A stretch of 55,634 nucleotides of DNA. It comes from a virus. Within the stretch, counting starts at the first letter, position 1; each line of letters opens with the position of its first letter. The stretch is taken from IMG/VR virus record IMGVR_UViG_3300049215_000047, positions 1-55,634 of that record, one strand, 5' to 3'. This document shows, piece by piece, positions 1-55,634 of this stretch. The position numbers and the translations under genes are program-made. The notes under the pieces are model-generated. The model ran no database searches and was not told where the DNA came from. It worked only from the letters and a program-made list of their open reading frames with translations.

Positions 1-17
1 CTACATACCCCCGGCAT

Positions 18-47
18 GCGCGGGCCAAGCCCCGCGCTTAGCATTTT
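18..47 (+). terminator. Possible intrinsic terminator ahead of tRNA
   Basis: A perfect 7-bp stem (GCGCGGG at 18-24, CCCGCGC at 31-37) with a 6-nt loop is followed by a T-rich stretch (TTAGCATTTT). It would end transcription of a host gene to the left of the window before the tRNA. The T-tract is interrupted, so efficiency is uncertain. Confidence 0.35.
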
Positions 48-49
48 GG

Positions 50-1678
<1,629 letters not shown>

Positions 1679-1694
1679 GGCGATAAAGTCCAGA

Positions 1695-1889
1695 TCACCA
1701 ATTCATTGCGCCGCCGAGACACAGGCGGCCGGGATCATATCGGTTTGTCAAATCGACCAACTGCCGAATGGTCAATTCGCGACCGTCCACAAAATATAAT
1801 CCCGGGAGGTCCGCTGCCTCGACGATGTGCCCCGCGCGGCGAAGCTCGTTGATCGTGAATTGCGTGGCTTCTGGATGGCGGTCAAACAT
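1695..1889 (-). CDS. Hypothetical 64-aa protein
   Basis: Small soluble protein with a helical N-terminal half (FTINELRRAGHIVEAADLPG) and a central 'YFVDGRELTIRQLVDLTNRY' segment, which reads like a small winged or helix-turn-helix-type fold, though I cannot name a family. An AGGGGA ribosome site precedes the ATG and overlaps the stop of the upstream gene (12 nt away). It sits immediately before the integrase, the usual place of an excisionase, so a recombination directionality factor is possible; this is inference from position and size only. Confidence 0.6.
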   Translation of the reverse strand: MFDRHPEATQFTINELRRAGHIVEAADLPGLYFVDGRELTIRQLVDLTNRYDPGRLCLGGAMNW

Positions 1890-1901
1890 CGCGCGTGTCC
1901 C

Positions 1902-2066
1902 CTATGTCTCCGGTTTCAGCGGCTTATCGCCCGGCCGGTCGGCCGCGGCTTCCTTGCGGCGGGCATGTTCCTTGATCGCGGCGGCACGGGCAAGCGCCCG
2001 CGCTATGGCCCGGAGGGGCTCACGCCCGTCATTCACAGGGGGGCGGCGGGCCGGGCGGGCGGTCAT
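1902..2066 (-). CDS. Hypothetical 54-aa basic protein
   Basis: Short open frame rich in Ala and Arg (NDGREPLRAIARALARAAA, then KEHARRKEAA) predicted to form one long amphipathic helix. Its ATG overlaps the stop of the upstream gene in an ATGA junction at 2066-2063, the coupling used throughout this operon, and it fills an otherwise empty gap exactly. Function unknown. Confidence 0.6.
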   Translation of the reverse strand: MTARPARRPPVNDGREPLRAIARALARAAAIKEHARRKEAAADRPGDKPLKPET

Positions 2067-2518
2067 GACCAATTCCAGAAGCCTTGCGCGCCCGCTGCAG
2101 GAATTAGGTCGGAGAAAGGCTGCGGGTCGAGCATCGGCCAGGCGTACATCTGATGGTCAAGGCGGTCGCTATCCGCCACGATATGCTTGAAAAGGTCGAT
2201 CGACCTTTTCGGCTCGCCGATAATCGCGGTGCCGAGAGCGTGTGAGAATGGCAGCGGCGCGCTGGCGACGATCGAGTTAACGAAGGCCGTGGCGACCTGG
2301 CCGACAAGGGCGCTCTCGCCTTCCTCGATCCTCAGCAGAATGTCCTGAAGTTCGTCCGGCCGCGGCTTGCGCGCGCCGGCAATGCCGCCATCGCGCCTGA
2401 AGCTGTCATAGACGGCATCGCGGAGCGGCCGCGGCACCATCCGCCAATGCCGCGCGCACATATAGACGCCGGAAGGCGCCATGACCGTGCAGCCATCGAC
2501 GGGGCACCGATGCGTCAT
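2063..2518 (-). CDS. Hypothetical protein with N-terminal Cys/His cluster
   Basis: 151-aa protein. The N-terminus has CPVDGC and, about 15 residues on, YMCARHW, a CxxxxC...CxxH arrangement that could bind one zinc ion. The remainder is helical with no recognised motif. It overlaps the RNase H-like gene upstream by 4 nt (ATGA) and the small gene downstream by 4 nt. Zinc-finger-headed small proteins of this kind are common in early operons of alphaproteobacterial phages; the role is not known. Confidence 0.75.
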   Translation of the reverse strand: MTHRCPVDGCTVMAPSGVYMCARHWRMVPRPLRDAVYDSFRRDGGIAGARKPRPDELQDILLRIEEGESALVGQVATAFVNSIVASAPLPFSHALGTAIIGEPKRSIDLFKHIVADSDRLDHQMYAWPMLDPQPFSDLIPAAGAQGFWNWS

Positions 2519-3066
2519 GCCGCCGCTCCGCGCCTGGCTTCCCGCCGCGCCTCGCGCATGTGCGCCTTGGCGACCTTGTCGCAGTGGATGACGCGCGCCC
2601 CGCGCGCATGCCGGACAACGATGTTGATCGGCGTTTCGGCGATCAGGTCCGCGATCGCCCTGAGCGCTAGCCTGTCGGCTCCCTTCAGCCGCTTTTCTCG
2701 GATCGACGTGAGCGCGAGGCCGTCGGGGTGCTTGCTCTCGACGGCGCCGGGCACGTAGCCCTTGATCACGTTGAGCGCGTGCAGGCAGTCGGATTGCAGC
2801 ATCACCGTCTGCCCGGCGACGAAGTAGCCGCGGGCGCGCGCCGCATAGAGCGCGTTGACGACGGCGAACGTCTCCGCGTCATAGGATCGCTCGACCTTGC
2901 CCGCCAAGCGGCCGCCGACCGTGACCGCCGGCTTGCCGTTGCCCTTCATCCACGCCGCCCAACCGGCCGCGTGCGTGCGCGGGTCGTGCGAAGCGTCGGC
3001 GAAGATCGTCACGTCGGGCGTCACCGGCTGCGGCCTTCTGTCATCAGCGAATGTCGGCTTTGCCAT
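2515..3066 (-). CDS. RNase H-like protein
   Basis: 183 aa from the ATG at 3066. It shows the layout of an RNase HI fold: strand with Asp24 (VTIFADAS), helix with Glu65 (YDAETFAVV), and strand with Asp93 (MLQSDC), the order D-E-D of the catalytic carboxylates. The last part (VRHARGARVIHCDKVAKAH) stands where the C-terminal His/Asp motif lies in RNase H but is degenerate. It could cut RNA in RNA:DNA hybrids during phage replication, or be a structural relative. A longer reading frame to 3210 exists, but it would overlap the upstream 64-aa gene almost completely and its extra N-terminus is low-quality, so the shorter start is preferred. Confidence 0.75.
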   Translation of the reverse strand: MAKPTFADDRRPQPVTPDVTIFADASHDPRTHAAGWAAWMKGNGKPAVTVGGRLAGKVERSYDAETFAVVNALYAARARGYFVAGQTVMLQSDCLHALNVIKGYVPGAVESKHPDGLALTSIREKRLKGADRLALRAIADLIAETPINIVVRHARGARVIHCDKVAKAHMREARREARRGAAA

Positions 3067-3238
3067 CGTCGATCGAGTAGCCGAGAACGTCCTCGCCTTC
3101 CGTAATGGCGCGGATGGCGCAATCAAGACCGGCGCGATAGCCATTGGCGAAGGCATTGTCGGTGATAGCCTTCTCATGCTTGCGTCGAAGCCAGTCGAGC
3201 CGCATGGCAACCGGGTCTTTTGCCTGTTTCTTTTTCAT
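3044..3238 (-). CDS. Hypothetical 64-aa protein
   Basis: Small charged protein, mostly helical (RLDWLRRKHEKAITDNAFANG then AGLDCAIRAITEGEDVLGY). An AAGG ribosome site lies about 8 nt before the ATG. The start overlaps the stop of the gene upstream by 4 nt (ATGA) and the end overlaps the RNase H-like gene by 23 nt. No family recognised. Confidence 0.65.
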   Translation of the reverse strand: MKKKQAKDPVAMRLDWLRRKHEKAITDNAFANGYRAGLDCAIRAITEGEDVLGYSIDDGKADIR

Positions 3239-3462
3239 CGCCTTAATTCCGTATCAGGGCGTCGCCGGTTGCCAAGGATCGGCCACGTCAACCTTGATCG
3301 TGACGTGCCGTCTCGATCGAGAGTGGCGACGGTGCATTGGCCGAACATTGGAAACGGTAGGTTCACCGGCATCACGCGCGGCGACGGGATCGGGCCGATC
3401 AGCGGGCGGTTGCACTGGCACCCCGCCGACGTCTGGCATTCTGGCCTTGTGCAAACTGTCAT
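3235..3462 (-). CDS. Hypothetical Cys-rich small protein
   Basis: 75 aa with a Cys cluster at the N-terminus (CTRPECQTSAGCQC). The end is coupled to the next gene by ATGA. The first two thirds have normal third-position GC use for this genome; the last third is Arg-rich and poorly protein-like, whereas the neighbouring frame there reads VTIKVDVADPWQPATP. This suggests either a frameshift near 3300 or genuine overlap with the gene at 3254-3574. Confidence 0.5.
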   Translation of the reverse strand: MTVCTRPECQTSAGCQCNRPLIGPIPSPRVMPVNLPFPMFGQCTVATLDRDGTSRSRLTWPILGNRRRPDTELRR

Positions 3463-3574
3463 GTTTCAGTCCCCAATTCCGATGCTTCATCTGTTGCCGC
3501 CACCGCCATCCGATCATCGGTACGACGATGAAGTTCAGAACGAACAGCGCGACGCCGGCATAGACGAAGGTCAC
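3254..3574 (-). CDS. Small single-pass membrane protein
   Basis: 106 aa starting at GTG 3574 with a TGAGG ribosome site 4 nt upstream, 5 nt after the bet stop codon. Residues 2-22 form a clear membrane helix (FVYAGVALFVLNFIVVPMIG) followed by basic WRWRQQMKHR, so the C-terminus is probably cytoplasmic. From about residue 42 onward it shares DNA with the gene at 3235-3462 in another frame, so the true C-terminus is uncertain. Function unknown. Confidence 0.5.
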   Translation of the reverse strand: MTFVYAGVALFVLNFIVVPMIGWRWRQQMKHRNWGLKHDSLHKARMPDVGGVPVQPPADRPDPVAARDAGEPTVSNVRPMHRRHSRSRRHVTIKVDVADPWQPATP

Positions 3575-3579
3575 GGGCC

Positions 3580-4716
3580 TCACCCCGTCAGTTCGGTGAT
3601 CCGGCTTTGAGCGACGGCCTTCACCGCATCGAACGTGTCTTTCGTGACGGAGCAAGCATTGCGCAGCTTCCGTTGGTCTTCGCTCTTGAACCAAGAGCCG
3701 ACGGCGTTGGCCGTTGTCAGGGACGCAATGTGCGCCTTCGCGTAACGCTCATATTCCTCGGGCGTTTTCGGCACCTGATCCTTCGGCCACGCGGCTTGCT
3801 GCGCGGGCTCGCTGGGCTTGTCCGGTTGCTTCTCCGGCTCTTGCCTCGGCGGCTGCCCTTCCGGCTCACCGGCGGGCTTCTGTGCGGGTGCATTTTTGCC
3901 TTCGGCCGGCTGAGGCTGCTGCTCGACCTTCTGCTGCGCCTGGTCGGGCTGCGGCGCGTCGTCGGCGAACTCACCATCAAGCTCTGTCGCCGGCGCGTCG
4001 CCCTCGGCCTCGCCGGCTTCGGCATCGACCGGCGCGCCGCCCTTGCTGAATTCCTCGAAAGCCGCGGTTGTTGACGCAAGGCGCCGGGGCGTTACATCGC
4101 GCGCCGCCTCGCCGGCGAAGCGCTCGGCTTCGTCCGGATCGATGATGCCGGCGAAGCCGAAGGCGTAACGCGCCGCCTGGATCATTGCCTTGTGCCGCAG
4201 CATCCGCCGCGGCCACTTCGTCCACGGTTCGGTATTGCGTTTGCACTCGGCCATGTATTCGGTGGCCTCCGCCGCGTGCGACCGATCTTTGCGATAAATG
4301 CGGCAGGCGATGGCGAGCAAGTTGCCGCCGCTGTCCAGCCGGTCCTCAAAATCCATGCCGTCGAAGGCCGGATGCGAGTTGATCAGGTTCGACCATCCAT
4401 CGACGCCGACGATTGGCTGGATGCCGCCGCCCTTGGCCGGGAAGGCGTAAATCTCCTTCAGCAGCGGGTTGAGGTCGTACTCCTTCGCCACCAAGAGGAA
4501 CGCCGCGAACTGTTCGCGCGAGCAATCCTTCGGGATGATCGTGTGCCGCAAGGTCGCCTCGAATGCCGCCGGCTCCATGCCGTAACGGTCGGCCATATCC
4601 AAGAGGACGGATTTTACCGCCACTAAAGGCGACTTGCGATTGGCAAGCGCTTGCTGCGCTTGCGGCGATAGTTCCTTCTCCGGCTTCTCTTTCACGGCTG
4701 CTGTTGTGGTCGCCAT
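3580..4716 (-). CDS. bet: Phage recombination protein Bet (RecT-type annealase)
   Basis: 378-aa single-strand annealing protein of the Bet/RecT group, which pairs complementary single strands made by a partner exonuclease. Recognised by the core 'FAAFLLVAKEYDLNPLLKEI', then AFPAKGGG, IVGVDGW, and EWTKWPRRMLRHKAMIQAAR-like motif around WTKWPRRMLRHKA. The annealase core covers about 20-215. A Pro/Gln/Glu-rich linker (about 250-320) separates it from a helical C-terminal piece (about 325-378). The start at 4716 has AAGG about 8 nt upstream; an upstream in-frame extension is Arg-rich antisense-like sequence and was dropped. The gene follows the exonuclease and a coiled-coil protein, the usual recombination cassette order. 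Confidence 0.92.
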   Translation of the reverse strand: MATTTAAVKEKPEKELSPQAQQALANRKSPLVAVKSVLLDMADRYGMEPAAFEATLRHTIIPKDCSREQFAAFLLVAKEYDLNPLLKEIYAFPAKGGGIQPIVGVDGWSNLINSHPAFDGMDFEDRLDSGGNLLAIACRIYRKDRSHAAEATEYMAECKRNTEPWTKWPRRMLRHKAMIQAARYAFGFAGIIDPDEAERFAGEAARDVTPRRLASTTAAFEEFSKGGAPVDAEAGEAEGDAPATELDGEFADDAPQPDQAQQKVEQQPQPAEGKNAPAQKPAGEPEGQPPRQEPEKQPDKPSEPAQQAAWPKDQVPKTPEEYERYAKAHIASLTTANAVGSWFKSEDQRKLRNACSVTKDTFDAVKAVAQSRITELTG

Positions 4717-4733
4717 TGTCTTGCCTTTCGGGG

Positions 4734-5510
4734 TTAGCGGCGGATTTTCGCCGTGTCGTCTTCGAAAATTCTCACGCCGGTGATCTGCCGGCCGCCCTTG
4801 TTGATGCGAACGAACGCGCGGATCGCGGCTTCGATCGCGTCCGGCTTGATGAAGGGGCGCAGCGCCTCGAGGTCGACCTTGGCCAGGTCGGTTATCTCGA
4901 AGGTCCATTTCGTCGCCGGCGTGATGGTGACACCGGTTGCGGTGCGCACCGGCTCCGGCTCGATCGGCGGTGCCTGCGCGATATCGTCGGCGACGTCCGA
5001 GGCCTTGGCGGCATCGGCCAAGTCGGCCATTGCATCTTCGGTGCGGCCCGCGGCCATTGCCTCTTCGGCGAGCCGCTGCTTTTCGGCGGCTTCCTCACGC
5101 GCCTGGCGCTCGCTCTCGGCGCGGGCATCGTCCTCGCGCTTTTTCTTCGCCCGGTTGTAGATCGTGACCCGCTGCGTGAGCGCCTTTTCGATGCGATCGG
5201 CGCGCGCCAATGGATCTCTGAAGAAACCATCGACCTCCCGCTCGCCTTTGAGGAACGGCGCTTTCTCGGCGATGCGCGCGGCATCGAGCGCTCTGCGTTG
5301 TGTGGCCGCGTCAGCGGCGCCTTCCGCACAAGCATCGCGCTCTTCATCCGTGGTGGCTTCTTTCGGCAACTTGTTCGCCGTTGCAGCGAGCGCGTCGAGG
5401 TCGGTCAGCGCGGCCGCATACGTCTCGGCAAGCCGCTCTGGCAATGTCGGCTCCGGAGGGCGGTTGTGCCCCGGTCCCGCCGGCGCCTCAGAAAGGTCCG
5501 CTGCTGTCAT
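4734..5510 (-). CDS. Coiled-coil recombination-cassette protein
   Basis: 258 aa. The middle (about 115-175) is a long charged coiled coil (AKKKREDDARAESERQAREE). The C-terminal 70 residues form a compact domain (KWTFEITDLAKVDLEALRPF ... AFVRINKGGRQITGVRIF) seen in phage proteins between exonuclease and annealase genes. It overlaps the exonuclease end by 23 nt and lies 17 nt before bet. A role in linking or loading the recombination proteins is inferred from position; no enzymatic motif is seen. Confidence 0.75.
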   Translation of the reverse strand: MTAADLSEAPAGPGHNRPPEPTLPERLAETYAAALTDLDALAATANKLPKEATTDEERDACAEGAADAATQRRALDAARIAEKAPFLKGEREVDGFFRDPLARADRIEKALTQRVTIYNRAKKKREDDARAESERQAREEAAEKQRLAEEAMAAGRTEDAMADLADAAKASDVADDIAQAPPIEPEPVRTATGVTITPATKWTFEITDLAKVDLEALRPFIKPDAIEAAIRAFVRINKGGRQITGVRIFEDDTAKIRR

Positions 5511-6438
5511 CTTCGGCTCCCTGCGGTCGGTTGTCGGAAATATTCAGGCGGCGGAATGAGGTCGCCTTGACCTCGTACGCCTTGCGGCTTTGCGTCTTCA
5601 GCGTGATCGAGAAGCCGGGCAGCGTCGCGATCTCCGCATCGCCCATTGCGAACTTGACCTCGGTGTCGATTTCCTTGACGCGGGCTTCGGCCTTGGCGAT
5701 CTGCGCCTTCAGGTCGGCGCGCTCGGCAAGCAGCGTCGGAAGATGGTTTGACCCGGTGAGGTCGACCGTCTTCAGCGGCTTCGCTTCCGGATAGAGCGCA
5801 GCGAACAGTTCGGCATCGCGCCCGTAGTCGGGCGACGGCTCGCGCCCCGCGGCGACGTCATCCCAGAACTTTTTCACCGCCTCACGAATGCGGGCTTCTG
5901 CACCCGCATGACGTGGCACTTCGCAGATATGGCAATCGTCGTTCCACGGATCGTCGATGTAGACCGCGACGGCGCCCCATGCGGCGTCCGCAAGCAGCAT
6001 TTCGGTTAGCGTTTGCAGGCCGATCCAAAACGGCGGGCGAAGATCGTCCCCATCGCGCCAATGCTTCTTGAAGGCGCCGGCCGTCGCCACTTTCGTTTGA
6101 AGCACACCGCGGCCGCGCGGGTCGTTCGCCACGTAGAAATCAGGCGACGCGCCGAGCCGAAGGCCGGGATCGCGCAAATATTCGCGGGCCGGCGTGATGG
6201 TCCAGTCTTTCCGTTGCTCGGCCACTTCCTCGGCGACGGCGCGTTCGAGCCGCGATCCGCGCCGCATCCGGACGTTGGTTTTTTCCGGCAGTTCCAGGCC
6301 GCACTTTTCCTGATAGAGCGCGAGTGCCGACGTGTAAGGGTGCACGCCGAACAGCGCCCCGCAGATCGAGGCGGTGATGTCTTGCTTGCGCAGCGCCAAC
6401 CATTGTTCGCGCGAAGTGATCGGGATGCGCTCGATCAT
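5488..6438 (-). CDS. YqaJ-family phage exonuclease
   Basis: 316-aa lambda-exo-like alkaline exonuclease (YqaJ recombinase family) that resects double-stranded ends for Bet. Visible features: SREQWLALRKQDITAS near the N-terminus, the helix with Glu65 (RGSRLERAVAEE), Asp100 in GASPDFYV, then Lys116 in VLQTKVA and an AFKKHW helix. In many relatives the last motif is ExK; here it is Gln114-Thr-Lys116, a substitution also found in some phage homologues from memory. The ATG at 6438 overlaps the stop of the upstream gene in ATGA, which fixes the start; a longer frame to 7110 runs antisense-like through the upstream gene and was rejected. Confidence 0.9.
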   Translation of the reverse strand: MIERIPITSREQWLALRKQDITASICGALFGVHPYTSALALYQEKCGLELPEKTNVRMRRGSRLERAVAEEVAEQRKDWTITPAREYLRDPGLRLGASPDFYVANDPRGRGVLQTKVATAGAFKKHWRDGDDLRPPFWIGLQTLTEMLLADAAWGAVAVYIDDPWNDDCHICEVPRHAGAEARIREAVKKFWDDVAAGREPSPDYGRDAELFAALYPEAKPLKTVDLTGSNHLPTLLAERADLKAQIAKAEARVKEIDTEVKFAMGDAEIATLPGFSITLKTQSRKAYEVKATSFRRLNISDNRPQGAEDDSSGPF

Positions 6439-7460
6439 GGCGGTGCCAATGCGGCCTCCGATTGACCGGCGCGGGGCAAATGAAACTCGGCCCTTTCGGG
6501 CATATTCGGGATGGCCCCGCGCCACGCTCGCCAAAGGTCGTTCAGCAAGCGCTGTTCCATGTACCGCTGCGCGCGCCGATGCGCCTTTATCGGCTTCATG
6601 TCCGGCTCGCGCGCGAGTTCGTATTCCTTGCGCCGCAGATAAGCGCCGCGGTATTTGCCGTCGCGGTTGCCCTTGATGAGCGCATCGCCGATGTTCCAAA
6701 GGCGGCTGCGCCGTTGAAGGTTGTAGCCGTGCGCGATCCAGTCCTCGGCGCTCGACCCCTTCGGTAAGCCGCCCTGGCGGACGCCGTCCAGAACTGCGAT
6801 GCCCATGCGCTTGCGCAGCTTCGACTTGTCCGGGTAGTTCGCGAGGTTGCCGGCCTCGGCGACGATTACTGCGAGCGACGCCGCACCGAAGCCGCGCACG
6901 CCGGCGCCGAACGAAGACCATACTGGCAACGTCTCGGCGAGCGATTGCATTTCTTGGAGCGCGCGCTTTTCGATATCGGAGAAGGGCTTTCGCACGAGCC
7001 GCGCGGCTGCGATTACCGCCGACCATTCGTGGTCGTCTTTTGATTTCAGAAGTGCGGCCGCTTGCGTGGCTATCTTCTTGCGCTCGGCTTCCGGTTTGTC
7101 TTTCGACCAACCGAGCATCGTGCGCAGGAACGCGCCGAGGGCGAGATCATTGCGTTTGCGTTGCTCCATCGCGAAACAGCGCTGGCGGTGCCAGTAGCGG
7201 ATGCGGTCGATGGTTTCCTGAAGGGATGCCGCAGAGGGGGCATCACAGGCGAGGCCCGTGCGGGCACCGTTCTTGTGGCCATCCTCTGCGGCAATTGGCG
7301 ACGGCGCAGAGGCAGTCAGCGCGTGGCTCTCGCGAGCATCGCACGCAGGGCCTTCTGCGCCGTCATCTGGCGAGGACGAGAGGGCACTCCTCTGCAGGCC
7401 CTTGCGGGCAATCTTCGGCTGGCCCTTCCCGTCCTCATTCGGTTTTTTCTTACGCGGCAT
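6435..7460 (-). CDS. IS110-transposase C-domain-like protein
   Basis: 341 aa. The C-terminal half resembles the C-terminal domain of IS110/IS1111-type transposases (Transposase_20): the helix-hairpin-helix-like VRGFGAASLAVIVAEAGNL is followed by LRKRMGI, a GGLPKG loop, an R-rich LWNIGDALIKG helix, and a YELAREPDMKPIKAHRRAQR segment. The N-terminal RuvC-like DEDD domain of those enzymes is absent. Residues about 15-75 are low complexity and encoded by DNA with strong inverted repeats. Lying between the exonuclease and an unknown gene, it may be a domesticated DNA-binding or strand-bridging protein in recombination. It overlaps both neighbours (4 nt and 11 nt). Confidence 0.65.
   Translation of the reverse strand: MPRKKKPNEDGKGQPKIARKGLQRSALSSSPDDGAEGPACDARESHALTASAPSPIAAEDGHKNGARTGLACDAPSAASLQETIDRIRYWHRQRCFAMEQRKRNDLALGAFLRTMLGWSKDKPEAERKKIATQAAALLKSKDDHEWSAVIAAARLVRKPFSDIEKRALQEMQSLAETLPVWSSFGAGVRGFGAASLAVIVAEAGNLANYPDKSKLRKRMGIAVLDGVRQGGLPKGSSAEDWIAHGYNLQRRSRLWNIGDALIKGNRDGKYRGAYLRRKEYELAREPDMKPIKAHRRAQRYMEQRLLNDLWRAWRGAIPNMPERAEFHLPRAGQSEAALAPP
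7227..7293. repeat. Inverted repeat inside coding sequence
   Basis: Arms TGCCGCAGAGG (7227-7237) and CCTCTGCGGCA (7283-7293) are perfectly complementary across 45 nt. A second pair (GACGGCGCAGA near 7303 and TCTGCGCCGTC near 7355) lies just to the right. All fall in the low-complexity N-terminal part of the IS110-like gene and keep its frame open, like in-frame palindromic elements known in some alphaproteobacteria. Confidence 0.6.
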
Positions 7461-8115
7461 CGGATGCCTCCGCCGCTTGCTGCAGAATGATCTGCATTTC
7501 CTTCGGCCTCACAACGTCGCGAATGAGAGCGTTTGCCGGAGCGTTGGCGACGACGCGCGTGGCGGCGAGAAGGATCGCGCCTTCGCGCGTTTTGCTGCGG
7601 CCAGCGCGTTCCGCTTCGCCAATGGTCCAGTCGCCGACGGCGCGCCCGTCGATCCGACAGGTGTCGAGGACCGTCAGCGCGGCGGCCTTCGCTACTGCCC
7701 CGGCTGCGCTGCGCTGCGCGGCTGTAGGCTCGCGAGACGGGGAGGCACCTGCACAAGGGCCATCACTGGCACAGCCTCTTTGGCCTCCCCGCTCGCGATT
7801 GGCTTGCGGCGACGGAACATGGGCTCTCTGGTCCGTACTACGGACATGGCCAACGCGGCCCCGCCGCCGCAATTCTTCTTCGGCGCGCCCTAGCAGTTCG
7901 ACGCCGCGTGCGTTCCCGCCGCCAGCCTTCAAGAATTCGGTACACGCGGCATAAAATTGCATTTCGATCTTATTGAAGCCGGCGCGCTCCATTGCGTCGC
8001 CGAGTGCCGTTGCGCTCATTTGCGTTGTCCTCTCTTCGCCGGATGACCCCAGACGCGGCACGTATTGATCGATGTGCCCTCGCACTTTCACTTCGCCGTC
8101 TCGCACCCCGTTCAT
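7450..8115 (-). CDS. Hypothetical protein with internal palindromic segment
   Basis: 221 aa from ATG 8115, which overlaps the upstream stop in ATGA and has AAGGA 9 nt upstream; a second good start lies at 8019 (189 aa, GAGAGGA). The N-terminal third (ALGDAMERAGFNKIEMQFYA) and C-terminal third (TREGAILLAATRVVANAPAN) look like a small helical protein. The middle (about 110-160) is Arg/Ser/Ala-rich and coincides with the 16-bp hairpin at 7730-7798. Function unknown. Confidence 0.6.
   Translation of the reverse strand: MNGVRDGEVKVRGHIDQYVPRLGSSGEERTTQMSATALGDAMERAGFNKIEMQFYAACTEFLKAGGGNARGVELLGRAEEELRRRGRVGHVRSTDQRAHVPSPQANRERGGQRGCASDGPCAGASPSREPTAAQRSAAGAVAKAAALTVLDTCRIDGRAVGDWTIGEAERAGRSKTREGAILLAATRVVANAPANALIRDVVRPKEMQIILQQAAEASDAA
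7730..7798. repeat. Long hairpin inside coding sequence
   Basis: Left arm 7730-7746 and right arm 7783-7798 pair over 15 bp with one bulged A at 7737 (TCGCGAG-A-CGGGGAGGC against GCCTCCCCGCTCGCGA); the loop is 36 nt. It sits in frame in the middle of the 221-aa gene and shares the words CTCGCGAG and GCAGAGG-like arms with the cluster at 7227-7420, so the two look like related mobile palindromes. Confidence 0.6.
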
Positions 8116-8507
8116 GTCTCGCGATCCTTCCGCCATCCCCTTGCAGCCATCTCTCGCACCTTGAGGAAAATCCCCTCGCACAAGGCGGCGTCCTCAACCG
8201 CCTTCCTGTCGGCGATTGAGTGCACCTGCCCTGCAAGTGGCTGGCACCGTTCAAGCGCGTCACGGATGGCGCTGCGCTTGCCAGTCAGGCGCTCGTACTC
8301 GACCATGATGCGGCCTATCGTTTCACCCGCGCCCTTCGGGTCCGGTATCAGAAAATCAATATCCACTATCTCGCTCGGATAAAGATGGGCAACGCGACCA
8401 GACTGGCGTCTGACGACTGCGCGCTTGACGATCCTGGCAAGCTCACCGCCCCCGACGCCGGCGGCGAAGGTGGCGAGCGAAAGCAGAAGAATGAGGGTGC
8501 CGCTCAC
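8112..8507 (-). CDS. Membrane-anchored hypothetical protein
   Basis: 131 aa, GTG start at 8507 that overlaps the stop of the upstream microprotein gene (GTGA). Residues 3-20 form a hydrophobic anchor (GTLILLLSLATFAAGVGGG), followed by a basic stretch and a soluble domain with YPSEIVDIDFLIPDPKGAG and a helical RIMVEYERLTGKRSAIRDAL. No known family. Coupled to the acyl carrier protein group by successive 4-nt overlaps. Confidence 0.7.
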   Translation of the reverse strand: MSGTLILLLSLATFAAGVGGGELARIVKRAVVRRQSGRVAHLYPSEIVDIDFLIPDPKGAGETIGRIMVEYERLTGKRSAIRDALERCQPLAGQVHSIADRKAVEDAALCEGIFLKVREMAARGWRKDRET

Positions 8508-8617
8508 GCGCCGCTCCCAAGCGCCGCGTAGACGGCAAGAAAAGCGATGAAGAGGGCTAGCGCAGCGAGTTCGGCGAGGGTCGCCGGCGCGATGATTTCG
8601 CGGATGACGTCTTTCAC
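8504..8617 (-). CDS. Membrane microprotein, 37 aa
   Basis: GTG at 8617 overlaps the stop of the acyl carrier protein gene, and its own TGA (8506-8504) overlaps the GTG of the next gene, so it exactly fills the space between two coupled genes. The peptide is short-charged then hydrophobic ([20 protein letters not shown]), one membrane helix. It may anchor or regulate a neighbour; no family known. Confidence 0.6.
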
Positions 8618-8856
8618 GACGCGCTCTCCGTTTGCCGCTCGACCAGCTTCACAGCGTCGGCGACGGTGCGCGCGTTCTCGGCATCCTCGTCGCCGATCTC
8701 GATGCCGAATTCCTCTTCGAGCAACATCACGATCTCGACATGGTCGAGGCTGTCGGCGTTGAGATCGTCGATGAAGCTGGCGCCGTCCGTGACGCGCTCT
8801 GGCGCGACGCCTAGGTGACCGGCGATGATTGTCTTGACGCGGTCGGAAACTTTCAT
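8614..8856 (-). CDS. Acyl carrier protein
   Basis: 80 aa, normal length for a type II acyl carrier protein. It carries the phosphopantetheine attachment motif in [17 protein letters not shown], with Ser36 as the modified residue, plus the acidic recognition helix II and the usual hydrophobic core ([11 protein letters not shown] at the start, AVKLVE at the end). ACP carries acyl groups as thioesters in lipid and related synthesis. Being inside a phage early operon, between two unknown genes and overlapping both by 4 nt, it is not the housekeeping copy. Possible roles are altering host lipid or signal metabolism, or acylating a phage partner; no acyltransferase was recognised nearby. Confidence 0.95.
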
Positions 8857-9074
8857 GGCGCGGCCCGCATCAACGCGAGGGCGCCGACCAAGCGCCGGAC
8901 GCTCCCGACCGCGGTGACGACGTTGACGCGGCTCAGGTCGCCCATGCCTGAAAGTGTGTTGAGGTCGGATGGCTCAAAAGCGCAGGCGGCGGCATAGAGT
9001 TCGGCAATGCCGGCCAGACTGACGCGAACCGGTGGCGCCGCGGGCGGAGTGGTTGTGGCTTCGAGTGTCTTCAA
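8853..9074 (-). CDS. Hypothetical 73-aa protein, first gene of left operon
   Basis: Small Ala-rich protein with a Pro-rich start ([13 protein letters not shown]) and two helices ([13 protein letters not shown] and [19 protein letters not shown]). Its stop overlaps the ACP start (ATGA). It is the first gene after the left promoter at 9130-9158, and GGAGGC lies some 9 nt upstream of the ATG. Function unknown. Confidence 0.65.
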
Positions 9075-9129
9075 GGGTGCCTCCGGGCCGGTTGGCCGAG
9101 GTCCCGAAGCACTTGCTCAGGACGGAGGC

Positions 9130-9181
9130 ATACTTGCGATAATCGCAAATTAGGTCAAGCGGGAAATTGCTAAAAGCGCAA
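9130..9181 (-). promoter_or_regulatory. Left early promoter with two operators
   Basis: On the minus strand a -35 TTGACC (9158-9153) and a -10-like AAGTAT (9135-9130) are 17 bp apart. Between them lies the palindrome TTGCGATAATCGCAA (9134-9148), so bound repressor would block RNA polymerase. A second, weaker site TTGCTAAAAGCGCAA (9167-9181) is centred 33 bp away, about three helical turns. The sequence from -35 to beyond -10 is nearly the same as in the right promoter at 10336-10365. Confidence 0.75.
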
Positions 9182-9230
9182 ACTTATTTTTAAGGGTTAG
9201 CGCGCTGTTAAGCGCGCGCGTCCCCGATTT

Positions 9231-9389
9231 GTACCTTGGGACACGGTGGGTACGGGTACTAGCTACAAATGGGGGCCTCTAATGAGGCCCCTTTGCTGCC
9301 GAGTATTAAAGAAGCCGCGCGCTCGAGCGCGCGTAGCAACGGACGTGCCATGTACCCGGTTTGCACCCACGGCGTACCCGCGTGCACCC
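9231..9389. repeat. GyACCC repeat array, gap region
   Basis: The gene-free gap 9182-9413 holds repeated words GTACCC or GCACCC. Four in direct orientation start at 9352, 9363, 9374 and 9384, spaced 11, 11 and 10 bp, one helical turn each. Two inverted copies (GGGTAC) abut at 9248 and 9254, and a variant GTACCT is at 9231. The same words form the array at 21477-21745. The even phasing suggests a protein lining up on one face of the DNA. Apart from this, the hairpin at 9272 and the palindrome at 9316, I see nothing else in the gap. Confidence 0.6.
9272..9291. terminator. Hairpin, probable terminator
   Basis: Perfect 8-bp stem GGGGCCTC / GAGGCCCC with loop TAAT in the gene-free gap. Tails are TTTG on one side and ACAAAT on the other, so a T-tract is short in either direction. 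It is best placed to end leftward transcription coming from the repressor and small membrane protein genes. An 18-bp perfect palindrome centred on CTCGAG (9316-9333) lies 25 bp to the right. Confidence 0.5.
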
Positions 9390-9413
9390 GTAAATAAAAT
9401 TATGTGGAGAGTT

Positions 9414-9623
9414 TTAATTTGAGGTCGCGATGACCCAGATGACTACGCACACGAGCGCAACAATACCGACAGCCAGAAGTCGACCCATAAAAAGCACCCC
9501 ACTGGCGAAAGCGGTATCAACGGATGCCCAGAGCCGCTTAGGCAATAACAGTTTGATAAAGCCCCGAAAGAACAGCAGGGCAATGGCAATGCAAACTCCG
9601 GCGATGATAGCTGCTAACATCAT
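9414..9623 (-). CDS. Small two-helix membrane protein beside repressor
   Basis: 69 aa with two membrane helices (about 2-24 and 44-66) joined by a basic loop (FIKLLLPKRLW). The start overlaps the repressor stop in ATGA, so it is co-translated with the repressor and would be made in the lysogen. Small membrane proteins made from the prophage often act in superinfection exclusion; that is an inference from position and topology. Confidence 0.7.
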   Translation of the reverse strand: MMLAAIIAGVCIAIALLFFRGFIKLLLPKRLWASVDTAFASGVLFMGRLLAVGIVALVCVVIWVIATSN

Positions 9624-10279
9624 AGGTCGTGGATTACGCGTCGGACGCGTCCTACAATTTCGACGTTGATCCTTTTCTCAATCGGCCCAGGCCGGTGCTC
9701 AGGATTGGTCGAGCGCGGCAACATGAAGGGCGGTTTGCCTTTTTGGTATTCCTTAAAAGTGGTCTGCCCTTTGACCGAGAAAATGTAGGAATTGCCGCTG
9801 ATCGGGTTCCTCTCGCGATGGTTCACGATAATAAGCGAGCCTTCGGGGGCGACCAAATTCATACTGTCCCCGCGCACGCGCGTCGCAAAAAACTCTCCTG
9901 GACCCAAGTCCTCGGCAAAAACATGGTCAAGGCGAGTCGTGGGTATATCGACGTCCAGATCGGCAAATTTGCCGGCGTTAACCCATGAAATGATGGGGAT
10001 GCCTGGTCGGCCTCTCCGCGCCGTCGGGTTTCCCAATTCAGCAGCCACATCCTCCGAACCAAGTTCTGGTTGCTGAATAGCCTCGAAGCCAGGCGGCGCT
10101 TCTTTGAAGAACTCCGCGATTTCGTTCCATTCGAGAGGTTTTATATTCCTCTCGCCCCTTAAAATCTTGCTGATTTTGTCCTGAGTTAGGCTCGTCGCGC
10201 GAGCGAGGTCGCGCTTCGCGTCGCGCGGCGCGGTTTTGTTCTTAAACCAAGCTAACTGCAGGCGCTCCGACGGTGCCAT
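9620..10279 (-). CDS. CI/LexA-type phage repressor (HTH + S24 peptidase)
   Basis: 219 aa. The N-terminal helix-turn-helix (about 20-58) contains LARATSLTQDKISKILRGE. The C-terminal domain (about 95-219) is a LexA/CI autoprotease fold: cleavage pair Ala102-Gly103 in SWVNAGK, nucleophile Ser139 in VRGDSMN, general base Lys176 in QTTFKEY. It should hold the prophage silent by binding the TTGCGATwATCGCAA operators and fall apart by RecA-stimulated self-cleavage after DNA damage. The chosen ATG at 10279 directly follows the operator at 10290; upstream in-frame sequence is operator DNA. Its ribosome site is weak, which fits low-level expression. Confidence 0.93.
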   Translation of the reverse strand: MAPSERLQLAWFKNKTAPRDAKRDLARATSLTQDKISKILRGERNIKPLEWNEIAEFFKEAPPGFEAIQQPELGSEDVAAELGNPTARRGRPGIPIISWVNAGKFADLDVDIPTTRLDHVFAEDLGPGEFFATRVRGDSMNLVAPEGSLIIVNHRERNPISGNSYIFSVKGQTTFKEYQKGKPPFMLPRSTNPEHRPGPIEKRINVEIVGRVRRVIHDL

Positions 10280-10289
10280 TCGGGCATCA

Positions 10290-10370
10290 TTGCGATTTCC
10301 GCAAAAATTAATATCGCAATCATCGCAAGCCGCCATTGACATCAATTTGCGATTATCGCAATTATGCAGC
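10290..10370 (+). promoter_or_regulatory. Right early promoter with three operators
   Basis: Operator-like palindromes: TTGCGATTTCCGCAA (10290-10304), TCGCAATCATCGCAA (10314-10328) and the perfect TTGCGATTATCGCAA (10347-10361), centres 24 and 33 bp apart. A rightward -35 TTGACA (10336-10341) and a -10-like AATTAT (10360-10365, 18-bp gap) bracket the third site. The start of transcription would fall at or within a few bases of the Cro-like ATG at 10371. Sites one and two abut the repressor start and probably control its own leftward transcription. Confidence 0.75.
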
Positions 10371-10607
10371 ATGACGACAGCCGCCGAGAACGTGATTGCC
10401 AAATGCGGAGGCCATCAGGCCGTCGCCGACATGCTCGGGGTCGATATTTCGCGCGTTTATCGATTTACCTACCCGAAAGAGCGCGGCGGTACTGACGGTC
10501 ATATCCCTTCGAAGCATCAGGGGCGCCTTCTGGAAGAGGCGCGCAAGCGCGGCCTCAAGCTGAGGCCTGCAGATTTCTTCGCACCATCCGTTAGCGCCGG
10601 TAATTGA
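10371..10607 (+). CDS. Cro-like DNA-binding protein
   Basis: 78 aa. Helix-turn-helix near the start (GHQAVADMLGVDISRVYRF) followed by YPKERGGTDGHIPSKHQGRL and a short helical end. Being the first rightward gene, divergent from the repressor and directly under the shared operators, it is the expected Cro, which lowers repressor synthesis during lytic growth. The ATG is only about 6 nt from the -10, so the transcript may be leaderless or nearly so; no ribosome site is visible. Confidence 0.8.
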   Translation: MTTAAENVIAKCGGHQAVADMLGVDISRVYRFTYPKERGGTDGHIPSKHQGRLLEEARKRGLKLRPADFFAPSVSAGN

Positions 10608-10617
10608 GGGCGTGACC

Positions 10618-11178
10618 ATGCCGCGATTGTGCCCGGCGATGCCGAAATCCGCGAATTGCCGGGGTGCCAAAATGGGCGCCGGAAATGCCGGAACGGGTAC
10701 GATCTCGGAACTGATCGCCGAGTGCCTAAAGAACATTTTCCACGAGAAAACATGGGCTTCGGTCGAGAAGCTTTTGTGGCCGGGGCAAGAGCGCGAGCGT
10801 CTTGCCAAGCATCGCCTTGCGGCGACGCGCGACTTCACCGTTGACGAGCTCGCGACGCTTCTGCGTTCCGAGCACGGCTTCACCATTCTCTCCGCGATCA
10901 TGACCGACGCGCGGCCTGGATGGTGGCGGCTTTGTATGCCGCTGATGCAGGCCGCCGACGCGCGCAAGCTTCAGCGCCAGGCTCAAGCCAAGATCGCTCG
11001 CGCGCTGAAAGGAGCGCTCGATGCCGACGACGATCTCAGTGCCTCCATCGCGAGAGCGGAGGCTGCCTTTTCTGTTCAGGATGAGGAATTCATGCGCCCG
11101 CACCTTGATGGTCTGCGCGCGCAATCTGGCGCACTTCATCGCGCCATGGCTTCGAAAACCAAAGGACCGCGCCGATGA
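10618..11178 (+). CDS. Hypothetical early protein
   Basis: 186 aa from ATG 10618, which has GAGGG 7 nt upstream (GTG 10612 is the alternative). Helical protein with EKLLWPGQERERLAKHRLAA, a possible winged-helix region FTVDELATLLRSEHGFTILS, and a conserved-looking ARPGWWRLCMPLM. It overlaps the next gene by 4 nt. From position right after cro it may regulate early transcription or replication; no family name can be given. Confidence 0.75.
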   Translation: MPRLCPAMPKSANCRGAKMGAGNAGTGTISELIAECLKNIFHEKTWASVEKLLWPGQERERLAKHRLAATRDFTVDELATLLRSEHGFTILSAIMTDARPGWWRLCMPLMQAADARKLQRQAQAKIARALKGALDADDDLSASIARAEAAFSVQDEEFMRPHLDGLRAQSGALHRAMASKTKGPRR

Positions 11179-11837
11179 GGATTGAGGTAGTGGCCGCGGA
11201 AAGCTTCGAGGGGCGGCTCCGCCGCGAGGCGCGCGAGCGCAAGATGAAGTTCTTCGGGCCGCGGGTCGCGGCTCCTGAACCGGCGTCACCGGTTGTCCCT
11301 GTCGACGCAACGGCCGCACCCACGTCACCGCATAATGCGGTGGTTGCTGAGGCTCGCAAGCTTGCGGGCGAATTGCTGCCCGGCCTGACGCGCTCGCTCT
11401 CGACGATCGACATCGAAACGGGAAAGCATCGGCCGAGCCTGCAACTGATTATTGCCGCGTGCGCGAGGCAGGCCGGTTTGACGGTTCCCGAATTGCTGGG
11501 GTTCAGGCGGACGGCTGTCGCCCTATTGCCGCGCCAGATCGGAATGTATCTCGCGAAGAAAATGACTCTGGCGTCGCTGCCCGAGATCGGGCGCCGGTTC
11601 GGCGGTCGCGATCATACGACTGTTCTGCGCTCGGTCGCCAAGATCGAGCGGCTGCTACCGCGCGATGCCGATCTAGCCGCGCGCGTGGACCTCATCAAAA
11701 AAGATATCGAGAACGCGGTCGAGCAAGCCGCGCGCGCACCCATTGCGTCTCACCTAGCAACCAAGGGGCTTGATCATCATGAAACAATCACGACGCCGGC
11801 GCGGGAAGCGTCCGGCAAAGAAGCCTTTCGCGCTTAA
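11175..11837 (+). CDS. DnaA domain IV-like DNA-binding protein
   Basis: 220 aa. Residues about 85-165 match the DNA-binding domain IV of the initiator DnaA: IIAACARQAGL, PRQIGMYLAKKMTLASLPEI, and the signature FGGRDHTTVLRSVAKIE (about 142-158), where the GRDHTTV loop contacts the DnaA box. The AAA+ ATPase part of DnaA is absent; residues 1-80 are an unrelated charged and Pro/Ala-rich region. It could bind DnaA boxes to start phage replication, compete with host DnaA, or regulate genes. The ATGA overlap fixes the start. Confidence 0.85.
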   Translation: MRIEVVAAESFEGRLRREARERKMKFFGPRVAAPEPASPVVPVDATAAPTSPHNAVVAEARKLAGELLPGLTRSLSTIDIETGKHRPSLQLIIAACARQAGLTVPELLGFRRTAVALLPRQIGMYLAKKMTLASLPEIGRRFGGRDHTTVLRSVAKIERLLPRDADLAARVDLIKKDIENAVEQAARAPIASHLATKGLDHHETITTPAREASGKEAFRA

Positions 11838-11979
11838 CGCGCGCGTTTTCGTCAAGGCAAGCGGCGAGGTCGGCACCGTGCTTGGCCGTTACGAGCGCGT
11901 CGATGGCGACCCGGAATACAAAGTCATCACCACGTCGCGGCTCGATTGGTTCCAAGCCGGCGACATCGGCGCTCTTTAG
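11779..11979 (+). CDS. Hypothetical small basic beta-rich protein
   Basis: 66 aa. A very basic start (KQSRRRRGKRPAKKP) precedes a beta-rich segment (ARVFVKASGEVGTVLGRYER ... WFQAGDIGAL) that looks like a small barrel of the KOW or SH3 kind. The ATG at 11779 lies inside the end of the previous gene (59-nt overlap) with AAGGGG upstream. DNA or RNA binding is likely from charge alone. Confidence 0.6.
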   Translation: MKQSRRRRGKRPAKKPFALNARVFVKASGEVGTVLGRYERVDGDPEYKVITTSRLDWFQAGDIGAL

Positions 11980-12025
11980 TTTCGCGTCACCCGCCACCAT
12001 CCAATAGGCAACGAGAGGACGATCA

Positions 12026-12355
12026 ATGGCACAAGCTGCGACACCATCTAACGGCTTCGACAAGGCGAAGCTTCAATCTTTCATCACGCGCGCCGAGACC
12101 GTGGCCGATGAATGCTCAAGCGCGATCGGCGAGGCGATGAAGCGCAAGAAAGACGATACCAACGAGATCGTCGAAGAGGCCAAGGCTGAGGGCATTCCGA
12201 CCCGGCCGCTCCGCGCGCTGCTGCGCCGGCGCGCTGCGCTGCGCAAGGTGGACGGCGCGAACGCTGCCCTCAACGATGAAGATCTTCAGGCGTTCAATGC
12301 GATGGTCGACAGCCTCGGCTCCTGGGCTGACGAGGTCGCTGCCAACGCTCAATAA
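12026..12355 (+). CDS. GapR-like (DUF2312) DNA-binding protein
   Basis: 109 aa. The core EEAKAEGIPTRPLRALLRRR, preceded by a coiled-coil FITRAETVADECSSAIGEA and KDDTNEIV, has the pattern of GapR, the alphaproteobacterial nucleoid protein that clamps overtwisted DNA and helps topoisomerases at replication forks. Phage-encoded relatives are shorter or divergent like this one. A role in phage replication or chromatin takeover is inferred. GAGAGGACGATCA lies ahead of the ATG as a ribosome site. Confidence 0.65.
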   Translation: MAQAATPSNGFDKAKLQSFITRAETVADECSSAIGEAMKRKKDDTNEIVEEAKAEGIPTRPLRALLRRRAALRKVDGANAALNDEDLQAFNAMVDSLGSWADEVAANAQ

Positions 12356-12426
12356 CCGCGTTCCGGCCGCGCGGCGGGGGTAAAGCCGCGCGGCAATCAA
12401 TAACAATAATTCCAAGGCGTCTGGGG

Positions 12427-12966
12427 ATGCCCAAGGAAGCCATGGCGCTCCTGACCGGCAACATTCTCGCGCTCGATTTGGCGACCCACCTGGGCTGGGC
12501 GACCAATCCGCCGCATGACGATCCGACCTTTGGCACCGAGGTCTTGCCGTCGACCGGCAACGAGATCGGGCCCTTCATCGCGGCCTATGACAAGTGGCTT
12601 CGCGACTTCATCGAAGAGCAGAAGCCGGCGCTGATCATCTACGAGCAGCCCTCGCTTTTCGCGAAGACGACGCCGCAGACAGTGATGAAGCTCAACGGGC
12701 TCGCGACGCACACCGAGTGGATCGGCTTCCGTCGCGGCGTTCCGATCCGCGCCGCCAACCCGTCGAAGCTGAAGAAGTTCTTCACCGGCAACGGTAAGGC
12801 GACAAAAGACGACATGCAGGCGGTGGCGCGCCGCCACGGCTGGAAGGTGCGCGACGACAACCAGGCCGACGCCTGCGCCGTCTGGGCGTGGGCCGTCTGT
12901 TGCTACGCCGCCGCCGAATGCAAGTCGCGCTTTTCCCTCGGAGTATTAGGGGCGGCGAATGGTTGA
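12427..12966 (+). CDS. RuvC-like Holliday junction resolvase
   Basis: 179 aa. RNase H-fold resolvase with four spaced acidic positions: Asp17 (ILALDLATHLGWA), Glu73 (LIIYEQPS), and Asp144/Asp148 (RDDNQADACAVWAW). The segment KLKKFFTGNGKATKD matches the conserved Lys-rich part of RuvC-like phage resolvases. It would cut branched DNA during replication, recombination or packaging. The start at 12427 has AAGG 9 nt before it; ATG 12442 is an alternative. Confidence 0.88.
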   Translation: MPKEAMALLTGNILALDLATHLGWATNPPHDDPTFGTEVLPSTGNEIGPFIAAYDKWLRDFIEEQKPALIIYEQPSLFAKTTPQTVMKLNGLATHTEWIGFRRGVPIRAANPSKLKKFFTGNGKATKDDMQAVARRHGWKVRDDNQADACAVWAWAVCCYAAAECKSRFSLGVLGAANG

Positions 12967-13273
12967 AGACGGCGCCGACCTCGACGACTACGCCGACCCG
13001 CTCGGGCCTCTCGACGTATCGCGGATTATGACCGCGGCGAAGGAAGCTGCCTTACAGCCGAAGCCGACGATCGCCGAGATGATCGAGGTCATCACCGATC
13101 GCCGGTACAACCTCGAGGATTGGCAAGAGCGATGCGTCCTCCGCGGGATCAATAGCGAGCCGGACAAGCAGACTATGCGCAAGGCTGCCGTCCTCGCATC
13201 CTGTGCCAATTTCCTCATGCTGATCGAGACGAAGAAGGCCGAGATCGCGCGTGTTCTGCGAGGCGGCGCATGA
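12959..13273 (+). CDS. Hypothetical 104-aa protein
   Basis: Acidic N-terminus (VEDGADLDDYADPLGPLD) followed by helices (TIAEMIEVITDRR, RKAAVLASCANFLMLIETKK). Overlaps the resolvase end by 8 nt and the next gene by 4 nt, so it is translated with them in the replication operon. Function unknown. Confidence 0.7.
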   Translation: MVEDGADLDDYADPLGPLDVSRIMTAAKEAALQPKPTIAEMIEVITDRRYNLEDWQERCVLRGINSEPDKQTMRKAAVLASCANFLMLIETKKAEIARVLRGGA

Positions 13274-13623
13274 CCAGGCCGGGTTGGTTCGAATGGACAA
13301 CCGAGCGCGTCACGAGGGTGATGGAGATTGCCGCGCGCGGCGGCACCGCGCGCGAGGCCTGTGAGGCCGTCGGGATCGAGCCGGAGCGTGAGCATCTTGT
13401 CTACCGGCTGGCGAAGCAGCGCGGCTTCAAGTTCCGGAATGTCGGGCGCAAGCGCAACGATACTCGGCTCTACATCAATATCGACGAGCTCACGTCGCAC
13501 GAGCTCACCGCGCGTGCGCGCCAGCACAATCGGCCGCGCCGCGATCTCGCTGCCCGGCTTCTGGCGATCGTCCTCGCGCAGGGTCCGACCTTCATCGACA
13601 ACCTCCTGAGCGAAGACACATGA
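13270..13623 (+). CDS. HTH-containing regulator
   Basis: 117 aa. The N-terminal half (WTTERVTRVMEIAARGGTAR, EACEAVGIEP, LVYRLAKQRGFKFR) has the spacing of a helix-turn-helix of the type in GcrA-like and DUF-class phage regulators, ending in a basic KFRNVGRKRND. The C-terminal helices (ARQHNRPRRDLAARLLAIVL) may dimerise. It overlaps the primase gene by 4 nt. DNA binding is probable; target unknown. Confidence 0.65.
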   Translation: MTRPGWFEWTTERVTRVMEIAARGGTAREACEAVGIEPEREHLVYRLAKQRGFKFRNVGRKRNDTRLYINIDELTSHELTARARQHNRPRRDLAARLLAIVLAQGPTFIDNLLSEDT

Positions 13624-15728
13624 GCGCGGCCGAAAGCGATCTCGCGCAGCTTGCCGAGCCAGTTGCGCGCCAACTTTTCGGCGAGCCGAACGCGCGCTTG
13701 TCGCGCAAGGGCGAACTTAGGTTCGGCTCTAACGGATCGTGGTCGGTCGACCTAGCGAAGGGGACCGTCTATTCGCACGAACTAGGGGAAGGCGGCGGCG
13801 TTCTTTGGCTCGTTGAAAAACAAACCGGCTTGACGGGCGCCGAGCGCTTCGACTGGCTGCGCCAGAACGGCTTTGACCTACCGCAACGCGACGGCGCGAA
13901 GGTGCAATCGCGCATCGTCGAGACCTACGACTACACGGACGAAGGCGGCAATCTGCTGTTCCAGGTCTGCCGCCTTGAGCCGAAGTCGTTTCGCCAGCGC
14001 AAGCCGGACGGTCGCGGCGGCTGGGAGTGGACAGTCAAAGGCGTCCGCCAGGTGCCCTACAAGCTGCCGGAGGTCACGGAGGCGATCGCCCTTGGCCGGC
14101 AAGTCGCCATTGTCGAGGGCGAGAAGGACGTGGAGCGGTTGGCCCGCAACGGCATCGTGGCGACATGCAACGCCGGCGGCGCCGGCAAGTGGCCGGACGG
14201 TTTCGGCGAATTCTTCACGGGCGCCGAGGTGCTGCTGATCCCCGACAATGACGAAGCCGGCGAGGCGCACATGGCGCTGGTCGGCACAGCGCTCGATGGC
14301 GTCGCGACCTCGGTGCGCATCCTGCGGCTCAAGGGCTTGCCGCCGAAGGGCGACGTGTCGGATTGGTTCGACAAGGGTGGCAAAGCCGACGAGCTTGGCG
14401 CGCTGATGGCGAGGGCGCCTGAATGGCTGCCGCCAGCCGCCGGCTTTGCGTCACGGCTTGGCGCCGTGCGCTTCCGCGATCTCGACCTGCCCGGGCCCGA
14501 ACATGACTACCTGATCAAGGGCATTCTGACCCGCGGCGAGCGCAGCCTGCTTGTCGGACCATCGGGCGCCGGCAAGTCATTCGTCGCCACCGATCTCTCA
14601 TGGTGCGTGGCCACCGGTTCGGAATTCCTCGGCCGACGCGTACGGCGCGGGCTCGTCGTCTATCAGGCGGGCGAGGGCGCGCGCGGATTGAAGAAACGCC
14701 TGCGCGCGATCCGTAAGGAAAAGGCCGTCGATCCTAATCAGAACGTCCCTTTCGTGCTGCTGACGTCGCCGGTCGATCTGTATGCCAGCGATGCGGACAC
14801 GCAGGCATTGATCAAGGAAATCGACCAATGGTCTTCGCTTTACCGCGCCGAAGAGAACGTGCCGCTTGAGCTCGTGGTCATCGACACGCTCTCGGCGGCA
14901 ACGCCCGGCGCGAACGAAAACGCCAGCGAGGATATGAGCAAGATCCTCACGCGCTGCGCGCTGATCGCCAAGCACTGCAATTGCCACGTCATGCTGGTGC
15001 ACCACCTTAACGCTGCGGGATCGAAGCCTCGCGGGCATTCCTCGCTCTTTGCGAACATCGAGAACGCGATCGAGGTTGCCATCACCGAGCGCACCGTGAC
15101 GGTCGAGCGCGCCGACGGCTCGACGTTTCAGCGGCCGGTGCACAGCGCCAAGGTGACGAAGCAGAAGGACGATGAAAGCGGAACGGCTTGGGACTTCGCG
15201 CTCAAGCGCGTCGTGCTCGGCAAGGATATGGACGGCGACGATATCAGTTCGTGCGTCGTGGTCGGGACGAAGGATGACGGCGAGGTCACCGTCGCCGGCG
15301 CCGAGCGCACGAGCGGCGAAGGCAAGGGCGGCTTCAAGCTGACGAAGCAAGAGGGGATGTTCTTCGAGTGCGTCCTCGATGCGCTGGCCGAGCATGGGAT
15401 CAATCCGCCGCCGCCCCTGCAACTGCCGGAGAGCATCGGCAAGGTGGTCGATTACGAGCATGTCAAGGCGATGATGACGCGCAGGATGCTGCGCGAGGAC
15501 GACAATACCGAGGACGGCCGCAAGCGCCATCGCGAACGGCTCAAGAGCGCGTTGCGCCGGGCGCGCGAGACGCTGACGAAATACAAGATCGTCGGCACCG
15601 ACTCTCCATATATTTGGCACACAGGGAAGCCAGTTCGCGGATTTGAACAGACGCAGCCGCGCCGTCGCGATCTCGTGACGCGCGCGGAAGCGCCGGCCGA
15701 TGACACCGACCTTGGGGAGTTCGCGTGA
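13620..15728 (+). CDS. Primase-helicase-like protein (toprim + RepA-type ATPase)
   Basis: 702 aa. Residues about 1-90 resemble a primase entry domain without zinc ligands. A toprim domain follows, with Glu166/Glu168 in VEGEKD and Asp209/Asp211 in IPDNDEAG. From about 290 there is a RepA/DnaB-type ATPase: Walker A GPSGAGKS at 313-320, Walker B LVVIDTLSA near 415, and the histidine motif VMLVHHLN near 460. The C-terminus (about 560-702) is helical and basic. It should prime and unwind DNA for phage replication. It overlaps genes on both sides, and is the main replication enzyme visible in the window. Confidence 0.88.
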   Translation: MSAAESDLAQLAEPVARQLFGEPNARLSRKGELRFGSNGSWSVDLAKGTVYSHELGEGGGVLWLVEKQTGLTGAERFDWLRQNGFDLPQRDGAKVQSRIVETYDYTDEGGNLLFQVCRLEPKSFRQRKPDGRGGWEWTVKGVRQVPYKLPEVTEAIALGRQVAIVEGEKDVERLARNGIVATCNAGGAGKWPDGFGEFFTGAEVLLIPDNDEAGEAHMALVGTALDGVATSVRILRLKGLPPKGDVSDWFDKGGKADELGALMARAPEWLPPAAGFASRLGAVRFRDLDLPGPEHDYLIKGILTRGERSLLVGPSGAGKSFVATDLSWCVATGSEFLGRRVRRGLVVYQAGEGARGLKKRLRAIRKEKAVDPNQNVPFVLLTSPVDLYASDADTQALIKEIDQWSSLYRAEENVPLELVVIDTLSAATPGANENASEDMSKILTRCALIAKHCNCHVMLVHHLNAAGSKPRGHSSLFANIENAIEVAITERTVTVERADGSTFQRPVHSAKVTKQKDDESGTAWDFALKRVVLGKDMDGDDISSCVVVGTKDDGEVTVAGAERTSGEGKGGFKLTKQEGMFFECVLDALAEHGINPPPPLQLPESIGKVVDYEHVKAMMTRRMLREDDNTEDGRKRHRERLKSALRRARETLTKYKIVGTDSPYIWHTGKPVRGFEQTQPRRRDLVTRAEAPADDTDLGEFA

Positions 15729-16318
15729 TGCCGATCAATCTTCACGGTTATCGCCCAACGGACATTCTTGCGCAGAACTCCGTTCATCACGTGACAGAAG
15801 TACTAATGCTTACTGGCTTCGACGCTCTTCGCAGCCCTGAATTCTGGGAAATATGGGCCGCGCGCCAGCTTGGCGGCCAGCGCACGGATCACAAAGGCGC
15901 GGTCGACGTCATTGTGTCGATCGCAGGTATCGTCCGGCGCGCTGAAGTGAAGTTTTCAAATGCGTTTTTCACGCAATATAAAATTCATCCGCGCTATTCG
16001 ATGAAGTGGGCGATCAGCGCACCGCAGGCAGCCGCTCGCTCGTCGGACGCCCTTATCCTGATCGGCGCTGATATCGATGGCCTTATTTATTCATGGGTCG
16101 TCCCGACAGTAGTGATCATCGAAGGCCGCCGCTCCATCACAATTACGGCGCCGTCGTCCCGTTCCGACAATGTTCTCGGCAGGCTCGACCAATGGAATGC
16201 GCCGCCGACCGAACTATTGCCGGCTTTCGCCGCGGCTTGTCGCTGGTCCGCGGGGCACGCGCAAGGCGTCCGCCTTGGGCGATCTATTTTACGGGGGATG
16301 AGCGATGTCGATGACTAA
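15728..16318 (+). CDS. PD-(D/E)XK nuclease-like protein
   Basis: 196 aa from ATG 15728, whose A is the last base of the upstream stop. Residues 58-75 (AVDVIVSIAGIVRRAEVK) show Asp60 on one strand and Glu73-x-Lys75 on the next, the signature spacing of the PD-(D/E)XK nuclease core, and WKWAIS-like strand and helix follow. It could be a structure-specific or end-processing nuclease. It comes just before a coiled-coil protein and a HerA-like ATPase, and HerA-type ATPases commonly work with nucleases. Family membership is inferred from the motif only. Confidence 0.55.
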   Translation: MPINLHGYRPTDILAQNSVHHVTEVLMLTGFDALRSPEFWEIWAARQLGGQRTDHKGAVDVIVSIAGIVRRAEVKFSNAFFTQYKIHPRYSMKWAISAPQAAARSSDALILIGADIDGLIYSWVVPTVVIIEGRRSITITAPSSRSDNVLGRLDQWNAPPTELLPAFAAACRWSAGHAQGVRLGRSILRGMSDVDD

Positions 16319-16877
16319 AGGCGAGCGCGATCAGCTTTTGCAACTCGTGAAGAAGCGCGAGCGCGTGATGAAGGTCAAGGCACAGGAGCGCTCGGCGGCA
16401 TTGCTCGCTGAATTCGATATCCAGTCGGCGAAAATACATCACTGGGATGAAGACGCCGTATGGGCTCGCGTGAAGGCGGAGGCCGAAAAGGCCGTCGAAG
16501 AGGCTCAGGCGGAGATCTCGAAGCGCTGCCGGGAACTCGGCATTCCTCCCGAATTTGCGCCTGGCCTCAACGTATATTGGCACGGCCGTGGTCATAACGC
16601 CGTTGCCGAGCGAAGGGGAGAATTGCGCCGCGCTGCCAAATCAAAAATCGACGCGATCGAAAAGGAAGCTCTGTCGAAAATCGAGGCCCTCAGTCTTGAG
16701 GCTCAAACGCAAATCGTCGCGCACGGGCTCGCATCTGAAGCCGCAAAAAACTTCCTCGACACGATGCCGACCCTCGAAGCGCTGATGCCATCGATCCAGG
16801 TATCGGAAATTCAAGCGCTGATTGACGCGAAACACCAAGAGCGAAAGCGCCTTGGTTATGAGGATTATCTCCAATGA
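16305..16877 (+). CDS. Coiled-coil protein
   Basis: 190 aa, largely helical and charged: LLQLVKKRERVMKVKAQERS at the start, WARVKAEAEKAVEEAQAEIS in the middle and ELRRAAKSKIDAIEKEALSK after a break (GLNVYWHGRGHNA). GGGGGA lies 6-7 nt before the ATG. It sits between the nuclease-like and ATPase genes, overlapping them by 14 and 4 nt, and may bridge them. No known family. Confidence 0.7.
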   Translation: MSMTKGERDQLLQLVKKRERVMKVKAQERSAALLAEFDIQSAKIHHWDEDAVWARVKAEAEKAVEEAQAEISKRCRELGIPPEFAPGLNVYWHGRGHNAVAERRGELRRAAKSKIDAIEKEALSKIEALSLEAQTQIVAHGLASEAAKNFLDTMPTLEALMPSIQVSEIQALIDAKHQERKRLGYEDYLQ

Positions 16878-18529
16878 CAATCATCGAACAATTGCCAGAC
16901 GCTGCGCTCGACGGCGATATTGCCATTCTCGGCCGCAAGGGCGGAGGCAAGACCTTCACAGCGAAGGGCATTGCCGAGCGGCTTCTCGACATGAAACGTC
17001 GTGTTCTGATCCTCGATCCGCTCGGAGTATGGGCCGGCTTGCGCACGGCTGCGAATGGCGAGGATCCCGGATATCAGATCGCGATCTTCGGCGGCCAGTA
17101 TGGCGACGAGCCGCTTGATCCCGCACTTGCCGTACCGCTGGCGCAGATCATCGCCGGCGAGAATTTGCCGACCATCATCGACCTGTCAGAACTCACGAAG
17201 ACCGCGCAAGGGACGTTCCTTTATAAATTCCTGCACGAGCTACGGCGCGTCAACCGCGAGGCATTGACGATCGTGCTCGAAGAGGCCGACGTATTCGCGC
17301 CGCAAAATCCGCAAGGCGACGATAGCAAGCTTCTGCACAGCGAGATCGATTGGATATCGCGTCGCGGCCGCTTCCGCGGCTTCCGCCTTATTTCGATCAC
17401 TCAACGGCCGGCGCGGCTCTCGAAAGACGTCCTGACGCAATGCTCGACGTTGATCGCGCACAAGCTACCGGCGCCGCAGGATCGTGATGCCGTGAAGGCG
17501 TGGGTTGAAGGCAACGGCGATCGCGACTTGGCCAAGCAGGTCTTCGACACGCTCGCGGGGCTCGACGTCGGCGAAGGATGGGTATGGTCCCCGGAACACG
17601 ACATCCTGCAGCGCATGCGCTTCCCGCGTATTAAAACGCTCGATACCTCGGCGACGCCGAAGGCTGGCGAGACGCGCATTGAGCCGAAGACCTTGGCGCA
17701 GGTCGATATGTCCGGCATCCGCAAGGCGCTGGCCGTGGCGAAGGCTGAGCGCGCAGCTGATGACCGAAAGGGGAAATCCTCAAACGAGCGCGCAAAAAGT
17801 GTCGCGCCCGATCAGACGACGATCAATGAGGCCGACCAGCGCGGCTACGGGCGCGGCATCGAAGAGGCAAAACAAGCCCTAAAAACCACGCGTTTTTCGC
17901 TTCTCCATGCTCAGGACGCGCTCGGCGCCGCGCTTGCTCACATCGATGCGCAATTGGGAACGGCACAAATCATCCTTGAAGACGCTGCGGCGGCCGACCC
18001 GCCGCCGAAGCCGCTGCCCGTCGCCAAACCTGCACAGGTTCGCGCGGCAGCCGATCCTAATGCGCCTCCGGCAGCGGCCGCGAAGTTGCTCTCTGCCTTG
18101 CAGCGTGTGCCAGGCGGCACAAGTTGGGAGAACGTCTGCATCATCGCCGGCGTGCTTTACGGTAACGGCTATTTCTACGCCGGAAAGCGATGGTTGCTCG
18201 ACACGGCGCGCGCGCAAGAGGCCGACGATATCGTTCTCGCATCCGCTTCGAGCCTGAAAGAGATCGGCGGTTTCAAGCCGTCACCCTCGCGGGCTGAAAT
18301 CCTTCAGTTGTGGCGCGGTCGTGTGAAGCCGCACGCCGCCGCCTTGCTAGACGTCATCGCTGGCCGACGCGGCGAATGGATCGACACCGCGAGGCTTGCA
18401 AATGCGGCGTCAATGAAGCCGGGCAACGGCCATTGGTACAGCGGAATTGCCGCGATCCGAGACCCGGGGTTGATCGAGCAAGATGGCAATCGATTCCGCC
18501 TGTCGGAATTCGTGCGAGGGCTGCCATGA
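16874..18529 (+). CDS. HerA-like ATPase
   Basis: 551 aa. HerA/FtsK-type motor: Walker A GRKGGGKT at 20-27, Walker B LTIVLEEAD at 131-139, and SITQRPARLSKDVLTQCSTL at 174-193, the arrangement of the HerA branch. The ATPase covers about 1-280. A Pro/Ala-rich linker (about 375-400) leads to a C-terminal winged-helix-like tail (about 480-551, ending RFRLSEFV). HerA proteins form hexameric rings that move on DNA and feed nucleases. Here the nuclease-like gene 15728-16318 is the obvious candidate partner. It might serve DNA end processing, packaging, or exclusion of other phages; the sequence does not decide. Confidence 0.85.
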   Translation: MTIIEQLPDAALDGDIAILGRKGGGKTFTAKGIAERLLDMKRRVLILDPLGVWAGLRTAANGEDPGYQIAIFGGQYGDEPLDPALAVPLAQIIAGENLPTIIDLSELTKTAQGTFLYKFLHELRRVNREALTIVLEEADVFAPQNPQGDDSKLLHSEIDWISRRGRFRGFRLISITQRPARLSKDVLTQCSTLIAHKLPAPQDRDAVKAWVEGNGDRDLAKQVFDTLAGLDVGEGWVWSPEHDILQRMRFPRIKTLDTSATPKAGETRIEPKTLAQVDMSGIRKALAVAKAERAADDRKGKSSNERAKSVAPDQTTINEADQRGYGRGIEEAKQALKTTRFSLLHAQDALGAALAHIDAQLGTAQIILEDAAAADPPPKPLPVAKPAQVRAAADPNAPPAAAAKLLSALQRVPGGTSWENVCIIAGVLYGNGYFYAGKRWLLDTARAQEADDIVLASASSLKEIGGFKPSPSRAEILQLWRGRVKPHAAALLDVIAGRRGEWIDTARLANAASMKPGNGHWYSGIAAIRDPGLIEQDGNRFRLSEFVRGLP

Positions 18530-18958
18530 CGATCATCGATGATGACTACAAGCGCGAGCTCGATCGCATCCGCAAGCTGCCATGGACCGCGCAATTCCAT
18601 AAGACGCTCGAAAACAAGTCAGTGCCGGGCGGCTTCGTCGATATGTACGTTTTGCTCGACGACGACAGCGGCGAAACATTGGTTACGCTGGCCGTGCCGA
18701 AGGGCTTCCATGCTCTCGCGGAGTACGTCGCCGGCTGCTGCGCCGATCCGTTTTTCGTGCGATTGCGCGTTCTATCTCGCCGACTATCTGAGGTTCGATC
18801 GGATGGAGGCCTTGGCCTGGACCGTGACGACATTGCGCGATCGCGTGCGAGGCGGATGGAAATGCGCCGAAGAAATCAACAACGCCGATGCTGCGCGCGC
18901 GATGACGTGCGTGCTACTGAAGGGCAAGATCGCACAGCTTGAGGGTGCGCCGGTATGA
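18526..18958 (+). pseudogene. Frameshifted conserved hypothetical gene
   Basis: The ATG overlaps the ATPase stop (ATGA) and the TGA overlaps the next start (ATGA), but the 433-nt span is one base more than a multiple of three. The first frame reads sensibly to ADPFF (about 18756); thereafter the next frame does (FYLADYLRFDRMEALAWTVT, AEEINNADAARAMTCVLLKG). Removing one T from the TTTTT run at 18751-18755 joins them into one 143-aa protein. This is a recent +1 mutation, a sequencing slip, or a programmed shift. Function unknown. Confidence 0.75.
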
Positions 18959-19914
18959 GCGACCGCGTTGCCAAGGCGCAAGCCGCTGCCGACAAGTGGG
19001 CCGCCAAGGTCGAAGAACGGCGCGCGCACCTCGCGGCGCTCCAAGCGACCGCTGCCGACAGCCGGCGGCTCGACAAAGCGGCGGTATCGTTGGCCAAGGC
19101 CGAGGCGCGGCTGATGGCGGTCCGCGCCAAGCTGCGGAAGGCGCTCAACGCCGCCGCCGGCGACGCATCGATGCTGCGCCGGCTCGATCGCATTGCCGAG
19201 CTCGCGCCGGCGACGATGCAGCGTTGGAAGTACGAGCGCGAGCAAGAACCCAAGCGCATCGAAAAGCGCAAAAAACACCTGAAGCGTGTGACGACAAAGG
19301 ATCTTCGCAATGATCCGACCCACCGGCGCGATCGCCGCTCTCACAAGATGTTCGGGGTTGCCGCATATGCCGCGCCGGTCGAAGCCGCCACCTTCCCGAG
19401 CGGACCGATCATTCCCTACACGCCACCACCATCGATGCCTGCCATTAACCGGCCCGGGCTTCTCGCCGGCGACTATCGGCTGATCGACAAGCCACCGAGC
19501 GATATCATCGGATGGCGCGCGCCAAAGGAATGGACCGCCGAATATGTCGGCTCGCGCATGGTCGAAGCGCATTCGACGTTGCGGCGGCTGCCGATGACAA
19601 CGCGGCCAAAGGAATTCGGCGGCATCTGGCCGGAATATCGTCACGAGGGCGTTGAACTTGCATATCAAGCCGGATCGGGGACGCTCTTCGTCGGGAAGCG
19701 CACGATCATGGGGACCGCCGGCGCTGCGCTCTCGCGAACGAATGAAGCCTTGGCATGGATATTGGAGTTTCTTGCTGATCAGCCAGTGTACGCGCGTGCT
19801 GTCAACGTATGGGCGTCCTCGCATGACGTTGACGACGACATCGATGGCTTTGTCCGCGAAGCACTCGAATTCATCGCCGCCAAGCTCAACGCCAAGAAGG
19901 CGCCGGTGACGTGA
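18955..19914 (+). CDS. DUF6362-type regulator-like protein with coiled coil
   Basis: 319 aa. Residues 1-125 are a basic coiled coil (AKAEARLMAVRAKLRKAL, RKKHLKRVTTKD). After a Pro-rich link, residues about 185-290 contain WTAEYVGSRMVEAHSTLRRL and FGGIWPEYRHE, then NEALAWILEFLADQ, the pattern of DUF6362 proteins of alphaproteobacterial phages, which look like small sigma-like or HTH regulators. Being the last large early gene before the late region, it is a candidate late-gene activator. Overlaps neighbours by 4 nt each. Confidence 0.65.
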   Translation: MSDRVAKAQAAADKWAAKVEERRAHLAALQATAADSRRLDKAAVSLAKAEARLMAVRAKLRKALNAAAGDASMLRRLDRIAELAPATMQRWKYEREQEPKRIEKRKKHLKRVTTKDLRNDPTHRRDRRSHKMFGVAAYAAPVEAATFPSGPIIPYTPPPSMPAINRPGLLAGDYRLIDKPPSDIIGWRAPKEWTAEYVGSRMVEAHSTLRRLPMTTRPKEFGGIWPEYRHEGVELAYQAGSGTLFVGKRTIMGTAGAALSRTNEALAWILEFLADQPVYARAVNVWASSHDVDDDIDGFVREALEFIAAKLNAKKAPVT

Positions 19915-20126
19915 GCAACGTGCGGCATATCAATTTTCGCAACCGCTCCAAGACGTTAGGAGGGGGGGGTATTGCGGAGGAAACGATCGAGGTGCGGCTC
20001 TTGGCCGAGCATGTCGCGATGCTCGATCGGATGAGCGCCGAAGGCGGCTTTGCCGACCGCGCGGAGTGCGCGGCGTCGATACTCGAAGCGGTTTTAGATG
20101 ACGATGCGAAGGCGCATGAGACTTAA
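19911..20126 (+). CDS. Possible ribbon-helix-helix regulator
   Basis: 71 aa, GTG start coupled to the previous stop (GTGA). The segment EETIEVRLLAEHVAMLDRMS followed by GFADRAECAASILEAVL resembles a ribbon-helix-helix DNA-binding fold (one strand, two helices). An unbroken G8 run at 19962-19969 lies in the coding region (LGGGGI) right behind TTAGGA, making a perfect ribosome-site-like sequence inside the gene; slippage here would change frame. Confidence 0.6.
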   Translation: MSNVRHINFRNRSKTLGGGGIAEETIEVRLLAEHVAMLDRMSAEGGFADRAECAASILEAVLDDDAKAHET

Positions 20127-20148
20127 CACGCAGAATGGGAGAGCAAGA

Positions 20149-20445
20149 ATGGACTTAAAAACCTGCACCCGCCAAGACTGGGAAGCTTACAACGCAGAGC
20201 AACAGCGAGAGACGGGCGCGCATGGTTTCGATCCGGGTATGCCGTGGCACATTGCGACGTGGGGTGAGCGTGCACTGATCGTATTCTTTTACGCCGTCCT
20301 ATGGGGCCTCGTTTTCCCCGCCCTGCTCTGCGCCGGCCTTTGGGTAATAGGGACAGCGGTGGACGGCATTGCGATAAGCAATTCGCAGCATGACGCCTGC
20401 TTGAAACACGCCACCAATGGTTACGAAATACGGCAGTGTCGGTGA
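20149..20445 (+). CDS. Small membrane protein
   Basis: 98 aa from ATG 20149 with GGGAGAG about 7 nt upstream. A soluble N-terminal half (CTRQDWEAYNAEQQRETGAH) precedes a strong membrane segment (ALIVFFYAVLWGLVFPALLC, AGLWVIGTAV) and a Cys-containing outer tail (DACLKHATNGYEIRQC). Function unknown. Confidence 0.65.
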   Translation: MDLKTCTRQDWEAYNAEQQRETGAHGFDPGMPWHIATWGERALIVFFYAVLWGLVFPALLCAGLWVIGTAVDGIAISNSQHDACLKHATNGYEIRQCR

Positions 20446-20513
20446 CACTTAGCCCTTATAGCGCACAAATCACCAAGTCGTCGGCGCCAGCGCAAAAGCG
20501 ATCCCGAGCGTCG

Positions 20514-20615
20514 CTAGCGGTCACGGCAATAACCGGCACCCATGTGCCCGATGATCAGGATTACGGTCGCGCCTATGATGCAGCCCCACGCGCCGATGTC
20601 ATGCTCGCCTCCCAT
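20514..20615 (-). CDS. Candidate membrane microprotein, 33 aa
   Basis: On the minus strand, in a 209-nt space without plus-strand genes, an ATG frame encodes a short peptide with a hydrophobic helix (GCIIGATVILIIGHMGAG). No clear ribosome site is seen and its direction is against the operon, so it is only a candidate. Nothing else was recognised in 20446-20654. Confidence 0.25.
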   Translation of the reverse strand: MGGEHDIGAWGCIIGATVILIIGHMGAGYCRDR

Positions 20616-20654
20616 TGGTTGCACAGCTAACCGCGCGCTCGCGCAGATGTTCCG

Positions 20655-21197
20655 ATGAAACGCCGCGACCGCCTTGCAGCACACTTCATCCGCGCCTCAG
20701 ACCTGCGAGCGGTCTATCTCGCCTCGGCGGGCCGCACGGTAAGGCTCGGCATCACGCGCGATCCCGTCGCCAAGGCGCGCGAGCTCAAGCGCCAACGCGC
20801 CAAGCTGCACCAGGTCTATTGGCTGGCATCGAGCGCGGCCGCGGCGCTGCTGCTGCGCGCCGCTGCCGAGGCTTTCCCCGGCATCGATCGCGGCGCCAAG
20901 GTCCGCGCGGCGAGCGTCGAAGATGCGTTGCCAGCGCTGGCTCAGGATTATGATCTGGCCATCACGCCCGAGGCGGTGGTGCAGGAGCGCGCCGCAGCCG
21001 CGGTTGCCGACATCGATCGCCGGGTGAAGGCGATGCAAGCGTCCGGCCACTTGCGCGGGCTCACCGGCCAATATCGTCAGGCGCGCATGGAAGCCTCGCG
21101 CACCGGCGCGCCGTTCATGTCGTACGGCGACTATCTAGAGCGCTACAAGATCAAGATGCTCTACCAAATCGCCGACGCGCTGAAGGCGGCGTCGTGA
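20655..21197 (+). CDS. GIY-YIG/Mug113-like domain protein
   Basis: 180 aa. Residues 18-70 (AVYLASAGRTVRLGITRDPV, KARELKRQRAKLHQVYWL, LLRAAAEAF) follow the layout of GIY-YIG-type or Mug113-like domains: VYL strand, a variant of KIGxTxDP, and a late Glu helix. The exact catalytic tyrosines and arginine are not all there, so activity is doubtful. The C-terminal half is helical (AAAAVADIDRRVKAMQASGH). Last early gene on the plus strand. Confidence 0.5.
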   Translation: MKRRDRLAAHFIRASDLRAVYLASAGRTVRLGITRDPVAKARELKRQRAKLHQVYWLASSAAAALLLRAAAEAFPGIDRGAKVRAASVEDALPALAQDYDLAITPEAVVQERAAAAVADIDRRVKAMQASGHLRGLTGQYRQARMEASRTGAPFMSYGDYLERYKIKMLYQIADALKAAS

Positions 21198-21460
21198 TTT
21201 TTCACGTGAAACACTAGCGCTGCACGTTGCGCTGGCCCCAGGCGATCAGCGCCGGGCCATCCTTCGTCGGCATCGGGATCGACCGTATCGATCACGCGCG
21301 CCCCATGGCGCAGCGTCAAATATCGGTCTGGCCGGATTAGCTTCGCAGCCACAAACGCCGCCTTCGCGACCGCCAGATGCGAGGCTTCGGCCAGTAATTC
21401 GGTGACGTGAAGCGCCTCCGCGTCCCATTCCTCGATCCTGAAAAGCAGGTCGCCGGCCAA
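21161..21460 (-). CDS. Hypothetical protein, opposite strand
   Basis: About 99 aa if it begins at TTG 21460 (GGGGACGGGAAC upstream) or 112 aa from GTG 21499. The body is protein-like with good codon use: LFRIEEWDAEALHVTELLAE, ASHLAVAKAAFVAAKLIRPD, LTLRHGARVIDT. It reminds me of a small conserved alphaproteobacterial protein of unknown role. It overlaps the end of the plus-strand gene by 37 nt, and its start lies beside the repeat array at 21477, which may control it. Confidence 0.55.
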   Translation of the reverse strand: MAGDLLFRIEEWDAEALHVTELLAEASHLAVAKAAFVAAKLIRPDRYLTLRHGARVIDTVDPDADEGWPGADRLGPAQRAALVFHVKNHDAAFSASAIW

Positions 21461-21476
21461 GTTCCCGTCCCCGTTT

Positions 21477-21777
21477 GTACCCGTCGGGGCGAAATGCACC
21501 CGCGAAATGTACCCGGCAAATCGGCGACGCAAATTCCGAGTGAGCGTTCTGCCACAATTCGAGCGGGTACATTTTCGCCGAGTTATACAATGTACCTCTG
21601 ACACTGTGACACTCGGAAAGCGCACCGGATGAAATCAGTAAAATGCCTCGATGATTATTGATCGCCTGACGCGATCAGCACCACACAGAACACCGGTGCA
21701 AACGGGTACATTTCGGGTGCAAAGTCACAGTGTCACTCTGTACCCGTTTGACAAGCCTGTGGAAAACACGTTTTCTA
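21477..21777. promoter_or_regulatory. Late control region: repeat array and promoter candidate
   Basis: Tandem 13-mers CGAAATGCACCCG (21490-21502) and CGAAATGTACCCG (21503-21515) sit back to back; the second recurs inverted at 21703-21715, with close variants at 21564-21577. Further cores: GTACCC at 21477 and 21740, and phased inverted copies starting 21694, 21704, 21715. An 11-bp inverted pair GACACTGTGAC lies at 21600-21610 and 21724-21734. A rightward -35 TTGACA (21748-21753) with a weak -10 near 21771-21777 follows, and TGTGGAAAA (21759-21767), one base off a DnaA box. This likely drives the late genes and needs an activator. Confidence 0.6.
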
Positions 21778-21890
21778 CACGCGTGCGCGCAACTTTTCTG
21801 CTGCCGCAGACAAAGAGATGAGCGCCCGAAGGGCGCGATCATCAAGGCTCTTGAAGATCAGCAATCTCAGAACGGAGTTTGTGGAAGGGC

Positions 21891-22202
21891 GTGGCTCTAA
21901 ATTGGGAAAAGGCCGCCCACAATCGCCGGGTACGCGAGCACGGTACAATTCGCAAATCCCGCTACGATATCGCGGCCAATGATCCTCTGAAGGTCGAAGC
22001 CCGTCGCCGGGAGCGCGAGCGAGAAGCCGTCGGCATCCCAGCCGCACAAGCCTTGAACATCGACAAGTCGACGTTCAAGAAGCTCAATCAGGAATACAAG
22101 GCTTTCAGGCTGTCAGCAGCCGACAGTGGCATCATCGCCCCATCCTATAACGACTGGATGCGAGAGCGAGTTGCTCAGATGGCAACACAAGCTGGGCTGT
22201 AA
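21891..22202 (+). CDS. Hypothetical protein, first late gene
   Basis: 103 aa from GTG 21891 (GGAAGG just upstream; TTG 21879 is an alternative). Charged and helical: NWEKAAHNRRVREHGTIRKS, KVEARRREREREAVGIPAAQ, KSTFKKLNQEYKAFRLSAAD. No motif or family recognised. First gene after the late control region. Confidence 0.6.
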   Translation: MALNWEKAAHNRRVREHGTIRKSRYDIAANDPLKVEARRREREREAVGIPAAQALNIDKSTFKKLNQEYKAFRLSAADSGIIAPSYNDWMRERVAQMATQAGL

Positions 22203-22268
22203 GGTTTAGCGTCGCCAGCGCAGCGCCCGGCGCAAATGCCGGGCGCATTCATTCCGAAAGCAAACGTC

Positions 22269-22448
22269 ATGGGCTGCCGCTGCGCTGAACGTCGCCAGCA
22301 CATCACGGCCGCCGCCAAGGCCGCAGTGCGCGGGGACATGAAGGCCGCAACCGACAACCTGCGCAGGATCGTCACCACCGTGCGCGCTGACGCGCGCGAC
22401 TTCGGAAGCAAGGTCGCAAGCGCCCGAGCAAGCCTCGCCCGCCGATGA
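22269..22448 (+). CDS. Hypothetical 59-aa protein
   Basis: Starts MGCRCAERRQ and continues as a helical protein (HITAAAKAAVRGDMKAATDN, LRRIVTTVRADARDFGSK). The stop overlaps the next start (ATGA). An upstream ATG at 22236 would add 11 residues. A minor structural or tail-associated role is possible from its coupling to the tail Z-like gene. Confidence 0.6.
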   Translation: MGCRCAERRQHITAAAKAAVRGDMKAATDNLRRIVTTVRADARDFGSKVASARASLARR

Positions 22449-23002
22449 TCGATCTGCACTTCAACATCTCAGGCTTCAAAAGCGCCGGAGAGAAATTCGC
22501 CAATGCCGCGAAAGATGCGCCCGACGCTACGCGCCGGGCCATCAACCACACTGGCGACAAAGCCCGAACAGCAATGCGCGTCGCTCTCGTCATCCAGACG
22601 GGACTTCAGCGCAAGACGATGAACAAGGCCGTCGTCAGCACTCGTGCCAGCAGCAAGAGCGGTGGCAACTACACGATCCGCTCAAAAGGCGGCAACGTCA
22701 GGCTGCAGTTCTTCCATGCTCGTGAGACCCGAGCTGGTGTCAGCGCTGCACCTTGGAACCAACGTCAAGTCTTCGCCAGCACGTTCATCAAAGGCGGACG
22801 TTTCCCCAATCGCGTCGCACTCAATCTCGGTGGCGCTGTCTTAATCCGCAGTGGTAAAGCGCGCTTTCCGTTGAAGACCGTGAAGAGCGGTTTGTTTATC
22901 CCCGACGAGATGGTGAAGGGTCAAAGCGCGCAAGCGTTCTTCACCACAGTCGAGCGCGATCTGCCCGATCGTCTCGCGCACGAGCTATTGCGTGGCATGT
23001 AG
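22445..23002 (+). CDS. Phage minor tail protein Z-like
   Basis: 185 aa. It resembles prophage minor tail protein Z/GpZ-type proteins: an N-terminal FNISGFKSAGEKFANAAKDA, then ATRRAINHTGDKARTAMRVA and QTGLQRKTMNKAVV, and an Arg/Lys-rich beta part near the end (SGKARFPLKTVKSG). Such proteins act in tail completion. Its position ahead of the terminase instead of among the tail genes is unusual. Confidence 0.65.
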   Translation: MIDLHFNISGFKSAGEKFANAAKDAPDATRRAINHTGDKARTAMRVALVIQTGLQRKTMNKAVVSTRASSKSGGNYTIRSKGGNVRLQFFHARETRAGVSAAPWNQRQVFASTFIKGGRFPNRVALNLGGAVLIRSGKARFPLKTVKSGLFIPDEMVKGQSAQAFFTTVERDLPDRLAHELLRGM

Positions 23003-23100
23003 GGCCCAATTCTGAAAACAAAAAAGGGACCGTGTTTTCGCTGCGATCTCGTGCGGTCGTTAGCGAGCCCCAAATTCGATCATATTCCGGCGCTCAATAA

Positions 23101-23131
23101 TTGCGCTTCCCTTACGTTTTTCGACTAGAAT
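23101..23131 (+). promoter_or_regulatory. Promoter candidate before structural genes
   Basis: TTGCGC (23101-23106) and TAGAAT (23126-23131) form a -35/-10 pair with a 19-bp gap, longer than ideal. The ATG of the HNH gene is 7 bp beyond. The 135-nt gap 23003-23137 contains nothing else that I recognise. Confidence 0.35.
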
Positions 23132-23137
23132 GGCGCG

Positions 23138-23821
23138 ATGAAGGATCGCCCTTGCCCGAAATGCTCACGGCCAGTGATGGCGCGGACGTTTCTTTGCGCT
23201 GAATGCCACCGGCGCCGAATTGTGGAGCGTCGCGCTGCGTCAGAAGCGAAAAAGCTGAGGCAGCCACTGATGGCGCCGCCCGAGCGGCCTTGGCGTGCAC
23301 CTGGCCTGACGCTTCAGGAGAAACGGCGTCTCAGGTACCGCCATGATCCGGTTTTCAACGTCGCGGAACGCGTCCGCGTCCAGATGCGAAGCCGCCGGCG
23401 CTTCAAAAACATGGAGCACGTCATCCGAAAGGCGGTCGCCGGCAAGGTGACGACGCCGAGCATCGAGAGGTTTCTCGGCTACACGATGGGCGACCTTCGG
23501 GCGCACCTCGAAGCACAGTTCGACGAGCTCATGTCGTGGGAAGCGTTCGGGCTCGGCCTGATCCATATCGACCACAAGCGCCCCGTCGCGTCATTCGACC
23601 TCGACGATGCCGAACAGGTTCGCGCATGCTGGGCGCTCGATAACCTTCAGCCGTTGTGGTACGGCGATAACATGCGCAAGGGTGCGCGATACGATGGCAA
23701 AAAAGGCGAAACGGAAGCCGCGACCGAAGGCGCAGAAGCCGCCAACCCGTCCGGCCTTCCTTTCGGCGACGGCAACTGCGGACCTCTGCGGCTTCACGCC
23801 GCACTGGCTGCGACAGCTTGA
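23138..23821 (+). CDS. HNH endonuclease
   Basis: 227 aa. Two CxxC knuckles at the start (CPKCSRP, CAECHRR) and an HNH-like core near 145-190: LIHIDHKRPV with the metal-binding DH pair, ALDNLQPLW, and GDNMRKG, the Asn/Lys ending. HNH nucleases next to the terminase are known to assist packaging in many phages. The end runs 128 nt into the small terminase gene in another frame, so the last 40 residues are of doubtful value. Confidence 0.8.
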   Translation: MKDRPCPKCSRPVMARTFLCAECHRRRIVERRAASEAKKLRQPLMAPPERPWRAPGLTLQEKRRLRYRHDPVFNVAERVRVQMRSRRRFKNMEHVIRKAVAGKVTTPSIERFLGYTMGDLRAHLEAQFDELMSWEAFGLGLIHIDHKRPVASFDLDDAEQVRACWALDNLQPLWYGDNMRKGARYDGKKGETEAATEGAEAANPSGLPFGDGNCGPLRLHAALAATA

Positions 23822-24233
23822 GCGCCAAGGCTGGTTTGCGAAAGTAGGGCGCAACCAATACGACCCGATCGAGGTCCTGAAGGGCCAGGTTCGCTTTCTC
23901 CAAGACGACAGCCGTCGATCGAGCAAGTCGGCGACGGCCAGTGCGTTACAGGAGGCGCGCAGCCGCGAAATCGAGCAGCGCATCGCCCGTGAGGACGGCA
24001 AGCTGATCCCGATTGAGGACGTGCACGCGGTCGTGACTGACATTCTCGGCACCTTCCGCGCCGAGCTCTCGGGCGTGGCGGCCGCGGCAACCCGCGACCT
24101 GGCCGTACGGGACACCATCGAAGGTCAACTGAATGGCGCGATCGACCGTTGTCGCCAGCGTTTCGAGCAAGCAGGCGCCGATCTTCAGGCTGGCCGCGAG
24201 GTGCTTGTGGACGGCGAAGAAACAACCGCCTGA
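23694..24233 (+). CDS. Terminase small subunit-like protein
   Basis: 179 aa from ATG 23694. A basic N-terminus (AKKAKRKPRPKAQK) precedes a winged-helix DNA-binding part (TATADLCGFTPHWLRQLERQ then NQYDPIEVLKGQVRFL) like Nu1-type small terminases, then a helical oligomerisation region (EARSREIEQRIAREDGKLIP, VHAVVTDILGTFRAELSG). It recognises the packaging site and recruits the large subunit. Ends 100 nt inside the large subunit gene. Confidence 0.8.
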   Translation: MAKKAKRKPRPKAQKPPTRPAFLSATATADLCGFTPHWLRQLERQGWFAKVGRNQYDPIEVLKGQVRFLQDDSRRSSKSATASALQEARSREIEQRIAREDGKLIPIEDVHAVVTDILGTFRAELSGVAAAATRDLAVRDTIEGQLNGAIDRCRQRFEQAGADLQAGREVLVDGEETTA

Positions 24234-26121
24234 CGAGTGGGGGGCTGAACACCGAGTTTACGGCCCGGAAACGGGCAAGCCTGGCCAACGCGACCCTTGG
24301 ATCGCGCCCTACAATATCGCGCTCGGTCGATCCTTCGGCGATGCGCGCTATCGGCGCATTGTGCAGGTCGAAGGCGCGCAGATGGGGAAGACTGAGACGT
24401 TTCTCGACATCATCGGCGAGCGCCTCGACAATCGGCCGGCGCCGATCCTCTACGTTGGCCCGTCGAAGGAGTTTCTCACCGACCAATTCGAGCCGCGGCT
24501 GGTCGATCTCTTCCGTCAGTCTGCATCGCTAGAGCGCAAGGTGCTCGGTGGCATCGACGGCAAGCGCCAGAAGCGGACGCTGAAACGTGTCGCCGGCGTC
24601 AGGGTGCGCCTGGCACACGCGGGATCCTCTACGGCGCTCAAATCGGACCCGGCTGCATTCGCGCTGGTCGACGAATACGACGAAATGGTCGCCAACGTGA
24701 AAGGGCAGGGCGACCCGCTGGGCTTGATCGAGGCCCGCGGCGATACCTATGCGGACTTCACCGTCGCCGTCACGTCCACGCCATCGCGCGGGCTGGTTGA
24801 GATCGAGCGCGATCCACTATCCGGCCTGGAGTTCTGGAAAGTGGACGAAGACGCCGAAATCGGATCGCCGATCTGGAAACTCTGGCAAGAGGGCACGCGG
24901 TACCATTGGTGCTGGCCGTGTCCGCACTGCGGTGAATATTTCGTTCCGCGCTTCAAACTGCTGCGGTGGCCGAAGAACGCAGCACCGGCGCAAGCCAAGC
25001 GCGGCGCCTACCTGCAGTGTCCGCGCGACGGTTGCGGCGGCGTCATCGAGGAAAAACACAAAGCCGACATGAACGCCCGCGGGCGTTATGTCGCGCCCGG
25101 GCAGACGGTCGATCGCGACGGCAACGTCACGGGCGAACCGCCTGACACCGGGACCCTTTCGCGTTGGTGCAGCGGCCTTGCGTCACCGTTCAAGACCTTC
25201 GGCGAGCGCGCCGAGGCCTATCTCACCGCTTTCCGCAGCGGGGAGGCTGCGAAAATCCAGACTGCCATCAACGCGGGCTTCGGCGAGGTCTTTACCGACG
25301 ACGGCGGCGACCTGCCGGCATGGGAGGTCATCAAAAACCGCGCCGAGCCGTACAGGCCCGGCAGCGTGCCGGCCGAGGCGATCTTCCTGACCTTTGCCGG
25401 CGACGTGCAGAAGAACCGGATCGTCTACGTGGTGCGCGGTTGGGGCGCGCGGGCGACGTCCTGGCTGATCGAGAACGGCGAGCTCTGGGGCGAAACGTCG
25501 CACCCCGACGTTTGGGACGACCTGGCGCAAAAGCTGACAACGCCGATCGACGGGCTGCTGATAAAGCTAGCCTTCATCGACAGCGGCTTCCGGCCGGGCA
25601 AGAAAATCGAGGTCCCGGTCAATCGCGTCTACGAGTTTTGTCGGCGCTTCCGAAGCTTCGTGTTCCCAACGAAGGGCGCGTCGGTCGCGCTGGTGACGCC
25701 GCTGGTGAAGCGGAAGATCGAGGTCACCCAGCAAGGCACGCAAGCGAAGTACGGGCTCGACCTGATACGGCTCGACCCGAACTATTGGAAATCGTGGGTG
25801 CATGAACGGTTGGATTGGGCGCCGGATCAGCCGGGCGCGTTTCACCTGCACGAAGAGATTTCGGAAGATTACTGCCGCCAGCTTGTCGCCGAAGCGATGG
25901 TGCGCGGCCCGAGCGGGAAGCCAGTCTGGATCGAGCGGGCTCGGGAAAACCATTACCTCGACGCCGAGGCGATGTGCGCCGCGGCCGGCTTCATGCTGAA
26001 CGCGCAGCATTTGAAGATCGGCGCGCGTCGCGGGCCAGCGCTGAAAACTGAGGCCGCGGGTCCGGTGCAGCCAAAGCCGAATGATCGCTTCACCAAGATC
26101 GCGAATGAACTGAACGGGTAG
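24133..26121 (+). CDS. Terminase large subunit (GpA family)
   Basis: 662 aa, standard for lambda GpA-type motors that pump and cut DNA during packaging. Walker A-like VEGAQMGKTE at 79-88, Walker B ALVDEYDEM at 177-185, then a zinc-binding CPHC / CPRDGC pair in the middle and an RNase H-like nuclease part (LTFAGDVQKNRIVYVVRGW with Asp, and LAFIDSGFRPG). The first ATG at 24133 overlaps the small subunit gene by about 100 nt; a start further in is possible. Confidence 0.95.
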   Translation: MARSTVVASVSSKQAPIFRLAARCLWTAKKQPPDEWGAEHRVYGPETGKPGQRDPWIAPYNIALGRSFGDARYRRIVQVEGAQMGKTETFLDIIGERLDNRPAPILYVGPSKEFLTDQFEPRLVDLFRQSASLERKVLGGIDGKRQKRTLKRVAGVRVRLAHAGSSTALKSDPAAFALVDEYDEMVANVKGQGDPLGLIEARGDTYADFTVAVTSTPSRGLVEIERDPLSGLEFWKVDEDAEIGSPIWKLWQEGTRYHWCWPCPHCGEYFVPRFKLLRWPKNAAPAQAKRGAYLQCPRDGCGGVIEEKHKADMNARGRYVAPGQTVDRDGNVTGEPPDTGTLSRWCSGLASPFKTFGERAEAYLTAFRSGEAAKIQTAINAGFGEVFTDDGGDLPAWEVIKNRAEPYRPGSVPAEAIFLTFAGDVQKNRIVYVVRGWGARATSWLIENGELWGETSHPDVWDDLAQKLTTPIDGLLIKLAFIDSGFRPGKKIEVPVNRVYEFCRRFRSFVFPTKGASVALVTPLVKRKIEVTQQGTQAKYGLDLIRLDPNYWKSWVHERLDWAPDQPGAFHLHEEISEDYCRQLVAEAMVRGPSGKPVWIERARENHYLDAEAMCAAAGFMLNAQHLKIGARRGPALKTEAAGPVQPKPNDRFTKIANELNG

Positions 26122-26124
26122 GCC

Positions 26125-27729
26125 ATGCAGACAGCGACGAAGCCGCGCTATCGCATTGGAACGGACGGGTCGAACCTGCGCCAGGTCAACGTGCCGGCTG
26201 TGATGCACGGAAAAGTCGGCGCGCAATACATGCGCGGCAACGACAGCCCGTATTTCTTCAGTTGGACGCCGGCGCTGCGCGATCAGCGTGAGGATGTCCG
26301 CGCCGCATATACGCACGCGGCCGCCCGCGCGGTCGACGCGGTGCAGAATTCAGGATGGATCGCAGGTGCGATCGATCAGGCGGTCGCCTCGACGATCGGC
26401 ACCGGGCTCCGCATTGCGGCAAAACCGGACGGCGACGTGCTCGGCTGGACACCTGAAGCGACCCAAGAGTGGGCGCGGATGGTCGAGCGTCGCTTTGAGG
26501 CGTGGGGTGCAAACCCGCTCGAATGCGATGCGGCCGGCAAGAACAGCCTCGGGCAGCTCGCTCGCTCGGTGTTGATGAATTTCTTCGCCTACGGCGAAGC
26601 GCTCGGCCTGCTACCGCTCGTCAACCGCCGCGGCGGCATTTCGAAGACGCGCACGAAGGTGAAACTGCTGCCGCCGCACAAGCTCGTGCAGGACAGCGAC
26701 AACATTCGCATGTTCCAGGGCGTCCTTATGGACGACTGGGGCCTACCGCGCGGTTACCGGCTCCGGCTGAGGATCGGCGGCATCATTGAAGAGACGGTCG
26801 ACCTGCCGGCGCGCGACGCCGCCGGACGCCCGCAAGTGTTTCACATCTTCGAGGGCGGCCCCGACGTTGTCCGCGGCATCACACCGATGGCGCCGGCGCT
26901 GCGCGTGGTGCGCCAGTTCGACCAGCTTTCCGACGCGACGCTGACGGCGGCGCTCATTCAGGCAATCTTTGCGGCGACCATTCAGAGCCAGGCTCCGACT
27001 GAGGAAATCCTGCGCGCGCTTCAGAGCGAGGGTGAGCAAAAGCAGGGCGTCGGCGGCGGCTCGATCGACGATTATCTCGGTGCGAAGGCCGGCTGGTACA
27101 AAGACAGCAAGATCGATCTCGGCCGGTCGGGTCGTATCGCCCACTTGTTCCCCGGCGAGACACTGGATTTCCATGCTTCGGAGGCGCCGAACGCGACCTA
27201 TGAGGCCTTCGCCAAGTTTCTGCTGCGCGAGATCGCGCGCTGCCTTGGCATGACCTTCGAAACACTGACGGGGGACTACAGCGGCGCGACCTATTCGTCG
27301 GTGCGCATGGCGACCAGCGAAATCTGGCCGATCATCATGGCGCGCCGGAACAATATCGCGGGTCGGTTTTATCAGACCGTCTATGAGGCGTGGCTCGACG
27401 AAGAGATCGACGCCGGCCGCATCGAATTCCCGGGCGGCTTCGAGAAGTTCGTCGCGAACAAGGACGCGGCTTCGCGCGCGGAGTGGCGCGGGCCAGCAAA
27501 GCCGCAAGCCGATGATCTGAAAACCGCGAAGGCGCACGAAATTTACAAGCGCCTCGGTATCATGTCAGACGAGCGCATCTGCGCCGATCTCGGCTACGAC
27601 TGGGAAGATGAATTTGAACAACGTGCCAGAGAAATCGCAATGAGGAAGCAACTCGGCCTGCCGGAAACCGACACAATCGCTGCGCCGGCGGGGGCGCCAG
27701 GCGAACGCATTGACGATCTCGACAGGTAG
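26125..27729 (+). CDS. Portal protein (lambda family)
   Basis: 534 aa, typical of lambda GpB-family portals. Characteristic parts: AARAVDAVQNSGWIAGAIDQ, STIGTGLRI, the GVLMDDWGLPRGYRL region, FHIFEGGPDVVRGITPMAPA, and CLGMTFETLTGDYSGATYSS. It forms the ring at the capsid vertex through which DNA passes and to which the tail joins. Three nucleotides after the terminase stop. Confidence 0.95.
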   Translation: MQTATKPRYRIGTDGSNLRQVNVPAVMHGKVGAQYMRGNDSPYFFSWTPALRDQREDVRAAYTHAAARAVDAVQNSGWIAGAIDQAVASTIGTGLRIAAKPDGDVLGWTPEATQEWARMVERRFEAWGANPLECDAAGKNSLGQLARSVLMNFFAYGEALGLLPLVNRRGGISKTRTKVKLLPPHKLVQDSDNIRMFQGVLMDDWGLPRGYRLRLRIGGIIEETVDLPARDAAGRPQVFHIFEGGPDVVRGITPMAPALRVVRQFDQLSDATLTAALIQAIFAATIQSQAPTEEILRALQSEGEQKQGVGGGSIDDYLGAKAGWYKDSKIDLGRSGRIAHLFPGETLDFHASEAPNATYEAFAKFLLREIARCLGMTFETLTGDYSGATYSSVRMATSEIWPIIMARRNNIAGRFYQTVYEAWLDEEIDAGRIEFPGGFEKFVANKDAASRAEWRGPAKPQADDLKTAKAHEIYKRLGIMSDERICADLGYDWEDEFEQRAREIAMRKQLGLPETDTIAAPAGAPGERIDDLDR

Positions 27730-27732
27730 GCC

Positions 27733-28041
27733 ATGGCAGCCGTCGACTGGACCGATCCTTGCCAAAGGGCAAACGCTCTGCGTGGCGCCTACTACGCACT
27801 GATCAGCGGGTCGAGCGAGAGCCTGATCCGCAATTCGACGCCGGAAGGCGACCAAGAAGTTCGCTATGCCCGCGCAGACATCGGGACGCTGAAGGCCGAG
27901 CTCGATGCCGCTGAGGATGAATGCGCCCGTAAGAACGGCGTCGACGTTCCCGCGCGCTCGAAGCGGTTTGCCATTATGGCCGGCTCTCGGCGGCGCTTCC
28001 CGTACAACGGGTACTACGGCGGCGATCGCGAGGGCTGCTGA
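27733..28041 (+). CDS. Head-tail joining protein gpW-like
   Basis: 102 aa. The helical core (PCQRANALRGAYYALISGSS then VRYARADIGTLKAELDAAED) has the layout of lambda gpW, the small connector bound to the portal; the C-terminal 30 residues (SKRFAIMAGSRRRFPY) are extra and basic. It directly follows the portal and abuts the protease gene. Confidence 0.75.
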   Translation: MAAVDWTDPCQRANALRGAYYALISGSSESLIRNSTPEGDQEVRYARADIGTLKAELDAAEDECARKNGVDVPARSKRFAIMAGSRRRFPYNGYYGGDREGC

Positions 28042-29475
28042 ATGTCACTGCTGATGCAGATCGCCGAGCGTGCGCTTAACCGCCCGCTGATGATCCACCC
28101 CGACAAGCTGCCGATGATCCTCGGCGTGCTTGAGGGGCGCATTCCGCTCGGTGACATTTCGGCGCTCAAAGCCGAGGCCATCGAGCGAGTAAAGGAATTA
28201 CCGGAAGGCGCGCAGGCGACAATATTCGGGCCCAATCCGACAGCATCGCGCTTCGTCGGCTCGGCTACTGACGAGGATCCTATCAGCGGGCGCCGCAGCG
28301 CTCTTCCGTACAAGCGGACGCGCGAGGGCGTGGCCGTTATCCCGATCCTCGGCTCGCTGATCAACCGCGGCGCCTGGCTCGGCTCTTATTCCGGCGAAAC
28401 GTCTTACGAGGGCATCAAGTTTCAGATTGCGCACGCGGCCGACGACCAGCGCACGAACGCAATCTTGCTCGATATCGACAGTCCTGGCGGAGAGGCCGTC
28501 GGCTGTTTCGAGGTTGCCGCTGCGATCCGGTCGGCGTCGACCAAGAAGCCGGTCACCGCGGTGGTCAACGGCATGGCGGCATCGGCGGCCTACGCGATCG
28601 CCGCCGGCGCCAATAGGATCGTCACCACGGAGACCGGCGTTGTCGGCTCAATCGGCGTCGTGATGCTGCACGCTGACTTCAGCCGCAAGCTCGATAAGGA
28701 AGGGATTACGCCGACGCTGATCTTCGCCGGCGCGCACAAGGTCGACGGTCATCCGTTTGCGCCGCTCGATGAGCAGGAAGGCGTCGCCGACGATCTTCAG
28801 AACGAGGTCGATCAGTTTTATTCGCTGTTCGTGCGCTCGGTGGCCGCCGGCCGCGATCGCATGACCGAAAAACAAATCCGCGGCACTGAAGCGCGGACCT
28901 ATATCGGCGCGGATGCTGTTGAGAAAGGGCTGGCCGACGAAGTCGGCACGTTCGAAACGGCGCTCGCTGATCTTTCCATGGCCAAGGTCGGCCTGTCTTC
29001 ATCGAAAAGGAGGCTCACCATGAGCACCAGCAAGACCGCGCCCGACGCAAATTCGGGCCTCACGAACGCCGAAGTCGAGACGAAGCTGACGACGGCGCGC
29101 ACGGAAGGCCATGCCGCCGGTAAGGCGGAAGGCAAAGCGGAAGCCGAGACGGCCGGCAAGCAGTCGATCGACGCCGCTGTGGCGACGGCGAGGACTGAGG
29201 CAACCAAGGCTGAAACGGATCGTATCCGCGCCATCACCAGCCTCGAAGAGTGCAAGGGCCGCGAGGCCGCGGCGCTCAATCTCGCGCTCAACTCCACGAT
29301 GACAGCCGAGCAAGCCAAGCCGGTGATCGCGGCAATGCCGAAGTCCGCGGTCGGCGGCCGCGCGGCCGACAACCCGATCGGCCTCGCGCTCGACAAGCCC
29401 GGTCAGCAGCAGAGCAGCGCTGCTTATTCGCCGGACGAAGTCGCGGCCGTGATCAACAAGCCCGCGCGCAAGTAA
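28042..29475 (+). CDS. S49 capsid maturation protease with scaffold domain
   Basis: 477 aa. N-terminal protease of the S49/SppA group: oxyanion motif DIDSPGG at 144-150, nucleophile Ser181 in GMAASAAY, and Lys233 in AGAHK as the general base (52 residues on, the usual spacing). The C-terminal 150 residues are the scaffold: Ala/Lys/Glu-rich helices (TEGHAAGKAEGKAEAETAGK). Lambda gpC/Nu3 has the same plan: protease cleaves scaffold during head assembly. An internal start for the free scaffold is listed separately. Confidence 0.93.
   Translation: MSLLMQIAERALNRPLMIHPDKLPMILGVLEGRIPLGDISALKAEAIERVKELPEGAQATIFGPNPTASRFVGSATDEDPISGRRSALPYKRTREGVAVIPILGSLINRGAWLGSYSGETSYEGIKFQIAHAADDQRTNAILLDIDSPGGEAVGCFEVAAAIRSASTKKPVTAVVNGMAASAAYAIAAGANRIVTTETGVVGSIGVVMLHADFSRKLDKEGITPTLIFAGAHKVDGHPFAPLDEQEGVADDLQNEVDQFYSLFVRSVAAGRDRMTEKQIRGTEARTYIGADAVEKGLADEVGTFETALADLSMAKVGLSSSKRRLTMSTSKTAPDANSGLTNAEVETKLTTARTEGHAAGKAEGKAEAETAGKQSIDAAVATARTEATKAETDRIRAITSLEECKGREAAALNLALNSTMTAEQAKPVIAAMPKSAVGGRAADNPIGLALDKPGQQQSSAAYSPDEVAAVINKPARK
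29020..29475 (+). CDS. Internal start: free scaffold protein (Nu3-like)
   Basis: In frame with the protease, ATG 29020 (residue 327) has the perfect ribosome site AAGGAGG at 29007-29013, 6 nt upstream. It would yield a 151-aa scaffold beginning MSTSKTAPDANSG. The same device is known in lambda, where Nu3 starts within gene C. Confidence 0.75.
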   Translation: MSTSKTAPDANSGLTNAEVETKLTTARTEGHAAGKAEGKAEAETAGKQSIDAAVATARTEATKAETDRIRAITSLEECKGREAAALNLALNSTMTAEQAKPVIAAMPKSAVGGRAADNPIGLALDKPGQQQSSAAYSPDEVAAVINKPARK

Positions 29476-29540
29476 GCGCGTCCCTCATCACCGCGGCTCA
29501 GGCGCCGTAAACCAACGCAATTCCGCAAACGGAGTTACCC

Positions 29541-30215
29541 ATGACGACCCTCACCGAAACCATCCACCCCGGCGCCTTCATCGTTAGCGAGAGCGAAGGC
29601 CCGTATCACACCCGCGAAGCGGTTGTGATTTCCATCAGCCAGACGATCCTTCCGGGGACCGTGCTGGGCCGCGACGCCGTAGCCGCGAACGTCACCTCAT
29701 CCGCAGCAGCCGACGCCGGGAATTCCGGCAATGGCGTCTTCACCCTCGATGTGACTACGCCGGTGCTCGACGGCGCCAAGAACGGCAAATATCGCATCGT
29801 CAATGACCTGGTCGCCGCCAATGGCGGCGAATTCCAAGTCTTCGACCCTTCTGGCGCCGAGATCGGCCGCGTCGCCGTTGGCGCCACCTTCGCCAATCAG
29901 ATCAAGTTTGCAATCGCCGACGGCTCGAACGATTTCGCTATTGGCGACGCGTTCACCGTCACCGTCGGCATCGAGCAATCCGATTATCAGTACGGCGCGC
30001 TCGATCTCACGAAGGCCGGCGACTGGGCCAACGTGGCGGGCATTGCCGTCTATGGCGTGACCACTGACGGCTCCAACACTGCGAAGATCAGCGCCATCGT
30101 GCGTGGTCCTTGCGAGGTGCGCGCCGCCGATTTGACGTGGCCAGGCGGCATCACCGACCCGCAGAAGGCGGAAGGCATTCGCCAACTCGAGAAGCTCGGC
30201 ATCATCTGCCGCTAA
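29541..30215 (+). CDS. Head decoration protein (gpD-like)
   Basis: 224 aa. N-terminus GAFIVSESEGPYHTREAVVI and C-terminus EVRAADLTWPGG with final IRQLEKLGI match the lambda gpD family, which clamps the expanded capsid. It is about twice the length of lambda gpD because of an inserted beta-rich part (about 55-140, NGVFTLDVTTPVLDGAKNGK ... NDFAIGDAFTVTV), a module of the kind often added to phage head proteins. Confidence 0.88.
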   Translation: MTTLTETIHPGAFIVSESEGPYHTREAVVISISQTILPGTVLGRDAVAANVTSSAAADAGNSGNGVFTLDVTTPVLDGAKNGKYRIVNDLVAANGGEFQVFDPSGAEIGRVAVGATFANQIKFAIADGSNDFAIGDAFTVTVGIEQSDYQYGALDLTKAGDWANVAGIAVYGVTTDGSNTAKISAIVRGPCEVRAADLTWPGGITDPQKAEGIRQLEKLGIICR

Positions 30216-30252
30216 TCACGAGCATCAACCCCGAACGCTGAAGGCAAGAGAG

Positions 30253-30281
30253 GCGCCGGCCGAGCCGGCGCTTTGCTTTTT
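30253..30281 (+). terminator. Hairpin terminator between decoration and capsid genes
   Basis: Stem GCGCCGGC/GCCGGCGC (30253-30260, 30264-30271) with loop CGA is followed by TTTGCTTTTT. This is a convincing intrinsic terminator form within the head operon, perhaps partly read through, and lies only about 35 bp before the capsid start. Confidence 0.6.
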
Positions 30282-30315
30282 GCGCTGAAGCACAACCTGA
30301 AGAAGGAACTTCACC

Positions 30316-31341
30316 ATGCTTACGATGGACGTCTTCCGGCAAGATGCCTTCAGCGCAGTCTCGCTGTCCGCCTCTGTCGACAAGATCGACTATGTGCCGG
30401 ATTTTCTGAGCAGTTATCCAGGGCTGTTCATCCCCGACCCGGTTCGCACCGAGGCGGTGTGGATCGAAGAGCGCACGACCGGCGCCGTCATCCTGCCGTT
30501 CTCGCCACGTGGCGCGGCGCCGCATCAGACCGGTGGTGATCTGCGCAAGGCGCGGTCATTCAAGACGCTTCGCATTGCCGATGCCTCGCGCATTACGGCA
30601 AGCGAGCTCCTGAATATCCGCGCTTTCGGCTCAGAAGTGAACGTGAAGACGCTGCAGGAAGAGGTCGCGCGCCGGCAGCAGAAGATCAAGCAGCACAACT
30701 TCGCGCTGACTTGGGAATATCACAAGTTCAATTGCGTGACCGGCGCCATCGTGAAGGATGCGAATGGCACTACCATGTATAATTGGGCCACGGAGTTTGG
30801 CCAAAGCATCCCGGCTTCGGTGAGCTTTGCGCTCGGCACCTACGACGCGAACGGCGGTATTCGGAAAAAGGCGATTGCCGCACGCCGCTCCATCCAGAAG
30901 GCACTGAAGGGCGTCGGAACGGCGAAGGATATTGTCGCACTCTGCGGCGATACGTTCTACGACACGCTGATCGGCAACAAGGAAGTTCGCGAGACCTTCC
31001 TCAATCAGCAAGAGGCCAGTGATCTGCGGAACAAGGTCGGCCAGGAATGGTCTTCGTTCCGGTACGGCGACGTGACATGGGTCAACTACCGCGGCACCGA
31101 TGACGGCGCCTTCGGTATGGACACGAACACCGCGAGCTTTTTCCCCGTTGGTGCCGGCATCTTCCGGTGGGCAATGTCACCGGGCGAGCGTTTCGAACAC
31201 TTGGGCACGGTTGGCCAGGAGACGTATTCGGCGATCGTGATCGACAAGGATCGCGATAGCTGGGCCGATGTTGAGGTCATGTCATACCCGCTGCCGGTCT
31301 GCACGATGCCGTCGGCGCTCTACGTCGGTACGGTGAGCTAA
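30316..31341 (+). CDS. Major capsid protein E
   Basis: 341 aa, the standard length of the lambda gpE capsid family. Recognised by PGLFIPDPVRTEAVWIEERT, LPFSPRGAAPHQTG, the NVKTLQEEVARRQQ stretch and the late YGDVTWVNYRG. GAAGGAACTTCACC precedes the ATG. This is the shell-forming protein, HK97-fold. Confidence 0.94.
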   Translation: MLTMDVFRQDAFSAVSLSASVDKIDYVPDFLSSYPGLFIPDPVRTEAVWIEERTTGAVILPFSPRGAAPHQTGGDLRKARSFKTLRIADASRITASELLNIRAFGSEVNVKTLQEEVARRQQKIKQHNFALTWEYHKFNCVTGAIVKDANGTTMYNWATEFGQSIPASVSFALGTYDANGGIRKKAIAARRSIQKALKGVGTAKDIVALCGDTFYDTLIGNKEVRETFLNQQEASDLRNKVGQEWSSFRYGDVTWVNYRGTDDGAFGMDTNTASFFPVGAGIFRWAMSPGERFEHLGTVGQETYSAIVIDKDRDSWADVEVMSYPLPVCTMPSALYVGTVS

Positions 31342-31371
31342 GCACTCACGCTCTAGAAACCGTCCTCGCCG

Positions 31372-31767
31372 ATGCCTAACGCGGATCGCGCCGCCAAACT
31401 GTCGGCGTCTCTTGCGAAGGGCTTCGGCGAGGATTTTACCTTCACGCCCCGCACGATTGCGGGGAATGACGTTGATCTTCCGCGCGTCCCCGATCCGACG
31501 CGCGCGCAATTCACGGTCACGGGATTATGGACAGGCGGCTCGCGCGAGCGCCATCCGAATGCTCGTGGTCATGCCGCCGATCTCGCACAAGGCGCCGTCT
31601 CTGCTGGTCCGCGCGCCGGCGTCGAGATCGCCGCGCTGGCATGGCAGCCCGGTGAGGGCGACCTGTGCCTTCGCGTCGAGACTGGCGACACGTATGCCGT
31701 CGGCCGCTTCGTTCCTGACGGCTTCGGCCGCGCCACGATCTACCTGACAGCGAGGAAGCGGCAATGA
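31372..31767 (+). CDS. Head-tail connector protein, putative
   Basis: 131 aa. N-terminal helix (DRAAKLSASLAKGFGEDFTF) followed by beta strands ending RFVPDGFGRATIYLTARK. Small proteins with this shape follow the capsid gene in lambda-like phages and close the connector. Assignment rests on position and shape, no named family. Confidence 0.6.
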   Translation: MPNADRAAKLSASLAKGFGEDFTFTPRTIAGNDVDLPRVPDPTRAQFTVTGLWTGGSRERHPNARGHAADLAQGAVSAGPRAGVEIAALAWQPGEGDLCLRVETGDTYAVGRFVPDGFGRATIYLTARKRQ

Positions 31768-32540
31768 CGGTCGCGCGCACGGCCCTGCGCCTCATGGTCA
31801 CGCAAGCCATAAAGGGCACCGAGCCGGCGCGCCCGACGATCGCCGAAGGGCGCGTCTATGACAGTCGGATATCGCCGGAAAGCCCGGACACCTTCAGCGA
31901 AGACGCAAAGCCCGTCGTGATCGTGCTGACTGACGGTGACGAAGGAGAAGCCCTCAGCGATCAGAATGGCGGCCCGCCCTTCCATCGCCGCATCGATCTC
32001 GTGTTCGACATCGGCATGGTCGTACAGGAGAAGGCGCCCGACGATGGCGGCGACTACGTGGTCGGTTATCCCGACACGGATGCTCGTGCCGAGGCCTCGC
32101 TTGACGTGCTGCAGACGCAGATCGTGCGCTTCCTCAGCGCATCGAGCGATCCGCTCGCGATCATGTTTCAGCGCTTCGTGCGTCCGTGGAAACAGGAAAG
32201 CCATCGCCAGGTCGAGGACAACACTTCGGTCAAGCTCGCGCGGCGTCTGTTCACGATGACCTGCGAGGTCAACGACGATTGCTATCCGCTCTTGGCGCCG
32301 GGCGCCGACATTCCTGAAGGCCTCGCCGTGCTGCCCGAGCCGCTGCGCACCGTTTGCGCGCTGATGCCGCCCGGCTCGGCTGGCGCCGATACCTGCGCGG
32401 CGATCGCGCAAGCGCTCGGGCCGACGCCGTTCACGAGCGGCAAGTTCGGGGGCGTCGACATCACCGTCGATGCCAATGCCGGCGTCGCGCCGGCTGACGG
32501 TCACCAGGTCAAGGCCTCCGCCGAGACCGGTCAAACCTGA
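31764..32540 (+). CDS. Tail completion/terminator protein, putative
   Basis: 258 aa, start coupled to the previous stop (ATGA). The N-terminal half (ARTALRLMVTQAIKGTEPAR, KPVVIVLTDGDE, RRIDLVFDIGMVVQE, ASLDVLQTQIVRFL) resembles tail terminator proteins of the gpU/gp6 type; the C-terminal third has a Pro/Ala-rich region. Inferred mainly from position between capsid and tail sheath. Confidence 0.6.
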   Translation: MTVARTALRLMVTQAIKGTEPARPTIAEGRVYDSRISPESPDTFSEDAKPVVIVLTDGDEGEALSDQNGGPPFHRRIDLVFDIGMVVQEKAPDDGGDYVVGYPDTDARAEASLDVLQTQIVRFLSASSDPLAIMFQRFVRPWKQESHRQVEDNTSVKLARRLFTMTCEVNDDCYPLLAPGADIPEGLAVLPEPLRTVCALMPPGSAGADTCAAIAQALGPTPFTSGKFGGVDITVDANAGVAPADGHQVKASAETGQT

Positions 32541-32554
32541 GAACCATCATGGTC

Positions 32555-32791
32555 ATGATCTACGTCACACCGGCGAAGGGCGGCCGCGTCCGGCAGCCGG
32601 AGCGGCAATCTCGCGTCATGCCCGAAGCCGGCGCTTTCGTTCCGCGCAACGCCCACTATGAACGTCTGCTGCAAACCGGCGACGTCACCTTGACTGACGC
32701 GCCCAAGCCGGCAGCCGACACCGATCAATCGAAATCCCGCAACCCGTCTTCAGGCCGCACCCGTCGTGACGCCGCCGCATCGGAGGACTGA
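32555..32791 (+). CDS. DUF2635 protein
   Basis: 78 aa from ATG 32555 (32549 also possible). The segment IYVTPAKGGRVRQPERQSRV, MPEAGAFVPRNAHYERLLQT, GDVTL matches DUF2635, a short protein found just before the tail sheath gene in Mu-like phages. Role in tail assembly not known. Four nucleotides before the sheath gene. Confidence 0.8.
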   Translation: MIYVTPAKGGRVRQPERQSRVMPEAGAFVPRNAHYERLLQTGDVTLTDAPKPAADTDQSKSRNPSSGRTRRDAAASED

Positions 32792-32794
32792 CCT

Positions 32795-34315
32795 ATGCCC
32801 GTGACGTTCAACCAAATCCCGGCGAACCTGCGCGTTCCGCTGTTCTATGCCGAGGTCAACGCGGGCCAGAGCCCCTATCAGGGGCCGAGCCGTCTGCTGC
32901 TGATCGGCCAGCGCACGTCCGCTGGCTCGATGGCGGCGAACACGATCCAAATTCTCAGCGGCGATGCGCAAGCTCTCGCCGGGCCCGGCTCGCAACTCGC
33001 CGAAATGGCGATCCTTGCGCGGCAGAACGATCCCTTCGGCGAAATTTGGCTCGGCGCGCTCGCCGATCCGTCAGGCGCCGCCGCCGTCCAGCAGATCACC
33101 GTGGCGTCTGGCATTCTCGGCGGCGAGGGGACGGTCGTCGTCTATATCAGCGGCCAGCGCATCGAGGTCGGCGTCGCGTCAACCGACGCGAACACCGATG
33201 TTGCCGCGAACATCGTCGCCGCCATCAACGCCGGTTATGTCGCCTTCGGCAGGCCGCTGACTTTCCCGGTCATTGCGGCCGTCAACGGATCGAACGCCAA
33301 CAAGGTCGACCTGACCGCGCGCAACGTCGGCGCGCTCGGCAACAAGATCGCCGTCGACTTCAACCTGGTCGGCGATGAAGGGCCTTTGCAGCAATACCTG
33401 TCGGTCGCGTCCACGACCGCGGGCACCGGCACCCCGGCGCTCGGCACGCTGCTGGCTGCGCTCGGCGATATCGAATTCGACTGGATCGCGGCGCCTTACG
33501 CAGACACGACTTCGCTCGACGTGATCAAGACGTTCCTCGACGGCGTCTCCGGTCGTTGGTCGCCGTTGCAGCAGATCTTCGGCCTCTACATTACGGCGCT
33601 GTTCGACAGCTATTCGAACCTCGCCGCAGCCGGCACGGCGCGCAACGACCCGAATGCCTCGATCATGGGCGTGGCGAACTCGCCATCCCCGCCGTGGCAT
33701 TGGGCCGCGGCCCTCGGCGGCGCCATCCATGCCGACAAGAACCTCGGCGGCGACGTCGATCAGGCTTATCGGATCAGCCAACCGCTGCAGACCATCGAGC
33801 TCGTCGGCATCAAGCCGCCGAAGAACCGCGTCGATTGGTTTTCCATCACGCAGCGGAACACGCTCTACCAGGACGGCATTTCCGGCTTTCGCGTGCAAAA
33901 CGACGGGACGGTGCTGATCGACCGTGTGATCACGACCTACCAGCTTAATTCCTACAACCAGCCGGATATCACTTGGCTATCGATCGAGACGCGCGCGCAG
34001 ATGGTCTACTACGTGCGCTACAATCGTCAGCGCATCACGCAGGTCTACGGTCGCATGGCATTGGCCGACGACGGCGCCGAGGGGCGCCCTGGCATCGTCA
34101 CGCCGAAGATGCTCAAGGCCGAGTGCGTTCACATCTACAAGGAGCTCGAGGCCGGCGGCCTGGTCGAGAATTCGGCGCTGTTCGCGGAGAGCCTTGTGGT
34201 CGAGCGATCGTCCGACCCGAACCGCGTCAACGCTTATCTGCCGGTCGACGTTGTGAACCAATTCAACGTCTTCGCTGCGAACGTCACCACGTTCCTGCAA
34301 TACCCGGCCGCCTGA
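32795..34315 (+). CDS. Contractile tail sheath protein (Mu gpL-like)
   Basis: 506 aa, the length of Mu gpL. Features: N-terminal FNQIPANLRVPLFYAEVNAG and PSRLLLIGQRTS, the middle WIAAPYADTTSLDVIKTFLD, and the C-terminal RVITTYQLNSYNQPDITWLS and VRYNRQRITQVYGR. It forms the outer contracting tube that drives the inner tube into the host. Confidence 0.95.
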   Translation: MPVTFNQIPANLRVPLFYAEVNAGQSPYQGPSRLLLIGQRTSAGSMAANTIQILSGDAQALAGPGSQLAEMAILARQNDPFGEIWLGALADPSGAAAVQQITVASGILGGEGTVVVYISGQRIEVGVASTDANTDVAANIVAAINAGYVAFGRPLTFPVIAAVNGSNANKVDLTARNVGALGNKIAVDFNLVGDEGPLQQYLSVASTTAGTGTPALGTLLAALGDIEFDWIAAPYADTTSLDVIKTFLDGVSGRWSPLQQIFGLYITALFDSYSNLAAAGTARNDPNASIMGVANSPSPPWHWAAALGGAIHADKNLGGDVDQAYRISQPLQTIELVGIKPPKNRVDWFSITQRNTLYQDGISGFRVQNDGTVLIDRVITTYQLNSYNQPDITWLSIETRAQMVYYVRYNRQRITQVYGRMALADDGAEGRPGIVTPKMLKAECVHIYKELEAGGLVENSALFAESLVVERSSDPNRVNAYLPVDVVNQFNVFAANVTTFLQYPAA

Positions 34316-34360
34316 GCGCGGCTGCCCTAGCCACCTTCACAAAAACTTCAGGAGACATCC

Positions 34361-34744
34361 ATGCACACTTCCGGTGGCCGCGTGTCGATCACTGTCAATG
34401 GCGTCGTCTATAGCGCGCGCGGCGAGATCAAGCTCGATAAGTCAAGCCTGTCGGTCGACGTCGGGACCAACCAGGACGGCACGATCTACAAGACGATCAA
34501 GCCGCAGCCGCGTATGGCCGAGTGCACGTTTGATCGCTTCGTCGATGCAAACGGCATCAAGCTTCAGTTCGACGAGACGTTGATGCTGATGAACAACATC
34601 GCGGCGACCTTCATCGAGAAGGACACCGGCATCACGCATCTGCTGACGAACGGAACGTTCGTCGGCAACCCTTCGGAAAATCTCGGCAGCGGCGAAGTCG
34701 ATGGCGTTAAGTTCGCGGCCGAAGACTATACCTCGCTCACCTGA
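34361..34744 (+). CDS. Tail tube protein (Mu gpM-like)
   Basis: 127 aa, the size of Mu gpM. GGRVSITVNGVVYSARGEIK, GTIYKTIKPQPRMAECTF and GEVDGVKFAAEDY are typical of the family. It builds the inner tail tube. Its stop overlaps the chaperone start. Confidence 0.92.
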   Translation: MHTSGGRVSITVNGVVYSARGEIKLDKSSLSVDVGTNQDGTIYKTIKPQPRMAECTFDRFVDANGIKLQFDETLMLMNNIAATFIEKDTGITHLLTNGTFVGNPSENLGSGEVDGVKFAAEDYTSLT

Positions 34745-35124
34745 TGCGCGAAAGGGTCACAATCGCGCTCAGCAAGCCGCTGACGACGCATGACGGGCCG
34801 CTCAAGGCGATTGTCCTGCGCGAACCGACGTATGACGAGTATCTCGCCATCGGCGATCCCTACCTTGTGGCGGAGAGCCCGGGCGGAACGCGCTTCGTCC
34901 ATGAGAACATGGAGAACATTCGGCAATACATTGCGCTTTGCTTAGTAGAGCCGAAGGACCCTGCATTGCTGACACAGGCTGGTGCGTTCGTCGCGAAGCA
35001 GGTGAAGGAAGGCATCTTGGGTTTTTTCCAGCCCGAGGCGCTAAAAACCGAGGGCTCCGAGAACTTGCAGACGATCTCGCCTTCGGCGGACACGGCTTCG
35101 GGCCAAAAGAACTCCAAGGGCTGA
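34744..35124 (+). CDS. Tail assembly chaperone (Mu gp41-like)
   Basis: 126 aa. VTIALSKPLTTHDGPLKAIV, REPTYDEYLAIGDP and IALCLVEPKDPALL match the phage tail assembly chaperone family, which coats the tape measure during tail assembly. A slippery site near its end yields a longer product. ATG overlaps the tube stop. Confidence 0.88.
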   Translation: MRERVTIALSKPLTTHDGPLKAIVLREPTYDEYLAIGDPYLVAESPGGTRFVHENMENIRQYIALCLVEPKDPALLTQAGAFVAKQVKEGILGFFQPEALKTEGSENLQTISPSADTASGQKNSKG

Positions 35125-35192
35125 CGCTCTCGGAGTTGGTTTATTGGCATCACCGCGCGGTGGTGTGGCAGAAAAATCAAAAGCGGCGATAG
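34744..35192 (+). CDS. Frameshift product of tail chaperone
   Basis: At 35022-35028 the zero frame contains the -1 slippery heptamer T-TTT-TTC (codons GGT TTT TTC). A -1 shift continues to 35192 and adds a tail with GLTLSELVYWHHRAVVWQ, the kind of ending seen on the long chaperone form in Mu-like and lambda-like phages, giving about 149 aa. The downstream frame has no ribosome site or proper start of its own, so a shift explains it best. Confidence 0.8.
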
Positions 35193-35195
35193 GCC

Positions 35196-37427
35196 ATGGC
35201 GCAGATCATCGAAGCCAAGGCTGTCATCACCGGCGAGGAAAAGCTCTCGCCGATCCTCGACAAGCTGGCGAAGAAATTCGATCAGGTCGCCAAGACCGCG
35301 AAGGGCGCTGAAGGCATCGACAAGATGGCCGCTGCACTCGGCAAAGTGCAGAAGGAAATGGCGGCGATCGATAAGTACACGGTCGCCGGCAAAGGGTTCG
35401 CCGCAGCGCGCGAGAACTTTAACAAGGCGCAGATCGCCGTCCAGAACGCCGCCAAGGCGATGCGCGAAGGACAGGGCGACGCGACAAAGCTTGAGGCGGC
35501 ATATCGGCGGGCGCAGTCCGCAGTTCAATCGGCCTCACGGGCCTTCGAAGCGCAGAAGGGTGCTGCAATTGCGGCGAAGCGCGGACTTGACCAACTCGGT
35601 ATCGCTGGCGGCCGCATCGTCGCCGAGCAACAGCGCATTGCCGCTTCCGTTGACCGCGCCAGCGCGGCGATGGACCGCCAAGCTCGCAAGGGTCGCATTC
35701 TCGGCGCCATCGGTCGATCCGCCGGCACCGCCGGCATGATCGCCGGGCCCGGGATCCTTCGCGCGACGCGCGACGCGGTGGCGAGCGGCGCGCAGATACA
35801 GTCCGAGATCGTAAAGTTGCGAGCGGCCGGCATACCTGAAGCCGACATTCAGCACGAGGTCGATCAATCAGCATCGCTTTCGGCGAAGTATACCAACGTC
35901 AAGCGCAGCGACATTCTTGAGCGTTACAAGGAATTGCGCTCGGTACTGTTGCACCCCGACGAAGCCACGCACTTGCTTGAGCCGACGATCCGCGCCAACT
36001 CGGCGCTAAATGCCCTCGATCGCAGCGGCCATATGGCCGAAGGTCTGCAGTTCGCCGTCAAGGGCGCCGAAGTGCTCGGCCTGGCGCAAGATCCGAAGCG
36101 CTTCGAGGCCTATCTCGACGCCTTCATCAAGGCGCAGCAAGTGATGGGGAAGACCATCACGCCTGAGCAGATGTTTGAGTTTGCGAAATACACCAAGGCA
36201 TCAGGCTCGACGCTGAGCGACCGCTTCAAGTTCACCACCGGCGTTTCGCTCTCGCAGGAAATGGGCGGATCGACCACCGGCGTATCGATCGATCAGTTCG
36301 TCAAGCAGATTGTCGGCGGCTTTCAGGGCCAGCAGCACGCCGCGGCGAAGTCGTTTCTTTCGCTCGGCCTGGTCGACCGCGAAGACTTCGAGACGACGAA
36401 GACGGGAGAGATCAAGGGTCTCAAGCCCGGCCACCACGTTAAGGGCTATCGCGAAGCGATGAGCGACCCCGACAAGTGGGTCTATGACTACTATCTGCCC
36501 GCGCTTGAGAAGGCGGGTATCACGGACCCCGCGGAAGTCCTCTCGCATGTGCGCCGCGACTTCACGAGCGCGCGCGCGGCCGACCTTGTATCGAAGCTGA
36601 TCACGCAGCGGCCGTCATTCTCCAACCATGCCGCGCTGTACGAGAAGGCGCAGGGGCTAGACGCGATCGGCAATAACCTGAGCGATCCATTCGTGGCGCT
36701 GAATTCGCTCTCCACCTCGCTCAGCAGCTTTGCCGGCACGCTCACGTCACCAATTATGGAACGCGCCGCCGGCGTCCTTTCGAGCATGGCGTCGGCGATC
36801 GGCGGCTGGGGCGAGTCGCTACAGCGTTGGCAGAAGGGCCACGAGACGGCCGCCGGCCTCATTGGCGGCGGTGCGGTTGCGGCAGGCGCCGTTGGCGGTG
36901 GCGTCCTGACTTACAATCTCATTTCCGGCCTCATGGGCGGCTTCGGACTGAAAGCGTCGGCCCTAGCGCTCGATGGCTCTGCTGCGGCGCTTATGCGTGC
37001 AGCCGCGGCCCTTGGTGGCGGCGGCGTTTTGACAAAAGGCGCGGCCGGCGCCGCCGGTTTCGGCCTGGGTGCCGCGGCCGTGACACTCGGCGTTGCTGGC
37101 GCGGCCCTAGTCGCGTCGACTTCGGAAGCCGGCGGCGGCGAAGGCGATATCTACCGTCGCAACCCGCAGACGGGCGCGATGGAGCTTACCGAATACGGCC
37201 GCGCGATGCAGTCCGGCAGCGGCATTTCCGGCCGCGCTCCGATCGAGGCGGAATTGAAGGGCAGCGCCGAGGTGAAGGGCGAGGCCAAGATCACGATCGA
37301 TATTCCCGGCATCGGTTCGCACCTGGTCAACGTGCCGTTGCGCGGCACGGTCACCGCGAATGGTCCGGGCTCGGTTGGCGTCTCTTCACCTGACGCCGCT
37401 GCGCCTGCAAACCTTGGGCATCGCTGA
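35196..37427 (+). CDS. Tail tape measure protein
   Basis: 743 aa. Long helical N-terminal part (about 1-170: EKLSPILDKLAKKFDQVAKT, RRAQSAVQSASRAFEAQK) and hydrophobic Gly/Ala-rich segments near 545-600 and 610-645 (AAGLIGGGAVAAGAVGGGVL), normal for tape measures, which set tail length and may help DNA cross the membrane. The C-terminal beta part (AKITIDIPGIGSHLVNVPLR) is a further typical end. Three nucleotides after the chaperone extension. Confidence 0.9.
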   Translation: MAQIIEAKAVITGEEKLSPILDKLAKKFDQVAKTAKGAEGIDKMAAALGKVQKEMAAIDKYTVAGKGFAAARENFNKAQIAVQNAAKAMREGQGDATKLEAAYRRAQSAVQSASRAFEAQKGAAIAAKRGLDQLGIAGGRIVAEQQRIAASVDRASAAMDRQARKGRILGAIGRSAGTAGMIAGPGILRATRDAVASGAQIQSEIVKLRAAGIPEADIQHEVDQSASLSAKYTNVKRSDILERYKELRSVLLHPDEATHLLEPTIRANSALNALDRSGHMAEGLQFAVKGAEVLGLAQDPKRFEAYLDAFIKAQQVMGKTITPEQMFEFAKYTKASGSTLSDRFKFTTGVSLSQEMGGSTTGVSIDQFVKQIVGGFQGQQHAAAKSFLSLGLVDREDFETTKTGEIKGLKPGHHVKGYREAMSDPDKWVYDYYLPALEKAGITDPAEVLSHVRRDFTSARAADLVSKLITQRPSFSNHAALYEKAQGLDAIGNNLSDPFVALNSLSTSLSSFAGTLTSPIMERAAGVLSSMASAIGGWGESLQRWQKGHETAAGLIGGGAVAAGAVGGGVLTYNLISGLMGGFGLKASALALDGSAAALMRAAAALGGGGVLTKGAAGAAGFGLGAAAVTLGVAGAALVASTSEAGGGEGDIYRRNPQTGAMELTEYGRAMQSGSGISGRAPIEAELKGSAEVKGEAKITIDIPGIGSHLVNVPLRGTVTANGPGSVGVSSPDAAAPANLGHR

Positions 37428-38641
37428 TGGTCGCCGGACGCAACTGGCTCACGACGCTATATCCGGCGTCCTACAAAGGCGTTCCGTTTGAAACGGAACG
37501 GGACGAAGAGGACGGCGGCCGCCGCATCGTCATCCACGAATTCCCGATGCGGGATTTCCCCTTCAACGAGGATCTCGGAGAGGCGAAGCGGGAATTTGAG
37601 ATTACGGCCTATGTCGCGTCCGACCGCGCCGATAGTGATGCCGCCGCGCTGGTCGCCGTGTGCACGCAACGTGGCGCCGGCGTGCTCGTGCTGCCGAGCC
37701 ATGGCCCGATCCTCGTTCAATGCCTGACGATCAAACGGTCGCGTGAGAAGGATCGCGCCGGCAAGATCGCTCTGACGGGCAAGTTCGTCCGCGAGGGGGC
37801 ATCGTCCGCCCTCGTATCGTTCGCGTCTCTCGCAAACCTCGTGTTTGTGGCTGCCGACGCGGTAGTTGCGGCTTTGCCGGCGTTCCTGCAGGCCGCGATC
37901 ACCGCGCTCGCGCAACCTGACTTCGTTATCGAGGCCGCGACCGACGCGGTGCAAGATGGAACGGCCATGCTCGAGGCCGTCCGGTCGAGTGCGAACGTCG
38001 ATCCGGTCGTAAGCGGGGTACAACGCGATGCCATCCAGGCGTTGTACGATGCAGCGCCCTCGACGGTGGACGATGAAACCGGCGTCGATGGCGCCACAAT
38101 CTCCGGCCTCGTCACCATCGCGCGCGCCCTCGGCGACGGCATGACCGGCAATGCCGCGATCACGGCCTTTGCGCCGATGCTGATCGAAGCCGCGGTCACA
38201 CCGCGAAGCATCTATCTCTCGGCGGCGGCTCAGATCGCCGACGAAAACCGGCTTGCCGTCTACATGGCGACAAGGCTCGCGGCCGCGACCGCCTTCGCCG
38301 AAGGCATTGCTTCGGCTGATATCCCCGATCGGCACGCGGCGATTACGCTGCGGGCTGATGTCGCCGAGTATTTCGAGGCCATCCTCGACGATCTCTCGGC
38401 GAACGCTGCCGGCATCTATGTCGCCGTGGTCAACCTGCGCGATGCCGCGATCGAATATCTGTCTCGCGCCATTCTCGATCGTGCGCCGGTCGTTAGCGTG
38501 GGGGCGAACATGAGAATGCCATCGCTGTGGTGGGCGCACCGTCTCTACCAGGACCCGACGCGGTCGACCGAGCTCGTGGCCCGTAATCGGGTGCCGCATC
38601 CGTCGTTCATGCCGCAGGAATTTGAAGCTCTTTCGCGCTGA
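37427..38641 (+). CDS. DNA circularisation/tail protein N (Mu gp43-like)
   Basis: 404 aa. The N-terminal 130 residues (LYPASYKGVPFETERDEEDG, RIVIHEFPMRDFPFNEDLGE, TQRGAGVLVLPSHGP) match the DNA circularisation protein N family of Mu-like baseplates; the rest is helical. It joins tail tube and baseplate; the DNA-circularising name comes from Mu gene N and need not hold here. Adjacent genes overlap by one base. Confidence 0.9.
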   Translation: MVAGRNWLTTLYPASYKGVPFETERDEEDGGRRIVIHEFPMRDFPFNEDLGEAKREFEITAYVASDRADSDAAALVAVCTQRGAGVLVLPSHGPILVQCLTIKRSREKDRAGKIALTGKFVREGASSALVSFASLANLVFVAADAVVAALPAFLQAAITALAQPDFVIEAATDAVQDGTAMLEAVRSSANVDPVVSGVQRDAIQALYDAAPSTVDDETGVDGATISGLVTIARALGDGMTGNAAITAFAPMLIEAAVTPRSIYLSAAAQIADENRLAVYMATRLAAATAFAEGIASADIPDRHAAITLRADVAEYFEAILDDLSANAAGIYVAVVNLRDAAIEYLSRAILDRAPVVSVGANMRMPSLWWAHRLYQDPTRSTELVARNRVPHPSFMPQEFEALSR

Positions 38642-39768
38642 TGCTCGACCTCACCGCGTTTCTCCCGGCTATCCCGGGCGGCACCACCGAGATCATGTAC
38701 GTGCTGGTCAATGGCCAACGCTACACAGCCTTCATGCGCGCTCAGGTGCGCGCCGGCTTCAACGAGGCGGCAAGGGCCTTTGAACTGACCGTGGCGGCGG
38801 AGCCTAACGGCGCCGTGACCGCAGCAATCTTCCGAGCAGGGACGCCGGTTTCCGTTTACGCGACCGACACCCTGCTGATGCAGGGCTTCGTCGATCAGTA
38901 CCGCCCGCACCTGGCTGCGCACGACGCCTCGATCGTGGTGACCGGCCGCTCGAAGTCGGCGGACCTGATCGATAGCGACGCCGACCATCCGACAGGGTTC
39001 TTCCAGAACAAGGACCCGCAGCAGATTGGAGCCGAGCTCGCGCAGGAATACGGCGCCACCTTCAAGACCGATCAGACGCTCACAAAGCTCGATCAGTACC
39101 TCATCACGCCGGGCGAGACGATCTTCCGTGCCGTCGAGAAGATGACCCGCAAGCAGGGCATGACATTGGCCGGCACGGCCGAGGGCGACATCAACATCAC
39201 GGCGCCGAAAGGCCAGCGCCACGCCGGCGGCCTGTTTGAGGGCAGGAATATTCTCGTCGGGAATGCCGATCACAATTGGTCGAACCGGCATTCAAAATAC
39301 AGCATCAAAGGGCAACGCGCGGTCGGCCACGGCGCCCGGCGCCTGCACATGGTTGCCAAGACCACGGACAGCGCCGTGTCGCGTCACCGGCACAAGACCG
39401 TCATTCACGACGATGACGGGACGATCGATGATCTGAAGAAGCGCGTCACCAACCGGCGCAACCGCGCCGCTGGCAACGCGCTCAAGGCGTCGATCTCGGT
39501 GCAGGGCTTCCGCGACGAAGGCGGCAAGGTCTGGGAGCCGGGCTTTCTCGTGTGGACCGAGAGCCAATTCCTCGACATCGCGCAAGACATGCTGATCGAG
39601 GCTGCCGACTATAGCCAGAGCGAGCAGGGCACGATCACGCTTCTGTCGCTGGTCGACCCGCGGGCCTACGGCTCAAATGGCGCCGGCGGCGGCAAGGGCG
39701 CGAAGTCCGGCGTCGAGTGGCGGGAGGGCACCGAGAGCGCGGTCGACGCAACGCCGGATGATGTCTGA
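38641..39768 (+). CDS. Baseplate hub protein P (Mu gp44-like)
   Basis: 375 aa, as Mu gpP. EIMYVLVNGQRYTAFMRAQV, FELTVAAEPNGA, VYATDTLLMQGFVDQYRPHL and VVTGRSKSADLIDSDA are the gpP/gp27-like hub signatures. It forms the baseplate hub on which the spike sits. Confidence 0.92.
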   Translation: MLDLTAFLPAIPGGTTEIMYVLVNGQRYTAFMRAQVRAGFNEAARAFELTVAAEPNGAVTAAIFRAGTPVSVYATDTLLMQGFVDQYRPHLAAHDASIVVTGRSKSADLIDSDADHPTGFFQNKDPQQIGAELAQEYGATFKTDQTLTKLDQYLITPGETIFRAVEKMTRKQGMTLAGTAEGDINITAPKGQRHAGGLFEGRNILVGNADHNWSNRHSKYSIKGQRAVGHGARRLHMVAKTTDSAVSRHRHKTVIHDDDGTIDDLKKRVTNRRNRAAGNALKASISVQGFRDEGGKVWEPGFLVWTESQFLDIAQDMLIEAADYSQSEQGTITLLSLVDPRAYGSNGAGGGKGAKSGVEWREGTESAVDATPDDV

Positions 39769-40322
39769 TGAGCTATTTCGAGGTCGACGACGCGATCCGC
39801 TCGATGCTGCGGCGCTCGCGCATCCTCAAGGTCGACGACAGTGGGACGCAGCAGCTCGTCGACGTGATGAACCTTGCCGGCGATATGCCGAAGGCGATTT
39901 ACCGGCAACAGCCGCACGGCCTGTCATCCAATCCGCCGGTGAACAGCGAGGGCTTTATCCTCGCCCTCGGCGGCAGGTCCGATCGGCTGCTGTTTCTCAC
40001 CGGCGAGCATAAGGACCATCGGCCGAAGAACCTGAAGTCAGGCGAGACGTGCGTCTATGACGCCTTCAAGAAGACCATCAAGCTTCTGGAAGACAAGCTT
40101 GTCGTTGATGCCGCCGGCCAGGACGTGCAGGTCATCAACGCCAAGACGATCACGGCGGAAGCCAGCGAGACGATCACACTTAAAGCGCCGAAGATCATCT
40201 TCGAAGGGACAGTCTACCTCGGAAGCAAGGATGCAAGCCGGCCCGTCAGCGCGATCGGCACCGTCACCACTGATGGTGCGGTCGATGTCAGCAACCCGCT
40301 CACAAAAGCCTTTGGTGTCTGA
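39768..40322 (+). CDS. Baseplate spike protein V (Mu gp45-like)
   Basis: 184 aa. Mu gp45/GpV-like: IRSMLRRSRILKVDDSGTQQ, an OB-fold region, then beta repeats (GETCVYDAFKKTIKLLEDKL, ASETITLKAPKIIFEG, TVYLGSK) forming a three-sided spike that pierces the outer membrane. Confidence 0.9.
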   Translation: MSYFEVDDAIRSMLRRSRILKVDDSGTQQLVDVMNLAGDMPKAIYRQQPHGLSSNPPVNSEGFILALGGRSDRLLFLTGEHKDHRPKNLKSGETCVYDAFKKTIKLLEDKLVVDAAGQDVQVINAKTITAEASETITLKAPKIIFEGTVYLGSKDASRPVSAIGTVTTDGAVDVSNPLTKAFGV

Positions 40323-40873
40323 TGGCCGAAGTTCGCGTCCGCATTGGCGAAGGCGAGAAGCCGCAGCCGAACCTTCTATGGGACAGCGTATGGAGCCCGC
40401 CCGAAGGCGCGGCCGACTGGGCGATCGCCGGCGCCGACGAGCCGCTTAACCGCGGCGGCCTGCGCTCGAAGGCAGCCCTTTCAACCGCGATCGTGCTCGC
40501 GCTCTTCACCGATCGGCGCATTCCCGATCAGCATCCGCTGCGGAAGTACGTCACCAGCAGCGACCCACGCGGCTGGTGGGGCAACGATATCGACGTCCGC
40601 GCCGATCTCGGCGAGGAAGAACTCGGCTCGCTCCTGTGGGTGTTCGCGCGCGCGGTCCTAACCGAACAGATCAGGCTTGAGGTCATCGCGTGCGCGCAAG
40701 AGGCGCTGCAATGCCTGATCAACCAGGGCGCGGCGGTGCGCATCGATGTGCAGGCTCAAATCGAGCCGGCGCTCAACCGTTGCGACCTCTTCGTGCAGGT
40801 CTACGGGCGCGATGGCTCGAAGATCCACGATGTCCGCTTCAATGACATCTGGCAGCAGACGGTCGCGCAATGA
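40322..40873 (+). CDS. Baseplate protein gp46-like
   Basis: 183 aa. Mu gp46 family: LLWDSVWSPPEGAADWAIAG, ALFTDRRIPDQHPLRKYVTS, DPRGWWGND, and VLTEQIRLEVIACAQEAL. gp25/gpW-like wedge protein of the contractile baseplate. Overlaps the J gene by 4 nt. Confidence 0.92.
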   Translation: MAEVRVRIGEGEKPQPNLLWDSVWSPPEGAADWAIAGADEPLNRGGLRSKAALSTAIVLALFTDRRIPDQHPLRKYVTSSDPRGWWGNDIDVRADLGEEELGSLLWVFARAVLTEQIRLEVIACAQEALQCLINQGAAVRIDVQAQIEPALNRCDLFVQVYGRDGSKIHDVRFNDIWQQTVAQ

Positions 40874-41985
40874 GCTTTCAGCTTCCGAAACTGCAGGAGC
40901 TTCTTGACCGCACGCGCGCGGCATTCCGGGCTCAACTTCCCGGCAGCGATGCATGGATTTGGCCGAACAACATCGGCCCCACGGCCAAGGTCATCGCCGG
41001 CTCCGTCTTCGAGGTATTCGGCTTCGCCGCCTACATCGCGAAGATGATCTTTGCCAGCACAGCGCCGGACCTCGAGACGCTGAAGCTGCACGCCAATGAA
41101 TACGGGCTATCCCTGCGGCCGGCGTCGCCGGCAAGCGGGACCTGCACCATCACCTCGACCGGCGATCTGTCAGTCGCGCTCGGCGCAGTCCTTTCGCGCA
41201 CGGACGGCCTTACCTACCGCGCCTCGGCCGAGGTTTCACGTATCGGCGCCGGCGCGGTCATCTTCGGCATCACGGCGGTGACGCCTGGCGCATCATCCAA
41301 TGCACCGGCCGGAACGCCACTCGTGATCGTGTCGGGGATTGCTGACGCGAACGGCGATGCAACGGCTGCAGTGTCCGCGCCAGTCGTCGGCGGAACCGAC
41401 GTCGAAGACATGGAGACATTCCGCGCTCGCATCCTGATGCGGAAACGCTACACGCCGCAGGGCGGCGCTGGGCCTGACTACGTGCAGTGGGCGGCCGATG
41501 TCGTCGGCGTCACCCGCGCCTTCGTCGAGCGCCTTTGGGCTGGCGCCGGCACTGTGCGGGTCTTCGTGTTCATGGATGACCTCTATCCGAACGGCATCCC
41601 GCCGATCGACGCCGTAGCCCGCGTCGCCGACTTTATCGATACGGTGCGGCCGGCTGGCGCGATCGTCACGGTTGCCGCGCCGTCGCCCGTTCCGATCAAC
41701 GTCACGATCAGCGGCCTCAACCCTGATACCGCGCAGGAGCGCGAGAACGTCCTCGCCTCGCTGCGCGAGGCCTTTCAGCGTCACTCCGTTGTCGCCGGCA
41801 TCGATCCGAACCCGAGCAATATGCCGTTCGTCGCTACGCCGCAGGTCTTCTCGCGATCGTGGATTACGCAAGCCGTCTCCAACGCCACCGGCGAAGAGCG
41901 GCACACGCTGACTGCGCCCGCGGTCGATGTTCCTCTCGATCCCGGGCAAACCGCGATCCTTGGCACCGTGACCTTCACTGGCTGA
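40870..41985 (+). CDS. Baseplate protein J (Mu gp47-like)
   Basis: 371 aa. Baseplate J family: LQELLDRTRAAFRAQLPGSD, GPTAKVIAGSVFEVFGFAAY, GTDVEDMETFRARILMRKRY, QGGAGPDYVQWAADVVGVTR and FMDDLYPNGIP. It forms the baseplate wedge arms. Confidence 0.94.
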   Translation: MSFQLPKLQELLDRTRAAFRAQLPGSDAWIWPNNIGPTAKVIAGSVFEVFGFAAYIAKMIFASTAPDLETLKLHANEYGLSLRPASPASGTCTITSTGDLSVALGAVLSRTDGLTYRASAEVSRIGAGAVIFGITAVTPGASSNAPAGTPLVIVSGIADANGDATAAVSAPVVGGTDVEDMETFRARILMRKRYTPQGGAGPDYVQWAADVVGVTRAFVERLWAGAGTVRVFVFMDDLYPNGIPPIDAVARVADFIDTVRPAGAIVTVAAPSPVPINVTISGLNPDTAQERENVLASLREAFQRHSVVAGIDPNPSNMPFVATPQVFSRSWITQAVSNATGEERHTLTAPAVDVPLDPGQTAILGTVTFTG

Positions 41986-41994
41986 TCACGGCAG

Positions 41995-42753
41995 ATGTTC
42001 GGGCTCTTTTACTTTGCGGCGGACTATTTTCCGCGGCCGTATTTTCACAGCGGCGTTACGGCGACGACGGTCCAGCAGCTTGCCGTAAGGACGGTGCGGA
42101 AGGCCTCGCCGGCCTTTTGGTGCCCGACCGTTGAGGATACGAGGGCCGCGCTACTGGCGCTTCTGCCGCGAGGCCGGGCGTGGCGCAACGACGACGGCAG
42201 TATCGAGCCAGGCTCGGTGCTGTATCAGTTCTGGACGGCGGCGGCCTACGTCATCAATTACGCCAACGAACGGCTTTGCGCGCTGGCTCTCGAAATGCTC
42301 TGCGCCACGGAGACGGAGACTGACGATCAATGGATGATCGAGTACGGGCTGCCCGATCCTTGCGACCCGTTCCCGGACCTGTGCGAGAAGGTCGCCGCGA
42401 TCGGCGGCCAGCGGTGCGAGTATTTTAACGAGCGCATCGCCCGGCTCGGCTGGGTCGCCGAGTGCTTCGAGAAGTCCATCTCTTGCGGCGCTCGAGCGGG
42501 CTGTTCCCGCGCCGGCGCGCGCCGCGCCATGGCCGGTAATAGAAACGCGCTTGCGCTGACAGTACGCGTGCACACCGGCGATCCGCCGGTCGTAACGCCA
42601 GTGTCCGACCACATTAGGAAGCCGCTCGCCGGGAAGTTCCGCGCCGGGCAGCACCCGTCTTGCGACACCGTGACGCATCCGAGCGCCGCGCCGATCCGCT
42701 GTCTGATGGATCGTATCGTGCCCGCGCATGTGCAGATCGTTTTCGTCACCTGA
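41995..42753 (+). CDS. DUF2313 baseplate protein (Mu gp48-like)
   Basis: 252 aa. The part from residue 45 (VEDTRAALLALLPRGRAWRN, ATETETDDQWMIEYGLPDPC, IGGQRCEYF) is Mu gp48/DUF2313, which closes the baseplate wedge. Unusually it begins with about 40 aromatic residues (MFGLFYFAADYFPRPYF) like the separate small gene at 49676. The C-terminus is Cys-rich. Confidence 0.88.
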   Translation: MFGLFYFAADYFPRPYFHSGVTATTVQQLAVRTVRKASPAFWCPTVEDTRAALLALLPRGRAWRNDDGSIEPGSVLYQFWTAAAYVINYANERLCALALEMLCATETETDDQWMIEYGLPDPCDPFPDLCEKVAAIGGQRCEYFNERIARLGWVAECFEKSISCGARAGCSRAGARRAMAGNRNALALTVRVHTGDPPVVTPVSDHIRKPLAGKFRAGQHPSCDTVTHPSAAPIRCLMDRIVPAHVQIVFVT

Positions 42754-42769
42754 TCACTTGGAGTAACCA

Positions 42770-43822
42770 ATGACAGATATTCTCGGCCCCGCATCCGATA
42801 ACGCGGTCACGTCGCGTCCTGCGCGCACGATTGTCCGCGGCCCGTCGGATACGTGGTTCAAGGACTGTACCGACCCCGATGCCGAGGACGGAACGACATT
42901 CCCGGCCGATTTCTTCAATGACATTCTGGCGCAGATCAGGACCGCGCTCTCGTCGTCTGGCATTACGCGCGATGGGGCCGACGACATGCTGTGGCGCGCG
43001 ATGCGCGCGATTGGCGTTCGCTATGCCGCCGACAGCGGCGCAGCCAACTCTATCGTCGGCGCCTTTTCACCGCCAGTGACGCCTTCGCAGCTTGTCGCCG
43101 GCCTGATGCTAATCATCAAGCTGAACGCCAGCGTAACCGGCGCCACGACGATCACGGCCGACGGCAATGCACCCGCACCTCTGAAATGGCCTGACGGTAC
43201 GGCGCTTGCGCTTGGCGATGCGACCGCCGGCGCGCTTCTGCTCGTCGGCTTCGACGGTACGAATTTCCAATTGCTCTGCCGCATGAACGGCGGCGGGGCA
43301 TCGTCGGCGAATTTTGTTCCCGGCGTCATTTACGATTGGTCGAACGAGACGGTGCCGAGCGGCACGCTCGAATGCGACGGCTCTGCCGTCTCGCGCGCCA
43401 CTTATTCTCGCCTGTTCGGCATCATCGGTACGCGCTATGGCCAGGGCAACGGCACAACGACGTTCAATCTGCCCGACCGCCGCGGCTACTTCATCCGCGG
43501 CTGGGATCACACGGCAGGCCGCGACCCCGACGAGGGTGGCCGCACCGCGCAAAATGCCGGCGGCGCAACCGGAAACCATGTCGGCACCGTGCAGGGCGGC
43601 GCAGCCGGCCCGATCAGCCTCACCGGTGCGACGGCGGAGTTTGTCGGCCCGGGCGTCGTCTATCCGACCGATGGCGGAGCGTCCGGCATCCTCACTAACA
43701 ACGCCAATATCTCGGCGGTGGGGACCGTCGATCTGACAGGCACCCTGACGGTCTCGGGCAACTCGGGCGCAACCGAGACGCGGCCGAAGAACGTCACCAC
43801 GATGTTTGTGATCGCTTACTAA
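42770..43822 (+). CDS. Tail fibre protein with collar domain
   Basis: 350 aa. A fibre shaft-like N-terminal part (DGTTFPADFFNDILAQIRTA, ANSIVGAFSPPVTPSQLVAG) leads to a phage tail collar domain (about 185-245: VPSGTLECDGSAVSRATYSR, FGIIGTRYGQGNGTTTFNLP, DRRGYFIRG) and a beta-rich tip ending ETRPKNVTTMFVIAY. Receptor contact is expected at this tip. GGAGTAACCA precedes the ATG. Confidence 0.88.
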   Translation: MTDILGPASDNAVTSRPARTIVRGPSDTWFKDCTDPDAEDGTTFPADFFNDILAQIRTALSSSGITRDGADDMLWRAMRAIGVRYAADSGAANSIVGAFSPPVTPSQLVAGLMLIIKLNASVTGATTITADGNAPAPLKWPDGTALALGDATAGALLLVGFDGTNFQLLCRMNGGGASSANFVPGVIYDWSNETVPSGTLECDGSAVSRATYSRLFGIIGTRYGQGNGTTTFNLPDRRGYFIRGWDHTAGRDPDEGGRTAQNAGGATGNHVGTVQGGAAGPISLTGATAEFVGPGVVYPTDGGASGILTNNANISAVGTVDLTGTLTVSGNSGATETRPKNVTTMFVIAY

Positions 43823-44307
43823 TGCCGTTCGCCGTCAACTTCGTCACCGAGAGCGACCAGGACTTCGTCGCTGCCTTCGTCTACGGGCAAGCGGTCGATG
43901 CCTGGGACGCGGAGACGGCTTACGCGTCGGGAACGCGCGCGCTTTACGCCAACGTCGTCTGGCTTGCGGTTGCCGCATCGACTGGCGTCACGCCGGGGAG
44001 CGATATTACGAAGTGGACGCGCTCGGCCGCACTGCCAATCGACCTGACTGGCTCGACACTGCTGATGATGGTGCGCGCCGATCCGGCCGAGAATTACGCG
44101 CCGATCTCGCTAACCAGCGAAGGCGGAAACGGCATCACGATCAACGATGCCGTTGGCGGGTCTTTCACCATCACCATTCCGAACGCGACGCTCGGCGCGA
44201 TGCCCGCTGGCGACTACGTTCACTCGCTGGTCCGCGTGCGGCCTGATGGCCTGCGCGAACTCATCTGGAACGGCAAATTGACGCATTCCATAGGACCGAC
44301 GCGATGA
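43822..44307 (+). CDS. Fibre-associated beta-sandwich protein
   Basis: 161 aa. N-terminal W-x4-Y motif (AWDAETAYASGTRALYANVV) resembles a small carbohydrate-binding module, followed by an Ig-like sandwich (LPIDLTGSTLLMMVRADP, GGSFTITIPNATLGAMPAGD). The second part resembles the protein at 51946-52290. Likely a fibre or adaptor component. TAATG junction with the fibre gene. Confidence 0.65.
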   Translation: MPFAVNFVTESDQDFVAAFVYGQAVDAWDAETAYASGTRALYANVVWLAVAASTGVTPGSDITKWTRSAALPIDLTGSTLLMMVRADPAENYAPISLTSEGGNGITINDAVGGSFTITIPNATLGAMPAGDYVHSLVRVRPDGLRELIWNGKLTHSIGPTR

Positions 44308-45419
44308 GTGACCCGATCACGATCAGCGGCGGCGGCGCGACGCTGACCGTGCCGCCGCAGGGGCCGCAAGGGCCTCGTGGCGCACCAGGTCCGTCTGGGA
44401 TGCAAGGCGAGGCCGGTCCCGTCGGTGCTGATGGGCCCGCCGGCCCGGCTGGTCCGCTGCCGCTGCAAACGCTCGCCGCGTGGGCGACCGGGCAAGTCTA
44501 TACGGCGACCGCGCCGGCCTCTTTCGTAGCGCAGGCCGGATCGAGCTATGCGTGCGCCATTTCGCACACGTCAGGCACCTTCGCCGCCGACCTTGCGGCC
44601 GGGAAATGGATCGTAGTCGCCGCCAAGGGCACGCCCGGCGCCGGTACCGGCGACATGCTCGGCGCGAACAATCTGTCGGACGTCGCGAGCGCGGCCACGT
44701 CACTTGCCAATCTCGGCGGCGTGCCGACGGCGCGCACCATTACGGCGGCCGGCCTCGCAACCGGCGGCGGCAACTTGTCGGCGAACCTCACGATCACTGT
44801 ACCGAAGGCATCCGCGGCTGATATCATCGCCGGCACCGACGATGTGAAGGCTATCACCTCGAAGGGCCTCTCTGACGCCGGCGTTGGCGGCGGCTCGGGT
44901 TTCTCGACAGGCGACGCCAAGATCACGCTGAAGACCGCGGCTGATGCCGGTTGGGTTATGGCGAACGACGGAACGATCGGCGATGCGTCTTCCGGGGCGT
45001 CAACCCGGGCTAATTCCGACACTGCGGCGCTCTACGCAATTCTCTGGGCCATCCCTGACGCATATGCGCCGGTCACCGGCGGCCGCGGTGCGAACGCTGC
45101 GGCGGACTTCGCCGCGCATAAGAAGATCGCTCTCACGAAGGCGCTCGGCCGCGCCATCGCCATTGCCGGCACGGGCTCCGGCCTCAGCGCCCGCCCGCTC
45201 GGTTCTGTGGTCGGTGAGGAAGAGCACACGCTGACGACCGCTGAACTGCCGAACATCACGCTGCCATGTGGCGACGGCACTGCCGGCGAAGGCGGCTCAT
45301 ACTCCGGTCTAAAAACCGGATCGTCTAATACGCCGACCATCAACACGACCGCGAACGGTGGCGGCTCGCACAACAACATGCAGCCAACGTCGTTCTGGAA
45401 CATCATGATCAAGCTGTAG
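44304..45419 (+). CDS. Tail fibre with collagen-like repeats
   Basis: 371 aa. Residues 20-52 are eleven Gly-x-y triplets (GPQGPRGAPGPSGMQGEAG), a collagen-like trimeric rod. Then comes a module with YACAISHTSGTFAADLAAGK and the C-terminal receptor part ending SHNNMQPTSFWNIMIKL, a typical phage tail tip ending. Start coupled to previous stop (ATGA). Confidence 0.85.
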   Translation: MSDPITISGGGATLTVPPQGPQGPRGAPGPSGMQGEAGPVGADGPAGPAGPLPLQTLAAWATGQVYTATAPASFVAQAGSSYACAISHTSGTFAADLAAGKWIVVAAKGTPGAGTGDMLGANNLSDVASAATSLANLGGVPTARTITAAGLATGGGNLSANLTITVPKASAADIIAGTDDVKAITSKGLSDAGVGGGSGFSTGDAKITLKTAADAGWVMANDGTIGDASSGASTRANSDTAALYAILWAIPDAYAPVTGGRGANAAADFAAHKKIALTKALGRAIAIAGTGSGLSARPLGSVVGEEEHTLTTAELPNITLPCGDGTAGEGGSYSGLKTGSSNTPTINTTANGGGSHNNMQPTSFWNIMIKL

Positions 45420-45427
45420 GAGACGCC

Positions 45428-45571
45428 ATGTGCTTTTCGATTTCCGGATGGTGGTCGCAGACATTTGCCGCGCCGCCATTCGTGGCCGCAGGCGGAGGCG
45501 GCGGTTACGTGCCGTCGCTCGATTTCAGTGACGCCAGAAACTCAATGTATATCGGAGGCTGCTTGCCATGA
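45428..45571 (+). CDS. Small hypothetical protein, 47 aa
   Basis: ATG 45428 follows the fibre stop by 8 nt (GGAGACGCC as ribosome site) and its TGA overlaps the next ATG. Aromatic start (CFSISGWWSQTFAAPPF), a run of glycines and a soluble end. It fills the gap between two genes and looks translated; function unknown. Confidence 0.55.
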   Translation: MCFSISGWWSQTFAAPPFVAAGGGGGYVPSLDFSDARNSMYIGGCLP

Positions 45572-45987
45572 CGATCTCGGTGAAAGACAGCGGCGGCACC
45601 AATAGAACGGTCAGCACGCTCGACGATCTGATCGCGCTCATCAACGCGGCTGGTCGCAAGAATGCCGCCGGTAGCTCGCCCGTTTCCGAAAGCGGGTTGC
45701 TCTATCAAGCGGTCGCTGCATCGGCGAGCGACACTGCACTCGTCGGCGCAGGTTCCGGCGCGTCAGGCGACTATCTCTCGCACCTTGTCTGCGTGGTCGC
45801 GACGGCGGCGACATCGCAAGTGCAAATTAAGGACGGCAGCGGCAGCGAGATCACCATCCTCCCGAACGCCGTCGGGGCCGGTGTGGGAACCTATACGATC
45901 TTCCTCGGCCTGTTCAGCAAAAGCGGGGCCTGGAAAGTCTCGACAGCGGCCGGCGTATCCGTGCTGGCAGCAGGCGATTTCACCTAA
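45568..45987 (+). CDS. Hypothetical tail-region protein
   Basis: 139 aa. Beta-rich (TISVKDSGGTNRTVSTLDDL, SSPVSESGLLYQAVAASASD, SQVQIKDGSGSEITILPNAV). Small proteins of this form accompany fibre genes in alphaproteobacterial phages and may be fibre tips or adaptors. Coupled by ATGA to the previous gene and TAATG to the next. Confidence 0.65.
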   Translation: MTISVKDSGGTNRTVSTLDDLIALINAAGRKNAAGSSPVSESGLLYQAVAASASDTALVGAGSGASGDYLSHLVCVVATAATSQVQIKDGSGSEITILPNAVGAGVGTYTIFLGLFSKSGAWKVSTAAGVSVLAAGDFT

Positions 45988-46628
45988 TGCTTTTGCGTAA
46001 GCGCGGCGCGCTGTTCGTCCCGGCGCCATACGCCGGAGGCGGGGGAGGCGGCGGCTTGGCGTTTGACGGCTCAGCGTTTAGCACAACGGACGTTTCGCCG
46101 TCGCTTACTATCACTACCACACAGCCTAACGACATCATCGTGCTGTGGGGCTTCTGCAACTCTGGCGCCGATGACCCGGGCACCGGCGCAATCGGCGGCA
46201 CTGCTGGCCTTACTTGGACAAAACAAGGGACCACGGCCAACCAGATGGCCGTGTTCACCGCTCTTGCGGCGAGCGCGCTCTCCGGTGCCACTATCAGCAT
46301 GTCGATTGGTGGCGGCGCGTGGTTAGGAGCATGCGCTGTAGCGGGCGCAAAGACTTCTGGCTACTTAGATGGGAGCGTTGTGCGCGGCGCCTCGCTGCCG
46401 GCCTCCATCACGACAGCAAACGCCAACGACTTCATCCTGACGATGTGCGGCGGCGGTGGTGCGTTCACCGCGGATAGCGGGTGGTCATTGCTGCACGCCC
46501 CAAGCTCGTGGCCGCCGGGATATACGGATGCCGAATACCGGATTGCGTCCTCGGCCGGCACCTACAGCAATCCTTTCGGCAGCTCTACCGGCACATGGGC
46601 CGCCATCGCAATCGAGCAGGGGCCGTAA
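45987..46628 (+). CDS. Jelly-roll-like fibre protein
   Basis: 213 aa. After a Gly-rich start, the sequence LAFDGSAFSTTDVSPSLTIT, NDIIVLWGFCNSGADD, AVFTALAASALSGATISMS and ITTANANDFILTMCG gives a beta-sandwich seen in phage adhesion proteins; the first 215 residues of the protein at 50335 have the same build. It likely binds a surface structure. Confidence 0.65.
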   Translation: MLLRKRGALFVPAPYAGGGGGGGLAFDGSAFSTTDVSPSLTITTTQPNDIIVLWGFCNSGADDPGTGAIGGTAGLTWTKQGTTANQMAVFTALAASALSGATISMSIGGGAWLGACAVAGAKTSGYLDGSVVRGASLPASITTANANDFILTMCGGGGAFTADSGWSLLHAPSSWPPGYTDAEYRIASSAGTYSNPFGSSTGTWAAIAIEQGP

Positions 46629-48923
46629 ATGCCGATCAGGCTCCATCAGTTCGCGCGCCCCAATGTCTGGCAGACCGTGCGCCTCGGCGACGGCGGTGAG
46701 ACGCAGGCCATACACTTCTACGCTGATGGCACGGCGCTCAACCGCACCGATACCTATGGCGGCTATCTACTCAATCGCACGACGGGTAAATGGAGCCAGC
46801 TTTTTGACGCCCGATCTGTGGCGCCTGTCGGCTTCTCCGCCGATCGGCTCAATACCGGTGGCGGCGCTTATGAGCTAGTGGCGGCGCCGAGCAACACCAA
46901 CACATTCTACGCGTTCCTGCGCGGGTCGCTCATCAAGTCGCTCAACCGCGGCTATACTTGGAACCCCACGGGCTTTCCCGATGAAGTAGGGAGCCCTCCG
47001 AACGACTACTGCAACTCGAACGCCTCCAAGGGCAAAAACAAGATTGCGGTTGATCCGCAAAATGAAAACTTCCTGTTCGCGGCATCGCCGTTTGACTGGA
47101 ACGCAAGCCCGACGAATTGCGGCCTCAAGTGGACCGCCGATGGCGGCGCGACGTGGAACAACATTCCGGTGTCTTCAATCCCGGCCTGCCTAGAATATGG
47201 GAGCACAGGACAGCCCGGCGGCTATATCGTTGAGTGCGACGCGAGCTCGAGCGTTGTCAGCGGCAAGAAGCAAGTTTGGTACGCCTTCAGCTACGGCCAC
47301 GACGTCTACAAGACGACAAATGCCGGCGCGTCGTGGAGCCCGCTAAGCTGTCCGTCCACGACCATCATGGAGATGCACGTCGACGCCAACGGCATCTTGT
47401 GGGCGGTCGACGAGAGCGCGGGCGTCGGCTACGGGCGCGGTACTACTTACAAGTACGATGGCAGTTGGCACACAATCGACCCCACCCTCGGTGGCCAGGC
47501 GCGCGGCATCGCGATCGACTTGAGGTACCAGGCGCTCGGCTCTACCGTGCTGTACTGTCAGGCCGACTATATGACGGCCAATCGCTTCTCGGTCACGAGC
47601 GACAGCGGCGGCTCATTCACGAAGAACACCCACGATCCCACGCTTGTTTGCGATGACATCCCGTGGATCGGCTGGATGATGAATACCGGAGCGGACACGC
47701 TTGCCGGGGGTATGGAGTTCGACCCTTACGACAATTCGTTATGGACCTGGAACGGTCTTGCCTGTTTGAAGTGCGCCACACCGCCATTGACCAACGTCGC
47801 ATATTCGTGGGTTTCGCAGACCGCGCCGATCGAGCAGCTTGTCACGACAAAGCTGCTCAAGGTGCCGGGCGGCCCGCTACTTGTCGGCACCGAGGACATG
47901 GGCGTCTTCGTTCTCAACGACTGGACGCAGTACCCGGCGACGCATCTACAGGACCCGAGCTTCGCACCGCATCTCGATTTCAGCTACTCGCCCTTCGATT
48001 ACAACACCATCGCGTTCATGATTGTTCAGGACGGCATCCCGCCGAATGATCGGTCAGGCGTGTCTCACGATGCCGGCGCGACATCGACGACGTTCAACAC
48101 GCTGGGGGGCAAGTCGGGCACGTCCGCTTCTCAGTGGATACCGTACGCTGTCGGCAGCGGAGCTGGCGGCAGCAACGGTCCGGGAGGCTGGAACGGCGGC
48201 ATGCTCGCGGTCAGCGGGACCAACAATTATTGCGCGATACGCGGAGACTATGGCGACCCGAACTATCTCTACTACACCACGAACGGCGGGGTGACGTGGA
48301 CACCGGCAACTGGCCTGCCGACATTGCTCGGCACCGACTTTGCCTATTATGCATCGCATCATTGTCTTGAGCGCGACCGCAACGTCCCGGGCACGTTTTA
48401 CCTGCATCTCAGCGCCGGCCTTTATATCAGCACCAACTACGGTGCATCGTGGGCGTTGCAATCGAACTTCAATCCAGGCGCCTTCAACGGCGGGGCGCAG
48501 CTCAAGGCGTCGCCTGACGTGTCTCCGGGGCACAGCTATAGCAAGCTGTATTATACGCCGGGCCGCGCCAGCAATGACGGGCTATATATCTCGCTCGACC
48601 AAGGCGTCACCTGGACCAAGATCGGCAACACTTACGACATCTTCGATCTTGGTTTTGGTCCGCCGAACCCCGGCAAGTCGATCGCATCGCTATGGGTATG
48701 GGGACAGGTCGCCGGCTCCGGCGACGCCGTGGGGCTTTTCAATTCCGGCGATGACGGCACGACGTGGACAAAGATGGATGGCGCGAACCCGGTGGTCGCG
48801 GGACTGTCCGACGCTCCGGGCGGAACGATTGACCAAATCTCTTCGATGGATGTCGACCAACTTACATGGGGCCTGGTGTTTATCGGCACCAAGGGTCACG
48901 GCGCGATTTGGCGCCAGTTCTAA
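46629..48923 (+). CDS. Beta-propeller tailspike (BNR/Asp-box repeats)
   Basis: 764 aa. At least eight Asp-box-like motifs of the form SxDxGxTW are spread over the protein: NRGYTWNP, TADGGATWNN, TTNAGASWSP, SDSGGSFTK, TTNGGVTWTP, STNYGASWAL, SLDQGVTWTK, SGDDGTTWTK. This marks two beta-propellers like sialidases, GH74 xyloglucanases or Ycf48/VPS10-type proteins. No complete sialidase Arg triad was identified, so the activity is unknown. In the fibre block it is most probably a spike that binds or cuts host surface sugar. Starts directly after the previous stop. Confidence 0.75.
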   Translation: MPIRLHQFARPNVWQTVRLGDGGETQAIHFYADGTALNRTDTYGGYLLNRTTGKWSQLFDARSVAPVGFSADRLNTGGGAYELVAAPSNTNTFYAFLRGSLIKSLNRGYTWNPTGFPDEVGSPPNDYCNSNASKGKNKIAVDPQNENFLFAASPFDWNASPTNCGLKWTADGGATWNNIPVSSIPACLEYGSTGQPGGYIVECDASSSVVSGKKQVWYAFSYGHDVYKTTNAGASWSPLSCPSTTIMEMHVDANGILWAVDESAGVGYGRGTTYKYDGSWHTIDPTLGGQARGIAIDLRYQALGSTVLYCQADYMTANRFSVTSDSGGSFTKNTHDPTLVCDDIPWIGWMMNTGADTLAGGMEFDPYDNSLWTWNGLACLKCATPPLTNVAYSWVSQTAPIEQLVTTKLLKVPGGPLLVGTEDMGVFVLNDWTQYPATHLQDPSFAPHLDFSYSPFDYNTIAFMIVQDGIPPNDRSGVSHDAGATSTTFNTLGGKSGTSASQWIPYAVGSGAGGSNGPGGWNGGMLAVSGTNNYCAIRGDYGDPNYLYYTTNGGVTWTPATGLPTLLGTDFAYYASHHCLERDRNVPGTFYLHLSAGLYISTNYGASWALQSNFNPGAFNGGAQLKASPDVSPGHSYSKLYYTPGRASNDGLYISLDQGVTWTKIGNTYDIFDLGFGPPNPGKSIASLWVWGQVAGSGDAVGLFNSGDDGTTWTKMDGANPVVAGLSDAPGGTIDQISSMDVDQLTWGLVFIGTKGHGAIWRQF

Positions 48924-48938
48924 TCGGGTGAACCAATC

Positions 48939-49676
48939 ATGAGCGACAAATTCCAGGGCGGCGTCGTCGCCAACGCCGCGAGCGTTTCGCTCGATGCCAT
49001 CCTGCGCAAGACCGCGGACTCGACCGAACAGACCGGCAAGGTCGCCGCGGATATGACGCTCTCGTATTGGCGCCAGGGCGGCACGCGTACCGCGGTGACG
49101 GCGTCCGACCTCGGCTCGGTCAACGCGGCGTGGTCATCGGGCGGTGTGAAAGAGGTCGACGCGACGAACATGCCGGGCACGTACCGGATCGACTGGCCGG
49201 ACGCCGCGTTCGCACCTGGCGCCGACTGGGTGCAACTGTCCGTCAAAGTCGCCTCGTGCTTTACCTATAACGAGCGCGTTCCGATCACCAGCAACGTGAT
49301 CCAGACCGGCGACAGCTTCGCGCGCATCGGTGCGACGGGCTCGGGCCTGACGACGATCACGGCGAAGACGAACAACCTGCCGGCCGCGCCTGCAGATGAA
49401 AGTCTGATCATCGCGGCAACGACTTCGCTGGCGTCATCGATCGCAGCGCTGCCGACGGCTTCGGCTATCGCGACCGCAGTCTTTGCGACTGTCGTCGAGA
49501 ACAGCCTGACATTCCTCGAGATCGTGCGGCTGAAGGCGGCCGTGCTTCTCGGCAAGGCGAGCGGGCAGGGTACGACGTCGCCGGTCTTCCGCGACCTCGC
49601 TGATACGAAAGACCGCGTTGCGGCGTCCGTCGACACATCAGGCAACCGCACCGGCGTGACCTTGAACGGATCCTGA
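48939..49676 (+). CDS. Hypothetical tail/fibre adaptor protein
   Basis: 245 aa. LDAILRKTADSTEQTGKVAA, LSYWRQGGTRTAVTASDLGS and MPGTYRIDWPDAAFAPGADW are common in baseplate-upper or fibre-attached phage proteins; the later part is helical (TASAIATAVFATVVENSLTF). It may connect fibres to the baseplate. Stop shares bases with the next start (TGATG). Confidence 0.65.
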   Translation: MSDKFQGGVVANAASVSLDAILRKTADSTEQTGKVAADMTLSYWRQGGTRTAVTASDLGSVNAAWSSGGVKEVDATNMPGTYRIDWPDAAFAPGADWVQLSVKVASCFTYNERVPITSNVIQTGDSFARIGATGSGLTTITAKTNNLPAAPADESLIIAATTSLASSIAALPTASAIATAVFATVVENSLTFLEIVRLKAAVLLGKASGQGTTSPVFRDLADTKDRVAASVDTSGNRTGVTLNGS

Positions 49677-49837
49677 TGTTTCCGAGGTGCGTTTTCGCGG
49701 CGTGGTACTTTGCGGCGAGCTTCTTCGTAAGTGGCGGCGATGTAGTCGCAACGCAGCCGCCGATCGTTCCGGTAGTCGCGCCGACAAGTTTCTTCGCGCG
49801 GCTCATGGCGTGGCTGCGCTCGCTCTTCGGGCGCTAA
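49676..49837 (+). CDS. Small aromatic hydrophobic protein, 53 aa
   Basis: Start overlaps the preceding stop (TGATG). MFPRCVFAAWYFAASFFVSG resembles the first residues of the gp48-like protein (FGLFYFAADYFPRPYFHSG). A Pro/Val-rich middle and a basic aromatic end (FFARLMAWLRSLFGR) follow. Possibly membrane-active or a fibre accessory. Function unknown. Confidence 0.6.
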   Translation: MFPRCVFAAWYFAASFFVSGGDVVATQPPIVPVVAPTSFFARLMAWLRSLFGR

Positions 49838-49873
49838 TCCCTCAATCACCACTTCAATAATCGGAGAGAGATC

Positions 49874-50302
49874 ATGACCGTTCAATGGGACACTACGCTG
49901 CGAAACGCTTTGCTTGATGCGTGGGAAACCGCCATCGGCGTGTCGGCGAAGGTCGCTATCTATAGCGGATCTATGCCGGCGAACGCCGCTGCAGACACGA
50001 CCGGCACGAAGCTGGTCGAATGGGACCTCGGTTCGGACTGGGCCGCGAATGCCTCGGCCGGCTCGAAGGCGCTGAGCGGCACGCCGATTGCTGGCACGGG
50101 CGCAGCGACCGGCACGGCGGGCTACTACCGCATCTTTACCAGCGCGCAATCGACCGCGCCGGGCTCGACGAAGCCGTGCATGGAGCAGGGTACGGTTACG
50201 GCGACCGGCGGCGGCGGCGACTTGACCGTCGACAATACGAGCATCGCGTCCGGCCAGACGGTGAACATCACGGGCTTCACCAAGACCGCGCCCGGCGCCT
50301 AA
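49874..50302 (+). CDS. Conserved phage structural-region protein
   Basis: 142 aa. TLRNALLDAWETAIGVSAKV, IYSGSMPANAAADTTGTKL, YYRIFTSAQSTAPGSTKPCM, EQGTVTATGGGGDLTVDNTS follow a pattern I know from small beta-rich proteins in phage structural modules; probably a fibre or spike-associated protein. GGAGAGAGATC precedes the ATG. Confidence 0.65.
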   Translation: MTVQWDTTLRNALLDAWETAIGVSAKVAIYSGSMPANAAADTTGTKLVEWDLGSDWAANASAGSKALSGTPIAGTGAATGTAGYYRIFTSAQSTAPGSTKPCMEQGTVTATGGGGDLTVDNTSIASGQTVNITGFTKTAPGA

Positions 50303-50334
50303 AGGGCGCGCTCGATCGTCTTTGAGGCCGCCAG

Positions 50335-51933
50335 ATGGCGATCGGGTTAGATGGCGCTGGGGCAATTCTCCAGAGCGGCAGCAGTGCGACCAGCGGTACG
50401 ACTAACGCCGGCGGGGCATCCGCCGGCAGCCTCACTGTCAGCCACGCAAACGGAATATGTTACGCACTCAGTCTTACCAACGGTTCGGACGTCTCTAGCG
50501 TCAGCGCGAGCGGCGGCAAGACCGGGACGTTTACTCTTAGAAAAAAGATCACTTATAGCGGCGGTGGCTCGCTAGAGCTATGGGGCGCGCCGATCACGGC
50601 GAGCGGTTCAATTGGCACCGTCACCGTCAACTACAATGGAACAGCAACCTACCGCGTTATTTTTGCTTGGTGCATCAACGATAGCGCAGACGCAACCTTA
50701 ACTTTCGACGGCTCCGCTGCATCGGGTACCAGCGGGCAAGGTTCCTACACCACGGCCCATGCAAACGCATTTTGCGTTGCAGCCTACCGCATGAGCACCA
50801 ACAGCGTCCCCACCGTGGGCGCGACGTGGGGCGTAATCCTAGATAACGTCTCCGGCTCCTATGGCTGCGCTGAATACCTTCAAGCATCGTCGTCAGGGTC
50901 GACTGTCAACCCGACCCTGAGCAGCGGTTATTCCGACGACAATGGCTGGATCGTCGATGCCGTCATTGTCGATACTGGGATTTCCGCGACAGCCTCTCAA
51001 TCGGTTCCGGCCTTCACGCAATCTGCGACGGCGGCCGTTGTCGATGGCGCTGCTGCCTCCCAGGCGGTCCCAGCCTTCACACAAAGCGCCACCGGCGCGG
51101 TTATCTGCAGTGCGTCAGCGTCGCAAGCCGTACCGGCATTCGCGGCTACCGAAACGGCGGTCGCGATTGTCAGCGCCACGGCATCGCAAACGGTGCCGGC
51201 ATTCTCGGCCGCTGAAACCGTCGCCGAGGTCGTTGCCGCGTCGGCATCACAGACCGTCCCGGCGTTTTCGCAAGCGGCGACCTGCGCCACGGTCGTCAGT
51301 GCGTCATGCACACAAACGGTCCCTGACTTTGCTCAGGCGGCCACGGCCGGCGTCATTGGCAATGCCACGGCGGCGCAGACCGTGCCCGACTTCGCGGCGG
51401 CCGAGACCGTCGCAGTCATTGTCAGCGCGGCGGCCGCGCACAATATCGACGCCTTCGCCCAGGTCGCGGCGATCGGCGTTGTCGTCTCTGCGGCATCAGC
51501 TGAGGCCATCGACGCGTTCGGACAAGCTGCGACTGCCGGCGCCGTCGTCGGCTGTTCTGCGGCGCAGACTATTCCTGATTTCGGCCAGGTCGCGGCTGCG
51601 ACCGTCGGCGATGTCGTCAACGCGGTTGCTAACCAGGCGATACCTGCCTTCACGCAGGCGGCGTCGGTCGCCACGATTGTCGCGGCCGTTGCCAATAGTC
51701 AGATCCTCGCCTTCGCGGCGGCAGAGACGGTTTCGGTTGTCGTAACCGCACACGCTGCGCAGACCATACCGGTCTTTGGTCAAGCGGCTCACGCTGGGGA
51801 CGTTCACAGCATCGACCGAGCGAATGCGCGTGCCTTCGATGGCCGGGTGTCGCATGGCGTTGCAATCGGTCGCGCGGATCGCGCGGTTGTTAAAGGCCGC
51901 GCCGCCAGCGGCGCCATCATCGGCCGGCACTGA
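50335..51933 (+). CDS. Adhesin-like protein with 21-residue tandem repeats
   Basis: 532 aa. Residues 1-215 are a jelly-roll-like beta domain similar in build to the protein at 45987. Residues about 222-494 are thirteen tandem repeats of 21 residues around QxVPAFxQAATxAxVVSAxA, for example QTVPAFSQAATCATVVSAS. The last 38 residues are basic (DRANARAFDGRVSHGVAIGR). Such repeats would form an extended or beta-helical stalk. It is a fibre or adhesin; the exact repeat fold is unknown. Confidence 0.75.
   Translation: MAIGLDGAGAILQSGSSATSGTTNAGGASAGSLTVSHANGICYALSLTNGSDVSSVSASGGKTGTFTLRKKITYSGGGSLELWGAPITASGSIGTVTVNYNGTATYRVIFAWCINDSADATLTFDGSAASGTSGQGSYTTAHANAFCVAAYRMSTNSVPTVGATWGVILDNVSGSYGCAEYLQASSSGSTVNPTLSSGYSDDNGWIVDAVIVDTGISATASQSVPAFTQSATAAVVDGAAASQAVPAFTQSATGAVICSASASQAVPAFAATETAVAIVSATASQTVPAFSAAETVAEVVAASASQTVPAFSQAATCATVVSASCTQTVPDFAQAATAGVIGNATAAQTVPDFAAAETVAVIVSAAAAHNIDAFAQVAAIGVVVSAASAEAIDAFGQAATAGAVVGCSAAQTIPDFGQVAAATVGDVVNAVANQAIPAFTQAASVATIVAAVANSQILAFAAAETVSVVVTAHAAQTIPVFGQAAHAGDVHSIDRANARAFDGRVSHGVAIGRADRAVVKGRAASGAIIGRH
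50998..51816 (+). repeat. 63-bp tandem repeats coding for 21-aa units
   Basis: Thirteen consecutive degenerate units of 63 nt, in frame, recognisable by QTVPAF/QAIPAF/HNIDAF at each start. Units 3-7 are most alike; later ones drift (HNIDAF, EAIDAF, SQILAF). Degeneracy shows the repeat is old rather than a recent expansion. Confidence 0.85.
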
Positions 51934-51945
51934 GGAACAATCGCC

Positions 51946-52290
51946 ATGGCGGTGTTGCACGATCAATGGGTGTTCTACGTCGGCGACGTGTGGCCGATCA
52001 TCGGCACCATGCACAATGCCGATGGCTCGGTGATGGACCTGACCGGCGCGACCGTGCAATGGCGCATGGTCAACGCGGCGGGCGATGTTGAATTGGATTA
52101 TGCCGTCGGTACCGGCATCGTGGTTACCGACGCGCCGAACGGCGTGATCACCATCACCGTGCCGACGGCCGACAGCGCCGACATTGCGCCCGGCGAATAT
52201 AAAGATAGCTGCCGCGTGACCGTCGGCGGCGTGCCGACTACGCAATCGATCGGTTCGATCACCGTCCGGCCGAGCCTCTTCGCACCCTAA
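51946..52290 (+). CDS. Ig-like fibre protein
   Basis: 114 aa beta-sandwich: SVMDLTGATVQWRMVNAAGD, NGVITITVPTADSADIAPGE, YKDSCRVTVGG. Closely similar in layout to the second half of the protein at 43822-44307, so the two are likely paralogues. BppU-like fibre or receptor-binding adaptor is a reasonable guess. Confidence 0.65.
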   Translation: MAVLHDQWVFYVGDVWPIIGTMHNADGSVMDLTGATVQWRMVNAAGDVELDYAVGTGIVVTDAPNGVITITVPTADSADIAPGEYKDSCRVTVGGVPTTQSIGSITVRPSLFAP

Positions 52291-52317
52291 TCGTTCGCAA
52301 CCCTTGGGGAGATTGCC

Positions 52318-52698
52318 ATGCTGCGATCCATGATCGCGGCCGCGCTGGCGTGCGCCATCTTGGCGTGCGCCGGAACGGCTGCCGAGGCCGGTAACAGGGG
52401 GGGGCATGGCGATCCTCGCCCGCGCGCATGGTGCGGATGGTGGATGCGCCAAGAGCAAGGCGTTGCCGATCGCATTTACAATCTGGCTGCGAATTGGCGT
52501 CGCTACGGACAGCGCGCCGGTGGCCCGGCGATCGGCGTCATTGTCGTGTGGTGGCATCACGTCGGCATCATCACCGGCCGTACCGAGACAGGTTGGATCA
52601 TCAAATCGGGCAACGATGGTCATGCCGTCCGCGAGCGCGAGCGCTCGCTGCGCGGCGCGATCGCCTTCCGCTGGCCGGGCGGCATGGCAAGCCGATGA
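52318..52698 (+). CDS. Secreted NlpC/P60 or CHAP-like peptidase
   Basis: 126 aa. Signal peptide 1-24 (MIAAALACAILACAGTAAEA), then Cys in AWCGWWMRQ, IGVIVVWWHHVGIITG with a His pair, and WIIKSGNDGHAVRER, ending AFRWPGG. This order of Cys, His and SGN motif fits TIGR02594/NlpC-P60-CHAP-type hydrolases that cut peptidoglycan. A G8 tract at 52397-52404 lies right after the signal peptide, so a slip would turn it off. GGGGAG precedes the ATG. Might assist lysis or be a lysogeny trait. Confidence 0.65.
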   Translation: MLRSMIAAALACAILACAGTAAEAGNRGGHGDPRPRAWCGWWMRQEQGVADRIYNLAANWRRYGQRAGGPAIGVIVVWWHHVGIITGRTETGWIIKSGNDGHAVRERERSLRGAIAFRWPGGMASR

Positions 52699-53111
52699 TC
52701 GACTTTCGCGAGGCGGCCGGCGCGGGCTTTCGCATCGGCGTGATCCTTCTGTGCGCGGCGCTGCTCGCGATCGCCGTGTGGAGTTCGCGCGCGCACGGCA
52801 CCTGGAAGCCGGAGTACGAATACGCGCCGCCCGACGTCCGCGATTGGTACGCGAAAGCCGAGCTCACACCCGAGGCGCAGGGCCGCTTCCCGTTCAAAAG
52901 CTGCTGCGCTCACTCCGATGTCGTGAAGACGCAGTTTCGCGTCGACCGCACGGACGGCGGCGATGCTTGGTTCTACTGGAAAGACGAGCATTGGCAGCGC
53001 GTGCCGCCCGACATCATCCACTGGGGCGAGCGCGCGCCCGACAATCAACCGACCCTTTTCGTCTACCGCGGCCAGGAGACGTGCTTCTGGCCGGGCGAAG
53101 GCGGGATCTGA
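52695..53111 (+). CDS. Membrane-anchored conserved hypothetical
   Basis: 138 aa. ATGA-coupled to the gene before. One N-terminal anchor (FRIGVILLCAALLAIAVW), then a periplasmic domain with WKPEYEYAPPDVRDWYAKAE, FPFKSCCAHSDVVKTQFRV, GDAWFYWKDEHWQRVP and one late Cys. This type is conserved in alphaproteobacterial prophages near the lysis genes; function unknown. Confidence 0.7.
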   Translation: MIDFREAAGAGFRIGVILLCAALLAIAVWSSRAHGTWKPEYEYAPPDVRDWYAKAELTPEAQGRFPFKSCCAHSDVVKTQFRVDRTDGGDAWFYWKDEHWQRVPPDIIHWGERAPDNQPTLFVYRGQETCFWPGEGGI

Positions 53112-53120
53112 GGTGACGAT

Positions 53121-54080
53121 ATGAGTTGGCCTGCGCTTAAAAAGAGCTTCGACGCCGGTTCGTTCGCGGACTATCTCGCGACGATCACGCCGCCGCCGTG
53201 GTGCAAATTCGTCACCGTGCACAATACCGGCGCGCCCGACCTGAAAACCTACCTCGGCTATGCCAAGCACAAGCCACCGATCTCGGACGTGCAGTGGATG
53301 GGTAACCTTGAGGGTTACTACAAGGGCCTTGGCTGGAACGGCGGCCCGCACCTGTTCATCACGCCGAACTATCCCGGGATCCTCGTCTTCAACGACCTGA
53401 CGAAGTACGGAACGCACAGCCCGTCATGGAACCGGGTCAGCATCGGCGTCGAGATTGTCGGTGACTTCGACAAAGACGCCTTCAGCGGCGGCACAAAGGC
53501 CAACGTCATCGCTGCGCTAGCCGCACTGCATTCGTGGCTCGGCCTCGATCCTTCGACGCTGCGCTTCCACAAGGAAGATACGGCGACCACGCACAAGGAT
53601 TGCCCGGGCAAGAACGTGGTCAAGTCGGCGCTCATCAGCGCCGTCCGTGCGGCTATGGGCGGTGGCGCTCCTGTCGGCATGGCCGACATTTCGATCGCCG
53701 ATGGCGCGAACGATGACCATCCAGAACAGGTGGCGACGCCGGCCGTTGACCCGACAAAGATCGACAAGGTTTCCGTCGCTGCGCGCACGGCGGCAGGCGG
53801 TGCGGTTGCCGCTCCCGTCGCGGCCGAAGTTGCGAAATCGCTCACGGGCCAGGTCAACGACATTGCCGATCAGGTTACGCAGACAGTCGACAAGTCGGGC
53901 AACGTGATCGCCACCACGAAGCACGTCATCGCAGTCGCCAAGCCGGGCTTCTGGAATGGTTTGCTGCACACGATGACCAGCCCCGAGTTTCTGATCTTCG
54001 TCATCCTTTTCATGGGCGCGGCCTGGGCCGGTGTTTATTTCTGGCAACGCGCTCACAAACCACCGGCCCCAGGAGGCTGA
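53121..54080 (+). CDS. N-acetylmuramoyl-L-alanine amidase with membrane tail
   Basis: 319 aa endolysin. Amidase_2/PGRP domain about 1-175: zinc ligands His34 (VTVHNTG), His158 and Cys161 (THKDCPGK). It cuts the bond between N-acetylmuramic acid and the stem peptide. Residues 180-270 are an Ala/Asp-rich stalk with helices, and residues about 274-300 form a membrane helix (LIFVILFMGAAWAGVYFW), so the enzyme is membrane-tied, unlike plain soluble endolysins. GGTGACGAT precedes the ATG. Confidence 0.92.
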   Translation: MSWPALKKSFDAGSFADYLATITPPPWCKFVTVHNTGAPDLKTYLGYAKHKPPISDVQWMGNLEGYYKGLGWNGGPHLFITPNYPGILVFNDLTKYGTHSPSWNRVSIGVEIVGDFDKDAFSGGTKANVIAALAALHSWLGLDPSTLRFHKEDTATTHKDCPGKNVVKSALISAVRAAMGGGAPVGMADISIADGANDDHPEQVATPAVDPTKIDKVSVAARTAAGGAVAAPVAAEVAKSLTGQVNDIADQVTQTVDKSGNVIATTKHVIAVAKPGFWNGLLHTMTSPEFLIFVILFMGAAWAGVYFWQRAHKPPAPGG

Positions 54081-54083
54081 CCT

Positions 54084-54335
54084 ATGCTCGCATTACTCGG
54101 TGCTGTCCCGCTGCTTTATCGGCTCATTGCCGTTGGCGTCGTTGTCGCCGCGCTCGGCGGCGCGGCGGTCGCTTATCACCATCACGTCTATGAGCAGGGC
54201 TACGCGAAGGCGATCAGCGACGTGGCCGCGGCAGACCAAGCGGCCGTCGAGCGCGTTGGTGACGGCAAGGCAACCATCGCCGCCTGCCGTGCCAGCGGGC
54301 ACAAATGGGACGTGACGACAGGAGAGTGCAAATGA
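54084..54335 (+). CDS. Membrane protein, possible inner-membrane spanin
   Basis: 83 aa. N-terminal membrane helix (PLLYRLIAVGVVVAALGGAA) then a short helical periplasmic part (YAKAISDVAAADQAAVERVG) with two Cys. The overlap with a lipoprotein gene (ATGA at 54332-54335) is the usual arrangement of Rz/Rz1 spanins, though 83 aa is shorter than most inner spanins. Confidence 0.65.
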   Translation: MLALLGAVPLLYRLIAVGVVVAALGGAAVAYHHHVYEQGYAKAISDVAAADQAAVERVGDGKATIAACRASGHKWDVTTGECK

Positions 54336-54673
54336 TGATCTGGAAAGTGCTCGTCGTTCTCGCGCTCGTCGGCGTGGCCGTCGGCGGTTGTGCGACGAAG
54401 CCAACCGTTGGCAGCGTTGCGGGCGGAGATTGCAAGCTCGTGCATACGCCTCAATATGCGATCAAGGGCGCGACGGACTACGATCAGGAATGGTCTGACG
54501 ATGTTACAGAAGCCCTTGTCCGCGGCTGCAAGCAGTCGCGGCCAAAGGCTCGCCCTGCCGCGCTCGATGCGCCGCCGCCTGTCGTGACGCCAGCGGTTCC
54601 GCCGGCGGCGCCCGCTGGGCCGCCGAAGAAACTGCATTGGTGGCAGAAGCTGCTGCCGAAGAAGAAGACCTGA
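54332..54673 (+). CDS. Lipoprotein, possible outer-membrane spanin
   Basis: 113 aa. Lipoprotein signal with lipobox ending at Cys20 (LVGVAVGGC), a small periplasmic part, and a Pro-rich stretch (PPPVVTPAVPPAAPAGPP) with a basic end. Proline-rich small lipoproteins next to a single-pass membrane protein are typical Rz1-type spanins that fuse the membranes at lysis. GGAG ribosome site. Confidence 0.65.
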   Translation: MMIWKVLVVLALVGVAVGGCATKPTVGSVAGGDCKLVHTPQYAIKGATDYDQEWSDDVTEALVRGCKQSRPKARPAALDAPPPVVTPAVPPAAPAGPPKKLHWWQKLLPKKKT

Positions 54674-55116
54674 TGGCCATGGGCAAAACCATCGACCGCT
54701 ATTGCTGCAATCGCCTGTTCGAATGGGTGATGACGATATCGCTGCTGCTGATCGGGATGCTGATCGTGCAGTGGCCAGAGTCGATGTCGGCAAGCGCGTT
54801 TCGCATGGTGCTGCGCGGTGTCGGCCCGATCCACCTCGGCATTTTCTACATGGTGATCGGCGGAGTGCGCATCGCGGCGCTGGCCGCGAACGGTCGCTGG
54901 AAATACGGACGATATGCGCGCGCGCTCGGTGCGGTCGGCGGCGCCATCATCTGGGGCCAGATGGATTACGCGCTGCTGATTTTAATGCCGCACGCCGGCA
55001 CTCCGCCGTCGCCGGGCCTCCCCGTTTATTTTTGCCTCGTCATTGGTGAGCTCATTTCCTGCTACCGAGCGATGGCAACTAAAAACGAGGACGGCGGGAA
55101 TGGACTGGTACGATAA
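54673..55116 (+). CDS. Multi-pass membrane protein, holin candidate
   Basis: 147 aa from ATG 54673 (TGATG with the upstream stop; ATG 54679 also possible). About four hydrophobic segments (WVMTISLLLIGMLIVQW, LGIFYMVIGGVRIAAL, ALGAVGGAIIWGQ, PVYFCLVIGELISC). Its place in the lysis block suggests a holin, which would time lysis. Not a known holin family by eye. Confidence 0.6.
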   Translation: MAMGKTIDRYCCNRLFEWVMTISLLLIGMLIVQWPESMSASAFRMVLRGVGPIHLGIFYMVIGGVRIAALAANGRWKYGRYARALGAVGGAIIWGQMDYALLILMPHAGTPPSPGLPVYFCLVIGELISCYRAMATKNEDGGNGLVR

Positions 55117-55342
55117 ACTCGGGCAATTCCCGATCATCCAGTTTGCGGTTGCTGGCGTAATCGGACTTCTGGGCATCTTCATCCTGTGGCGCGGCGTGAC
55201 GGCTGCGAACAAGGGCGGCGGCAACGACACCTCGCTGCCCGTCGGCGTCATGTACCTGCGCGAGATCAGCGAGACGCTGAAGCGGATCGAGAACACGCTC
55301 GATTTCCTGCCGTCAAATCGGCCAGGGTCGCGGCGGCGGTGA
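55100..55342 (+). CDS. Small membrane protein of lysis region
   Basis: 80 aa from ATG 55100 (GACGGCGGGA upstream), overlapping the previous gene by 17 nt. One membrane helix (IIQFAVAGVIGLLGIFILW) and a helical tail (YLREISETLKRIENTLDFLP). Could be a second holin or antiholin. Last phage gene before the terminator. Confidence 0.6.
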   Translation: MDWYDKLGQFPIIQFAVAGVIGLLGIFILWRGVTAANKGGGNDTSLPVGVMYLREISETLKRIENTLDFLPSNRPGSRRR

Positions 55343-55373
55343 GGCGACATGACACTCATCCGCGGCTTTGCCT

Positions 55374-55401
55374 AAAAAGAGCCATGACCAATGGTCTTTT
55401 T
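55374..55401. terminator. Bidirectional terminator hairpin at right end
   Basis: AAAAAGA (55374-55380), bulged G, CCAT pair with ATGG and TCTTTTT (55391-55401) across the loop GACCA: 11 bp plus A- and T-tracts on both sides, the form of a bidirectional terminator. It ends the lysis genes. Beyond it the sequence becomes AT-rich, with TTTTTGGGCA repeated near 55397 and 55416, so the phage-host boundary may be close. Confidence 0.7.
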
Positions 55402-55506
55402 GGGCAGATTTCGAGGTTTTTGGGCAATTTCCTTTATGTAACCCAGGCGAGAAAGTTATCCTTGTTCAATCTTAAGGCTTCACTTTCCCTCCAATTTCGT
55501 CTTAGG

Positions 55507-55634
55507 TGCGGTGGAATAGTAGAGGTCGACGAAACCTACGTCGGCGGCAAGCCGCGCAAGGGAACCGGTCCGCACAAGAAAGGGCGAGGGACGAAGAAAA
55601 TCCCGGTTGTGGCATTGGTCGAGCGCGGCGGTCG
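55507..55634 (+). pseudogene. IS1595-type transposase fragment (cut by window end)
   Basis: The frame reads IVEVDETYVGGKPRKGTG and then KKGRGTKKIPVVALVER, the start of the DDE catalytic domain of ISXO2/IS1595-type transposases; Asp in VEVDETY is the first catalytic residue. The normal N-terminal zinc ribbon and linker are missing: the open frame upstream (from ATG 55384 in the terminator hairpin) codes unrelated sequence. So the 5' part of the element was lost or replaced. The 3' part lies outside the window. Confidence 0.75.

What the first reader, a model, noticed from the sequence alone, without database searches (positions are those of the whole stretch)
21477..21777. Array of CGAAATGyACCCG repeats upstream of late genes, echoed 12 kb away
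The gap holds two abutting 13-mers (21490-21515), the same 13-mer inverted at 21703-21715, more GTACCC/GCACCC cores in both orientations, phased 10-11 bp, and an 11-bp inverted pair GACACTGTGAC. The cores end just before a TTGACA promoter element. The core recurs in the empty gap at 9231-9389, again phased. This is organised like operators or activator sites of an unnamed protein, perhaps the DUF6362-type, DnaA IV-like or HTH protein of this phage. I know no described phage system with this motif.
Basis: partly seen in the sequence, partly recalled or inferred. Interest (0 to 1): 0.72.

Follow-up and report, generated by a model that had tools for sequence, protein, structure and literature searches.

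The report
Replication-origin repeats in a temperate phage
Two clusters of the short repeat TGYACCC in this temperate phage are real, and they look most like the repeats (iterons) that mark where a virus starts copying its DNA rather than switches for its late genes; this is a common kind of element, here in an unusual two-cluster layout.

Summary
The array is real. TGYACCC occurs 21 times in the window against 7.4 expected. Ten copies lie in the two short gaps at 9.2 and 21.5 kb, and no simulated genome reaches the density of the second gap. The true unit is WWTGYACCCG; the 13-mer is only its best form. The arrays are probably not operators of a late-gene switch. The S24 repressor has its own operators (TTGCGATNATCGCAA). 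The DnaA-like protein keeps a DnaA recognition helix. The closest phage by late genes encodes a DUF6362 protein but has no array and a DnaB-type replication module. Other phages sharing this late module carry different arrays at the same place, next to a different replicative helicase. An unbiased scan for TGYACCC arrays found them mostly inside or beside phage replication genes: 65 of 120 contigs at HTH_36 initiators, 9 at helicases related to the window's primase-helicase (13620-15728). In 30 of 68 relatives of that helicase an iteron-like array starts within 600 bp of the gene's 3' end. Array 1 has 10-11 bp phasing and an AT-rich flank; array 2 holds the window's only DnaA box. Best reading: two clusters of replication iterons, P4-like in layout. 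The binder is unproven, and a second role at the late promoter is not excluded.

The parts
9228..9391 (.). Array 1: seven GYACC(C) cores, order + - - (hairpins) + + + +; right half phased 11/11/10 bp
9272..9291 (.). Hairpin GGGGCCTC-TAAT-GAGGCCCC between the two halves of array 1
   Evidence: sequence; compare the hairpins between iterons in L106, L170, L171 and L177
9316..9333 (.). Second perfect palindrome CGCGCGCTCGAGCGCGCG between the halves of array 1
9392..9431 (.). AT-rich stretch abutting array 1 (70% AT, second highest 40-mer in a 37% AT genome): candidate unwinding element
21474..21746 (.). Array 2: TGYACC(C) sites at 21476+, 21495+, 21508+, 21571-, 21591+, then 21700-, 21710-, 21721-, 21739+, plus weaker GCACC cores
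21630..21669 (.). Relatively AT-rich centre (62%) between the two halves of array 2
21600..21610 (.). Left arm of the 11-bp inverted pair (GACACTGTGAC); role unknown
21724..21734 (.). Right arm of the 11-bp inverted pair (GTCACAGTGTC)
21748..21753 (+). TTGACA, a possible -35 element, 1 bp after the last core of array 2; no consensus -10 found
21758..21766 (-). Only DnaA-box consensus (TTWTNCACA: TTTTCCACA) in the window
13620..15728 (+). Toprim + RepA-like (AAA_25) primase-helicase with a predicted winged-helix C-terminal domain; best candidate as iteron binder
11175..11837 (+). DnaA domain IV-like protein; expected to bind DnaA boxes, not TGYACCC
18955..19914 (+). DUF6362-like protein (33% over 85 residues to the G001 protein that matches Pfam DUF6362)
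9620..10402 (-). S24-type repressor
9134..9148 (.). Repressor operator OL: TTGCGATAATCGCAA (perfect palindrome)
10290..10361 (.). Repressor operators OR at 10290, 10314 and 10347; the last lies inside the rightward promoter 10336-10365

Best explanation
The two arrays are clusters of replication iterons. A phage initiator binds the repeated WWTGYACCCG sites cooperatively along one face of the helix and opens the AT-rich DNA beside array 1 (9392-9431) and possibly in the middle of array 2 (21630-21669). The RepA-like primase-helicase 13620-15728 is loaded there and primes synthesis; host DnaA, or the phage's DnaA domain IV protein, may help at the single DnaA box beside array 2. The primase-helicase itself, through its predicted C-terminal winged-helix domain, is the likeliest binder. 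Two clusters 12 kb apart flanking the replication genes resemble the ori + crr pair of phage P4 (P4 ori/crr recalled from memory). Shown: the arrays, their phasing, the AT-rich flank, the DnaA box, the helicase family, and the association of such arrays with this helicase family and with phage replication genes generally. Inferred: origin function, the identity of the binder, and the cooperation of the two clusters.
For: Array beyond chance. Array 1 abuts the second most AT-rich 40-mer, and the only DnaA box lies at array 2; phased iterons, an A+T-rich region and DnaA sites are the described anatomy of iteron origins (PMC5043065). A gene-blind scan for three TGYACCC in a row returned 120 IMG/VR contigs: 65 have an HTH_36 initiator N-terminal domain within 1 kb (iterons inside that gene) and 9 a helicase related to 13620. 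Phages with TGTACCC arrays directly 3' of their primase-helicase (L067, L074, L090, L106, L118, L153) share, within the loci held, only that gene with the window. Of 68 further helicase relatives 43 have an array and 30 have it within 600 bp of the gene's 3' end, with related cores (TGTCCCG, TGTCCCA, TTTACCC, GTACCCT). Convergent iterons around a hairpin recur in L106, L170, L171 and L177 and resemble array 1. Another phage (L334) has TGTACCCGG repeats between its primase-helicase and terminase genes, the same place as array 2. Among phages sharing the late module the array follows the replication module: DnaB phage no array, SF3/D5 phages other arrays at the same place. The AlphaFold model of residues 271-702 of 13620 (mean pLDDT 84.7) ends in a winged-helix-like order H306-322, E339-341, H342-353, H361-384, E388-391, E394-397. 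Precedents: SaPI and SCCmec helicases bind iterons directly downstream of their own gene through a C-terminal domain (PMC7581432); P4 alpha binds origin repeats through a winged helix (PMC4234260).
Against: In the window neither array is next to the helicase gene (about 4.2 kb upstream and 5.7 kb downstream). The close helicase relatives L181, L183, L184 and L186 and Mae-JY30 (L168) show no array beside the gene; Mae-JY30 has only four TGTCAC in its early/late gap. The shared TGTACCC core in helicases only 22-28% identical could be convergent, since cores change quickly in this family. GC skew shows no clear switch at either array. Array 2 ends 1 bp before a TTGACA, as an activator site might. 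No relative with both arrays was found.
Confidence: 0.64

Rival explanations
1. Array 2 is an activator array for the late promoter: a phage regulator (DUF6362-type, as GafZ/GafA in gene transfer agents, or an HTH protein) binds the TGYACCC sites and recruits RNA polymerase at the TTGACA 21748; array 1 is a second target near pL.
For: The last core lies 1 bp before TTGACA and further cores lie about two to three helical turns upstream of it; the promoter has a good -35 and no good -10, as activated promoters often do. The phage encodes both a DnaA domain IV protein and a DUF6362-like protein; RcGTA GafA has a DnaA-like N-terminal DNA-binding domain and its functions are split into two genes in Hyphomicrobiales (PMC9638019), and GafY and GafZ activate and antiterminate the Caulobacter GTA cluster (PMC11150451).
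Against: G001 has the same late module and a DUF6362 protein just upstream but no array. TGYACCC arrays elsewhere sit at replication genes. Nothing in this reading needs the AT-rich flank of array 1.
Confidence: 0.17
2. Same origin reading, but the iterons are bound by a separate initiator (the DnaA domain IV protein 11175, the HTH protein 13270 or another small early protein), which then loads the primase-helicase, as RepC does for RepA in RSF1010.
For: The best solved relative of 13620 is RSF1010 RepA, whose iterons are read by the separate RepC (PMC4234260). The arrays are not beside the helicase gene. DnaA domain IV is a known origin-binding fold.
Against: The DnaA-like protein keeps the host DnaA recognition helix and is absent from the TGTACCC-array records searched. 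The HTH protein 13270 has no match in the TGTACCC-array loci.
Confidence: 0.12
3. Array 2 is a packaging (cosB-like) or partition site.
For: It lies upstream of a lambda-like late module with terminase genes.
Against: The terminase large-subunit gene starts 2.4 kb further on, with several genes between; array 1 lies near the repressor, 15 kb from the terminase; lambda cosB has three R sites (from memory), not about ten in both orientations.
Confidence: 0.04
4. Chance or compositional repeats.
For: The 13-mer with 3 mismatches is not enriched.
Against: The core clustering exceeds all 1000 simulated genomes.
Confidence: 0.01

Closest known systems
Phage P4 alpha protein with ori and crr
   Same: Toprim primase fused to a hexameric helicase with a predicted C-terminal winged helix; short iterons; two iteron clusters far apart (crr from memory)
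   Different: P4 alpha helicase is of the SF3 type (from memory), this one is RecA-like (RSF1010 RepA type); other iteron sequence
SaPI Rep / SCCmec Cch2 replicons
   Same: Short iterons beside or near the helicase gene, read by the helicase's own C-terminal domain (PMC7581432)
   Different: Other helicase family; in the window the arrays are several kb from the gene
RSF1010 RepA/RepC oriV
   Same: Same helicase fold (PDB 1g8y); iterons
   Different: RSF1010 uses a separate initiator, RepC, and a separate primase
Lambda O-type in-gene origin
   Same: Other phages carry TGCACCC iterons inside an HTH_36 initiator gene
   Different: In the window the arrays lie mostly outside genes and no HTH_36 protein was recognised among the early proteins scanned
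GafA / GafY-GafZ activation of gene transfer agents
   Same: DnaA-like and DUF6362-like proteins are both encoded; a possible late-gene promoter lies at array 2
   Different: No array in the DUF6362-bearing relative; the paper found it difficult to predict a GafY motif (PMC11150451)

Membership tests
Iteron-type replication origin | Several short repeats of one sequence, phased with the helix | tested here: met
   11/11/10 and 10/11 bp spacing
Iteron-type replication origin | Adjacent AT-rich unwinding element | tested here: met
   9392-9431 abuts array 1; array 2 has only a modest AT-rich centre
Iteron-type replication origin | DnaA box at the origin | tested here: met
   single TTTTCCACA at 21758-21766, the only consensus box in 55.6 kb; about one is expected by chance in the whole window
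Iteron-type replication origin | Cognate initiator that binds the repeats | tested here: inconclusive
   primase-helicase 13620 is the only gene shared with the TGTACCC-array loci held; binding untested
Iteron-type replication origin | Supports autonomous replication | not testable with these tools
   needs a plasmid assay
P4 / SaPI-type self-recognising helicase replicon | SF3 (D5-like) helicase | tested here: not met
   Pfam AAA_25, RSF1010 RepA fold
P4 / SaPI-type self-recognising helicase replicon | C-terminal winged-helix origin-binding domain | tested here: inconclusive
   winged-helix-like secondary structure in the model; a fold made from the domain alone had low confidence; binding untested
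P4 / SaPI-type self-recognising helicase replicon | Iterons directly downstream of the helicase gene | tested here: not met
   arrays lie 4.2 kb upstream and 5.7 kb downstream of 13620-15728; met in 30 of 68 relatives
GafYZ-type late activator system | DnaA-like plus DUF6362-type proteins encoded | tested here: met
   (the DUF6362 link is remote)
GafYZ-type late activator system | Array conserved upstream of late genes in DUF6362-bearing relatives | tested here: not met
   G001 has DUF6362 and no array
Repressor operators | Motif matches the palindromic operators flanking the repressor gene | tested here: not met
   operators are TTGCGATNATCGCAA

The most novel reading that the evidence does not exclude
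One iteron-binding replication protein couples genome copying to late gene expression: bound at array 2 it both acts at an origin and sits at the -35 of the late promoter, so that late genes switch on only when origin DNA and initiator have accumulated.
Probability: 0.13. Interest if true: 0.62.

Novelty: new member of a known kind. Interest (0 to 1): 0.37.

Why it matters
If right, it places candidate origins in an uncultured temperate phage. It also suggests a usable rule for phages with RepA-like (AAA_25) helicases: in nearly half of the relatives examined a fast-evolving iteron array starts just 3' of the helicase gene. That makes origins in many metagenomic phages predictable, and iteron-helicase pairs testable. 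It also warns against reading such arrays before late genes as late-gene operators.

Tried and rejected
Searching for close relatives of the DnaA-like and DUF6362-like proteins in viral contigs gave none. Their tblastn in phage records gave none for the DUF6362-like protein and only distant DnaA domains for the other. Host-genome hits of the DnaA-like protein turned out to be host DnaA. Relatives by genus could not be drawn because the window is a virus record. The S24 repressor as binder was rejected by its own operators. The DnaA-like protein as TGYACCC binder is disfavoured by its unchanged recognition helix. The 7-mer scan with one mismatch was too noisy to be useful. Folding the C-terminal domain alone from a single sequence gave a low-confidence model and was not searched. 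GC skew does not point to either array. A search with the extended motif mostly returned chance pairs; its real arrays were HTH_36 genes (L288, L317, L328; by reading also L306) and one primase-helicase gap, L334. The DUF6362 family search in array-bearing phages is uninformative because its controls did not ring. Literature searches for P4 crr in the held library found no dedicated paper.

Full report
What is there. The window is a whole IMG/VR virus record of 55,634 bases: a temperate phage with a lambda-like head module (terminase, portal, protease, decoration, capsid), an S24 repressor, a serine-recombinase-like gene and a tRNA-Met at the left end, and an early rightward operon. The reported repeats are real. 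Exact CGAAATGYACCCG occurs three times, all in the 21.5 kb gap. The meaningful unit is TGYACCC: 21 copies against 7.4 expected, 10 of them in the two gaps. Seven in 280 bp are never reached in 1000 order-3 Markov genomes (maximum 3); three in 165 bp at 9.35 kb are reached in 2 of 1000. Neighbouring cores are 10 or 11 bp apart in both arrays.

What does not bind them. The repressor has classical operators of its own: TTGCGATAATCGCAA at 9134 (left) and three copies at 10290-10361 (right), the last inside the rightward promoter. The DnaA-domain-IV protein 11175-11837 keeps the recognition helix of host DnaA almost unchanged (GGRDHTTV against GGRDHSTV; its genome hits are full-length host DnaA), so it should read DnaA boxes. 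The window has a single box of consensus TTWTNCACA, at 21758-21766, on the right edge of array 2. The DUF6362-like protein 18955-19914 is a remote relative of the G001 protein that matches Pfam DUF6362. G001 is the closest phage found by late genes (portal 75% identical; structural-gene DNA about 66-73% identical). Its DUF6362 gene lies just upstream of its late genes, yet that gap and the whole genome lack an array. G001 replicates with a DnaB-type helicase.

A natural comparison. Phages sharing the late module fall into three classes. The window has a RepA-like primase-helicase and TGYACCC arrays. G001 has DnaB and no array. L031-L033 and L036-L037 have, at the same place before the late genes, other arrays (TGGTCCA in 7-8 copies; TCCCTAG in 6); in those read in detail (L032, L033, L036) the array lies close behind an SF3/D5-type helicase gene. 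The array follows the replication module, not the late module.

What such arrays are elsewhere. In 65 of them an HTH_36 initiator domain lies within 1 kb, with the iterons inside the initiator gene in those read, as in lambda O; 9 have a helicase related to 13620. The rest include chance hits and coding repeats. In L067, L074, L090, L106, L118 and L153 the TGTACCC array begins directly after a Toprim + AAA_25 primase-helicase gene, and that gene is the only one of all window ORFs with a match in these loci. The related phages Idiomarinaceae 1N2-2 (TGTACCG, 8 copies) and Alteromonas PB15 (TGAACCA, 8 copies) show the same layout. A profile search brought 78 relatives of the helicase; of 68 examined, 43 carry a strong array and 30 have it within 600 bp of the helicase's 3' end, with cores such as TGTCCCG, TGTCCCA, TGCAACA, TTTACCC, TTTGCCC and GTACCCT. 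A recurring detail is convergent iterons around a hairpin (L106, L170, L171, L177). Array 1 has the same order, minus-minus, hairpins, plus-plus-plus-plus, though with a longer middle. L334, found with the window's extended motif, carries TGTACCCGG repeats in the gap between its primase-helicase and its terminase genes, the position of array 2.

Mechanism. The anatomy is that of iteron origins as reviewed in PMC5043065: phased repeats, AT-rich DNA (9392-9431, 70% AT in a 63% GC genome), and a DnaA site. The helicase is closest to RSF1010 RepA by sequence and fold. The AlphaFold model from 17 sequences ends in a helix-strand-helix-helix-strand-strand order typical of winged helices, the kind of domain with which P4 alpha reads its origin repeats (PMC4234260); SaPI and SCCmec helicases read iterons just downstream of their genes with a C-terminal domain (PMC7581432). 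I therefore take the arrays to be iterons of the phage replication origin, most likely read by the primase-helicase itself, with two clusters as in P4 (ori and crr, from memory). The binding and the origin function are inferred.

Weak points. The arrays are not beside the helicase gene, and several of the nearest helicase relatives have no detectable array there. Mae-JY30, the nearest one in named phages (41% over 96%), has only four TGTCAC in its early/late gap, more than 300 simulated genomes gave. Cores evolve quickly, so identity of the core between remote relatives may be convergence. Array 2 touches a TTGACA with no consensus -10, so an additional or exclusive transcriptional role remains possible; the GafA/GafYZ precedent (PMC9638019, PMC11150451) makes this the main rival. 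The roles of the GACACTGTGAC inverted pair and of the minus-strand ORF 21161-21625 are not explained.

Verdict. Real, more than chance, and best read as replication iterons: a new member of a known kind with an unusual two-cluster layout.

Noticed in passing
9134-9148; 10290-10361: Clear OL/OR set of the S24 repressor: TTGCGATNATCGCAA palindromes, one inside the rightward promoter TTGACA-18-AATTAT at 10336-10365.
   Followed up: yes
50-126 and 83-1678: A tRNA-Met gene at the left end overlaps the end of a serine-recombinase-like gene; possibly the attachment site.
   Followed up: no
11175-11837 and 18955-19914: DnaA domain IV protein and DUF6362-like protein encoded in one early region, reminiscent of the GafY/GafZ pair; may regulate late genes independently of the array.
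   Followed up: partly
21600-21610 and 21724-21734: 11-bp inverted pair GACACTGTGAC / GTCACAGTGTC, each arm with its flank containing TGTCAC; the related phage Mae-JY30 has four TGTCAC in its early/late gap.
   Followed up: partly
L105, L049, L056, L121, L107, L065, L306 and others: TGCACCC iterons inside HTH_36 initiator genes, encoding KGA-like peptide repeats in several; widespread in phages.
   Followed up: partly
L181-L258: Family rule: an iteron-like array starts within 600 bp of the 3' end of RepA-like helicase genes in 30 of 68 loci, with diverse cores.
   Followed up: partly
L048:10212-10509: TGTACCC array just upstream of a tyrosine integrase-like gene; possibly arm-type integrase sites, unrelated to replication.
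   Followed up: no
L168/L176 (PP438422.1): 'Microcystis phage' Mae-JY30 has a lambda-like head module and the nearest relative of the window's primase-helicase among named phages; its stated cyanobacterial host looks doubtful.
   Followed up: no
21161-21625 (-): 154-codon minus-strand ORF overlapping the left half of array 2; no family match.
   Followed up: partly
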